Shown here in pieces: positions 1 through 40,937 of a stretch of 40,937 bases of DNA. The notes below the pieces were generated by a model. The model did no database searches. It had not been told where the DNA came from and saw only the letters and a program-made list of their open reading frames with translations. The DNA is taken from positions 1 to 40,937 of the forward strand of contig NZ_JDFG01000013.1 in assembly GCF_000565075.1 (NCBI RefSeq). The letters are read 5' to 3'. Positions within the stretch are counted from its first letter, which is position 1, and each line of letters starts with the position of its first letter. The stretch is from Atopobium sp. BS2 (GTDB lineage Bacteria > Actinomycetota > Coriobacteriia > Coriobacteriales > Atopobiaceae). The translations under genes were made by a program, and so were the position numbers.

Positions 1-3
1 TAA

Positions 4-40
4 AAGGACTGACCCCGGAGGAGTTCCGGAATCAGTCCTT
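4..40 (-). terminator. Terminator-like hairpin at window edge
   Basis: AAGGACTGA at 4-12 pairs with TCAGTCCTT at 32-40, and CCGGA at 15-19 pairs with TCCGG at 25-29. Read on the minus strand, the stem is followed by TTTTA, which fits a weak intrinsic terminator. The gene it would serve is not identified; it could equally be an IS-associated hairpin. Confidence 0.45.
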
Positions 41-130
41 AGTGGCCTAGGTCTTTATTAAATTCGTCCAAGTTTTGGGACGCAGTTCATATGCGGGTGG
101 AGAATACTTTTTTGCTTTGCAAATTAAAAT

Positions 131-182
131 CCTTCCTTCTAGCATAGCGATTGTTCAGGTCACTAATAGCCAAGAAGGAAGG
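131..182 (+). promoter_or_regulatory. IS200 leader stem that masks the tnpA RBS
   Basis: CCTTCCTTCT at 131-140 is the exact reverse complement of AGAAGGAAGG at 173-182, and the second arm is the Shine-Dalgarno region of the transposase start at 190. Pairing would hide the RBS. IS200 elements are known to limit transposase translation by a 5' stem-loop of this kind, so this is probably the element's own repression device. Confidence 0.7.
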
Positions 183-189
183 AGTAGCT

Positions 190-643
190 ATGGCACATAA
201 GGCCAATAGCCTTGCGCACACAAAATGGTTATGTAAATACCACATTGTGTTTACACCAAAGTATAGAAGGAAAGTCATTTATAACAAATATAGAGAAGAT
301 CTTCGAGAAATACTCAAGATGCTTTGTGACTGGAAAGGAGTAGAAATTCTTGAAGGTCACCTCATGCCAGATCACATACACATGCTTGTGAGTATCCCAC
401 CTAAGATAAGCGTTTCAAGTTTTATGGGTTACTTAAAAGGTAAAAGCTCACTGCTCATGTTTGATTACATGCAAACCTTAAATATAAGTATGGTAATAGA
501 AAGTTTTGGGCCGCAGCTACTATGTATCAACCGTAGGTCTTAATGAGGCGACAATAAGAAAATATATTCGAGAACAAGAAAACGCCGATCTAGCTCAGGA
601 TACATTAAGTTTGAAGGAATATGAAAATCCCTTCGATAAATAA
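190..643 (+). pseudogene. tnpA: IS200/IS605 Y1 transposase, frameshifted
   Basis: The start at 190 follows an AAGGAAGGAG RBS. The N-terminal half is a typical short IS200 transposase: a conserved YHIVFTPKYRRK segment, then MPDHIHML, which carries the HUH metal-binding motif. Near 465 the frame shifts to continue as HANLKYKYGNRKFWA, and near 517 a base is missing before YYVSTVGLNEAT. The last segment has IRKYIREQE, with the likely catalytic tyrosine, and ends in YENPFDK at 643. Joined, the pieces make about 150 residues, the usual family length. The two shifts make the enzyme inactive unless supplied in trans. Flanking hairpins suggest the element spans roughly 60-800, but I cannot fix its ends. 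Confidence 0.85.
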
Positions 644-800
644 TCTAGCAAGATAGCCAGTTTAACTGGCTGCCGGTGTTACATTGCTATTGTGACCTGA
701 ACGAAGTGAAGGGCAAAGGACTTGAGTCCTGGGCAAGTATACTTAGGGTTATACCCTAAGAACAAACCACTCGCTTTGCGGGTGGTTATGATTGTGTTTC
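644..800. repeat. Right-end hairpins of the IS200-like element
   Basis: Downstream of the transposase lie several stems: AGCCAGTTTAACTGGCT (656-672, palindromic), CTTAGGG/CCCTAAG (about 743-761), and AACCAC...GTGGTT around a CGCTTTGCG loop (about 765-787). Subterminal hairpins of this sort are what IS200/IS605 transposases recognise. The exact terminus is not determined. Confidence 0.4.
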
Positions 801-862
801 ACGCAAGATTCCGGTTTCTGTTACAAAAGCAGCTCCATTAGGCGTTGGCGCTAAGAAAATGT

Positions 863-961
863 GTCGAGTAGGTGAATCGGCGGCCCATAGAGGCTCTTCT
901 CGCGAGAAAAACACCTACTCGAAGCCATTCCTTAGCATATTTTGAGGTCAGGACCTCAAAA
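863..961. repeat. Two inverted repeats downstream of the NIF3 gene
   Basis: TCGAGTAGGTG (about 863-873) is matched by CACCTACTCGA (about 912-922). TTTTGAGGTC at 940-949 is matched by GACCTCAAAA at 952-961 with only two bases between. AAAACRCCTACT also recurs at about 908 and 958. No gene was seen in 801-1059. The second stem could act as a terminator for the minus-strand PTS operon, but it lacks a clear T-run. Confidence 0.45.
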
Positions 962-1059
962 CGCCTACTGCGCTGGACTCCAGACGCTTGAGCTATACCC
1001 ATCCTGTCGCGCGGACTCGGTTCTGAGTTGAGCGAGGAGATTTATAGGTGGGGCACTTC

Positions 1060-1941
1060 TCACTGTGTTTTCCCTTTATAAATGTCATTAAGCACATAGT
1101 TGAAGGGGTCTTTCATGGGAACAAAGGTGGCAGGAACGTCGTTCGTGCCTAACGCCTCAGGTAACCAGTTAACCATGTATTCCATACCCGGTTCCTCGGT
1201 ATTGAAGTGTCCGAGCGCGATGATGCACTTTTCTCGTCCGAACATCGCAGAATCGCGGATATACTCCTGTACGGTGAAGTCGGTCAGCTCCATGGTTACA
1301 AGGCAGTCTATGTCATGAGTCTCAGCGTACATGAGTTCATCATCGTCTGGCCCACCAATGAGATGCATCGGAAAATGGATACGGCTTACCATGGCTTCGG
1401 TATTGCCGATGATACGGGTTCCATTAAGTCCAAGTCTCCGTACGATGTAGACCGCCAAATCCATGGCTCTCATGGGCGGAATCTGATAATCAAGGGGCAT
1501 CGATGTGTCCTCCACACGGTAGTCAAGCCAACCGAGCTTACTTGCCAAGCCATAAAAGATACCATCTGCCATTTTGCCGTTGTCGATAGGCACCTGGGAG
1601 TGGATGTAGTCGTGGTTTCTCCATACGGCGCCATCCCACTCGTCAAGTAACGCCTTCTTTGCCTGGAAAGTCTTATTGAATGCCAAGAAGCCTTGCCGGT
1701 CTCCATGGTTCCAGAAGAGCGCCTCATGGCTGATAATGAGGTTATAGCCTAAGCGTTGGGCTTTACGGATGATGTCGCTTGTGGCCCAAATGCAGGTTAC
1801 GATGCCAGTGCATTCTTGGGTGACATTGCCGTAGAGTACTTGGTCACGCGTCCTGACAGCGTCGACTGGCCTCATGGAGTTGAAAGGATCCAACCCTCTG
1901 CTATAATCCTTGCATTTCTGGATGACTTCGCTAATGAGCAT
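1060..1941 (-). CDS. NIF3-family (DUF34) dinuclear-metal protein
   Basis: A 293-residue protein with the hallmarks of the NIF3/YbgI family, toroidal hexamers with a two-metal centre. SHEALFW near the N-terminus matches the family's conserved histidine region, and GHFNTEEPGMEY near the C-terminus matches the second conserved metal-binding block. The ATG at 1941 has a strong GGAGGT RBS about 7 nt upstream. It is the last gene of the PTS operon, 142 nt after the EIIA gene. The true substrate of NIF3 proteins is unsettled. Here the operon context suggests a link to sugar or sugar-phosphate metabolism, which is inference. Confidence 0.8.
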   Translation of the reverse strand: MLISEVIQKCKDYSRGLDPFNSMRPVDAVRTRDQVLYGNVTQECTGIVTCIWATSDIIRKAQRLGYNLIISHEALFWNHGDRQGFLAFNKTFQAKKALLDEWDGAVWRNHDYIHSQVPIDNGKMADGIFYGLASKLGWLDYRVEDTSMPLDYQIPPMRAMDLAVYIVRRLGLNGTRIIGNTEAMVSRIHFPMHLIGGPDDDELMYAETHDIDCLVTMELTDFTVQEYIRDSAMFGREKCIIALGHFNTEEPGMEYMVNWLPEALGTNDVPATFVPMKDPFNYVLNDIYKGKTQ

Positions 1942-1975
1942 AGGATACCTCCGTTCAAATAGATATCTGATAAAG

Positions 1976-2015
1976 AGGTATCCCTGATCTTTTAGAGAGA
2001 CCCTAAGGGATACCT
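1976..2015. repeat. Intercistronic 10-bp stem between EIIA and NIF3 genes
   Basis: AGGTATCCCT at 1976-1985 pairs with AGGGATACCT at 2006-2015, and further AGGGT/ACCCT repeats lie at 2000-2050. On the minus strand the stem is followed by CTCTTTAT, so it could be a partial terminator or processing stem that lowers NIF3 expression relative to the PTS genes. Confidence 0.45.
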
Positions 2016-2083
2016 CAAGGATACATAGGGTCTAAACACTTAGGGTTTAAACACCTGCGGCCTATATCTTAGATGCCTGCGTC

Positions 2084-2485
2084 TTATTCATCGTCCCTAT
2101 CAATATCGGCAACTGCCGTATTCATGAGCACCATGGACTGACGTGCTATATCGATTGCCGTCTCTATGGTAGTCTCGGTAAGCGGTTCATCGGCGAAGGC
2201 AAGTTCCAGTGCAAGCGCGACGTTAGTCCCTGCAATAAGGAATACATGATCGTTTATGTAAGGGGCAAATGCCTGGTTGACGCTACCTTGCATGATGTCG
2301 GCAAGAACGATGACTTCGTCCTTGGGGTCAATGTCCGCAAACACTTCAGCTATTTGCTTGGAGATCGGTGTCTCGTCGATATAGGCACAGATGACGGTCA
2401 ATCCCTCAAGGTTACCAATGTAGGCCATAGTATCGGCTAAACCCTCGGCAAAGCGGTGATGCGAAGCAAGAATGATGTGTCTCAC
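2084..2485 (-). CDS. PTS mannose/fructose/sorbose family EIIA
   Basis: A 133-residue cytoplasmic phosphocarrier. I chose the GTG at 2485 because it gives the family-typical start (RHIILASHHRFAEG) and has GGGAGA about 7 nt upstream; an ATG at 2539 would add an atypical 18-residue extension. The first histidine of SHHRFAEG (about residue 9) aligns with the phosphorylated histidine of EIIA-Man. IVLADIMQGSVNQA corresponds to the family's conserved LTDLLGGSP-type loop. It accepts phosphate from HPr and passes it to EIIB. It lies 153 nt downstream of the EIID gene, so it may be translated at a separate level. Confidence 0.85.
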   Translation of the reverse strand: MRHIILASHHRFAEGLADTMAYIGNLEGLTVICAYIDETPISKQIAEVFADIDPKDEVIVLADIMQGSVNQAFAPYINDHVFLIAGTNVALALELAFADEPLTETTIETAIDIARQSMVLMNTAVADIDRDDE

Positions 2486-2599
2486 AGTGGTTCTCCCAAT
2501 GATTTCGTGCCTGAGAGCGGGTCCATACACATGGGCCACTACATCTAAACATTACAAAAATCCAACAATACAAAAGCCCAAAGATCTCTCAAAGAGGAT

Positions 2600-2625
2600 G
2601 GACGGCAACAGTTACGAGGCCGTCC
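2600..2625. repeat. Hairpin between EIID and EIIA genes
   Basis: GGACGGC at 2600-2606 pairs with GCCGTCC at 2619-2625. There is no T-run on the minus strand, so it is more likely an mRNA stabilising or processing stem than a full terminator. It occupies the only sizeable gap inside the PTS structural genes. Confidence 0.4.
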
Positions 2626-2638
2626 AAAAGGACATTGC

Positions 2639-3523
2639 CTATCCTAGGATGCCAAAGGCGGCGCAAAGACAGCTGATGGCGATGATCCCAAGGATAACAA
2701 AGGAGAGGTTTGCTCCTTTCTTGATCAAACGATATACGATGGCTGTGGCGATAATTCCTAGTAGATTGGGGAAGATTAGGTCGATCACGCCTTCTTGGAT
2801 TAGCAGTGAGATGTCTCCGTAGGTAAATACAAGCGGGGTATGTATGACCACGTTGGAATATATGAGTGAACCTACGACCATCAGACCTAGGATCGAAGCG
2901 GCTTCGGTGAGGACTGAGATCTTGTCGGCCATGGTTGTGATGACCGAGACTCCCGCATTATAACCCTGATTGTAGTTTTGCAAACGCCACACGAGAAAAG
3001 CCAACCATACGGCAATCCACAAGAAGATACCTATAGGACTGCCCTCTGTGGCCATATAACTTGCGATAGAACCCAAGATGGTAGGTGGGAGGATCCAGCA
3101 GAAAACGTCGCCGACGCCGGAAATTGGACCCATGAGGCCGACCTTAAGATCATTTTCAGCTTGCATCCCGGCTTCGTGACTGGTGTCCTCAAGGGCAAGA
3201 CCGGCACCTAACACCAGGCCGCATACAGGAGGCGTGGCGTTAAACACGCAATCGAGTTGGTTAAGGACGGCTTTATTAAAGGCGTCCTCGTTTCCACCGT
3301 AGATTTTTCGGAGTGCATAGAACGAGGCAAAAGTAGCACAGGGGGCGTTTTGTGTGGCATAGGAGTAGGAGATGGTATCTGCAAGCCACATGCGGTGCGA
3401 ACAGATGTCTAAGTCTTCTTTGGTGAGTACTGGCGTGTAGGTACCATCGGGTAGCGGGGTAGGTATGGGCTCTTTGAAGTCTGTTGCTGAGATGTTTTTT
3501 GGTTTAAGAAATCCGTTACTCAT
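2639..3523 (-). CDS. PTS mannose/fructose/sorbose family EIID
   Basis: A 294-residue membrane component that forms the sugar channel together with EIIC. The start at 3523 (MSNGFLKPKN) follows GGAGGT with suitable spacing and overlaps the EIIC stop by 8 nt, which points to translational coupling. Family features include the soluble N-terminal half with a PCATFASFYALRKIYGG segment and the GLMGPISGVGDVFCW region. Hydrophobic helices in the C-terminal half end in LGIIAISCLCAAFGILG. Length is near the family norm of about 280 residues. The substrate cannot be told from sequence alone. Confidence 0.88.
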   Translation of the reverse strand: MSNGFLKPKNISATDFKEPIPTPLPDGTYTPVLTKEDLDICSHRMWLADTISYSYATQNAPCATFASFYALRKIYGGNEDAFNKAVLNQLDCVFNATPPVCGLVLGAGLALEDTSHEAGMQAENDLKVGLMGPISGVGDVFCWILPPTILGSIASYMATEGSPIGIFLWIAVWLAFLVWRLQNYNQGYNAGVSVITTMADKISVLTEAASILGLMVVGSLIYSNVVIHTPLVFTYGDISLLIQEGVIDLIFPNLLGIIATAIVYRLIKKGANLSFVILGIIAISCLCAAFGILG

Positions 3524-4307
3524 CTTCGAGTTCACCTCCGTCGGTAGCCGTGGCAACTTGGCTGCCAGCGACACCCTCAGTGTGTAGTTTGAAGTAGCAG
3601 ACGGCAACAATCATGCCGATAAGAGCAATGGGGAGAATGGGTAGGCGTAGCCATGCGGCACATACGAAGCCGGCGACCACGAATGCCCAGAACTTTTTGA
3701 GCGGCATGAAGGTAAGCAACACTGCAAAGCCTGTGCAAGGTAGGATGCCGGCAGCAACGTTGAGGCCCTTTGTGAACCATTCGGGCATTATGGCGAGAAT
3801 CGTTTCGACTGCGGGTTGGCCAAAGAAGATCACGATGGCCATGGGTAGGGCGCCTTGAAGGAAGAGATAAAGATGGGATAGGAAGAAAGAACGCAGCATC
3901 TTGTCATATTCCCGCTTCTCTGCATAACCACGCATTACACGAAAGACCCAGGAGTTGTAGATCTTAAAGAGCACATCAAGTTGAACGTAGAGCATAGCCA
4001 CTGCGATACCTACGGTAAGTCCTACTGAGATATCACCGTTTCCAGTGGTGATGGCGATAACGGTGGCCACCAAGCCGGCCATGCCATAGTCGGGGGCAGA
4101 AGAACCACCTAAACCTACGGCACCCATGGACATAAGCTGGATGGTGCCGCCCACCACAAGGCCGGTGTAGGGATCGCCAAGGATGATACCTGCAAGCCAA
4201 CAAAAGAGCACATGCATAAGAGGAAACGTTTGGGTTGAGTAGTAGTCCAAAGCACGGATACCTGAGAGCAGGATAATCAAGAATGCTTGGAGTATAGTAA
4301 CTGCCAT
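3516..4307 (-). CDS. PTS mannose/fructose/sorbose family EIIC
   Basis: A 263-residue polytopic membrane protein starting MAVTILQAFLIILLSG. Its GDPYTGLVVGGTIQLMSMG segment is characteristic of EIIC-Man/Sor, and it carries several further hydrophobic helices. It starts 16 nt after the EIIB stop and has an AAAGGTGG RBS. With EIID it moves the sugar across the membrane while EIIB phosphorylates it. The C-terminus ends in an acidic tail (GGELEDE) that overlaps the EIID start. Confidence 0.88.
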   Translation of the reverse strand: MAVTILQAFLIILLSGIRALDYYSTQTFPLMHVLFCWLAGIILGDPYTGLVVGGTIQLMSMGAVGLGGSSAPDYGMAGLVATVIAITTGNGDISVGLTVGIAVAMLYVQLDVLFKIYNSWVFRVMRGYAEKREYDKMLRSFFLSHLYLFLQGALPMAIVIFFGQPAVETILAIMPEWFTKGLNVAAGILPCTGFAVLLTFMPLKKFWAFVVAGFVCAAWLRLPILPIALIGMIVAVCYFKLHTEGVAGSQVATATDGGELEDE

Positions 4308-4323
4308 TATTTACCACCTTTCT

Positions 4324-4818
4324 TTAAAGAGGGATGTACTCAGAGATGGGAATTGACTTGTCGGTAGTCATATAGCGAACCTCGACGTTGGTACCTGCCC
4401 TGGCAATGGCTTGGTAGATGGGGATTTGCCCATGTTTGATGAATACCCGGCGTCCCGCCTGGATGCCGTTTCCCGTTTCGTCGCCCGTAGGCAGCTGAGT
4501 GAGGCCTAACGTGAGTATGGGTACTTTCTGCCCCAGCTCAATGAGATCGAGAAAGACCTGTGGATCGGCGGCGATCACAAAGACTGTGTGGCCGTCATAC
4601 TTACCAGCTGCGAAATTTGCGTAGGCCGTCTCACGCGAAATGATCGAGAGCGCTTGGCCGGATGGCTTTGACATCCTCATAGCACCTTTACGCACTTCGT
4701 CACCGGCGGTGGCATCATCAATGACCATGGTGCGCTGTGTTGCGTACATTGGACACCAGTAGCTCTGAACGATGCCGTGCAGAAGGCGGTAGTCGATCCT
4801 TCCTGCCTTAATGCCCAT
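4324..4818 (-). CDS. PTS mannose/fructose/sorbose family EIIB
   Basis: A 164-residue cytoplasmic phosphotransfer protein. The start at 4818 follows AAAGGAG about 9 nt upstream. GRIDYRLLHGIVQSYW is the canonical N-terminal EIIB-Man motif, and the histidine of LLHGIV (about residue 14) is the expected phosphorylation site. PILTLG and the GRRVFIKHGQI stretch fit the C-terminal half of the fold. It lies 58 nt downstream of the LevR-like regulator gene and 16 nt upstream of the EIIC gene, so all are probably cotranscribed. Confidence 0.88.
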   Translation of the reverse strand: MGIKAGRIDYRLLHGIVQSYWCPMYATQRTMVIDDATAGDEVRKGAMRMSKPSGQALSIISRETAYANFAAGKYDGHTVFVIAADPQVFLDLIELGQKVPILTLGLTQLPTGDETGNGIQAGRRVFIKHGQIPIYQAIARAGTNVEVRYMTTDKSIPISEYIPL

Positions 4819-4876
4819 ACTTATTACTCCTTTCTTTGTCCTTTCCATATCTTTTTGTAAACCATGCGCATACGAC

Positions 4877-7627
4877 CTATTCGTCGAGAAGGGAATCGCC
4901 TCCAACCTGAGCAATATCTTTGGGCGTCGCAGCCACTTGGTTTCCATAGATAAAATCGTGTACATAGGCAATTTCGCTTATCGGAATCTCGACTTTGTAA
5001 CGTTGGCAAAGATCCTTGAAAGACTCACGGAACCACTCTATGAACTCGGGATATCTGGTGACAGGAACCTCACTGGGGGGATGCGTGTCAATGAAGTTTT
5101 TGGTTACAAGGCGCTCAATGAGGCCACAAAGGTGTACATAGATACCGATGATTTTGCGCTGCTCTATGCGTTTACCTAGGAAATCTTGTAGGCGGCGTAG
5201 GCCGCGGTCAGCCTCGGCATAGAGGCGTTCGGGATTAAGAATGGTGATGGACTCAACCACGCTACGCAGCGTCACATTTCGTAATAGCTCACGATGGAAA
5301 TGAGCAATGCCTTCAGGACCGAGTGTTGATCCGAGTGCTTTATCAAGGACCTCTGATGAACCATTGGCGATAATATCCTCAAGACCGACAAAGGGAATAC
5401 TTGGGATACCCGGATCCATGGTGCCCATGACGGCGCATACACGATAGCTGCTAAAGACCGTGGCATTGGAGCCGTTGCGCAACAAATCGTAGAAATCGGT
5501 CGTTACGAGGTGTGCTGAGAGTTCGTTAGGCAGGCTTGAGGCCACCAGTTGACGGATACGTTCAGCTGCGTCGTTGCCATTCTCGGAACAAAAAATTACG
5601 GCATCATGGTTGCGTGCACCGCGTAGGACATGCCATGTGGGGGTGAGTACTTGAAGCGAGCGGGTGAGTACCTCACCTATGTCTTCGGACGATATGAGAG
5701 CCGAACCGACCTCAAGTGCCATACCGGTGGAGACGTTGTTGATCATATAGAGGTCCCCATTGGCGATACCATGGACGGCTTTGTCGATTTCTGAAAGTGT
5801 GCCCATATCAACAAGTATGGCTATCGTAGGGGCGTAGGCGTATCGCTCAAGCAGGCGCGAGAGTTGTCCTGTGACATCAGAGACCCGCTGGTCATAGGCC
5901 ATGTCAATAGCGTCGAAGACGCGTCGGTGTAGAATGCGGTTCGCTGCATCGGCGATGCTTGTGGCAGTGGAGTAACCGTGGGCAAGGATAATGCCTACAT
6001 TTTGTCTACCCGTATGCGCGGAGTCGACCGCCTCTTTTACGTCTATGAAGAGGAGGATTTGCGAGAGCACATCAATCTCTACACCTAAAGCATTCATCGT
6101 TTCGGCTTTGATATGGTTAACGATAACGGCGGCTGTACGTGACCGTTTTGTGAGCAAGGCGAGAAGTGCCTGCAAATCAGTTGTGTTTGAGGTACGCCAG
6201 CGTGCGACGCCGGCTTCGCCCCACAGTTGGAGACAAAGCGACTGTGAAAGAGTATGGCAGGCCTTGCGGGAAAGCTCGATGCCATATGTGGAATCGGCCC
6301 GTTCAAAAAGGGGATTGAGCACCTGTTCGTAGGAAGCAAGGCGTGGGTTGGTGGAGTTTGCCTCAAAGTTAAGGTAATCCTCGTATTGATGCACGGTTTC
6401 AAGTGCGGAGGCAATGAGCTCGTCAAAAGATATCTTACCGCCTTGATGCGCATGATAGGCATCAAGAATAGTTTGGAAGTATCGTATCGCCCGCGATCTA
6501 ATATCTGATGAACTACGTTTGTCTCCGGTTACGAGCTTGTCATCATCTTCCTGTACCGTGCTTGTGCTTAATATCGCGGCCGGTAAGTTATACGCGTGGA
6601 TAACCAAATGCTTGTCGGTGCGGTTGAGGTAGGCGCTAGCACAACAGTTAGTGATGCAGGTACGTAAACCGTCCACATTGTCTGAGAAAGGAGCCTCTAC
6701 AAGCGAGCGAAGGGCACCACGGCTGATGGCTATATCGGAGTCGACATGGCGACTTTCAATGCGTAGGAAATGCATTATTAGATCAGTGCGTTCGTCACCG
6801 GTGCGTTCTTTAAGGGAAGGTATGTTTACGACAATAGGTACCAGATGCGTGACCTGATGGATAATGGGGTTATTCGGTGGCAACGACGTGGAAAGGACGA
6901 TGCGTGCGGACGGGACGGCGTGGATGTCGTGCAAGGGATCTGTGGTATGGCGCAAGTGCGTGAGTATGAGATTGCGTGAAATCTGCGAAAGGTGTTCAAA
7001 ACCTGCTAGGTAAACAATGCCACCCGATGTCTCATTAAGGTGTCCGAACCTGTCTTTGGTACCCAGGAGGTCAGCAGCGAAACGCTCATCGTCGGTGGCA
7101 TAATCAGCGCAGTCTATTGCAACATAGGTGGCTTTTGAAGGTAGTATCCCCACGTTTATACCGTAATCAAACATGAGATGCGAAAGCAGAGCTTTGCCTG
7201 TGCCCGGTTCACCTATGATGAGTACGGGTAGGCCATTAGTGGGATAGCGGATGGCGCTTTTTAGTTGTTCGATGCAGGGGGCAAGTGAGAGGTCATGGCC
7301 GATGGCTCTGTCGAAGTCATGACGGGTGCCATAACCAATGGTCGACATAAGGTCCGAGATGGAGGCATATTCAGCGCGGTCAAGTTTAACCTGTAAATAG
7401 CGTTCCAAACCCCTCTTATGCATAAAGACTACCGGGCGCGTATTAATTTTGATGACAAACCCTTCACGTACCAGATCATTTAGATACTGGCTGGCAAGGT
7501 TTCGTGAGACATTGATATCAGAGGCAATACGGGCTGTAGTGAAGGGGTCAAGTTTTTGTGGGTTAAGATGTCGAGTGATGGTATCTAAGTGTCTGAGTAA
7601 TTCCTGTTTGGTATCCATCGCAGCCAT
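4877..7627 (-). CDS. LevR/ManR-like PTS-controlled transcription activator
   Basis: A 916-residue multidomain regulator. I place the start at 7627 because AAAGGAGG lies about 8 nt upstream; an ATG at 7705 (GAAAGGAAA upstream) would add 26 residues. Domains: HTH at about 25-60 (ARIASDINVSRNLASQYL), AAA+ module at about 125-300 with Walker A GEPGTGK at 139-145, PRD-like region at about 420-500, EIIA-Man-like domain at about 545-680 with AHGYSTATS (His near 550), then an EIIB-like segment and a C-terminal PRD. The GAFTGA loop that contacts sigma-54 is absent, and the Walker B region reads YLAGFEHLS instead of FLDEIHRLP. Actinomycetota generally lack sigma-54, so this protein probably works without it. 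It heads the PTS operon and likely responds to PTS phosphorylation. Confidence 0.85.
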   Translation of the reverse strand: MAAMDTKQELLRHLDTITRHLNPQKLDPFTTARIASDINVSRNLASQYLNDLVREGFVIKINTRPVVFMHKRGLERYLQVKLDRAEYASISDLMSTIGYGTRHDFDRAIGHDLSLAPCIEQLKSAIRYPTNGLPVLIIGEPGTGKALLSHLMFDYGINVGILPSKATYVAIDCADYATDDERFAADLLGTKDRFGHLNETSGGIVYLAGFEHLSQISRNLILTHLRHTTDPLHDIHAVPSARIVLSTSLPPNNPIIHQVTHLVPIVVNIPSLKERTGDERTDLIMHFLRIESRHVDSDIAISRGALRSLVEAPFSDNVDGLRTCITNCCASAYLNRTDKHLVIHAYNLPAAILSTSTVQEDDDKLVTGDKRSSSDIRSRAIRYFQTILDAYHAHQGGKISFDELIASALETVHQYEDYLNFEANSTNPRLASYEQVLNPLFERADSTYGIELSRKACHTLSQSLCLQLWGEAGVARWRTSNTTDLQALLALLTKRSRTAAVIVNHIKAETMNALGVEIDVLSQILLFIDVKEAVDSAHTGRQNVGIILAHGYSTATSIADAANRILHRRVFDAIDMAYDQRVSDVTGQLSRLLERYAYAPTIAILVDMGTLSEIDKAVHGIANGDLYMINNVSTGMALEVGSALISSEDIGEVLTRSLQVLTPTWHVLRGARNHDAVIFCSENGNDAAERIRQLVASSLPNELSAHLVTTDFYDLLRNGSNATVFSSYRVCAVMGTMDPGIPSIPFVGLEDIIANGSSEVLDKALGSTLGPEGIAHFHRELLRNVTLRSVVESITILNPERLYAEADRGLRRLQDFLGKRIEQRKIIGIYVHLCGLIERLVTKNFIDTHPPSEVPVTRYPEFIEWFRESFKDLCQRYKVEIPISEIAYVHDFIYGNQVAATPKDIAQVGGDSLLDE

Positions 7628-7880
7628 TCTATGCCCCTCCTTTCGACAATGATCAAGATACGGCGGCGCATCGCTACTCTTTTTCTGTTTCTGTGTTTTC
7701 GTCATAATCGTTTTCCTTTCGACAGCATTGCATGGCGATGAACTCGGATTTATAGATATCTCGACACATATTCTCGACACTGTCCTAGAGGTACTCAAGT
7801 ACAGAGGGACTTATATCGAATGTTTATGGGTGTGGATCAGCAGTACTTCTCGCATTCCGCTTCTTGCCGTTTGCCGAGAA

Positions 7881-8890
7881 TGACCTGTGTCAAGATTTCG
7901 GACACGAAAAATCCGGGGTTTATGCCGCCCACAACACCTCCCTCGGCTCCGACAACGCGCTCTCGAAGCGCTCGAAGGACTCGTCCATCACGTCGGCCGG
8001 CACCCTGTAGCCGATTGTCGAGTGGGAGCGCCTGCGGTTGTAGAGGACTCTATGGAGCCGCCCACGGCGAACCCCGCCTCCTCGCGCGTGGCAGACGAGC
8101 GGCGGCAGTACATCTCGCTCTTGAGGACCGCGAAGAAGGACCCTGCCGCCGCGTTGTCGTGGCGGCTGCTGGTGCGGCCACACGAGAGCCCCACGTCGTC
8201 TTCCCTGGCCCACGACGCCAGAGCCCCGAGGTGCACTGGCTGCCGCGGCCGCTGTGGAAGATGGCCCTTCGGCCTTGTGGCCGCGCCTGCGGGCCAGCCC
8301 GAGGGCCGAGACGACTATGTCGGCGGAGACATGTACCCGGACACACGCCCACCCGACCGCCATGCGGGTGTTGAGGTCTATCACGGTGGCCAGGGACAGC
8401 CGGCCCTGCCCCGTGCACAGGTAGGTGATGTCGCCCACGAGCTTGTAGGTGGGCACGGGGCTGGTGAAGTCGCACGCCACCAGGTCCGGCTTCAGGGGCG
8501 CGCCCTCATCAGGTATCGTGGTGCGCTCCTCAGCGTTGGGTGTCACGCCGCGTATGCCCAGCTCGCGCATGCACTTGCGCACGCGGTAGAGCGTCACGAA
8601 CCCGAGTTCGGGCGGCAGGAACGCGTTCACCATGCGCGCCCCGAAGCGGCGGTCGCTCTCAAGCCACACGCGCTTCACGGCGTCGTGCACGTGGCCCCAC
8701 TCGTCCGTGGGCGCGCCGTTGGCCAGCCACGAGTAGAAGCCCAACCTGGACACCTCGAGCAGCCTTGCTATCATCTTAACCGGGTATTCGGCCTTCTCCG
8801 CTAGCATCAGGTGGTACCTGTCTACAACCTTTGCTCTTTGACAAAGAGGACCGCAGCTTTTTTCAGGAACTCGTTCTCCATCTCCGGCAA
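7881..8890 (-). mobile_element. IS3-family element, truncated, transposase broken
   Basis: The left end is probably at 7881, where TGACCTGTGTCAAG resembles IS3-family terminal repeats. orfB runs leftward to a stop at 7920. Its N-terminal part (MLAEKAEYPVKMIARLLEVS) and the first catalytic block (GDITYLCTGQG) are intact. After HKAEG near 8263 the frame changes to give IFHSGRGSQCTSG, changes again near 8235 to LGALASWAREDDVGLS, and near 8045 returns as VLYNRRRSHSTIGY. The usual catalytic FHSDRGSQ reads FHSGRGSQ, so the second Asp is also lost. Only the last residues of orfA (ENEFLKKAAVLFVKEQRL) remain; the rest is missing, and a plus-strand gene abuts at about 8889. Confidence 0.85.
8857..8863 (-). 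other. A6G slippery heptamer for orfA-orfB frameshifting
   Basis: On the minus strand the orfA tail contains CTG AAA AAA GCT, an A-AAA-AAG heptamer at the orfA/orfB overlap. IS3-family elements use such sites for programmed -1 frameshifting to make the OrfAB fusion transposase. Because the downstream catalytic domain is ruined, it is a relic here. Confidence 0.7.
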
Positions 8891-8907
8891 CGATGCGACT
8901 GTCGCCA

Positions 8908-9539
8908 TGCCAGAGGCACAGCGCATTGCAGCCACCGCAAAGAAGATACCCAGCAACCTGGTGAGCGCTATCGCAAACACCTATGGCATGAGCAGTGCAA
9001 AGCTCTCCAACATGGTGGGCGGCCTCTACCTTGACGCGATGCAGGAGGGCGCGGGGGCGAACGTCACGTCGTACATCGTCATCGGCATACTCGCTGCCGT
9101 GGTGGGCGCTGTTTTCGCGTTCAACTATTCCTCGGCCAACAAGACGCTCAAAAAGTGCATCGACCGGCTTGACGCCGAGGGCGTAATGCAGCAGGCATGT
9201 GACGAGCTGAGAGCCTACTCCCTCATGCCCGGCAATCCCAACAATCTCGTGCTTACCGAGCGCTTCATCTTTGACAAGCGCGCGAGCGCTGTCGTTCCCT
9301 ACGCCGACGTCGTCTGGATATACCGGCACGTGACGAGAAGGAACTTCTCTACCATAAACTCCTTTGTGGTGTGCAAGCTGAACGACTTCAGCGAAATCAA
9401 CTTCTACAACCGCGGCGGCAGTGGCCGGGGTATGGACCTTCAGCAGATCTTCGAGGCCATCGTCGGCAAGAAACCCGACGTTCTGGTCGGCTACACCACA
9501 GATAACATCAACGCCTATAAGCTCCGGGGAGGCAAGTAG
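8908..9539 (+). CDS. 5'-truncated single-pass membrane protein, unknown
   Basis: The readable frame enters from the IS3 remnant and ends at 9539. From the ATG at 8908 it gives 210 residues, but no RBS precedes that codon, so the native 5' end was probably lost when the IS arrived. One transmembrane helix is clear (SYIVIGILAAVVGAVFAF, about residues 51-68). A soluble C-terminal domain follows, with RFIFDKRASAVVPYADVVW, a pattern seen in small uncharacterised membrane proteins that use a PH-like domain. I do not recognise a specific function. Likely a non-functional remnant or a protein now started at an internal codon. Confidence 0.55.
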
Positions 9540-9787
9540 TAAAGCAGGTTATCGCTTGTGAGCATGAGCGTCCCCACCGGGGACTCGTACGTATCTAGAT
9601 ATACATCATCTTTCATCAGTCCGCTTCTCGTTCGTCTCCCATGTGGCCGTGCTCGTTACGCGTGGGGTGCCTGTGCCTATGGAGCTACCTGACAACACCT
9701 ATCCTGTGGGGAAGGCGGTGCTGGGGACGCATGTACATCCTCGACGAGAGTCTGTGCCCTGTTGAAAAAGGCTGCGGCGGCGTAAAG

Positions 9788-10001
9788 ACGGACGTTGTGC
9801 CTACCTGATGAATGTCTACACAATCCCTCAGACGCGTGACAAAGGAGTGGCTAGAGAGAAATCGTTGACCGCCTAATGGAAGAGGCGAAGGCCGGCGGAG
9901 CAGACAAGACCTACCTTGAGGTTATCAATATGGCAAGAAGGTTGTATGCGAAGGTAGGCTTTGAGCACATGGAAGACTACATGAAACTCAGGGCACGGTA
10001 G
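9788..10001 (+). pseudogene. GNAT acetyltransferase remnant, frameshifted
   Basis: AYLMNVYTIPQTRDKGVARE followed, after a two-base shift near 9859, by IVDRLMEEAKAGGADKTYLE and ARRLYAKVGFEHMEDYMKL matches the C-terminal half of GNAT N-acetyltransferases. TRDKGVA corresponds to the acetyl-CoA-binding R/QxxGxG/A loop. The N-terminal half is not recognisable in 9540-9787, where I see no gene. It ends directly against an IS256 remnant. Confidence 0.7.
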
Positions 10002-10569
10002 TGTGCCGAATGTTGTCCGCGAGGTGTTCAACGGCGCGGCCTGGCAGCGCTGCATCGTACACCTTGAGCGCGATGCCTAGGGGGTGGTTCGCGAAGAGGC
10101 AGGACAAGACAGAGGCCGCAGCCGCGCTCAAGGCCGTCTTTTCCGAGCGGGACCCGAGCTGGTGCGGGCGATGTACCGAAAGGCCGTCGACGTGTTTTCA
10201 ACCCGCTCCAGACACGCCGGCGAGCTGCTCGAGGATGCGGAGGCGGACGCCCTCGCGTACCTCGACTTCCCCTACGGGCACCACGTGAGACTGCGGACCA
10301 ACAATGTCTAGGAGCGCGCCAACGAGGAGATCAGGCGCCGCACCAAGGTGGTCGGCGTGTTCCCGTCGGCAGAGTCGCTCAAGCGCCTTGTGGGGTCGGT
10401 GCTCATAGACGTGAACGAAGAGTGGCTGGAGATGAGCTTCATAGATGACGACTCCCTCAAGGACGTAAGGCGCAACTGTGAGAGTATAGAGCCTTCCAAG
10501 CCTGAGGTCGTCAAGAAGGCAGAGACGCTTATCCTTGTGGCAATCGAGGCTAAAAGAAAGGTGGCGTGA
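10002..10569 (+). pseudogene. IS256-family (mutator) transposase, 3' part
   Basis: Fragments in shifting frames match the C-terminal half of IS256 transposases. NVVREVFNGAAWQRCIVHL comes first and is followed by an in-frame stop near 10078. Then ALAYLDFPYGHHVRLRTNNV appears, followed by a TAG near 10308, then ERANEEIRRRTKVVGVFPS, which holds the conserved region around the third catalytic acidic residue. The 5' half with the first Asp residues is missing. The tail to 10569 is lysine-rich and less conserved. Confidence 0.8.
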
Positions 10570-10756
10570 GGTCGATGGTGTAGACTGAAGACACGGTTTT
10601 AGGCATTGCCGCTCCAAGACAAAGGCACCTGACACCAACATTTGGCACACTACCTTATGGTGGGGGAGTCGGGGAACTTTTTATTTAAGGGACGAAATAA
10701 GATAGCACAGAGCAATTTGAGAATAGCACTATGAGGGGGCGGATAAATAGTTGGGC

Positions 10757-10860
10757 CAAATGTGGTCTCAGATGCCCACGCAGATCTGACAAGAACTATC
10801 TCTGAGGTTTTCCAAGGATCTGCATGGCGGCATTGCGTTGTTCATCTCATATGTAATCGT
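10757..10860 (+). pseudogene. Second IS256 transposase fragment
   Basis: VVSDAHADLTRTISEVFQGS and AWRHCVVHL repeat the SDAHxGL...W/CxxH block of IS256 transposases and include its second catalytic Asp. This 35-residue scrap lies just upstream of the AbiTii-type gene and is in frame with it, so automatic annotation could wrongly extend that gene. It is a separate copy from the fragment ending at 10569. Confidence 0.7.
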
Positions 10861-10905
10861 TATACTGCTGCAAAATCACATGAGAAAAGAAGGAGGAGAT
10901 CGATA

Positions 10906-11649
10906 TTGCCAAAGAGCAAGATAATCAAAGCCGTAGTCGATGACGAAGTTAGCCTCAAGCAATCGTTAACTCGTTTACAGGTAATTGCGCATGACGTTAG
11001 AAATAGTGAACTTGAAAAGTGGACCGAGAATGAGCTCGTAGGCTATCCGTCAGAAGACAGCGTGCCAGAGTATCGTCGCGTTAAAAGTGTTAACTTCATT
11101 TATTCAGGTATTAACAACTACACACTCAAGGTGGACAAGGCGCCTCTTGATCCTTCCTTTCTGGGTACGGAAATACTTGATCAGGTGACCAATGTTCGAT
11201 TTGATCAAAGCATCTCAGCTCTTGAGAGTTTTCTGGGGGACACGTCTTCAGTCATTTACCTCGATAGATCGATACTTGCAGCCAAGGTGCAAGAGCGGTC
11301 TGATGGTGGCTTACAATGTTTTTCCATCAAGCAAGTTATCCCAATAGCCTTCTTTCAAAATGCAATTGCTGAAGTAAAGAATCGTGTCCTGAAATCGCTT
11401 CTTCTGCTGGAGGAAGAATACGGCAACCTTGATGATCTCGGCGTTGATATCAGTAGCCAATCATCGACAAAGATTAACTACGTGAACTATAAGATCAATA
11501 GTGATGTTCTCCATATTCAAGTGGACCCACCTACCGAAGTCGATGAGCCAGTTTCGCGCAAGATTGCCTGGAATATCATCGTTCCCATTATTGTCGGCAT
11601 CATTTGCGCCGTTGCGGGGTCAGTGGCTACCAAGCTCTTGGGGGCATAG
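10906..11649 (+). CDS. AbiTii-domain protein with C-terminal TM helix
   Basis: A 247-residue protein. I choose the TTG at 10906 because AGGAGG lies 9 nt upstream and the residues before it are IS256 transposase debris. The N-terminal about 110 residues match the AbiTii domain: SLKQSLTRLQVIAHDV, then LEKWTENELVGYPSED and VPEYRRV, with the family's W...EL.GY...PEYR pattern. The C-terminus has one predicted transmembrane helix (AWNIIVPIIVGIICAVAGSV). AbiTii proteins are linked to phage abortive infection, though the mechanism is not established. It is flanked by IS and phage remnants, a defence-island setting. No partner gene is evident. Confidence 0.72.
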   Translation: MPKSKIIKAVVDDEVSLKQSLTRLQVIAHDVRNSELEKWTENELVGYPSEDSVPEYRRVKSVNFIYSGINNYTLKVDKAPLDPSFLGTEILDQVTNVRFDQSISALESFLGDTSSVIYLDRSILAAKVQERSDGGLQCFSIKQVIPIAFFQNAIAEVKNRVLKSLLLLEEEYGNLDDLGVDISSQSSTKINYVNYKINSDVLHIQVDPPTEVDEPVSRKIAWNIIVPIIVGIICAVAGSVATKLLGA

Positions 11650-11774
11650 TCTAAATCCAACCCACAATATTAGCATCACCATACTTTCTGAAAGGCTTTT
11701 TATATGGATACACCCAATAAAATCCTCGGCGAACAGAGAACTTCAGCGTAGAGGATTGGTGAAGAGAGTATCCG

Positions 11775-12059
11775 ATGGACTATCACAAGGCTATCGAGTC
11801 ACTGACGTTCGTCTCAAACAAAGACGAGATCCTTCTCAACGTCTTTGGTATCCGCAAACTGCATGTTCCGGATACTTTAGATAAATACCATGGGCTCGGC
11901 CCCAATGAATCGTTCAACAAGAAGAAGCTGGAAACCCTTGATAGTTCTCGCGTGTATATGGCTACGGTTGCATCCCTAAGTCTGTTCGATTGTCGTGCCT
12001 ACTACAGGGTAGATGCCATCATTGAACGTTTCGGCTCGGAACCTGCCTCCACGAAGTAG
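11775..12059 (+). CDS. Hypothetical protein, 94 aa
   Basis: A small ORF with the ATG at 11775, preceded by a modest GAAGAGAG RBS. The sequence (ALVxNKDEILLNVFGI type start, a central FNKKKLETLD, and a C-terminal FDCRAYYRVDAIIERF) looks like genuine protein by composition, but I do not recognise the family. It may be a remnant of a larger protein, as it sits between the AbiTii gene and a prophage scrap. Confidence 0.45.
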   Translation: MDYHKAIESLTFVSNKDEILLNVFGIRKLHVPDTLDKYHGLGPNESFNKKKLETLDSSRVYMATVASLSLFDCRAYYRVDAIIERFGSEPASTK

Positions 12060-12087
12060 TTCAAGATTCCGGCTTCCTTGACGTCTA

Positions 12088-12360
12088 TTACACCAGCTGG
12101 GAGGGCATGTTTCGGTCGTACCCGAAGGTTTTGGTTTCGGACTCATAAGTGATCGCGCCGTTGTCGTACCCGACGTTGCGCGTATAGTTGCCCAGACTCT
12201 TCACGGAAATCTTGGGGATTATGATTTCCTTCGCGTTGCGGCCGGCCCGTATCATGCGCCACCTGCTGTTCAGCACGGTCGAGCAGACCGTCCTCTTGTA
12301 TACGACGTCCAGGACCGTGATGTGGTTCTTGATGTATGCAATGGAGTTTGGCATGGTCAA
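12088..12360 (-). pseudogene. Phage major capsid protein, N-terminal fragment
   Basis: The 90-residue fragment begins MTMPNSIAYIKNHITVLDVV. It continues with RAGRNAKEIIIPKISVKSLG and YTRNVGYDNGAITYE...ETKTFGYDR, the characteristic N-terminus of HK97-like/P22-like capsid proteins of Gram-positive phages. Similarity stops after GYDR, where the reading becomes NMPSQLV and ends, so about two thirds of the protein is gone. The gene before it on the same strand is a scaffold remnant, the usual phage order. Confidence 0.75.
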
Positions 12361-12365
12361 ACCCC

Positions 12366-12771
12366 TTATTCGTTATCGGATTCGTCGAGCCCGTCGAGCT
12401 TGCGCCAGTGTTTCATGGTTCTATCCTCGTCGGAGGCGGTCCTCGTGTTGGGGGAGTCCGGTGCTGCTGGACGAGCCGCTGTCGCTGGACATGTGCTTGG
12501 CGAAAAGCCACGACTCGGTCTTCTTGAGCTTGGATATGTCGCCCTCGTAGTCATCGAGGACGATACAGGCCGCCTTAACGTTACGACACCCCTTTAGCTG
12601 CAGGGAGAAGTCGACGTGCTCGTCGGCGGACGCCCTCTTGACCTCGGCGCTCTTGGCGGCTCTGCGATCTGCCTCTCATAGTCGGGGTGGCTGCGTTCGT
12701 GCTTGCGTTGCCCCGTCTACTTGCGCTAACGCCGCTTGCTGGGCCTGCGTACCATTCTGTTCACCGTCCAT
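12366..12771 (-). pseudogene. Phage scaffold (GP20/DUF4355-like) remnant
   Basis: Read leftward from an ATG at 12771 (MDGEQNGTQAQQAA), pieces in several frames resemble phage minor structural GP20 scaffolds. One is a charged middle with ASADEHVDFSLQLKGCRNVK, followed by DYEGDISKLKKTESWLF. The other is a C-terminal SSTGLP and MKHWRKLDGLDESDNE ending at 12366. There are stops near 12673 and 12421. Position directly upstream of the capsid fragment supports the call. Together these are all that remains visible of a prophage. Confidence 0.6.
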
Positions 12772-12812
12772 GTCCTGCCTGCCTTTCGCCGTTAAGGCGG
12801 GCAAAATGAACG

Positions 12813-12840
12813 ATGCCCGTACCCTTACCGACACGGGCAT
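12813..12840. terminator. Hairpin between prophage remnant and ATPase gene
   Basis: ATGCCCGT at 12813-12820 pairs with ACGGGCAT at 12833-12840 around a 12-nt loop. No strong T-run follows on either strand. It may be a terminator relic of the prophage or the border of an insertion. Confidence 0.4.
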
Positions 12841-12897
12841 TGTCGAATCACGTCACAAAGTCGCGCATCAAGAGTGTCATGGCTGGTTGTTGCGGCA

Positions 12898-15558
12898 ATG
12901 TTTCAGGTAAAATTAGAAGCTAATGAATTGGAGCCAAGGGAGACAGAGGTCATACATTTGGAAGAACAGAAGCAAAGCCTTGAATCCGTCATCGACCAGT
13001 GGATCAAGAAACAACCCAGCTGGTATTCGGCAGCACTTCATATTGTCCTTCAGGGTGCTTTTACTGATAGGCAGGTTGAAGCTCTCGCGGCTGCAGCTTG
13101 CAAAGAATCAGGTATCGACCTCGGCATCCAGGGCAATGTTCAGCTTGTGGATTATCAGTCGGCCGATCTTGGAGGTGAAAGCTCTTCCCAACGTGTGGTT
13201 TTGCTTGAGTCCGTTACGGCAGAAAGCGGAATCAACGCAATTGAGCCAGGATCCAAGCTCAATCTAGGAACATCTGGCATTACTGTCATTTATGGCAATA
13301 ACGGTTCGGGCAAGTCGGGGTTTAGCCGAATCTTGCGTAACGCCTGCACCTCACGTTCAGGCTCGTCAGAAATCCTGTCGAACGTTTTTGAAGACAACGG
13401 TTTACCATCTGCTGCCTTCGATGTGAACATCGATGGCACTTCCATGTCATTTGCGTGGAAAGATGGCGATTCGTCCTATCCGGCATTCCCAGAGGTTGCG
13501 TTCTTCGACGCTGCTTGCGCAGCAATAGAGGTCGGCAACAAGGACAACGCAATGCTCTACATGCCTGGTGTGATCTCGTCGCTTATGCGTATGACTGATC
13601 TAATCTCTGCAGTTGCCGCACAGTTGCAGACACGTGAGAGCGAATTGACCGAATCTCTCAATATGGGGCTGGTACCTTTCGAACTGCGCAGGCTATCCAG
13701 AGTAGAGACGCTTCTATCATGCGCATTAGAAAACGAAGCGATAAGGCTCGTAAATGCAGCATTGCTAAGCCCGCAGGATGAATCGAGACGTAGAGCGCTT
13801 CCCAAGCTCATAGACTCAGACCCGGACGTTGAGGTTCCGAAGGTCGAACGGCGTCGCTCCCAACTTGCGGCAATGCGGCAAAGACTGGTCGACCTTTACA
13901 AATGTTGTCAGCCGAAGTTCTCCGGGGAATACGAGTCGGCTCAGGATGCTGTAAGGAAAGCCACCGAGGCTGCCAAAGCGGCAACTGTCCTCGCAAGTGA
14001 TAACTCAGAGCTAAACGGCTTTGGCAGTGATGCGTGGAAGTCGCTTTGGGAAGCCGCACGACTGTATTCCGATAGCCTTGCTTATACCGACGTCGCGTTC
14101 CCGAAATTGCAGGAAGACTCGCTATGCCCGCTTTGCCAACAGCCACTAGGAGAAGCGGCTCTTTCCCGTATGCGCTGCTTTGAGGATTATGTTACTGGCG
14201 TTGCCGAGAAGAACCTTACCGAAAAACGCAAGCTATTGGGTTCCCTGACAAATCGCTTCGTCAGTGCGGTCGATGCCGTCAAATCAGATAAGGCCGGAAT
14301 TAGCGTTCTGGCCACAGACCAAGCGAGATCCAGCATGGATTCACTCGTATCCGAGCTTGAATCGATCGCGACTGCCCCGGACCCAAACGCACTCATAAAG
14401 CTTTCGGGCTTAATAGAGCTTGCAGGCACGCAAGTGAAGGGCGAACTCGACGGACTCGACCAACGCCTGGAATCTTTAAGAGCGAACCAGCAGCCTGGTA
14501 ACGCAAACAAGCTGAAGGCGGAACTCGAAGAGCTCAATGGTCGCGCATGGATCTCCGACAACAAAGACATCTTGATAGCGGATGCAAAGAAGCGAGAGCA
14601 GCGTAATGCCATCGAATCTGTTCGAAAGAAATGCAGTACACGACAGGTCAGCACGCTCGTCTCGGAGGCTTCACAGGTTGAGGTTGTGGAACGTGTGCAA
14701 GCGGCGTTTGTAGACGAGCTCGACAAGCTTAAAGCATCAGGCCAGCAAGTCGCCATCTCGACCCGCGTACGGGCAGGTCAGGAATACCAGCGCATTGCTC
14801 TAGAAGGAACAGTTGCGTCTCCAAGGAACGTGCTCAGCGAAGGGGAGCAAAAGATTGTGGCCTTGGCTGGTTTCTTCGCACTCGTAGACGTGATGCCGGG
14901 TGATTCCTCGGTCGTTCTCGATGATCCTATTACCTCGCTAGATCATAGATGGCGCAAAGCGGTCGCCGCTAGGATTGTAGAAGCGGCAAAGTCGCACCCG
15001 GTAATCGTATTTACGCACGAGCCCGTGTTCTGCGTCGAGATTTCCGAACTTTCGGCACAGAGTGAAGTTCCAGTCACATATCGAACCGTCCAGAGGCGAG
15101 GGGCCATTGCTGGCGTTGTATTGAATGAGTTAGATTGGGATGCTAGTAACGTCAAACAGCGCGTAAAACTGCTCAGGAACAAAGCTACTGACATCGGACG
15201 CCGTTACAAGGGTGGCGAGATCAAGACTGACGCTGAATTGGGCAGAAAGGTGCGCGATTGCTATAGCGACTTGCGCACAACATGGGAGAGAGCAGTTGAG
15301 TCCGTTTTGCTGAATGGTGTTGTTAAGAGGTTTGAAAGACCAGTACACACGAAGCCACTGAGGCGGCTTTCCGACATAACGGACGACGACATCAGAATCG
15401 TTGAGGAAAACATGACTAAGTGTTCATTGCTCACCAACGCACACGACGATCCGCCCGCCCCACCAGATGAACTCCCAACGATCCAAGAGTTCGAGGCCGA
15501 TGTTGACGTGCTCGAGAACTGGCGTAAAGCCATTGAGATGCGACGTAAAAAATCGTGA
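12898..15558 (+). CDS. AAA_13 (PrrC/RloC-like) ATPase with zinc hook
   Basis: An 886-residue SMC/RecF-like ATPase from the ATG at 12898; no start has a good RBS, and a GTG at 12874 or TTG near 12957 are alternatives. Walker A GNNGSGKS is at about 133-140, then a long coiled-coil middle with CPLC at 410-413 (zinc-hook type). The signature LSEGEQK is near 647, Walker B VVLDDP near 675, SLDH D-loop and FTHE switch. The AAA_13 family includes the anticodon nuclease PrrC, and RloC also carries a zinc hook. The C-terminus has R793-x3-E797 (LRTTWERA) and H849 (NAHDD), which could match the Arg-Glu-His nuclease triad. That is my inference. No restriction-modification genes are adjacent. Likely phage defence. 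Confidence 0.75.
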   Translation: MFQVKLEANELEPRETEVIHLEEQKQSLESVIDQWIKKQPSWYSAALHIVLQGAFTDRQVEALAAAACKESGIDLGIQGNVQLVDYQSADLGGESSSQRVVLLESVTAESGINAIEPGSKLNLGTSGITVIYGNNGSGKSGFSRILRNACTSRSGSSEILSNVFEDNGLPSAAFDVNIDGTSMSFAWKDGDSSYPAFPEVAFFDAACAAIEVGNKDNAMLYMPGVISSLMRMTDLISAVAAQLQTRESELTESLNMGLVPFELRRLSRVETLLSCALENEAIRLVNAALLSPQDESRRRALPKLIDSDPDVEVPKVERRRSQLAAMRQRLVDLYKCCQPKFSGEYESAQDAVRKATEAAKAATVLASDNSELNGFGSDAWKSLWEAARLYSDSLAYTDVAFPKLQEDSLCPLCQQPLGEAALSRMRCFEDYVTGVAEKNLTEKRKLLGSLTNRFVSAVDAVKSDKAGISVLATDQARSSMDSLVSELESIATAPDPNALIKLSGLIELAGTQVKGELDGLDQRLESLRANQQPGNANKLKAELEELNGRAWISDNKDILIADAKKREQRNAIESVRKKCSTRQVSTLVSEASQVEVVERVQAAFVDELDKLKASGQQVAISTRVRAGQEYQRIALEGTVASPRNVLSEGEQKIVALAGFFALVDVMPGDSSVVLDDPITSLDHRWRKAVAARIVEAAKSHPVIVFTHEPVFCVEISELSAQSEVPVTYRTVQRRGAIAGVVLNELDWDASNVKQRVKLLRNKATDIGRRYKGGEIKTDAELGRKVRDCYSDLRTTWERAVESVLLNGVVKRFERPVHTKPLRRLSDITDDDIRIVEENMTKCSLLTNAHDDPPAPPDELPTIQEFEADVDVLENWRKAIEMRRKKS

Positions 15559-15588
15559 GCACTGTATACCACAAGGAAAGGGCGCGAT

Positions 15589-16068
15589 ATGCCTATCATC
15601 ATGCTTGAATCGCCAGAGGCGCAGAATCTCATGGAGCGTGATTACCGCCTGCGCCACCTTATGCAGGCGGTAGGCGATCTCGAATGCCGAAAGCCTGAAT
15701 TGGCTTTTCATAGCCTTGCGCACTCCATCATCGAGCAGATGCTTTCGATGAAGGTTGGGCGGGCTATCGAAGAACGCTTGCTCGACCTATGCGAAGACGA
15801 GTTGATCCCTGACCGTGTTGCTCGCCTAGCACCCGAGTCCATCAAGGCATGTGGTATGTCGATGCGCAAGGCCCAGTACTTACACTCACTTGCTGAGTAC
15901 GCTCTTACGTATGATTTGGAGTCTTTTGCCAACTTGCCAGATGCAGCAGTGGGCGGGGAGTTGCAGAAGCTGCCAGGTATCGGTAAATGGATCTGCGACA
16001 TGTTTCTGCTCTTCTACTTGGGAAGGTCAGACATATTGCCAGTTGAAGATGGTAATCATCGGATGTAA
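15589..16068 (+). CDS. HhH-GPD DNA glycosylase, C-terminally truncated
   Basis: A 159-residue protein with AAGGAAAGGG upstream, 31 nt after the ATPase stop. HSLAHSIIEQMLS and CGMSMRKAQYLHSLAEYALT match DNA-3-methyladenine glycosylase II (AlkA-like) proteins. LQKLPGIGKWICDMFLLFYL is the helix-hairpin-helix plus following helix. The catalytic Asp region reads DILPVEDGNHRM and then stops, whereas homologues continue for about 40-50 residues (the DG...R helix and final helices). So the last helix of the fold is missing and function is doubtful. It would normally excise alkylated bases. Position after the ATPase may be incidental. Confidence 0.72.
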   Translation: MPIIMLESPEAQNLMERDYRLRHLMQAVGDLECRKPELAFHSLAHSIIEQMLSMKVGRAIEERLLDLCEDELIPDRVARLAPESIKACGMSMRKAQYLHSLAEYALTYDLESFANLPDAAVGGELQKLPGIGKWICDMFLLFYLGRSDILPVEDGNHRM

Positions 16069-16154
16069 GCCCGGTGGAACTGTAAGTCTGCTGAGGTTCA
16101 TTCAGAATACGCTTTCTAATTCAATTAAGACTAAGGAACATGCAGGCGGGTGGA

Positions 16155-16956
16155 TTAAAAAGTATTGTAATGGAGCTTCGATCCCTCGAGGCCGAGAAGA
16201 GCTGCCCGCCCATGGGGCAAGAACAGACCGTCGGTGGTGTCCAGGATCTCGACTCTCTCGTAGTCCATGGCGCGTAGTCTGTCCGCAAAGGCGTATATAT
16301 CGCCATAGCGCCTAGGTGTCATGAGGTCATGGATGGCAAACGTCCCGCCCTTCTTAAGGGTTCGCAGCGTCTCAAGGATGAGTGCCTGCTTGTCCGCTCC
16401 GACTATATTGTGGTAGACGTAATTGCTTGTTACCACGTCGAAGGTCTCGTCTTCGAACGGTAAAGCGGTGGCATCTCCCTTCTGGAACACTACATTGTCC
16501 ACGCCTTCTGTCTGGGCGTTATCCTCACACAGCTGCAGATTGTACGATACATACTCTTTGCCCCAACGATCAACCCCGACCATAGAGCCTTTGTGGGCTG
16601 CGCTTAGCACAGGCAATTGTGAGTGCCCCGCTCCCGCATCCCACGTCGAGCCCCACGCCGCCCTCGGGCAACTCGACATAGCCGGCAATGCCCTCCACCA
16701 CCTTGCGTGATATCTGACGTGAGTCGTTATAGGAGAACGAGCTGTAAAGGTAACCCACCCAACAAGTGATGGCCAACAGTACCAAGGATACGATTCCAAA
16801 AGTCACAGCGAGGACAGCCTTGAGTGTTTTAGCGGTACCTACACCTGCGATCCCGAAGAAGATCCAACACACAAGGGTGGCTGCCGTTCCTACAATCAGA
16901 CCATAGAGCATTCCCTTTGGTATTCAGTTTTTGTAATCAGGTCGCATCGATTTCAT
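16155..16956 (-). pseudogene. Membrane-anchored class I SAM methyltransferase, dead
   Basis: The true start is probably 16956, with a perfect GGAGG RBS and the family-like N-terminus MKSMRPDYKN. The next codon (16926-16924) is TGA, where homologues have Trp before VPKGM, and the frame then continues IPKGMLYGLIVGTAA. Two TM helices follow, then the SAM motif GLDVGCGSGALTIACA. Near 16595 a one-base shift separates CAKRSPQ from MVGVDRWGKEYVSYN. Motif II is FDVVTSNYVYHN, and the end HGRAALLGLEGSKLHY is at 16155. One nonsense and one frameshift mean it is inactive. The rest is well preserved, which suggests recent loss. Confidence 0.8.
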
Positions 16957-17111
16957 GTATTTCCTCCGTGCTATCAGTTAGAAACTACTATCAACCAGAA
17001 ATTTCAACTCAGAATGGTCGATAAGGACAAAGTCAATGATAATGACTGTGGAATGTATAGCATTTCCATTTCCACTCCTTGCAGAAATGTCATAGACGCT
17101 ACAAAGTATGA

Positions 17112-17190
17112 TATACTGCCATCAGTGGACCCGCCATGCCTCTCTCTTGACGAAAGTTAAGATGATGCAAACTTTGGCGGGTGTTTTTTA
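17112..17190 (+). ncRNA. AbiF-type structured RNA upstream of abiF
   Basis: After a TATACT/TATGAT -10 region (17107-17117), a compact RNA can be drawn. The closing stem is CCCGCCA (17130-17136) with TGGCGGG (17175-17181), followed by T6 (17184-17189), an intrinsic terminator. Inside it, CTTGAC (17146-17151) pairs with GTTAAG (17156-17161) under a GAAA tetraloop. CATCA (17120-17124), 5' of the closing stem, can pair with TGATG (17163-17167) inside it, giving a pseudoknot. As I recall, a conserved AbiF RNA motif has been described next to abiF genes by comparative genomics. The RBS and abiF start follow 11 nt after the T-run. Confidence 0.65.
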
Positions 17191-17200
17191 AGGAGAATAT

Positions 17201-18121
17201 ATGAAGTACCAAAAGCCATGGATCTCATTTGAGGAACAGGCCGATAGGCTAGCGAAGCGTGGACTCATCTTCAACAGAAGTGAGCTTATCTCTCACCTTA
17301 TAGATGTCGGATATTACCGGTTGAGTGGCTACTGGTACATTTTCAAGAAAAACTCGAAAAGCGGAGACGAGTCTTTTGTTGAAGACACGAACTTCGAAAG
17401 AGTTTGGGATCTATATACTTTTGACCGACAGTTAAGGCTTGTAGTTCTTGATGCAATAGAGCGCGTTGAGGTCTACACACGAACCCAGCTTGCCTACTGT
17501 TTGGGGAAGACCACAGGACCGTTTGGTTTCTTTGATAGAGCCACACTTCCCAACATGGAACAGGAAACTTACGGACATTTTCTTTCGAGATGTTTTGCCC
17601 AATACGCTAGGTCAAAGACACTGTTTATTGATCATTTCAAGAAAAAGTACGGAGATTCACATGGGCTTCCTCCATATTGGATACTCGTGAATATCATGGA
17701 CTTTGGTATGATGCTTACTTTATTTAGGGGCTCTCCAGACACTGTAAAAAATGATATCGCCAAGGAAATTGGCGTACCGGTGAAAGTCTTTGAGTCATGG
17801 CTTCTCATGCTCAACACCGTTCGTAACTCATGTGCGCATCATGATCGACTTTGGAATAAGCGACTTAATAACAAAACAAAGATCCCGCGAGGTAGCAAGT
17901 ATCTTGAGTGGCATAAACCTTACGAAGTCGATAACAGCTCTACGTTTACGCTCCTCACTATCCTTAGTTACTTGCTTGAGCGTATTGCCCCAGACACGTC
18001 TTGGCATGACAAGATTGTTCGGCTTATAGCAACACAGAGTGAAGAAGACCTTTATCGAATGGGTTTTAAGGATGGCTGGAAGTCCTGTCCTATATGGACG
18101 AAGTGGCTTTCCGAAGGGTAG
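17201..18121 (+). CDS. abiF: Abi family protein, AbiF/AbiD-like (Abi_2), HEPN
   Basis: A 306-residue protein starting MKYQKPWISFEEQADRLAKRG, the standard Abi_2 (PF07751) N-terminus, followed by LIDVGYYRLSGYWYIFKK. The motif RNSCAHHDRLWN near residues 208-219 contains R208-x4-H213, the RxxxxH signature of HEPN ribonucleases. AAGGAG lies 8 nt upstream of the ATG at 17201. AbiF and AbiD proteins abort phage infection in lactococci, and HEPN chemistry suggests RNA cleavage. The gene stands alone except for the structured RNA just upstream, which could be an antitoxin, a leader attenuator or a guide. All conserved parts are present, so it is probably functional. Confidence 0.85.
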   Translation: MKYQKPWISFEEQADRLAKRGLIFNRSELISHLIDVGYYRLSGYWYIFKKNSKSGDESFVEDTNFERVWDLYTFDRQLRLVVLDAIERVEVYTRTQLAYCLGKTTGPFGFFDRATLPNMEQETYGHFLSRCFAQYARSKTLFIDHFKKKYGDSHGLPPYWILVNIMDFGMMLTLFRGSPDTVKNDIAKEIGVPVKVFESWLLMLNTVRNSCAHHDRLWNKRLNNKTKIPRGSKYLEWHKPYEVDNSSTFTLLTILSYLLERIAPDTSWHDKIVRLIATQSEEDLYRMGFKDGWKSCPIWTKWLSEG

Positions 18122-18129
18122 TTCTGCTC

Positions 18130-18501
18130 CATATAAACTATCCCTCGCAATCTCATGCAGAAGCCGTGTCCAACGGCGACAAACCTCGGGGCAAGTTCCG
18201 ACAGGTCGGTCTTGAGCTTTTCGAGCGCTTCCGGTCGCTTGGCAACCTCGACTATCGTCTCTACCTCACGGTGGTGTTTAAAACCTATGCTGAGCACAGG
18301 GAGAATTTTCTCGTCATCCACAGACAAGGTCAGTCATGAATGCTGCGTGATGCCATTGAAGAGGCATTCGGCTTTTCTGAGATGGTGGCGCATGCGACTC
18401 AAGGACAGCAATTCAAGGTCTCATACCATATCGGCGGCATCTTCAACAACATGATGCTCTGGCTCGAGCACAACATGGAAGAGATACCTGAAGAGTGGTA
18501 A
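18130..18501 (+). pseudogene. TetR/AcrR regulator, C-terminal remnant
   Basis: ELFERFRSLGNLDYRLYLTV then VFKTYAEHRENFLVIHRQGQ reads like the ligand-binding half of a TetR regulator. An in-frame TGA at 18337-18339 is followed at once by MLRDAIEEAFGFSEM and NNMMLWLEHNMEEIPEEW, ending at 18501. The N-terminal HTH half is absent. It lies just after abiF and is a decayed fragment. An overlapping minus-strand frame here is a shadow. Confidence 0.6.
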
Positions 18502-18781
18502 AAATTGCAATGTCGTATCGACCTGCCGGCGCCATGATACTCTTGTACGCCCGTTCCTAGATCAAGGGCATCCTCTGTGTAAGAGCAGCCTCCGACTGTG
18601 AGACGAGCCCATGTCCGTCTCGCTAAGTCTTGTCTGCCGTGATATCGTGGTTCTTGCAAGATTCGTGATCTCTGTAACCACCTCCACTGGAAGTTCCGTG
18701 TGCAGGATTGAAGCATTTCTCGCCGAGGACCCTTCTCGTTGAAGCCCTTCTCTCTGGAAATGTTCCTCTCTGGAGCGTTTT
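18502..18781. other. Gene-free stretch before the 27-nt repeats
   Basis: About 280 nt between the TetR remnant and the repeat cluster. No convincing coding frame, RNA gene or promoter was recognised. A pyrimidine-rich run with repeated CTTCTC/CTCTGG words occupies 18730-18780. Confidence 0.4.
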
Positions 18782-18904
18782 CTGCTAAGAAAGGGCGACC
18801 ATTAGGTGTTTTTGCTGGCGAGAAGGGCCTCTAAAGGGGTCAAATCCACCTAATGGTCAAGTTTTCTTAGCAGTAGGTGCCTAATGGTCGCGGATTCTTA
18901 GCAG
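18782..18904. repeat. Three copies of a 27-nt repeat, one inverted
   Basis: Units at 18782-18808 (inverted), 18847-18873 and 18878-18904 share a start CACCTAATGGTC (TGCCTAATGGTC in the third) and an end TTCTTAGCAG or ATTCTTAGCAG, with 5-6 variable bases in the middle. The third unit follows the second after only 4 nt. The inverted first unit could form a long hairpin with either. The cluster lies just downstream of the ABC transporter operon on its 3' side. Its function is unknown; candidates are a dispersed repeat, a protein-binding array or a terminator. Confidence 0.7.
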
Positions 18905-19056
18905 ATTTTGAAATCCCCCTAAATCCCCCTTAAACTCACATGCACCCGCCGCTTTTCTACTCGCGTCGCCCTTGCTACCTGCTACTTTTCCACCCGCGCC
19001 GACGAGGCTGCCCGCTGCCACCGCTGTTGGCCACCCTGCCTCTGCTGCCTTTCCAC

Positions 19057-20811
19057 CTATGCCAGCTTCCATCGGGCGCTCAAAACGTGCTTGCCCCAGA
19101 AGTCCGCATAGGCACCGTTTAGTGCGAGCAGCTCATCGTGTGTACCCTCTTCTTCAATGCTCCCCGATGCATTCAAAACGATGATCTTATCGGCCATCTT
19201 GATGGTCTCCAGCTTGTGGGCGACGGCAATCACCGTCGATGATTTGCGCAGCTCTTCGATAGACTTGACGATGTTGGCTTCGTTTTCAGCATCGAGTGCC
19301 GAGGTTGCCTCGTCAAACAGGACGATGGGAGCCTGCTTGAGCAGCGCACGGGCAATTGACACACGCTGACGCTCTCCACCCGAAAGGGCGCGGCCGCTTT
19401 CGCCGCAAACCGTATCCCATCCGTCGGGGAGACGCTTAACGATATCGGTCACGCCTGCCAAATCGGCGACCCGCTCGATATCGCTATCGCTGGCATTCGG
19501 ACGTGCAAGCAGTACGTTATTGCGCAGCGTGTCGTTGAACAGATAGACGTCCTGGAAAACGAAGGAGACGTTCTTGAAGAGATCCTCGGTGCTCAAATCG
19601 CGCACATCGACCCCACCGATTTTCATGGTGCCTGCAGTCGTGTCATAAAAACGTGCGGCAAGCTTGATCACCGTCGTCTTGCCGCAACCCGATGGCCCCA
19701 CGATGGCGAGCATACTCGATGATGGAACCGTGAAATGGACATCACGCAGTACAGGCTTGTCGGGGACGTACGAGAATGCGACATGATCGGCGCTGACGCT
19801 TGCGTCATGTGGAAGATCCTTGGACGTCTGAGGAACCGGTATTTCCGGTGCATTCATTACCGCATCGATACTGTCTAAGGTTTGACGGCGTTCCTCCAAA
19901 CCGAAGAGGGAGGCCGAGATATCGGCAATCATGGTCGAGAAGCGCAACGATACACCGATAATGATGATCGCCTCAAACGGCGCGGCAATGCCGGTGACAC
20001 ACAGGGAGCTCCCCAACAAGATCATGGAGAACACCAACAGCTGTTGTCCCATGCCGGTGAGCATATTGCCCAATACGCCCCACCAAAGGCCACGTACTGA
20101 TTTTCGCCGGGCTACGGCAAAGCTGCTGCTGAGCTCCTCATAGGTCGATCCGGCATGGCAGGCGCGCAGCGCACCCTGGCATTGGGCAAACTCAACAATG
20201 CGGGAAGCCAACTCTTCCTCTGCGGGACTCTCATTTGCATACTCTTTCTCAATGCATTTCTGTCCCAATTTGAACAGAACGAACAATATGGGGATTGCTA
20301 TGGTCACTATAAGTCCAAGTCGCCAGTTCCAGACCCATGTCCCTAGGCCGAAGATGACGCAGGCACAGAGGTTCCTGAGGAACCCTCCTACAAAGTAAGC
20401 AACTGCCTGCCCGCTTGTCATCATCTCCTGTGTGACGATACGGCTCAAAAGACCAGCGCTTGATGCCGTAAACCACCCCAAGGGCAACGAGGCCACCTTG
20501 TTGCCGATGTGTTTTTGCAGCATGCGCATATAGCCCAGACCGGCTGTGTATCCGAGCTTAGTGCCCCAGTAATCAAGTACGCAGGAGAAGGCGGTCAACA
20601 CCACGAGGATTATCACCCATGTGTTGAAGCTGAGACCCCATTGCGGCTCAGCCGTCAGGAGTGACATCGCCGCCGGCATCATCGTGCATAACGCCAGACC
20701 TATGAATACTCCGGCCGAGATGCATGCCGCCATGCCACGTTTATGCATCGCGGCATCTTCGGGGATCATATACCGACGGAAACGGGACAGAAGATTCCGA
20801 TTTCTACTCAT
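19057..20811 (-). CDS. ABC half-transporter, YbtP/IrtA-like (second)
   Basis: A 584-residue fused permease-ATPase. The start at 20811 (MSRNRNLLSRFRRYMIPEDA) overlaps the preceding gene's stop by 8 nt and has GGAGAAGGG upstream. The N-terminal half holds about six TM helices of the type I exporter fold, the C-terminal half the NBD. Walker A is GPSGCGKTT, signature LSGGERQRVSIARALL, Walker B IVLFDEATSALD. It should pair with the gene upstream to form a heterodimer. By context (ECF module and AraC regulator) I read the pair as a YbtPQ/IrtAB-like siderophore importer; by fold alone a multidrug-type exporter is possible. After its stop the DNA is GC-rich and repetitive up to 18930. Confidence 0.82.
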   Translation of the reverse strand: MSRNRNLLSRFRRYMIPEDAAMHKRGMAACISAGVFIGLALCTMMPAAMSLLTAEPQWGLSFNTWVIILVVLTAFSCVLDYWGTKLGYTAGLGYMRMLQKHIGNKVASLPLGWFTASSAGLLSRIVTQEMMTSGQAVAYFVGGFLRNLCACVIFGLGTWVWNWRLGLIVTIAIPILFVLFKLGQKCIEKEYANESPAEEELASRIVEFAQCQGALRACHAGSTYEELSSSFAVARRKSVRGLWWGVLGNMLTGMGQQLLVFSMILLGSSLCVTGIAAPFEAIIIIGVSLRFSTMIADISASLFGLEERRQTLDSIDAVMNAPEIPVPQTSKDLPHDASVSADHVAFSYVPDKPVLRDVHFTVPSSSMLAIVGPSGCGKTTVIKLAARFYDTTAGTMKIGGVDVRDLSTEDLFKNVSFVFQDVYLFNDTLRNNVLLARPNASDSDIERVADLAGVTDIVKRLPDGWDTVCGESGRALSGGERQRVSIARALLKQAPIVLFDEATSALDAENEANIVKSIEELRKSSTVIAVAHKLETIKMADKIIVLNASGSIEEEGTHDELLALNGAYADFWGKHVLSARWKLA

Positions 20812-22633
20812 GATGTCCACCCTTCTCCTCCGATGCGGCACCGGATACGGCAAGGCTGCTTTGGGTAAAGTCGCTCTGTTCCAACAGCGCGCGGTACTGC
20901 TTGTTGTCTAGCAACGTCTCATGGGTGCCTGTCGCCACGATCCTACCCTCGTCCATGACGGCAATCTGATGGGCACCTATCACGGAATTCAAGCGGTGAG
21001 CGATCACCAAGACGGTACGTCCCTCGATGAGGCCGCTAAGGGCTCGTTGGATCTCGACTTCCGAGTCGGGGTCGGCAAAAGCCGTAGCCTCGTCCATGAT
21101 CAAGACAGGCGCGTTGATCAACAGGGCACGTGCGATAGACAGACGTTGGGCCTCGCCGCCCGACAGCTCGCAGTCGGTGCCGATGATGCTGTCGTAGCCT
21201 TTGGGAAGAGACATGATGAACGAATCGATCTGCGCGGCCTTGGCGGCAGCACGCACCTCTTCCAGGCTCGCCTGCGGTTTTGAGAGGGATATATTGCGTC
21301 GGATGCTCGTATTGAGCAGCATGGCGTCTTGCAGCACAAAAGACACGTTTTGATATAGGTCGTCTGCGGACAGCGAGCGTATATCGATGCCGCCGAGCGT
21401 GATCGATCCCTCGGAAGGATCATCGAAGCGGGCGATCAGCTGTGCCAACGTCGACTTGCCCGACCCCGAGGGGCCGATAAGTGCGGTGAGTGTCCCAGGC
21501 TCAAGGGTCAGGTTGACACCGTTGAGCGCCTGGGTCTCGCCATATGAATATGCAAGGTCTTTGACCACGATCCTATGGTCGTCTCCGACCTCTTGAGGAT
21601 GTGTCGGCTCTTCTAAGGAAGACGTGTCCATCAACTCGACCAAGCGTATCGCTGCAGATCCTGCCAGTTGGTATGACCAGGTGATGTTAGCCACGCTCAT
21701 CATGGCGTTGGGCAATACCAGCGCAATCAGGGTGCAGGCGAGGATTTGGGGGAGCGTTGCAAGTCCTGCGGCATACACCAGGGCTCCGCCGCCAAGGTTG
21801 ACCAGTAACAATACTGGGATAGAAACGAATTCAGCGGCGACAGAACAGCGCCCGATCATCGGTGCGCACCATTCCCAATAAGAGTTCGCGAAGGCTTGGG
21901 CGGCTTTTTCATAGTTGTGATAGGACTCGCCGCTTTTCCCGAATGCCTTGATGACCTTGATGCCCGACACCAATTCCACCATGGTCGCCGAGACGCTTGC
22001 CAGATTGTTGTTCATCTCCGCCGTTTTAGGTCCCATGTCTTTCATGGAGGAGCCATAAAGCACCACATAAAACGGGATCGTTGCAATACCGATAAGTGCC
22101 AGACGCCAGTTGACGACGAGCATAAAGACCAGCAATACCGCCGGTGTGAGGACACCGTTGATCAAGTCGACCGGAGCGTGGGCGATTACCGTGTGTACCG
22201 TCTTAGTGTCATCTTGGACGGCGTTTCTGATCTTACCTGACCCTGTTTTGCTGAACCATGCAAGAGGGACATGGTTGAGGCGGTCGACGATGGCGCTTCG
22301 GATAATAAAGCGCAACTTCATGTCGGCGAAGTGCGTGATCGTAAGAGACAGCAAATAGAACATCAGCTTGAGCATAAATGCCGTCATCAAGAGCATCACG
22401 ATACGGTCGACCTTCTCGACATCAAGTGGTTGGTTGCCCTGTTGGGAAGCGATGAAGATATCGCCCAACCATACGAGGGCAAGGTAGGGGATAAAGGCCA
22501 AGAGTGCGGACAAGACCGTAAAGAACTGGGCGAGAATGGTGCGGCCCTTGATATAGGCCGCCAACAGCGTGATTGCCGCCCGCCCAGCTTTGTCCTGGTC
22601 TCTATGCTCTTGTGAGACTTTCGGCATAGTCAT
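20804..22633 (-). CDS. ABC half-transporter, YbtQ/IrtB-like (first)
   Basis: A 609-residue fused permease-ATPase. The ATG at 22633 overlaps the S-component stop (TGATG), so translation is probably coupled; the longer reading to 22798 only shadows that gene. TM domain at about 20-320, NBD at about 345-590. Walker A is GPSGSGKST, signature LSGGEAQRLSIARALL, Walker B VLIMDEATAFADPDSE. The DEATAFADP form, rather than the usual DEATSALD, is what I associate with YbtPQ/IrtAB siderophore transporters, and it supports an import role. The C-terminal tail ends EEKGGHHE, a possible metal-binding tail. Confidence 0.82.
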   Translation of the reverse strand: MTMPKVSQEHRDQDKAGRAAITLLAAYIKGRTILAQFFTVLSALLAFIPYLALVWLGDIFIASQQGNQPLDVEKVDRIVMLLMTAFMLKLMFYLLSLTITHFADMKLRFIIRSAIVDRLNHVPLAWFSKTGSGKIRNAVQDDTKTVHTVIAHAPVDLINGVLTPAVLLVFMLVVNWRLALIGIATIPFYVVLYGSSMKDMGPKTAEMNNNLASVSATMVELVSGIKVIKAFGKSGESYHNYEKAAQAFANSYWEWCAPMIGRCSVAAEFVSIPVLLLVNLGGGALVYAAGLATLPQILACTLIALVLPNAMMSVANITWSYQLAGSAAIRLVELMDTSSLEEPTHPQEVGDDHRIVVKDLAYSYGETQALNGVNLTLEPGTLTALIGPSGSGKSTLAQLIARFDDPSEGSITLGGIDIRSLSADDLYQNVSFVLQDAMLLNTSIRRNISLSKPQASLEEVRAAAKAAQIDSFIMSLPKGYDSIIGTDCELSGGEAQRLSIARALLINAPVLIMDEATAFADPDSEVEIQRALSGLIEGRTVLVIAHRLNSVIGAHQIAVMDEGRIVATGTHETLLDNKQYRALLEQSDFTQSSLAVSGAASEEKGGHHE

Positions 22634-23259
22634 CACATCCCAATCTGCTTGAAATGCTTTGCGAATACCTTGGTGCCGATAAAGCCGCCCAGTGTTGCAC
22701 AAATAATAGTGGCAAGGCCCATGGCGACCATTGCGGGACTGTACATGAAGTCGACCAAGTTCTGGGAGAATTCCAGTGCCATACCCATCTGGACGCATTG
22801 GGCAACATAGGCATCCTTGCCGATCATGTAGACCAAGGATATGTGACCAAGCCAGAACAGGAAGATGAATGTGGGGAATGAGGCGAGGATCTTGCCCTTC
22901 GTACGCTTTTTGGGGTCACCCAGAATAAGCTCTGCAGCAAGGCAGCCAATGAAAATGCCGGCAGGGCCTGTCCAGAGCATACCCATGACAGAGCCGAATA
23001 TGGCCATAATCGCGCCCATGACCACTATGGCTCCGCGTTTAGGTACACGCTGCACGACATACATCCATGCCATGCCTGAGATGAGTGACGATAGTGCGTG
23101 CGCCCCCCAACAGAGGCGATAGTCAAAGCTGCATATCATGGCAAAGGCCATGGTGATGAAAAAGATAAGCACGCCGAATACCGAGCAGAATATGAAATCC
23201 TTTGCGGTGAGCCGTCCGGTGTTTGCGGCTTGAGACCCAATCGTTGTTTCGTCCATCAT
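22633..23259 (-). CDS. ECF transporter S component, MptD/Trep_Strep family
   Basis: A 208-residue membrane protein with GAAAGGAACG before the ATG at 23259. Predicted TM helices include FIFCSVFGVLIFFITMAFAM, GAIVVMGAIMAIFGSVMG and AGIFIGCLAAELIL. The NTGRLTAKDFIF start and the ILGDPKKRTKGKILASFP loop fit the Trep_Strep (TIGR02185) putative S-component family. It would bind the substrate and dock on EcfT. The substrate of this family is not firmly assigned; the operon suggests an iron chelate or related metal compound. It ends in the ATGTGATG junction coupled to the first ABC gene. Confidence 0.82.
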   Translation of the reverse strand: MMDETTIGSQAANTGRLTAKDFIFCSVFGVLIFFITMAFAMICSFDYRLCWGAHALSSLISGMAWMYVVQRVPKRGAIVVMGAIMAIFGSVMGMLWTGPAGIFIGCLAAELILGDPKKRTKGKILASFPTFIFLFWLGHISLVYMIGKDAYVAQCVQMGMALEFSQNLVDFMYSPAMVAMGLATIICATLGGFIGTKVFAKHFKQIGM

Positions 23260-23286
23260 ACGTTCCTTTCCTATAGAATCCTGTTG

Positions 23287-24831
23287 TTATGAAAAACCGA
23301 GCAATCTCTTTATGTGCCCGAGTGTTTCCGGGGTAAGGGGAATGGGCGGTGACATATGGCCATCATGCAGGGGGAGGACGGCATCACAGGCTGCACAGAG
23401 AAATTCGTAATCGTGTGTGATTATACAGATGACCACACCTTGCTGTTTGAGACGGTCGATCTGTCTGGCAATGCTTGCCATGTTGTTATAGTCCAAGCCG
23501 CTGGTCGGCTCGTCCATGACAAGGGCCTGTGCGCCGTACAGCAGGCCGGCGGCAATCGACGTGCGCTGTCGCTGCCCACCGGACAGCGACAGGGGATGGC
23601 GTTGGGCGAGGTTTGTCAGACGGAAGTCTTCCATAAGTGACTTGACGGAGAAGACCTGCGGAATATGCGCATCGTTGCGATCGTGCGCCTCCTCGAGCTC
23701 ACGAACGACCGTGTGTTCAAACAGCTGGTATCCCGGTTCCTGCATGGCCAGGTAGATGACGCCTGCGCGCTGCGAGGTCCTAAGCGCTTTACCCGCCAAC
23801 TCAACCGTACCTGCCGCCTCTTTCTGGATGCCGCATAGGCATCGTGCAAGCGTGGTTTTTCCTGCACCGTTGGCACCGACAAGGCCGACGACTGTCGCCG
23901 CGGAGATATCAAAATCGCAACTATCTATCACTGCATCCCGGTGCCGATACGAGACACGTAGGCCTCTTGTCCTCAACGAGGTATCGGCCACACACTCATG
24001 TACGGGATGCCCGCTCACAGATGTATGGGAGAAACGCCGGCGGGCGGCAGCATCGACCTCGTCGACCTTCCAAGCACGCAGTCCCCAGTGCAAACGGGTT
24101 TCAAAGGGGATCGCGCCGAATTCTTTCGCGGACCAAGTCCCCGCAATATGGCCGTCTTCCATAACGACGACCCGATCGGCAAGGTCTGCGAGCCACCATA
24201 GGCGGTGTTCGGACACAATGATGGTTTTCCCTATGGACTTGAGTTTGGCAAGGGCCGCACCCAAGCATCTCATAGATGTCACGTCGAGGGCGGCCGTGGG
24301 CTCGTCCAAAACAAAGATATCGGGGTTTGTAGCGTATACAGAGGCAAGGATCACCATTTGACGCTGGCCTCCGGAAAGCTCCTCCACCTGCCGATGCAGC
24401 AGTTCTTCGATTCCGAACACCCGAACGCTTTCGTGTATGCGCCTCACAATCTCTTCTCGCGAGAGTCCTTGGTTCTCACAGCCGAACGCAAGCTCGGCCT
24501 CGACTTCCGAGTTTACGAATTGGCTGCGTGGGTTTTGGAATACCGAGCCGACCGTTACCGCCAAATCCCCCGATGTCCATTCAGTGACGGGTTTTTCGGC
24601 GACGGAGACGCGTCCCTTCAAGACCCCTTGGTAGACCAACGGGATCAGGCCGTTTATGGTTCTGGTCAGAGTTGTCTTCCCGCAGCCGGATTCTCCCGTG
24701 AGCACTATGAACTCGCCTGGACGGATGGATAGGTTGATATCTCGCAATGCCTCTGATTCCGTCTCGTTGTAGCAAAATGAGACATGCTCCAGCGATACGG
24801 CGGTACTTCTCGGTAACGAGGCGGCACTCAT
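23287..24831 (-). CDS. ECF transporter double ATPase (fused EcfA-EcfA')
   Basis: A 514-residue protein with two ABC ATPase domains. Domain 1 (about 10-240) has Walker A GESGCGKTT, Q-loop QNPRSQF, signature LSGGQRQM and Walker B IFVLDEPTAALD. Domain 2 (about 290-510) has GANGAGKTT, signature LSGGQRQRTSIAAGLL, Walker B LVMDEPTSGLD and switch ITHDYEF. The fused arrangement replaces the separate EcfA and EcfA' subunits. The start overlaps the ecfT stop by 4 nt (ATGA). It energises the S component and EcfT. All catalytic motifs are present in both halves. Confidence 0.9.
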   Translation of the reverse strand: MSAASLPRSTAVSLEHVSFCYNETESEALRDINLSIRPGEFIVLTGESGCGKTTLTRTINGLIPLVYQGVLKGRVSVAEKPVTEWTSGDLAVTVGSVFQNPRSQFVNSEVEAELAFGCENQGLSREEIVRRIHESVRVFGIEELLHRQVEELSGGQRQMVILASVYATNPDIFVLDEPTAALDVTSMRCLGAALAKLKSIGKTIIVSEHRLWWLADLADRVVVMEDGHIAGTWSAKEFGAIPFETRLHWGLRAWKVDEVDAAARRRFSHTSVSGHPVHECVADTSLRTRGLRVSYRHRDAVIDSCDFDISAATVVGLVGANGAGKTTLARCLCGIQKEAAGTVELAGKALRTSQRAGVIYLAMQEPGYQLFEHTVVRELEEAHDRNDAHIPQVFSVKSLMEDFRLTNLAQRHPLSLSGGQRQRTSIAAGLLYGAQALVMDEPTSGLDYNNMASIARQIDRLKQQGVVICIITHDYEFLCAACDAVLPLHDGHMSPPIPLTPETLGHIKRLLGFS

Positions 24832-25550
24832 AGGACCCCCACCCCGATCTTGGCAAGGACCATGGCTGCGAACAGGGCATACTCGATTACCAGAAGCGCG
24901 ATGTCGGCTGCTCGTATATGCAAGTCATAATATGAGCTGCGCTTTCGGTTGGTATCTGCTCCACGTGCGACCACGGCGTTACCCAGCTCATCGGCGATGA
25001 TTCCCAGCCGTCCGATGACGGGGACCATCAGATGCTCGACGGTACGTGCAGGATGTGCGACCACGGCTACCGGAGAGGAGGCAAGGCCGCGAATCCTCAT
25101 GGCTTCGGCCACCGCCTTGAATTCATGGGCAAGTGTGGGAACAAAGCGCAGGGCAACGCATAGGGAGACGATGAGCTTGGACGGGAGGCCAAGTGTCTGA
25201 AGGGCACGGGCAAACTCTCCTGAACGTGTGGTCACAAGGCAAAGTGAGGCAAAGGCCGCAACGGGAAATACACGTTGGAACATAAGGAGCATGCTGCCAA
25301 GCGAGCTGAGCCACTCCCAGCCAGATATCCCCGGGAGATGTGCAAAGAAAAATATCAGTAGGTATGCAATCAGCCACTTCAGTGCCGAGAAGGGCCGTCG
25401 GCAGATCAACATGAGCATGAGTATGAGAGCCATTGATGCGATCTGGAAACCGATGTGGGGATACAAGGTGACCCCTGCATTGAGGGGAATCAAAACGAGC
25501 AATGCAATACGGGGGTCAACACGGTAGTAACGAAGAGCCTCCTGCTCCAA
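24828..25550 (-). CDS. ecfT: ECF transporter energy-coupling subunit EcfT
   Basis: A 240-residue membrane protein with about five TM segments. The two coupling-helix Ala-Arg-Gly type motifs are visible as AMRIRGLAS and VARGAD, which contact the ATPase domains. The start is a TTG at 25550 with GGAAAGGAAAG upstream. It is the first gene of the five-gene transport operon and faces the AraC regulator across 44 nt. Its product links the S component to the fused ATPase. Confidence 0.88.
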   Translation of the reverse strand: MEQEALRYYRVDPRIALLVLIPLNAGVTLYPHIGFQIASMALILMLMLICRRPFSALKWLIAYLLIFFFAHLPGISGWEWLSSLGSMLLMFQRVFPVAAFASLCLVTTRSGEFARALQTLGLPSKLIVSLCVALRFVPTLAHEFKAVAEAMRIRGLASSPVAVVAHPARTVEHLMVPVIGRLGIIADELGNAVVARGADTNRKRSSYYDLHIRAADIALLVIEYALFAAMVLAKIGVGVL

Positions 25551-25576
25551 ACGTCTTTCCTTTCCGATAAGAATAT

Positions 25577-25592
25577 GTTAGATTGACCTAAC
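25577..25592. promoter_or_regulatory. Palindrome in the divergent ecfT/araC promoter region
   Basis: GTTAG (25577-25581) and CTAAC (25588-25592) flank six bases in the 44-nt space between the two divergent starts. The araC start codon follows 3 nt later, so any bound protein would block both genes. It may be an operator for the AraC protein or for a metal repressor. No strong promoter hexamers stand out. Confidence 0.5.
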
Positions 25593-25594
25593 TA

Positions 25595-26749
25595 ATGATA
25601 GACAAAGTTGACTTCCGAGAAAGACCTTGGGTCCAAGTGGATAATCGCACCGAAAATCTTTTGCATCTTACCGAAACAAGTTTTATCACCAAATGGTATC
25701 GAAACCTGTCGTCGGGCAAGGCCAAGGAACTTGTCATTGATCCGATGGTCAAAAAAGATGAGTCCACAAATTGGGCTGAGATTCACGCGATGCTCGACCC
25801 CGCAGTCGAAGCTATCCATGGAATCCACCATACACAGGCAATCGAGAAGGGTTTGATATCACCAAAGGATATTCGTCCCTATGGGGATACATGGATCATC
25901 GACCCCGCATACGGTTTCGGAGAGTATTGGTATCACATTGTCGACTCCGATATTGTGGTGATCTCGATGAGCGTTTCATTGCGTGAACGTGTGGTTATGC
26001 ATGGTTGGTCTACCGATATGGTCGGTTTCGGTTGCTATATGGAGGACATGCCCATGTTCTTTATCGACAGCTTTGGGCAGCGACATCCTTCACTTATCGG
26101 CTACGCGTTGGGTGAGCATTATTTTCAGCAGATCATAGAGGCTGATACCAAGCTCAGTTCCTACTCCATTTCGCTTCTGCCAAGTGCGATTCCCCGGCTG
26201 GCGGGTATTCTGCAGGTTACGTCCGAACAGCTTTTACAGGCCATTGGGCTGCTCAATGGCTACCATGATATACCCGCCCTTACTGCCGCAGTCACTGAAC
26301 TCGGCAATGCCCGGCTGTGTCGATCCGTGGCCACCTCGTACTATCGTGCAAAGGTTACCGAGTGCTTTGCATTACTCGTGAGTGAAAGTAAGCGCTGCAC
26401 ACATGATTGTCAGGCATATTCGGCCGTGGACGAGCGGCTGTACAAATATATCTCGCTCTATATCAAATCAAATGTGGCAAAGGATCTGTCGACCCGGGCG
26501 TTGAGCTCCGTGTTTCATATCAGCGAATCTCGCATGATTGACGCCTTTAAGAAGGTCGTGAACAAAACACCGCAGGAATATGTGCGAGAACAGCGTATTG
26601 AATATGCACAAAGGCTGTTGGCAAAGACCGATCTCAGCATTCGCCAGATTGCCGAGGCTGTCGGCTACTCGAACCAGGGAAGCTTTTCCGAGACCTTCAA
26701 AGCGCTTTCCTGTTGTACCCCCAGCCGATATCGCGCGATCCGGAAGTGA
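25595..26749 (+). CDS. AraC-family transcriptional regulator
   Basis: A 384-residue protein. The C-terminal about 100 residues hold two HTH motifs: LSTRALSSVFHISESRMIDA first, then LSIRQIAEAVGYSNQGSFSE followed by FKALSCCTPSRYRAIRK, the usual AraC/XylS signature. The N-terminal about 280 residues are not a cupin I recognise and probably sense the ligand. No clear RBS precedes the ATG at 25595, so the message may be leaderless or nearly so. Divergent to the ECF/ABC operon, it most likely regulates that operon, as YbtA does for YbtPQ-type siderophore uptake. Confidence 0.85.
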   Translation: MIDKVDFRERPWVQVDNRTENLLHLTETSFITKWYRNLSSGKAKELVIDPMVKKDESTNWAEIHAMLDPAVEAIHGIHHTQAIEKGLISPKDIRPYGDTWIIDPAYGFGEYWYHIVDSDIVVISMSVSLRERVVMHGWSTDMVGFGCYMEDMPMFFIDSFGQRHPSLIGYALGEHYFQQIIEADTKLSSYSISLLPSAIPRLAGILQVTSEQLLQAIGLLNGYHDIPALTAAVTELGNARLCRSVATSYYRAKVTECFALLVSESKRCTHDCQAYSAVDERLYKYISLYIKSNVAKDLSTRALSSVFHISESRMIDAFKKVVNKTPQEYVREQRIEYAQRLLAKTDLSIRQIAEAVGYSNQGSFSETFKALSCCTPSRYRAIRK

Positions 26750-26888
26750 TTTCCTACTGGACAACAGCGGGCCTTAGGGTTGCTTTAGGGACTTCTCTCT
26801 TCTCCCATGCTCTTTTAGAATTGAGGAGTCCTGGCGGAACAAAAGGGCTTCATCCATGCGCCCGTTTACATCGACACAAGGAGCCTTA

Positions 26889-27023
26889 ATGGAGCTGTAC
26901 ATATTAGATGTGATACAGGGTGTTCGGACTCCGATGATGGACGCGGCGATGATGTTTGTCTCGCGACTGGGGGACAGTGGGCTGGTTTGGATTGTCCTGA
27001 CCCTGATACTGTTGGTAATATGA
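26889..27023 (+). pseudogene. PAP2-family protein, 5' fragment
   Basis: AAGGAG and good spacing precede the ATG at 26889. MELYILDVIQGVRTPMMDAA and SRLGDSGLVWIVLTLILLVI match the N-terminus of PAP2-type membrane phosphatases (about 200 residues). The frame stops after 44 residues at 27023, where it meets the TfoX fragment. The active-site motifs lie in the missing part, so it cannot be active. Confidence 0.7.
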
Positions 27024-27277
27024 TGGGCGGATATCTCGTGTATCTTAATGGTAAGTTGATAGGTGATATTGGCGACAATGAACTGTTTTTGAAGAGAACG
27101 CCTACATCGGATACGTTACTTGCTGATTCAGAATTGCGTTATCCGTATGAAGGCTCAAAGACACTAATGCATGTATTTGATAGATTTGAAGAGACGGCGC
27201 TTGTTCTGGAACTTCTGGATGGTATGTATGCTGAGCTTCCGGAAAAGAAACCCGCTAAAGCCAGAAGAGAAAGATAA
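27020..27277 (+). pseudogene. TfoX N-terminal-domain protein, 3' fragment
   Basis: From the ATG at 27020, MMGGYLVYLNGKLIGDIGDN, LRYPYEGSKTLMHVFD and ELLDGMYAELPEKKP match TfoX/Sxy N-terminal-domain proteins, which are about 105 residues long and begin about 25 residues earlier. It overlaps the PAP2 stop (ATGATGG), and no RBS is dedicated to it. This looks like the 3' side of a deletion that fused two unrelated genes. It could still be translated by coupling. Confidence 0.65.
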
Positions 27278-27306
27278 ATTTGGGAATATAATTCCCAAAT
27301 TTGACA
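27276..27306 (+). promoter_or_regulatory. Perfect palindrome overlapping a -35 box
   Basis: AAATTTGGGAAT (27276-27287) and ATTCCCAAATTT (27291-27302) form a perfect 12-bp inverted repeat with a 3-nt centre. Its last bases run into TTGACA (27301-27306), a consensus -35. GAAAAT at 27324-27329 is a possible -10 at 17 nt spacing. The repeat could be an operator for the ATPase gene downstream, or a terminator for the gene remnant upstream. Confidence 0.6.
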
Positions 27307-27329
27307 ACATTGAATACTAATGAGAAAAT

Positions 27330-27351
27330 GACCTCCTGTTGCTGGGAGGTC
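27330..27351 (+). promoter_or_regulatory. Hairpin sequestering the RBS of the first AAA_14 gene
   Basis: GACCTCC (27330-27336) pairs perfectly with GGAGGTC (27345-27351) around an 8-nt loop. The second arm is the Shine-Dalgarno sequence of the gene starting at 27357, so the stem would block translation initiation. A promoter ending about 27329 would start the RNA near this stem, making it the very 5' end of the message. Confidence 0.6.
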
Positions 27352-27356
27352 CTTGT

Positions 27357-28565
27357 ATGTATATAAAGCGTGAAATTGAACCAACGATTGATGCAATGCT
27401 AAAGCAGGGAAAAGTTGTGCTTGTGACCGGTGCTCGCCAGGTTGGAAAGACAACCGTACTCAAACAGCATCTCGGTAATGACTTTAACTATGTTTCGATG
27501 GAAAATCCCAGGGACTATCTTCTTGCCAAAGAGGACGCTGTCCTCTTTTTCGAATCAAAGGCCCTTCCGCTTATTATCGATGAAGTGCAGCGCGTGCCAG
27601 AACTCTTCTCGCCGATAAAATGGATCGTTGATCAATCGGGGGAAAGGGGTCGCATTGTACTTACTGGTTCGCAAACATATCATCTTATGAAGGGTGTGAG
27701 CGAGTCCCTAGCGGGAAGGATACGGATTCTTGAGATGCCCGGTTTGAGTCTGAGGGAACTCTCCGGTAATTCTTCCAGTCCCCATCCTTACGTTCCAAAA
27801 GTGATGGCCGATTCTTTGAATTCGCCCTTGATGGACGTTTGGGACTTAATTCACCGGGGTTCGATGCCAGAACTGCAAGACCCCAACATTGATTGGGATC
27901 TCTTCTACACTGACTACGTAGCTGCCTATCTTGAGCGAGATGTTCGCGAACTTGTTAACGTAAAGAACGAAGCAAAGTTTTACAGCTTTATGGTTGCATG
28001 TGCAGCAAGGACCGGTCAGCTTCTGAATGCCTCTGATATTGCAAACACCGTTGACGTGGATCATAAGACGGTCAAAGCCTGGCTCTCAGTTCTTCAGGCC
28101 TCAAATATCGTGCGTGTTATCGAGCCATTTTGGCCAAATATCGATAAGCGCCTGACGAAGACCCCGAAGATTTTTTTCATGGATACCGGTCTCGTATGTC
28201 ATCTAACCAGGTGGACGACACCTGATCAGTTGCGAAATGGCGCAGCAGCGGGACACATCTTTGAGACGTTTATCGTCTCTGAGATTCTTAAGAGTTTTAT
28301 GAACTCAGGAAAAAGTTTGCACGATGTCTGGTTCTACCGCGATACCAAGAAAAGAGAAATTGACCTCGTTATTCAAGATGGTCATATTCTACATCCTGTT
28401 GAGATAAAGGTATCAGCGACGGTGAGAAAGGATGCTGTGAAGAATTTTGCCTGCCTTGAAAACCTTCCTGGTTATGAGGTAAGTTTTGGTCATGTTATTT
28501 GTCAAACTCCAGAGCCGTACTTCATCACACGAACCGTTCAGGCAGTTCCCGTTTGGGGAATATGA
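27357..28565 (+). CDS. AAA_14/DUF4143 ATP-binding protein
   Basis: A 402-residue protein from the ATG at 27357 (MYIKREIEPTIDAML), chosen for the GGGAGGT RBS. Walker A is GARQVGKTT at about 24-32, Walker B LIIDEVQR near 73-80, and sensor-1 VLTGSQTY follows. The C-terminal DUF4143 part contains FFMDTGLVCHLT and a restriction-nuclease-like EIDLVI...VEIKV pattern (near residues 335-360) that resembles a PD-(D/E)xK core. These proteins are abundant in gut bacteria and archaea and their role is unsettled. It stands alone in an accessory region. Confidence 0.82.
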   Translation: MYIKREIEPTIDAMLKQGKVVLVTGARQVGKTTVLKQHLGNDFNYVSMENPRDYLLAKEDAVLFFESKALPLIIDEVQRVPELFSPIKWIVDQSGERGRIVLTGSQTYHLMKGVSESLAGRIRILEMPGLSLRELSGNSSSPHPYVPKVMADSLNSPLMDVWDLIHRGSMPELQDPNIDWDLFYTDYVAAYLERDVRELVNVKNEAKFYSFMVACAARTGQLLNASDIANTVDVDHKTVKAWLSVLQASNIVRVIEPFWPNIDKRLTKTPKIFFMDTGLVCHLTRWTTPDQLRNGAAAGHIFETFIVSEILKSFMNSGKSLHDVWFYRDTKKREIDLVIQDGHILHPVEIKVSATVRKDAVKNFACLENLPGYEVSFGHVICQTPEPYFITRTVQAVPVWGI

Positions 28566-29026
28566 TTTTTGCTAAGGTGAAATATTGCTTTGTAATTTTA
28601 AGCAGGAAGTGTATACCTGCGCTCAAGTCTTTTATGGCGATAAGCGATAAGAACGTTGGGAAGCAGAAGAATAGATTATTTTGCGTTTTTACTGTTCAGG
28701 AGTTAACTCCTCAGTGACCTGTTACCATTTAGCACTTTCGCGTGCTAAATGGAGCTTAGTGCTGAGTTCTAGGTGAGTTCTAGTTTTGGGACGATTTTGC
28801 GCTATTAAGAGTAAGTATATACACAGATCAAAGCACGTGTTGAATTCACGGATGCTTGAGTATCGACGATTGAGTGGGAGTAGAGCTTTCAAGCTAAAAC
28901 TCTCTATTAACGGGATATTTTTTCGATCTGCTAAAAAAGATTTTCTTAAATAACCGTTCGATTTATAGTGCTCCCGATTCGCGGTCGCAAATCGGGCTTA
29001 CAGGTATCGACTGTTTATATCCTCGA
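28566..29026. other. Gene-free stretch with palindromes
   Basis: No convincing gene. AGGAGTTAACTCCT (28698-28711) is a perfect palindrome. CCATTTAGCAC (28725-28735) pairs with GTGCTAAATGG (28742-28752) around 6 nt, a strong hairpin without a T-run that may terminate the ATPase message. CCCGATT...AATCGGG at about 28974-28997 is a further stem. GTTTTGGGACG at 28783-28793 recurs at 72-82 and, inverted, near 40369. Confidence 0.5.
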
Positions 29027-29054
29027 TTGATATAGCCTATATATTGACTATAAT
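29027..29054 (+). promoter_or_regulatory. Promoter of the Phd-Doc operon
   Basis: TTGATA (29027-29032) and TATAAT (29049-29054) are separated by 16 nt, a near-consensus housekeeping promoter 28 nt before the phd start. TATATA-rich repeats around it (29035-29070) may serve as Phd binding sites, as Phd-Doc complexes autorepress. Confidence 0.6.
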
Positions 29055-29081
29055 TCTAGCTAATATATAAGGAGGTCGGAG

Positions 29082-29294
29082 ATGGCAACATTAACAATGG
29101 GTCTTGCAGAGGCCAAGAATAATTTCTCTCGTGTGACGGCAGAGGTGAATAGGACTGGCAGGTCTGTCACCATCTTAAAAAACAACAAGCCTTGGGTTGT
29201 CATTCAGCCAGCTCAAGGAATCGGTAATGCCACAGATGTGGCTGTTGACTTTATGGATGAGTATGCTGACGTGTTCGAAGAACTTGCTAAATGA
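29082..29294 (+). CDS. phd: Phd/YefM-family antitoxin
   Basis: A 70-residue protein with AAGGAGG upstream. The N-terminal DNA-binding half has LAEAKNNFSRVTAEV and VTILKNNKPWVVIQP, typical of Phd/YefM. The acidic C-terminal tail (VDFMDEYADVFEELAK) would wrap around the toxin. It overlaps the doc start by 4 nt (ATGA), as in most Phd-Doc pairs. The protein should neutralise Doc and repress the operon with it. Confidence 0.88.
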   Translation: MATLTMGLAEAKNNFSRVTAEVNRTGRSVTILKNNKPWVVIQPAQGIGNATDVAVDFMDEYADVFEELAK

Positions 29295-29674
29295 GTATGC
29301 TAAGTTTCTCTAAAGAAGAAGTTCTCGCCATCCATGCAGCTGTAATCATGCGGTTTGGTGGACTTAGAGGTTTACGCGATGAAGGACTTCTAGACTCGGC
29401 ACTAGCGCAGCCGTTCCAAACCTTCGATGGCGCGGACCTGTATCCGAGCGCTATTGAGAAGGCGTGTAGGTATGCTTTCGGCATCATATCCGACCACCCG
29501 TTTCTTGATGGCAACAAGAGGACGGGTGCTGCCTTGCTTGGTACTTACCTCAGGATGTCTGGCATCGATTTCAGGCCTGACCATACAGCTTATTTAGAGG
29601 TCATACTGGGTGTTGCAGATGGGGTGATGAGCTACGATTCGCTCGTTGAGTGGACCAAAGGCGTAGCGGTATAA
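29291..29674 (+). CDS. doc: Doc toxin (Fic/DOC family)
   Basis: A 127-residue protein of normal length for Doc. The catalytic motif HPFLDGNKRTG is complete (HxFxDGNKR). Doc phosphorylates elongation factor Tu and so halts translation. GGLRGLRDEGLLDSALAQP near the N-terminus is the usual Doc signature. Coupled to phd by a 4-nt overlap. Both genes look intact, so the module is probably active. Confidence 0.9.
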   Translation: MSMLSFSKEEVLAIHAAVIMRFGGLRGLRDEGLLDSALAQPFQTFDGADLYPSAIEKACRYAFGIISDHPFLDGNKRTGAALLGTYLRMSGIDFRPDHTAYLEVILGVADGVMSYDSLVEWTKGVAV

Positions 29675-29990
29675 GGTAATCGGCAACCTGCGACGCGTCT
29701 ATGAGACTGTCGAGAAGGTCGTTCGCTTCGGATGCCGGAGGGTGGTAGATTTCTGTATTTCCTTCCGATATTCTCGTGGTTCTCCACATCATTATCCGAT
29801 ATTGCATGGGGTGTTGGGAACGCATCGCGTGGCATCTGCCTCGTTTGTAATTATGCTACCGTATGCGACGGACGAATACCAGATAGAGGGTGTTGGCGTC
29901 TTATAGACGCCAACAAGCATGGATGTTGCCTCGTTGTGAGGGGCTTTGAGCGCTGTGTTCGGTTGCTGCTTGTTGTTTGCTCCGTGCTCA
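29675..29990. other. Gene-free stretch after doc
   Basis: About 315 nt. I see no convincing gene. AGACGCCAACA...TTGGCGTCTATAAGACGCC near 29890-29912 contains a short GGCGTCT/AGACGCC stem (about 29893-29909) that may act as a terminator. Confidence 0.4.
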
Positions 29991-30468
29991 ATCCCGGTCG
30001 TCGCCGGCTGCGTAGCAGGCGTAGGCCGTGAGCGTAAGAAGCTCCATGCGGAGCCCTATTCCGAAGGGCGCGAATCCCATCCCTTTATCTCCTTCGCATA
30101 GACCACGGTGTGGGAATTGCTCGTCTGGTAGCTGCAGGTCACGAAGGCTCAGTCCTGCTCGACGTCCGTCGGCTCTATCAGGACGACCTCGCCGGGACAA
30201 TTTTTCCCCGAGGTAGGCGCTGAGCTCCGCTGCGTTGGCGAAGTCGGACCGCTTGCCCCTCTGCCTCTCGCTCGTCCTTGGCGTCCTCCTCCACAGCGAC
30301 GACCTCGTGCATCCCGTACGGGTTCCTCTCGGGCTGCGGCAGGACGGTGAGGGCCGCCAGCGCCAGCAACGCCACGGCGACAGTGAGCGCCGTGGTGGCT
30401 TTCCATTTATGCGCTGCCGTCCATTGAATCGACTGGAAACCTGCCTTGAGGAGCGCGAGGGAGTCCAT
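29991..30468 (-). pseudogene. Degraded membrane protein, unknown
   Basis: Read leftward from an ATG at 30468: MDSLALLKAGFQSIQWTAAH, then one TM helix (ATTALTVAVALLALAALTVL) and an acidic stretch. The frame then changes at least twice, through SDFANAAELSAYLGEKL and GEVVLIEPTDVEQD, with an apparent stop. A final TAYACYAAGDDRD ends near 29991. The pieces suggest a single-pass exported or membrane protein of about 150 residues, now broken. Family not recognised. Confidence 0.45.
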
Positions 30469-31010
30469 TGCTGGGATCCGCGCGAACTTGCCGCTGCTCC
30501 CGCGGTTGCAGTCAGGGGCATGCGAGCTAAATTAAGCACTTCAATGTCGCACTTAAGGTCGAAACAAAGCCGCCCACGACAATTCTTTCAGCCATCGCTC
30601 TCGCGCATTCTATCTGACCTGCGGGAACGCAAGACAATATAGCCGCTGGCTACGATTCACTTCGCTAAAGAGGAGCCAAAGAGGAAAATCGGCTGTATTG
30701 TTATCCGTTTCGGGCGATTTTAATCCACAGAACCAGCCCGTTTTTGTCCCCAGGACAAAAATGAAACTGCGGGCTCGCTGTTTCAAAATAGTTCGCGGAT
30801 TTGTCCCAGGATTTGTCCCAAACGCCTATGCGAAGTCACACGGTAGGATTCGGCGGTACGACGGTCAAATTCGACGAACCAACTGGAATCAACTGGAATG
30901 ACGCCACGGCATACGAGCTTGAAAGAGTGGGAGTAAGGAAATTCCTTAGTTATGGGGGTATAAATTGTTTTAGAGATAAATAATACCCCAATAAACTCGT
31001 AATTTGATAT
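30469..31010. other. Gene-poor stretch with repeat upstream of AAA_14 gene
   Basis: No convincing gene. TTTTTGTCC (30741-30749) pairs with GGACAAAAA (30753-30761). The segment from about 30741 to 30902, with GGACAAAAATGAAA, later TTTGTCCC twice, and then CAACTGGAATG, resembles the segment 32305-32465 on the other side of the ATPase gene. A possible -10 (TATACT) lies at about 31007-31012. Confidence 0.45.
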
Positions 31011-31038
31011 ACTGGCTCCAATGAAGATTGGAGCCAGT
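31011..31038 (+). promoter_or_regulatory. Perfect hairpin over the RBS of the second AAA_14 gene
   Basis: ACTGGCTCCAAT (31011-31022) pairs perfectly over 12 bp with ATTGGAGCCAGT (31027-31038), leaving a 4-nt GAAG loop. The GGAG of the second arm is the only plausible RBS for the ATG at 31039, so the stem would block initiation. A competing ATG at 31021 lies inside the stem. Confidence 0.65.
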
Positions 31039-32271
31039 ATGCGTTTGTTTCCCAGAGAAAACTACCTGAAAAAGATTCGCGGCTTCTACCATGACGCCGG
31101 GATGATCAAGGTAATCACCGGCGTACGCCGCTGCGGCAAGTCCTGCCTCATGCAGTGCATCGCCGAAGAGCTGAGGGCCGAAGGCGTCGATGACGAGCAC
31201 ATCGTTTTTCTCGACCTAGACCGATACGGGTACCGGTCTGTCAAGGCTCCAGAGCAGCTTGAGGACCTCATCAGACCCTTGCTCGCTATCTCGGGGACGA
31301 AGTACCTTTTTATCGACGAGGTGCAAAACGTCGAGGGCTTCGAGGACGTGCTCAACGGGTTACGCACCGAAGGCGGCTTCTCCATCTTCATCACCGGGTC
31401 AAACTCATATCTTCTTTCAGGAGAGCTGGCCACGAAGCTAACCGGCCGCTACATCGAATTTGAGATGCAGACGCTAGACTTTGGCGAGTATTGCCAGATG
31501 AAACGCTTCTTGGGACTGCCCGTGAACCCGAATCTGGTTGCGGAGTTCGATACGTATATCCTCGAGGGTGGCTTCCCGAAAGCGATGGATTACCCCCGGC
31601 TCGCCGACAAGCGCGCCTACGTTGCTGCGGTAATCCAGGAAATCTTCGAGAAGGACATCCGCAGGCGCGTGAAGATCAAGAACGTCTCCGTGTTCAACCA
31701 TGTGCGCGATTACGTCATCAACAACTTCGGCGCCACCACGTCGCTTGCGAACATCCAATCCGACCTCGAGAGCAAACAGGGTGTGAAGGTCAAGCGCGAA
31801 ACGCTAGCGAGATACCTCCAGATCCTCGAAGATGCGAAGATCATTAGCAAGTGCGCCCGCTTTGACCTGAAGTCGAGAAAATCGCTCCGGGGCGAGCAAA
31901 AGTACTACCTGGCGGACCTGAGCTTCTACTTCGCCCTCAATACCGACAACCGCATCAGCTACGGGTCCGTCCTTGAGAACATCGTTTATCGTTACGCTCT
32001 CGCGCAGGGTTGCAAGGTCAGTGTCGGACGCATCGGAAAGCTGGAGTGCGATTTCATCCTGAGGAACCCAGAGATGGGCTATGCATACGTCCAGGTCGCA
32101 ATGACCATCATGGCCGACCGGTCCACCGAGGAGCGCGAATACCGCCCGTTCAAGCAGATTAAAGACAACTATCCCAAGTATCTGTTGACGCGAAGCGATC
32201 CCATTCAGCAAAGAGATGGCATCATCCATGCCAATATCCCCGAGTTCATACAGGAAGGGAGGATCTTCTAA
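31039..32271 (+). CDS. AAA_14/DUF4143 ATP-binding protein (second)
   Basis: A 410-residue protein from the ATG at 31039 (MRLFPRENYLKKIRGFY). The ATG at 31021 would add six residues but lacks an RBS. Walker A is GVRRCGKS near 28-35, Walker B LFIDEVQN, sensor FITGSNSYLLSGE. The C-terminal half has YYLADLSFYFALN and YRYALAQGCKV, followed by LECDFIL, a likely DUF4143/nuclease-like core. It differs in sequence from the ATPase at 27357 and is not a recent duplicate. Both genes share the RBS-hairpin arrangement. Confidence 0.82.
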   Translation: MRLFPRENYLKKIRGFYHDAGMIKVITGVRRCGKSCLMQCIAEELRAEGVDDEHIVFLDLDRYGYRSVKAPEQLEDLIRPLLAISGTKYLFIDEVQNVEGFEDVLNGLRTEGGFSIFITGSNSYLLSGELATKLTGRYIEFEMQTLDFGEYCQMKRFLGLPVNPNLVAEFDTYILEGGFPKAMDYPRLADKRAYVAAVIQEIFEKDIRRRVKIKNVSVFNHVRDYVINNFGATTSLANIQSDLESKQGVKVKRETLARYLQILEDAKIISKCARFDLKSRKSLRGEQKYYLADLSFYFALNTDNRISYGSVLENIVYRYALAQGCKVSVGRIGKLECDFILRNPEMGYAYVQVAMTIMADRSTEEREYRPFKQIKDNYPKYLLTRSDPIQQRDGIIHANIPEFIQEGRIF

Positions 32272-32629
32272 GGGACAGGAGATTTTTTGCGAAAACCGTT
32301 CAGCACGCCCTTTGGGACAAAAAATGAAAACTCAATGCTCTGAGCTTGAAATGAGTTTTTGAAACTGTCCCGACTTTTGTCCTCGAAACTGACGAGGCAC
32401 GACGTCGCGTCACTCGGCGGCACATGCTTCGCGCTGTCGCGAAAAACTGGATGCAACTGGAATGGCGGGATGGTAGAACCAGAGCTGTCGAGTGGGAACA
32501 AATTTACTCCTTTTCCCATTCATGTACGCTCCTCATCTCATTGTTCCCGAGTTAAGGGTGGCAAATTCAATATTTTTGAAAGTGCTACCCTTAAACAGCC
32601 GATTGCAAAGAGATATTTTGCTAATCACC
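32272..32629. other. Gene-free stretch with inverted repeats
   Basis: GGGACA (32314-32319) and AAAACTCA (32327-32334) pair with TGAGTTTT (32352-32359) and TGTCCC (32366-32371), making a two-part stem. TTAAGGGTGGC (32552-32562) nearly matches GCTACCCTTAA (32584-32594). ATCACCTT/AAGGTGAT (32624-32642) overlaps the AbiEii stop and may end that transcript. No gene is visible. Confidence 0.5.
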
Positions 32630-33475
32630 TTATAAAGGTGATGACTCCAGAATATTCCAGACTGCATTGAGGGTTTCCTGGAACGAAATACCGATCGCGT
32701 AGGAATGCTTAGAAACGTACGCCTCCCACTGGCGCTCAAGGCCATCGTCTTTCCGCATTGCGTTGATGGCTTCCTTTCGGTGTTCTACCGCTTTCCAACT
32801 GTTGCGCTTCTCGCATGTTGCTGCAAGTGCCTTCCCGAAAATGCTGCGATCGACAGTGTCGCCCTTTACGCGCCAGAGCTCGTAGATGTCGTAGAAGTCG
32901 CGGATACGCGTGGTGGTTACGTTTCTGACAAGGATGGTTTCGAGTTTTTCGGCCAAAACGGTTTCCAGAGGGTAGGCCATGATTCTTGCTGTCCCCTCGT
33001 CGAACACGAACGGGTACTCGTAGGCGATGGCGTCGGGGATTATCCTGTCGCCTGTGGTTACGTCAACTGTAAGCGGAACCGACAGCGTGCCGTAGCGGGC
33101 GCGCAGGAATACTCGAATGCCCGGGTATTCGTCTGTCTCGCGGATGTCCTCCGTGCGGAGCAGCTCGAAGGAGAGATCATCGTCGACGCCGATTGCGCAG
33201 ATTGCGCTGAATACCTCAGTCGCTTTATCGTGCGTCAGAGTGAAGCCCCTAACCGTAGTGTCCAAGTCCTTCGTCGTACGCCTGTCGACGCCTATGAGCG
33301 AGCCGATGAGCATGCCTCCCTTCACAATCACGCACTCACGCCAAGGTGACCTCGAGATGCGGTCGATCAGCCGCTCGAGCATGTAGTTCTGGAGCATCAG
33401 CTGGGGCGATACGCCTGCAGCTTTCGCTTTGTTGTTGATTCGTGCCTTGAGTTGCATGGAGTTTCTGGTTTTCAT
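32630..33475 (-). CDS. abiEii: AbiEii-type nucleotidyltransferase toxin
   Basis: A 281-residue protein. KGGMLIGSLIGVDRRTTKDL followed by D matches the nucleotidyltransferase core of AbiEii/AbiGii proteins (KGG..L...G..R.T.DLD). MAYPLETVLAEKLETILVRN with DFYDIYEL is the second conserved block. The ATG at 33475 overlaps the AbiEi stop by 4 nt. Known AbiEii toxins transfer nucleotides to tRNA or related acceptors and cause growth arrest; here that is by homology only. All conserved residues I can see are present. Confidence 0.88.
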   Translation of the reverse strand: MKTRNSMQLKARINNKAKAAGVSPQLMLQNYMLERLIDRISRSPWRECVIVKGGMLIGSLIGVDRRTTKDLDTTVRGFTLTHDKATEVFSAICAIGVDDDLSFELLRTEDIRETDEYPGIRVFLRARYGTLSVPLTVDVTTGDRIIPDAIAYEYPFVFDEGTARIMAYPLETVLAEKLETILVRNVTTTRIRDFYDIYELWRVKGDTVDRSIFGKALAATCEKRNSWKAVEHRKEAINAMRKDDGLERQWEAYVSKHSYAIGISFQETLNAVWNILESSPL

Positions 33476-34059
33476 AGCAGTACCTCCATGTACTTTCTTA
33501 CCTTCGTAGCGACGCCGAGCTTCTTCGCGTATGACTGCAGTTTCGGCAGGTCACGTTCGTTCGATGAAAGGTATGAGCGAAACGCTGGCGAAAGCAGCTG
33601 CAGGTCGGGTGAGGATGTGCCGCGTAGCATGTCGCACAGGGTCCGCTCGGAGTTGTAGACACGTACGGTGTTGCCGTATGGCGTTGTCAGCTCGGTGAGC
33701 CCAAGGTCGTGCAGGCCGTTGGGGGACGATTTCGTGGTTATTCCTGACTTCTTGGCGGAGGATGGGTTATAGCCCCTCGGGAAGCTCATTGTGAGCGACT
33801 CGGGTGCCGAATCGGAGAGTCCCAGCAGATAGAGTGCTGTGTCGTGCGAGAAGACGCCACGCGCGAACCGGTGTTGTGCTGTTACGTACTCGTCCTCCCA
33901 AGTCTCGGGCGTGCAGTACAGGCCACGCTCGACTTTGACGAGCTTGCCATGCTCCACCGCTGCAGAAAGCTCGCGGTTCTGGACGCCATAGGCCTCGGCT
34001 GCCGAAGCGGTTATGAAACCTCCGCTGGTTGCTGCTATCTCTATAATTGCTTCCGTAAC
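33472..34059 (-). CDS. abiEi: AbiEi antitoxin, start codon not canonical
   Basis: The reading frame 33472-33957 (GTG start) encodes the AbiEi body: GLYCTPETWEDEY, FSHDTALYLLGLSDSAPESL, and TPYGNTVRVYNSERTLCDML. The frame continues upstream without stop through ITASAAEAYGVQNRELSAAV, the normal N-terminal winged helix, to about 34059. An AAAGGAG RBS sits just before GTT ACG GAA, but no ATG, GTG or TTG occurs between it and 33957. Either the start is rare (GTT or ATT), or it has mutated and the protein begins at the GTG without its HTH. AbiEi normally represses its promoter and blocks AbiEii. Confidence 0.75.
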   Translation of the reverse strand, partial: VTEAIIEIAATSGGFITASAAEAYGVQNRELSAAVEHGKLVKVERGLYCTPETWEDEYVTAQHRFARGVFSHDTALYLLGLSDSAPESLTMSFPRGYNPSSAKKSGITTKSSPNGLHDLGLTELTTPYGNTVRVYNSERTLCDMLRGTSSPDLQLLSPAFRSYLSSNERDLPKLQSYAKKLGVATKVRKYMEVLL

Positions 34060-34077
34060 GCTCTCCTTTGCGGTTTT

Positions 34078-34106
34078 ATGCTACAAATTGTTTCATATTG
34101 TAGCAT
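34078..34106. promoter_or_regulatory. Inverted repeat, probable AbiEi operator
   Basis: ATGCTACAA (34078-34086) and TTGTAGCAT (34098-34106) are perfect inverted arms with an 11-nt spacer. The site lies about 20-50 nt upstream of the abiEi RBS. TACAAT on the minus strand, within the distal arm, can serve as -10. AbiEi proteins are known to bind inverted repeats in their own promoter. Confidence 0.65.
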
Positions 34107-34264
34107 GATTCATCATAAAGGCGTTTACCGCTGCATGCTATTGAAGTCCAATGAGAAGAATCTTGCCCATCTGAGACGTTTCGTCTCGGCACTTGACGAG
34201 GGACATGGCGTTCCGCACAATTGGTCGAGGATAAATAAATACTTCAATAAGAACGGAGCCGACC

Positions 34265-35092
34265 ATGTCCGCATCCCTACAGGAACATAGCTTCCATACC
34301 GATAGCGGTACTGTTGTCTACTGGGTGGACTCCTCCGCTGGTGCAGATGCGCCGTGACTCGTGTTTCTTCCCGGGCTCACTGCCGACCACACGCTGTTCG
34401 GCGCGCAGATGGACCACTTTTCGGGTGAGGCCAACTGCCTCGTATGGGACGCTCCCGCGCACGGGAAATCGCGTCCCTATCCGTTCGACTTCTCCATGGA
34501 CGAGTATGCCCGCATCCTGCACGACATCCTGTAAGCAGAGAATGCTAAGAATCCCGTGCTCGTGGGACAGTCGCTCGGCGGTTATGTCTCTCAGGCGTTC
34601 ATCGACCTCTACCCAGGAGAAGTCTGCGGCTTCATCTCCATCGATTCAGCACCGCTCAAGAGGAAGTACTATCTGGCGTGGGAAGTTAAAGCCCTGCACC
34701 ATACCAAGGGCATGTACCTTTCCATTCCGTGGGCGCTGCTGAAGCCGTGGGGAGTCTGGGGTGCGGCAGCGATCGCCTAGGGGAAAGCCAACATGCGTTC
34801 CTTCATGGAGAGCTATACCAAGCATGAATATGTAGAGCTTTCCGCGTACGGCTACAAAATACTTGCCGACGCCATCGAGTCTGAGCGCGCCTACGATATT
34901 AGCTGCCCGGTGCTTCTGCTCTGTGGCGAGAAGGACCGCGCCGGCGATGTAAAAGTATTCAACCGTAAGTGGACCGCCGGTGAGGACATCCCTCTTGTAT
35001 GGGTGCCGGTCGCGGGGCATAACTCGAATGTCGACAATCCCGATTTTGTGAACGTGCAGATTGCGAAGTTCCTTGCGAGAATAAGACACTAA
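34265..35092 (+). pseudogene. Alpha/beta hydrolase with three in-frame stops
   Basis: A 276-codon frame from the ATG at 34265 (GGAG RBS) to 35092, interrupted by TGA at 34355, TAA at 34532 and TAG at 34778, with no frameshift. The fold is complete: oxyanion region LPGLTADHTLFGAQM, nucleophile GQSLGG, acid CGEKD, and histidine VAGHNSN. Homologues are serine hydrolases of lipase/esterase type. Each stop could come from a single C-to-T change (Arg or Gln codon). The otherwise clean frame suggests recent loss. A short frame just upstream (34135-34290) is not convincing. Confidence 0.85.
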
Positions 35093-35469
35093 GTGGTTAG
35101 AGCTGTTCACCGCATACGCGGAATTGATACGGTGATTGACGTCTATCAGACCGCATCTTCTTATTTGTAACTATTCTGTCCATCGTATTCTGTATCTTCC
35201 TAGCTCAGAGATAGGAGAGTGGATGAAATTCCAGCTTATTCGCCTTGCTGACTATATGAAAACGAGTCATATAAACATTGGAAGGGAGTAGAGTGGTAGA
35301 ATTACACACCACCCAAGGATGTGATAAGAGTATTTTGGAACTCAAGCTCCTGTTAAGCGACGTTAAGGAACCCAATAACACTTGACAGCGCCAACTCTTT
35401 TGAGGACAGGTAAAATTCGAATTAGTAAAAATTTTTGTCGGCAATGGACATCTGGGAGGGAAAATCAGG
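35093..35469. other. Gene-free stretch
   Basis: About 375 nt between the hydrolase pseudogene and the coiled-coil pseudogene. No coding frame, RNA gene or clear terminator was recognised. CACCG...CGGTG at about 35107-35133 is a weak stem. Confidence 0.4.
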
Positions 35470-36703
35470 ATGGAGAACGAATTTTTATGTTCTAATCAGG
35501 AGATAGTCAAGGTGATGATGGATCTCGAAGTTGTACCGTCCTTTCCCGTTGAGCAGCTGGACAAACAAGGGGTAGTCAAGCTTCCATTGGCAGAACTTGC
35601 CTTGGCCGGCGGCGCGCTCGCTAACATGTCCGAGAACTTCAGGACTGTTACCCAGACCATCAGCATCCCGAACGACGGCCTTTTCCGTTTTGACAGTAGG
35701 GGGGCCGTCTGGCTACGTCGCTCATATGAAGGACGGCAGTGGGCAGCTTACAGCGATAATCCAAGACGGTAAGGGCATCGTTAGCAACGGCGTCTATGTT
35801 CCGGCCGACTCGGCAACGATGACATCGACCGCGGTGATGGCCGTCAATCCGATGATGCTCGCTATCGGCGTTGCACTCGCTGACGTTTCTGTAAAACTCG
35901 ACGATATCAAAGAGATGCAAGAAGAGATCCTCGGTATCCTCGAAGAGGAAAAGAGGGCCTCCCTTAAGGGTAATATCAAGTTCCTTTCAGATACCCTTGG
36001 CAACTTCAAATACAACGTTGAGAATGAGAAATGGCGTTCTACGAGGCAGCAAGAGGTTGTTAGCATCGAACGAGAGGCCGAAAAGGACATTGAGTACTAC
36101 CGCGTTCAGATAGCGAAGTTCGACAAGGGCATAGGACCGTTCCACGGAGACCGCGACGTTGCAAAGATTTCTGGTAAGGTTGATTTGTTGCTCGGCTAGT
36201 ACCAGGCGGCACTCTATATTCTGGGCTTTGCCACCTATGTCGACGTTATGCTCGCCGTAAACTTCTCTACAGACTACCTCAAGAACATCGAGTGTAAGCT
36301 CGAATCGTACTCCCTCGACTACAGAGCTCTGTACACCGATACCTACAATAGGATTGAAGGACTTGTATCGAGCTCCGTTGAGAACGTGCTTCTCGGCGGG
36401 GTCTCTACCGTTGGCAAGTTTGCTGGTGGCACTATCGCCAAGATTCCCATCATTAGTAACGGCCCGGTAGACGAAGCCCTCATAGATGCTGGCAACCTGA
36501 TCAACAGCGTCAACAATGACAGGCGCAAGAAAGCCAACGAGCAGATTCTCTCGAGAAAAGAAAGCTGCGTTGATGGGTTTCGTGATGAGGTAAAGAGAGT
36601 GGATGCTTTGTACAACAAACCACAGGTATTTTACTTTGACAATGAGAACGTTTACTGCGTTCCAGCCTTATCAGTACCTGCGCATTCTTCAATTGAAGGA
36701 TAG
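35470..36703 (+). pseudogene. Uncharacterised coiled-coil protein, broken twice
   Basis: The ATG at 35470 opens MENEFLCSNQEIVKVMMDLE. Near 35700 one base is lost or gained, and the next frame reads GPSGYVAHMKDGSGQLTAII and later AIGVALADVSVKLDDIKEMQ with a coiled-coil EEILGILEEEKRASLKGN. An in-frame TAG at 36197 interrupts LLLG/YQAALYILG, then the same frame runs to 36703 through GTIAKIPIISNGPVDEALID and VFYFDNENVYC. Rebuilt, the protein is about 410 residues. I have seen this architecture only as hypothetical proteins in accessory regions and do not know its function. Confidence 0.7.
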
Positions 36704-36742
36704 GCAAGAATTAAAAGAATTTGCCTTCATAGTGCAATATGA

Positions 36743-37024
36743 GATCTGCATATCCATTCAAATCAATGTACAAAGCCCGATAAAGAATTGGCGAAGTTAT
36801 CGACGAAGGAGTACATTGATCAGCTTGTTGAGCTACTATCTGATTACCCTAACCTTGAAATGATCTCGTTTACCGATCACAATAGTGTCTCCGAAGATGT
36901 TTATACGGAATTTAGTTCGAGGAATACAAATATCGCACTCTTGCCTGGGATAGAAATAGACATGAAGCTAACGGATGACGGAAAGGACAAGCACTTGGTT
37001 GCTTATTTAAGTTTAAGAGGTTGA
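36743..37024 (+). pseudogene. PHP-domain (TrlF-like) N-terminal fragment
   Basis: From DLHIHSNQCTKPDKELAK onward, with MISFTDHNSVSEDVY and LLPGIEIDMKL, the sequence matches the first about 95 residues of PHP phosphoesterase domains. HIH and the TDHN motif are metal ligands. Homologues continue for hundreds of residues with an AAA-like ATPase (TrlF family). Here the frame stops after YLSLRG, and the upstream Met is replaced by a TGA at 36740. It is a fragment, joined directly to the DUF1643 remnant. Confidence 0.6.
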
Positions 37025-37026
37025 TA

Positions 37027-37582
37027 ATGAGAAAAACTAAAAAAAGACTCGATTATCCAGATGAAGAGAAGCCTACATTCTGGGTACCAACAACCTATAA
37101 TTCAGACAAGAGGTTTTTACTTGGCCGTCTTGGCAGTAATCCCCTTTTTGCTATCTGCATGAATCCTTCGGTGGCATCTGACGAAGATTGCGACCAAACC
37201 GTAAAGGTGATTATTCAGGCGAGTTCAAAATTGGGATATGATGGATGGTGCGTTGCAAATGTCTATCCTGAACGAGGTTCTTATTCATCTGAAGTAAAGC
37301 AGTTGGAGTTTGACAGAGCTCTTGCCGAGGAGAAAGAACTGCAACATTGTTGCAAATTTCTTAATAGAGAAAAATATTAAAGAGGTTTGGGGAGCGTGGG
37401 GCGATAGCCAAAAACCCGGTGATCCGATTGACTTGGGAAAGCATATGCTCTTGAAAAGACTCGGGGAAATTGGTGTTCAGGTGTTCTATTTTGGACGGCT
37501 CACCAAAGCTGGCAATCCTCATCACCCGCTTTATTTGAAAATTGACTCATCTATGCGCAACTACTTGAACCTTGATAATTAG
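37027..37582 (+). pseudogene. DUF1643-family protein, frameshifted
   Basis: ATG at 37027 with AAGAGG upstream. LGSNPLFAICMNPSVASDED and GWCVANVYPERG match the DUF1643 N-terminal half. Near 37340 the frame shifts, and NFLIEKNIKEVWGAWGDSQ plus LTKAGNPHHPLYL complete the domain to 37582. Total length, about 184 residues, is near the family norm. DUF1643 proteins occur in phages and accessory regions and have no settled function. Confidence 0.75.
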
Positions 37583-37887
37583 CAGGATAGGTATTGATTA
37601 GCGATGAAGAGGCGACAACTTCTGTTACTCACTGAATGAAGTTAAACAGATTATTTTTGCAAGCCGAGTGCATCATGCAGTTCGGAGTTTCTTACCCTTA
37701 GTTCCAAGTGTGTCCTGCCCTGTCCCTCGCGATCTCGGATCATCTTTGAAGTTTATTAAAGGACGCTTACTATTCTCTATACAGCCTGTAATCCTCTTTT
37801 AGCGGAGAAAGCTGAGTAGATATAGGGTAGAGGCAGTCCATAAACCCAAATTATCACCACAACATCCGTTTCTGTCCCGGCGAGGAT
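37583..37887. other. Gene-free stretch
   Basis: About 305 nt with no recognisable gene, RNA or strong promoter. Confidence 0.4.
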
Positions 37888-38700
37888 TTGCTGCACGCCG
37901 CACAAAGTATTTGCTTCCTTGAAATATGCAGAAATAAGTTCAAATATGAGTCGAATGTCTATCGATCGGTCAGTGGATCCGATCGTCAGTCTACATATGA
38001 CAGTAGACCTACCGAAGAGCAGCGGAAGCGGCTGGATGCCTGGCTCTCGAAGAGACAGTTCTCTCTCGATCCGATTGCTAATTCAAAGACAGTACACGTA
38101 ATGATACGAAAATGCTTTATTTCCTGCGGTGACTACCATTGCGCAGAGCTCCTTAAGGCAATGGAGTCGATTAGGGAGCCGTGGAATTCGTTCTCCGCGG
38201 AGGAATCGGCAATTTGGCTTGCATACAGCATGACAATTCATTTGGTGCCGGTTGCTAACCCGCAGGAAGATATCAGAGCTCTCTTAGTTTCTTTTGATTT
38301 TGACTTACTGGACTTTATAGAGCTCAGTGATGTCACTGGTTGGCCACTTGAAGCCTTTCTTGGGAAAAACGAGCAGGCAAGGGATTTAGTGCTTGCGCCT
38401 TCGCTGGATACAAATGAAGCAATGAAAATCCTAGAAAGTTTGAAGGAACAGTTTGGAGGAGTGAATTTTGAAATCAGGGACAGGGCGGCTGTTGTGAACT
38501 TTGTCGACCCAAGACAATATAGCCAATTCTGCCGTGAGGCCAGAGAGAAGGCAAAAGGTAATTACGCTTTCGAAGGTGATGTCATTGACATTCTTGTTCC
38601 CGTATTTAGTGGGGATGAGCTAGCTCAGCACGTCTGGAGTTTGGGGTTTGATGTGAAGCATACGCTAGCTATGGTCCTCGGTCTACGTAAGATTGAATAG
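37888..38700 (+). CDS. Hypothetical protein, probably 5'-truncated
   Basis: An open frame of 270 residues that begins with a TTG at 37888 without an RBS. The first 30 residues look unlike protein, and the convincing part starts near RPTEEQRKRLDAWLSKR. The middle (GDYHCAELLKAMESIREPWN) and the C-terminal half (DVIDILVPVFSGDELAQHVW) are soluble and moderately acidic, with no motif I recognise. It may be the end of a larger protein whose start was lost. Confidence 0.45.
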   Translation: MLHAAQSICFLEICRNKFKYESNVYRSVSGSDRQSTYDSRPTEEQRKRLDAWLSKRQFSLDPIANSKTVHVMIRKCFISCGDYHCAELLKAMESIREPWNSFSAEESAIWLAYSMTIHLVPVANPQEDIRALLVSFDFDLLDFIELSDVTGWPLEAFLGKNEQARDLVLAPSLDTNEAMKILESLKEQFGGVNFEIRDRAAVVNFVDPRQYSQFCREAREKAKGNYAFEGDVIDILVPVFSGDELAQHVWSLGFDVKHTLAMVLGLRKIE

Positions 38701-38869
38701 ATCGAGCCTCAGCGTGTAAGCAGTCCCAGTGCTGTGAAGCTGAATCTCACGGTTTAGGACAGCTTTTCTTCATTTAGGAATCGTCACTCTTGGGTTGGGA
38801 AGTGCTCCACCAGTGATGTATCCGTCCATATAGTCAGTTACGCGTAATCGACTCGTGTTTTTAGGTCAA

Positions 38870-39390
38870 ATGTGTCACTCTTCGGTTGCATAAAAATATT
38901 CTCCGTAGGTGACTACACGGTTCTGGCGACTGGGGACGGACAAGAGCATCAAGCCAGAAGAGGTGTTGTCTACACAAAAACGGGTCTTGTGACGATTGAG
39001 TGGAAGCAGCAGAAAGTGCGTTTCCATTTAGTTACACGCTATCTCCATGACCTCTTCGGCACTAAAGCACCCCTGCAATACTTTGAGTTGTAGTAGCCAC
39101 TCAAGCAGTACAGCGATATAGCAGATAAGAAAATGGTCTCTGATGGTCTTTTCTTTTTGTACATAGATTGAGCAGGCATCGGGCTGGGATTTCATTATTT
39201 TAAAGAACTCTTCGATCCTCCACAGCTTGTGATAGGTGGCGTATACCTTCGTATCAAACATGGAAGTCTTTGAGATAACAATCATGCTGTAGTAAACAAG
39301 TCTTTTTGCTCTCTCGATTGCCTTATGTTTGAGCACAACAGCGACTGTGTCGACATTTTTTCGTCGCCTTTGTCTATAGAGGTGAATTTG
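38870..39390 (-). pseudogene. IS4/IS1634-like transposase, C-terminal remnant
   Basis: Read leftward: RRKNVDTVAVVLKHKAIERA, then YATYHKLWRIEEFFKIMKSQ and KEKTIRDHFLICYIAVLLEW match the C-terminus of IS1634/IS4-type transposases. The glutamate in RIEE is the third catalytic acidic residue. The frame stops at 39028, and only scraps follow to 38870. The N-terminal two thirds are missing. A plus-strand frame at 38872-39093 is a shadow. Confidence 0.7.
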
Positions 39391-39556
39391 GCGTATCTGG
39401 TGCTATCATTGCATTCAGAACGCTTGGTGCTTCGGAAAACGGGATAACGATAGGGTCAAGTCAATTGCTAATTTACATCCAATTGCCTTGACTTTGAAAC
39501 TCCATGATAATTTTGATGTTAAAGAGTCTTGAAGAGGTAGCTAAAGAGGAGACATA

Positions 39557-40285
39557 GTGATAGAGAGTATTGTTTCACAGGTTGTTGTCCACGCAATTGG
39601 CCAAGTTGTTAGCTATGATTTAAAATCAAAACTTGAAAATTATATAATTGAGCGTAATAACGATATCATATGGAATAGTATTGTTCAAGAAACCATTGCT
39701 GCTACTGAAGGTATTGATGAAGAGATTGTGAAATACGTATTTAGGCAATTACCTATTGTAGATTTAAAAAGACAGTTATTTGATAAAGTTCACGAAAATA
39801 TCTATAGAAAATTTGTGTTGTCTTTGGCAATGGAACTGTGCAAGTTTAATAAAGAAAAAGAATTTGCAGTTTCGTTAGGGACAGCGATAGTTGATAATTG
39901 GTTTAAAAAGAATAAATATCCATTAGATTTTGATGGTTTCGACGTTCAGGATTTCTGCCAGTTAATAAATAACCGCGAGAAATTGTACCGTAATTACTTT
40001 AAGTTGTTTGAAGATAAAAATGGAATCGATAAGATAAGAATATTTTATCCTAAAAATGGAGAGTCATGGATTAGGTGGGATGAGAAATACTCAATTGATA
40101 TTAACGTAAACTTGTCAAAGGGATTAGCATATGGATTTTGTAGAGCAGGTTTTGACTATTATAAAAATATATGCGATAAAGACTATAAGACTCTCAAATA
40201 CGCATATATTGTAAATGAAAAAGAAATATTGCGTTTTAATGACTTTTCATGGGGTGAGAATAATATAATCATTTGGATTAGATAA
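39557..40285 (+). CDS. Hypothetical protein, AT-rich, likely acquired
   Basis: A 242-residue protein with a GTG start at 39557 preceded by AGGAGA. Base composition is strikingly AT-rich and codon use differs from all genes to its left, which suggests recent transfer. The protein is mainly charged and helical in its first 150 residues (YDLKSKLENYIIERNNDII). The C-terminal half has aromatic-rich strands (DFSWGENNIIIWIR). No TM helix or known motif was seen. It sits between two IS remnants. Confidence 0.6.
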   Translation: MIESIVSQVVVHAIGQVVSYDLKSKLENYIIERNNDIIWNSIVQETIAATEGIDEEIVKYVFRQLPIVDLKRQLFDKVHENIYRKFVLSLAMELCKFNKEKEFAVSLGTAIVDNWFKKNKYPLDFDGFDVQDFCQLINNREKLYRNYFKLFEDKNGIDKIRIFYPKNGESWIRWDEKYSIDINVNLSKGLAYGFCRAGFDYYKNICDKDYKTLKYAYIVNEKEILRFNDFSWGENNIIIWIR

Positions 40286-40399
40286 TAGATGTTCCTGTCA
40301 ATATTTAATAATACTATAAATCGATAATCCATATATTTTTCAACTGCTTTTCGGATTTCTTTTAGTTACGTCCCAAAAAGTGGTGTAAGGGCTATTTCC

Positions 40400-40937
40400 T
40401 TACTACCTTCTAGCCTATAGTATGCCATCTCCTTACAAGCTTTGAAGTCACTATCGATAACCTGTAAAAGTTGCTCTATTGTCTCTTGAGCACAATGGGG
40501 CTCTCTATGCGCTTTTCAAAGAGTAGGGAGTACCTGTCCATGAAGTGTATAGACACATACACCATTCTTCATTTTGGTCTTAAGCATATTGCTCCTATAA
40601 GACAAAGCATTGCTTGCTTGGAAGGAAATACGTCAACGACACAGCTGCGCCTTTTAATTTTCTTTATTAAAACGTTCACAGAGATTGTTTGTAGGTATTC
40701 ATAGTGCATGTTCAGATGGAAAGTTGAGATGGCTAAGTACATAGGGTCCTGACTCTTCCAAAGGCGTGCACCTTTTGGATCTATCTTTTCATATACCTCA
40801 CAAGATACTCAAAGCCTGTGCGTACAAGGTTTGGTTCTGTTTTTGTGGATATAGTAACAACAGCACGCTTGGTTGTATGCCCTGCTTCTCTTATAGGAAT
40901 ATAGGTCGCATCAAGCCAAAGGTAAGGCCATCTGTCA
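40400..40937 (-). pseudogene. IS256-family transposase with internal deletion
   Basis: Entering from the right edge: WPYLWLDATYIPIREAGHTT holds the first catalytic Asp, and AVVTISTKTEPN follows before the frame stops near 40783. The sequence then jumps to CERFNKKIKRRSCVVDVFPS and KQAMLCLIGAICL, the C-terminal conserved region. About 150 residues between them, including the second Asp, are deleted. Further pieces run to about 40400. CGTCCCAAAA near 40369 may belong to the terminal repeat. The 5' part lies outside the window. Confidence 0.75.

Follow-up and report, generated by a model that had tools for sequence, protein, structure and literature searches.

The window analysed here is a stretch of 40,937 nt from Atopobium sp. 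BS2 (contig NZ_JDFG01000013.1, positions 1 to 40,937 of the forward strand). It carries an abiF gene, with a structured RNA in the leader of the gene. The features of the locus, in the coordinates of the window, are:

17109–17117, + strand: extended −10 promoter element TG-A-TATACT, conserved in relatives' leaders
17124–17189, + strand: predicted transcript of the abiF-type antitoxin RNA (putative start placed from the −10 element, putative end from the U tract)
17130–17136, + strand: closing stem, 5′ arm, pairs with 17175–17181
17137–17139, + strand: inner stem, 5′ arm UGC, pairs with 17167–17169
17145–17162, + strand: apical hairpin of 7 bp with a GAAA loop, the extended part of the RNA, with two-sided changes in 12 leaders
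17167–17169, + strand: inner stem, 3′ arm GCA, from the pairing and covariation tests
17170–17174, + strand: single-stranded 3′ bulge, unpaired in the fold
17175–17181, + strand: closing stem, 3′ arm, pairs with 17130–17136
17184–17189, + strand: U6 tract (T6), putative leaky terminator, the T-rich tail being conserved after the stem
17190–17195, + strand: ribosome binding site AAGGAG, from the sequence
17201–18121, + strand: abiF gene, encoding a 306-aa Abi_2 HEPN protein in an uninterrupted ORF
17822–17839, + strand: HEPN catalytic motif R208-N-S-C-A-H213, from an alignment of 23 proteins

An intact HEPN abiF gene with an R208-x4-H213 motif had been described in an earlier note on this DNA, and this description holds. 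The ORF at 17201–18121 is uninterrupted, its 306-aa product matches Abi_2 (PF07751) at 4e-52 (177.6 bits, compared with a cut-off of 25.6), and R208, N209, C211 and H213 are invariant in 23/23 aligned proteins. The AAGGAG placed before the gene is likewise read at 17190–17195. Abi_2 alone was above the Pfam cut-off in the protein and no ToxN-like toxin was found there, while PADLOC assigned the protein to AbiD. One solved structure was significantly related by sequence, 8vz6_A (PbAbiF with its ncRNA), at E 2.9e-46 over a nearly full-length alignment. An AlphaFold2 model of AbiF (pLDDT 89.3) matched the same structure (TM 0.84/0.87, E 2.6e-17), with no other structure at E <= 0.001. By analogy with its homologues, AbiF is probably a toxin that cuts RNA. 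Masking of the ribosome binding site by the RNA was considered and rejected, since the site is predicted to be paired with codons just 3′ of it whether the RNA is present or absent.

The G+C content is 0.43 over abiF (17000–17999) compared with 0.51–0.58 at distances of at least 1 kb on both sides, which fits acquisition by transfer. It is likewise low (0.45) at 11000–11999. An ORF of 894 aa at 12874–15558, with a PADLOC match to PDC-S06 at 1.2e-172 and a Pfam match to AAA_13, is a candidate defence gene near abiF.

A simple consensus scan of 16900–17300 showed neither a promoter nor a terminator; both were called from their conservation among leaders. Thirty-six distinct leaders were taken, and parsing recovered a GCCT core enclosed by a closing stem in 35 of them; the unparsed leader (L002) belongs to a second AbiF gene of the same genome. 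A TANNNT hexamer is situated 16–19 nt 5′ of the closing stem in 35/35 parsed leaders, compared with 117/2297 control anchors, and is preceded by TG in 28/35. In the window, this hexamer is at 17112–17117 and the usual spacing predicts a start at A17124. All 35 parsed leaders carry at least five T within 10 nt past the stem (mean 6.5, compared with 2.8 upstream), and the order of promoter, RNA, T-rich tail and gene is the same in 35/36 relatives' leaders. The T6 run that had been seen after the closing stem is at 17184–17189, so that the RNA precedes the toxin gene with the U tract between them.

The 54-nt element at 17129–17182 folds at −25.6 kcal/mol (z −6.49), and 0/200 shuffles were as good. 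Both of the nested helices proposed previously are borne out: the closing stem (17130–17136/17175–17181) is present in the letters, belongs to a fold that beats shuffles and covaries in relatives, and the CTTGAC-GAAA-GTTAAG hairpin is found at 17146–17161, extended by a U-A pair (17145/17162) and showing two-sided changes in close leaders. The nested fold also contains a small stem, UGC/GCA, which was absent from the earlier note's list.

Comparison with the Rfam covariance model for abiF RNA, which had been suggested as a check, gave a divided result. With cmscan at E up to 10, RF03085 (abiF) aligned end to end at the expected place (17130–17182), but at 23.8 bits against a gathering score of 37; at gathering scores no family was reported in the window. 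A single copy was found in 16900–18300, and a single copy genome-wide (E 0.05). With E-values allowed up to this loose limit of 10, RF03085 also matches in 6/14 control genomes, and with a score below the cut-off, the Rfam match alone is weak. The window RNA is a relative of RF03085 and not a member by the gathering-score rule. Its position, core letters and covariation agree with an abiF RNA in the leader of the gene, as had been proposed. Before the second AbiF gene of this genome, whose product is 28% identical, there is an analogous stem-loop (L002 1338–1393) made of other letters and unmatched by RF03085. A third Abi_2 gene (L003) has no RF03085 match; the contig of this gene carries an azaaromatic (yjdF) riboswitch at 716–818 (60 bits).

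Covariation was examined in a close set of 12 leaders with an extended apical hairpin, including the near-copies L014/L021 and L068/L069, and in a wider set of 24 cores. In the close set the closing stem is unchanging in 7/7 pairs, and is therefore silent on covariation there, while the inner stem is paired in 83.3% of cells and the apical hairpin shows two-sided changes in 4/7 pairs. Over all helices of the close set, 94.5% of cells are paired, compared with at most 44.7% when slid. The covariation of 0.189 was as high in 0/500 shuffles; the numbers of pairs with two-sided changes (4; 27/500 shuffles as high) and of pair types (10; 93/500) did not go beyond shuffles. In the wider cores, two-sided changes occur in 5/6 pairs of the closing stem, and the variable inner-stem pair takes four standard types and is unpaired in 8/24. 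Covariation in this set was 0.225 (0/500 shuffles as high), with pair types not beyond shuffles (174/500). Rows L068 and L069 of alignments A2 and A6 were misaligned by one position at the inner stem, and a one-position register error affected the closing stem of eight rows of A4 (L047, L050–L054, L059, L071); all were kept, which lowered the pair counts. Of the three helices for which covariation had been sought, the closing stem and the apical hairpin show it, and CATCA/TGATG does no better than shuffles; compensatory changes are seen in the small inner stem as well. In the aligned sequences, the bulge, the GCCT and the inner stem's second GC look near-fixed, whereas the apex seems to accommodate insertions.

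The extended apical hairpin is a new feature, common to 12 Coriobacteriia leaders, the window's among them. The motif is 48–52 nt long in these leaders, compared with 34–41 nt, with one extra T, in 21 cores listed from Rfam hits. When seven of the extended leaders were submitted to cmscan, RF03085 was matched in five at 23.7–25.9 bits and two were unmatched; two further ones scored 27.8 bits, and no listed extended leader reaches 37, the shortfall being explained by the longer apex. Eight loci in named contigs encode close relatives of the protein, all from Coriobacteriia by title except one labelled Actinomycetes, and protein relatives are present in 41/396 genomes of the class (E <= 1e-30) and 18/140 of the family (E <= 1e-100). 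A protein tree of 34 rows included 10 of the 12 extended carriers (L015 and L069 were left out), and these ten form one clade (support 92/99), corresponding to one change compared with a shuffled mean of 8.9. Shorter apical hairpins occur elsewhere (L023/L031, L035, L056). The model R1 had matches in 21/395 genomes of the order, some of them strong and with no Abi_2-like frame behind (L114, L101). Among 296 genomes drawn from the phylum, the extended RNA matched four: the window's own, two more within the order and one outside it (G543), the last being weak (33.1 bits). The pairing of AbiF with its RNA is thereby extended to a Coriobacteriia lineage with a longer RNA that falls under the Rfam cut-off, and the comparison separates the fixed parts of the abiF RNA from those free to vary. 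One extended RNA (L115 1501–1583) has a seemingly doubled apex and no Abi_2-like frame behind it.

We put the probability that the window locus is an AbiF-AbiFr type III-like toxin-antitoxin and abortive-infection module at about 85%. The locus is genuine, and is a lineage variant of a system already known. Anatomy, conservation, covariation and the predicted protein fold were observed at the locus itself, and all testable parts of the AbiF-AbiFr system are present, the Rfam score excepted. AbiF and the abiF RNA have been published as a type III-like toxin-antitoxin pair (PMC12373285, PMC12737573). In C. difficile (PMC12373285), the short RNA predominates among the transcripts and a readthrough transcript spans abiF; AbiF is toxic, requiring R202/H207, and is neutralised through direct binding by the RNA, both in cis and in trans. 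For PbAbiF, a review (PMC12737573) gives one RNA per monomer, with a single-stranded bulge that inhibits the RNase. Toxicity, RNA binding, neutralisation, readthrough and the structure of the complex would carry over to the window locus by analogy with these homologues.

The locus shares with RCd22-AbiF and PbAbiF-AbiFr an Abi_2 HEPN protein, the R-x4-H motif and an abiF RNA directly upstream on the same strand with a T-rich end. RCd22 of C. difficile has two copies of the motif (PMC12373285), whereas the window has one, and RCd22 has a separate terminator hairpin, whereas in the window the U tract comes after the closing stem of the motif itself. Typical abiF cores have a short loop in place of the 7-bp apical hairpin. 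The type III-like logic put forward for this leader also stands, with the RNA ahead of the toxin gene and the U tract between, and with readthrough known in C. difficile (PMC12373285). ToxIN similarly encodes an RNA antitoxin ahead of an RNase toxin. Unlike ToxIN, the window has a toxin of the HEPN family that is not ToxN-like, and an RNA without tandem repeats (one RF03085 match) and without a supported pseudoknot.

We infer the following course of termination, binding and function at the window locus, and of its phage trigger. The extended −10 promoter would start an RNA of approximately 66 nt at A17124, which would fold into the closing stem, the small inner stem and the apical hairpin. The closing stem and U6 would stop most transcripts, and polymerases that read through would yield the abiF mRNA, so that leaky termination may set the RNA:protein ratio, as the earlier note proposed. 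AbiF would be a dimeric HEPN RNase, to which the RNA would bind via its fixed GCCU, AUGC-like and single-stranded bulge region, blocking cutting; by analogy, 17170–17174 may be the inhibitory bulge reported for PbAbiF. If the RNA were lost or outpaced, e.g., by a phage shutting down host transcription, AbiF would cut RNA and growth would stop.

A pseudoknotted antitoxin had also been proposed, in which CATCA (17120–17124) pairs with TGATG (17163–17167) in the manner of ToxI. The five complementary letters are indeed in the window, and among 34 registers tried this one has the most paired cells (46/60 with G-U, or 76.7%), the runner-up having 43/60 and four sequences fully paired. A near-fixed pyrimidine-A at −1/+1 gives 23 of those 46 cells, and 46/500 shuffles had as many cells paired. 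The covariation of 0.336 is no higher than in shuffles (70/500 as high), and all five pairs, G-U allowed, are possible in only 2/12 leaders. In addition, four of the five CATCA bases are upstream of the predicted start at A17124, and the inner stem competes for base 17167. The pairing was therefore dropped, and we regard a ToxI-like pseudoknot at this locus as very unlikely.

The stem with a T-rich tail right before the gene, seen in 35/35 parsed leaders, would also suit a cis attenuator alone, i.e., a hairpin that serves as a regulated terminator limiting abiF transcription, the RNA having no role in trans; the C. difficile RNA additionally lowers abiF transcription in cis (PMC12373285). A terminator has no need of fixed loop letters or of a bulge, however, the C. 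difficile RNA acts in trans via protein binding according to the same study, and in phages the RNA occurs without a following abi gene (see below), making this explanation improbable. As to whether the RNA inhibits or guides AbiF, both of which the earlier note had allowed, inhibition by binding is known in the C. difficile homologue (PMC12373285), whereas a guide role found no support. AbiF is regarded as a relative of the Cas13 ancestor (PMC12737573, PMC12165695), and the RNA might by this kinship steer AbiF to a target as a crRNA does Cas13. Against this, the RNA has no long unpaired variable (spacer-like) stretch; most of its variation in the close set falls in the apex, which pairs with itself and changes in a compensatory way, and positions outside the helices hardly vary. 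Retention of the RNA by phages that lack the toxin is also easier to reconcile with an inhibitor than with a guide, and we consider a guide function extremely improbable. An antitoxin RNA that inhibits AbiF by binding is the reading retained.

Such RNAs are also found on their own in bacteria. Among 30 RF03085 loci in the class, an Abi_2-like frame is present in the flank of 16 and absent from that of 14, although some flanks are truncated at the contig boundary and a remnant may survive in L048. The class-wide RF03085 search used strict filters that did not pick up the window RNA, and it therefore undercounts. The Abi_2 profile had been built from 34 proteins of the same loci, and the viral and genome tests were therefore repeated with Pfam. 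PF07751 was absent genome-wide in 13/23 genomes chosen for such RNAs, several of them incomplete, which argues that pairing with the protein is not obligatory. No Abi_2-like frame is present behind the abiF RNA at L045, L059, L061–L063, L067, L077, L081–L083, L101, L112 and L114, and the RNA of L077/L081 recurs at two loci where the toxin is present (L078/L079). A solitary 35-nt core is identical in four genomes of one genus and one of another genus; the flanks of these five loci, which were selected for that identity, are alike within the genus (about 0.7–1.0 per flank window) and unlike in the genome of the other genus.

Viral sequences carry the RNA as well. The exact core GCCTCTCAACGATGCNCA-(2-6)-GGCGGG occurs in 67 IMG/VR contigs (L117–L183), and 16/16 of those loci submitted to cmscan reach the RF03085 gathering score (44.6–61.3 bits). 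PF07751 was absent from 66/67 of the viral records (45/46 and 21/21), for which completeness was not given and many of which are fragments. Two RNA queries against GenBank phages gave 14 and 20 records, many of them weak. Ten complete GenBank phage records with the RNA or a look-alike (L184–L193, 0.04–0.24 Mb) had no PF07751 match (0/10), and eight reach the RF03085 gathering score, L189 and L192 being the exceptions. Four T7-like Aeromonas phages carry the RNA in a gap of 90–96 nt between the connector and scaffold genes:

L184, 2466–2561: Aeromonas phage RNA gap
L186, 2465–2560: Aeromonas phage RNA gap
L190, 2470–2559: Aeromonas phage RNA gap
L191, 2465–2560: Aeromonas phage RNA gap

The Aeromonas phage RNA directly follows CTGACTATAGGGATAACA, a sequence that we take to resemble a T7-type (phage-polymerase) promoter. 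Between PZL-Ah8 and T7-Ah, whose flanks are 91.6% alike, compensatory changes have altered both bases in two pairs of the closing stem. Four other phages have the same connector/scaffold gene pair and no RNA there. In the cyanophages S-CREM1 and S-SZBM1 the RNA is found among tRNA genes, and the abiF RNA of S-CREM1 was reported earlier, with a possible role in infection (PMC9964418, PMC12197685). The exact pattern of the extended RNA was found in none of the viral contigs, none of five viral stretches that fit a pattern for relatives of the protein encodes one, and a phage RNA query gave no match in E. coli genomes. In the single plasmid match, an Abi family gene starts 18 nt past the RNA.

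The solitary phage copies are outside the window, and are the more novel lead and the part worth following. We give slightly better than even odds to the view that many unrelated phages acquired the abiF RNA, but not its toxin, as a counter-defence made of RNA: while infecting, a phage would transcribe its own copy, keep AbiF inhibited and thereby defeat abortive infection; phage-borne decoy antitoxins are perhaps the best reading of these copies. Phage phiTE reportedly carries such a decoy, pseudo-ToxI, a bacterial antitoxin RNA with no toxin; the abiF copies differ in the toxin family concerned and in being spread over many phages. Against a decoy role, loss of the toxin after capture could also leave solitary RNAs, solitary copies are kept by bacteria too, and to our knowledge nobody has demonstrated an encounter of these phages with AbiF. 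Such a role for the phage abiF RNA was not found in full-text literature searches, which is weak evidence as most subscription journals are outside their coverage. If the copies are decoys, phages use RNA to counter the protein family regarded as ancestral to Cas13, and the apical hairpins of abiF RNAs in bacteria, that of the window among them, may then reflect an arms race over which RNA AbiF accepts. Carrier phages can be grown in the laboratory, which would make phage escape from AbiF directly testable. One of the viral contigs with an abiF RNA (L129) also carries, at 66–140, a DUF3800-VIII RNA that scores above its own gathering score.
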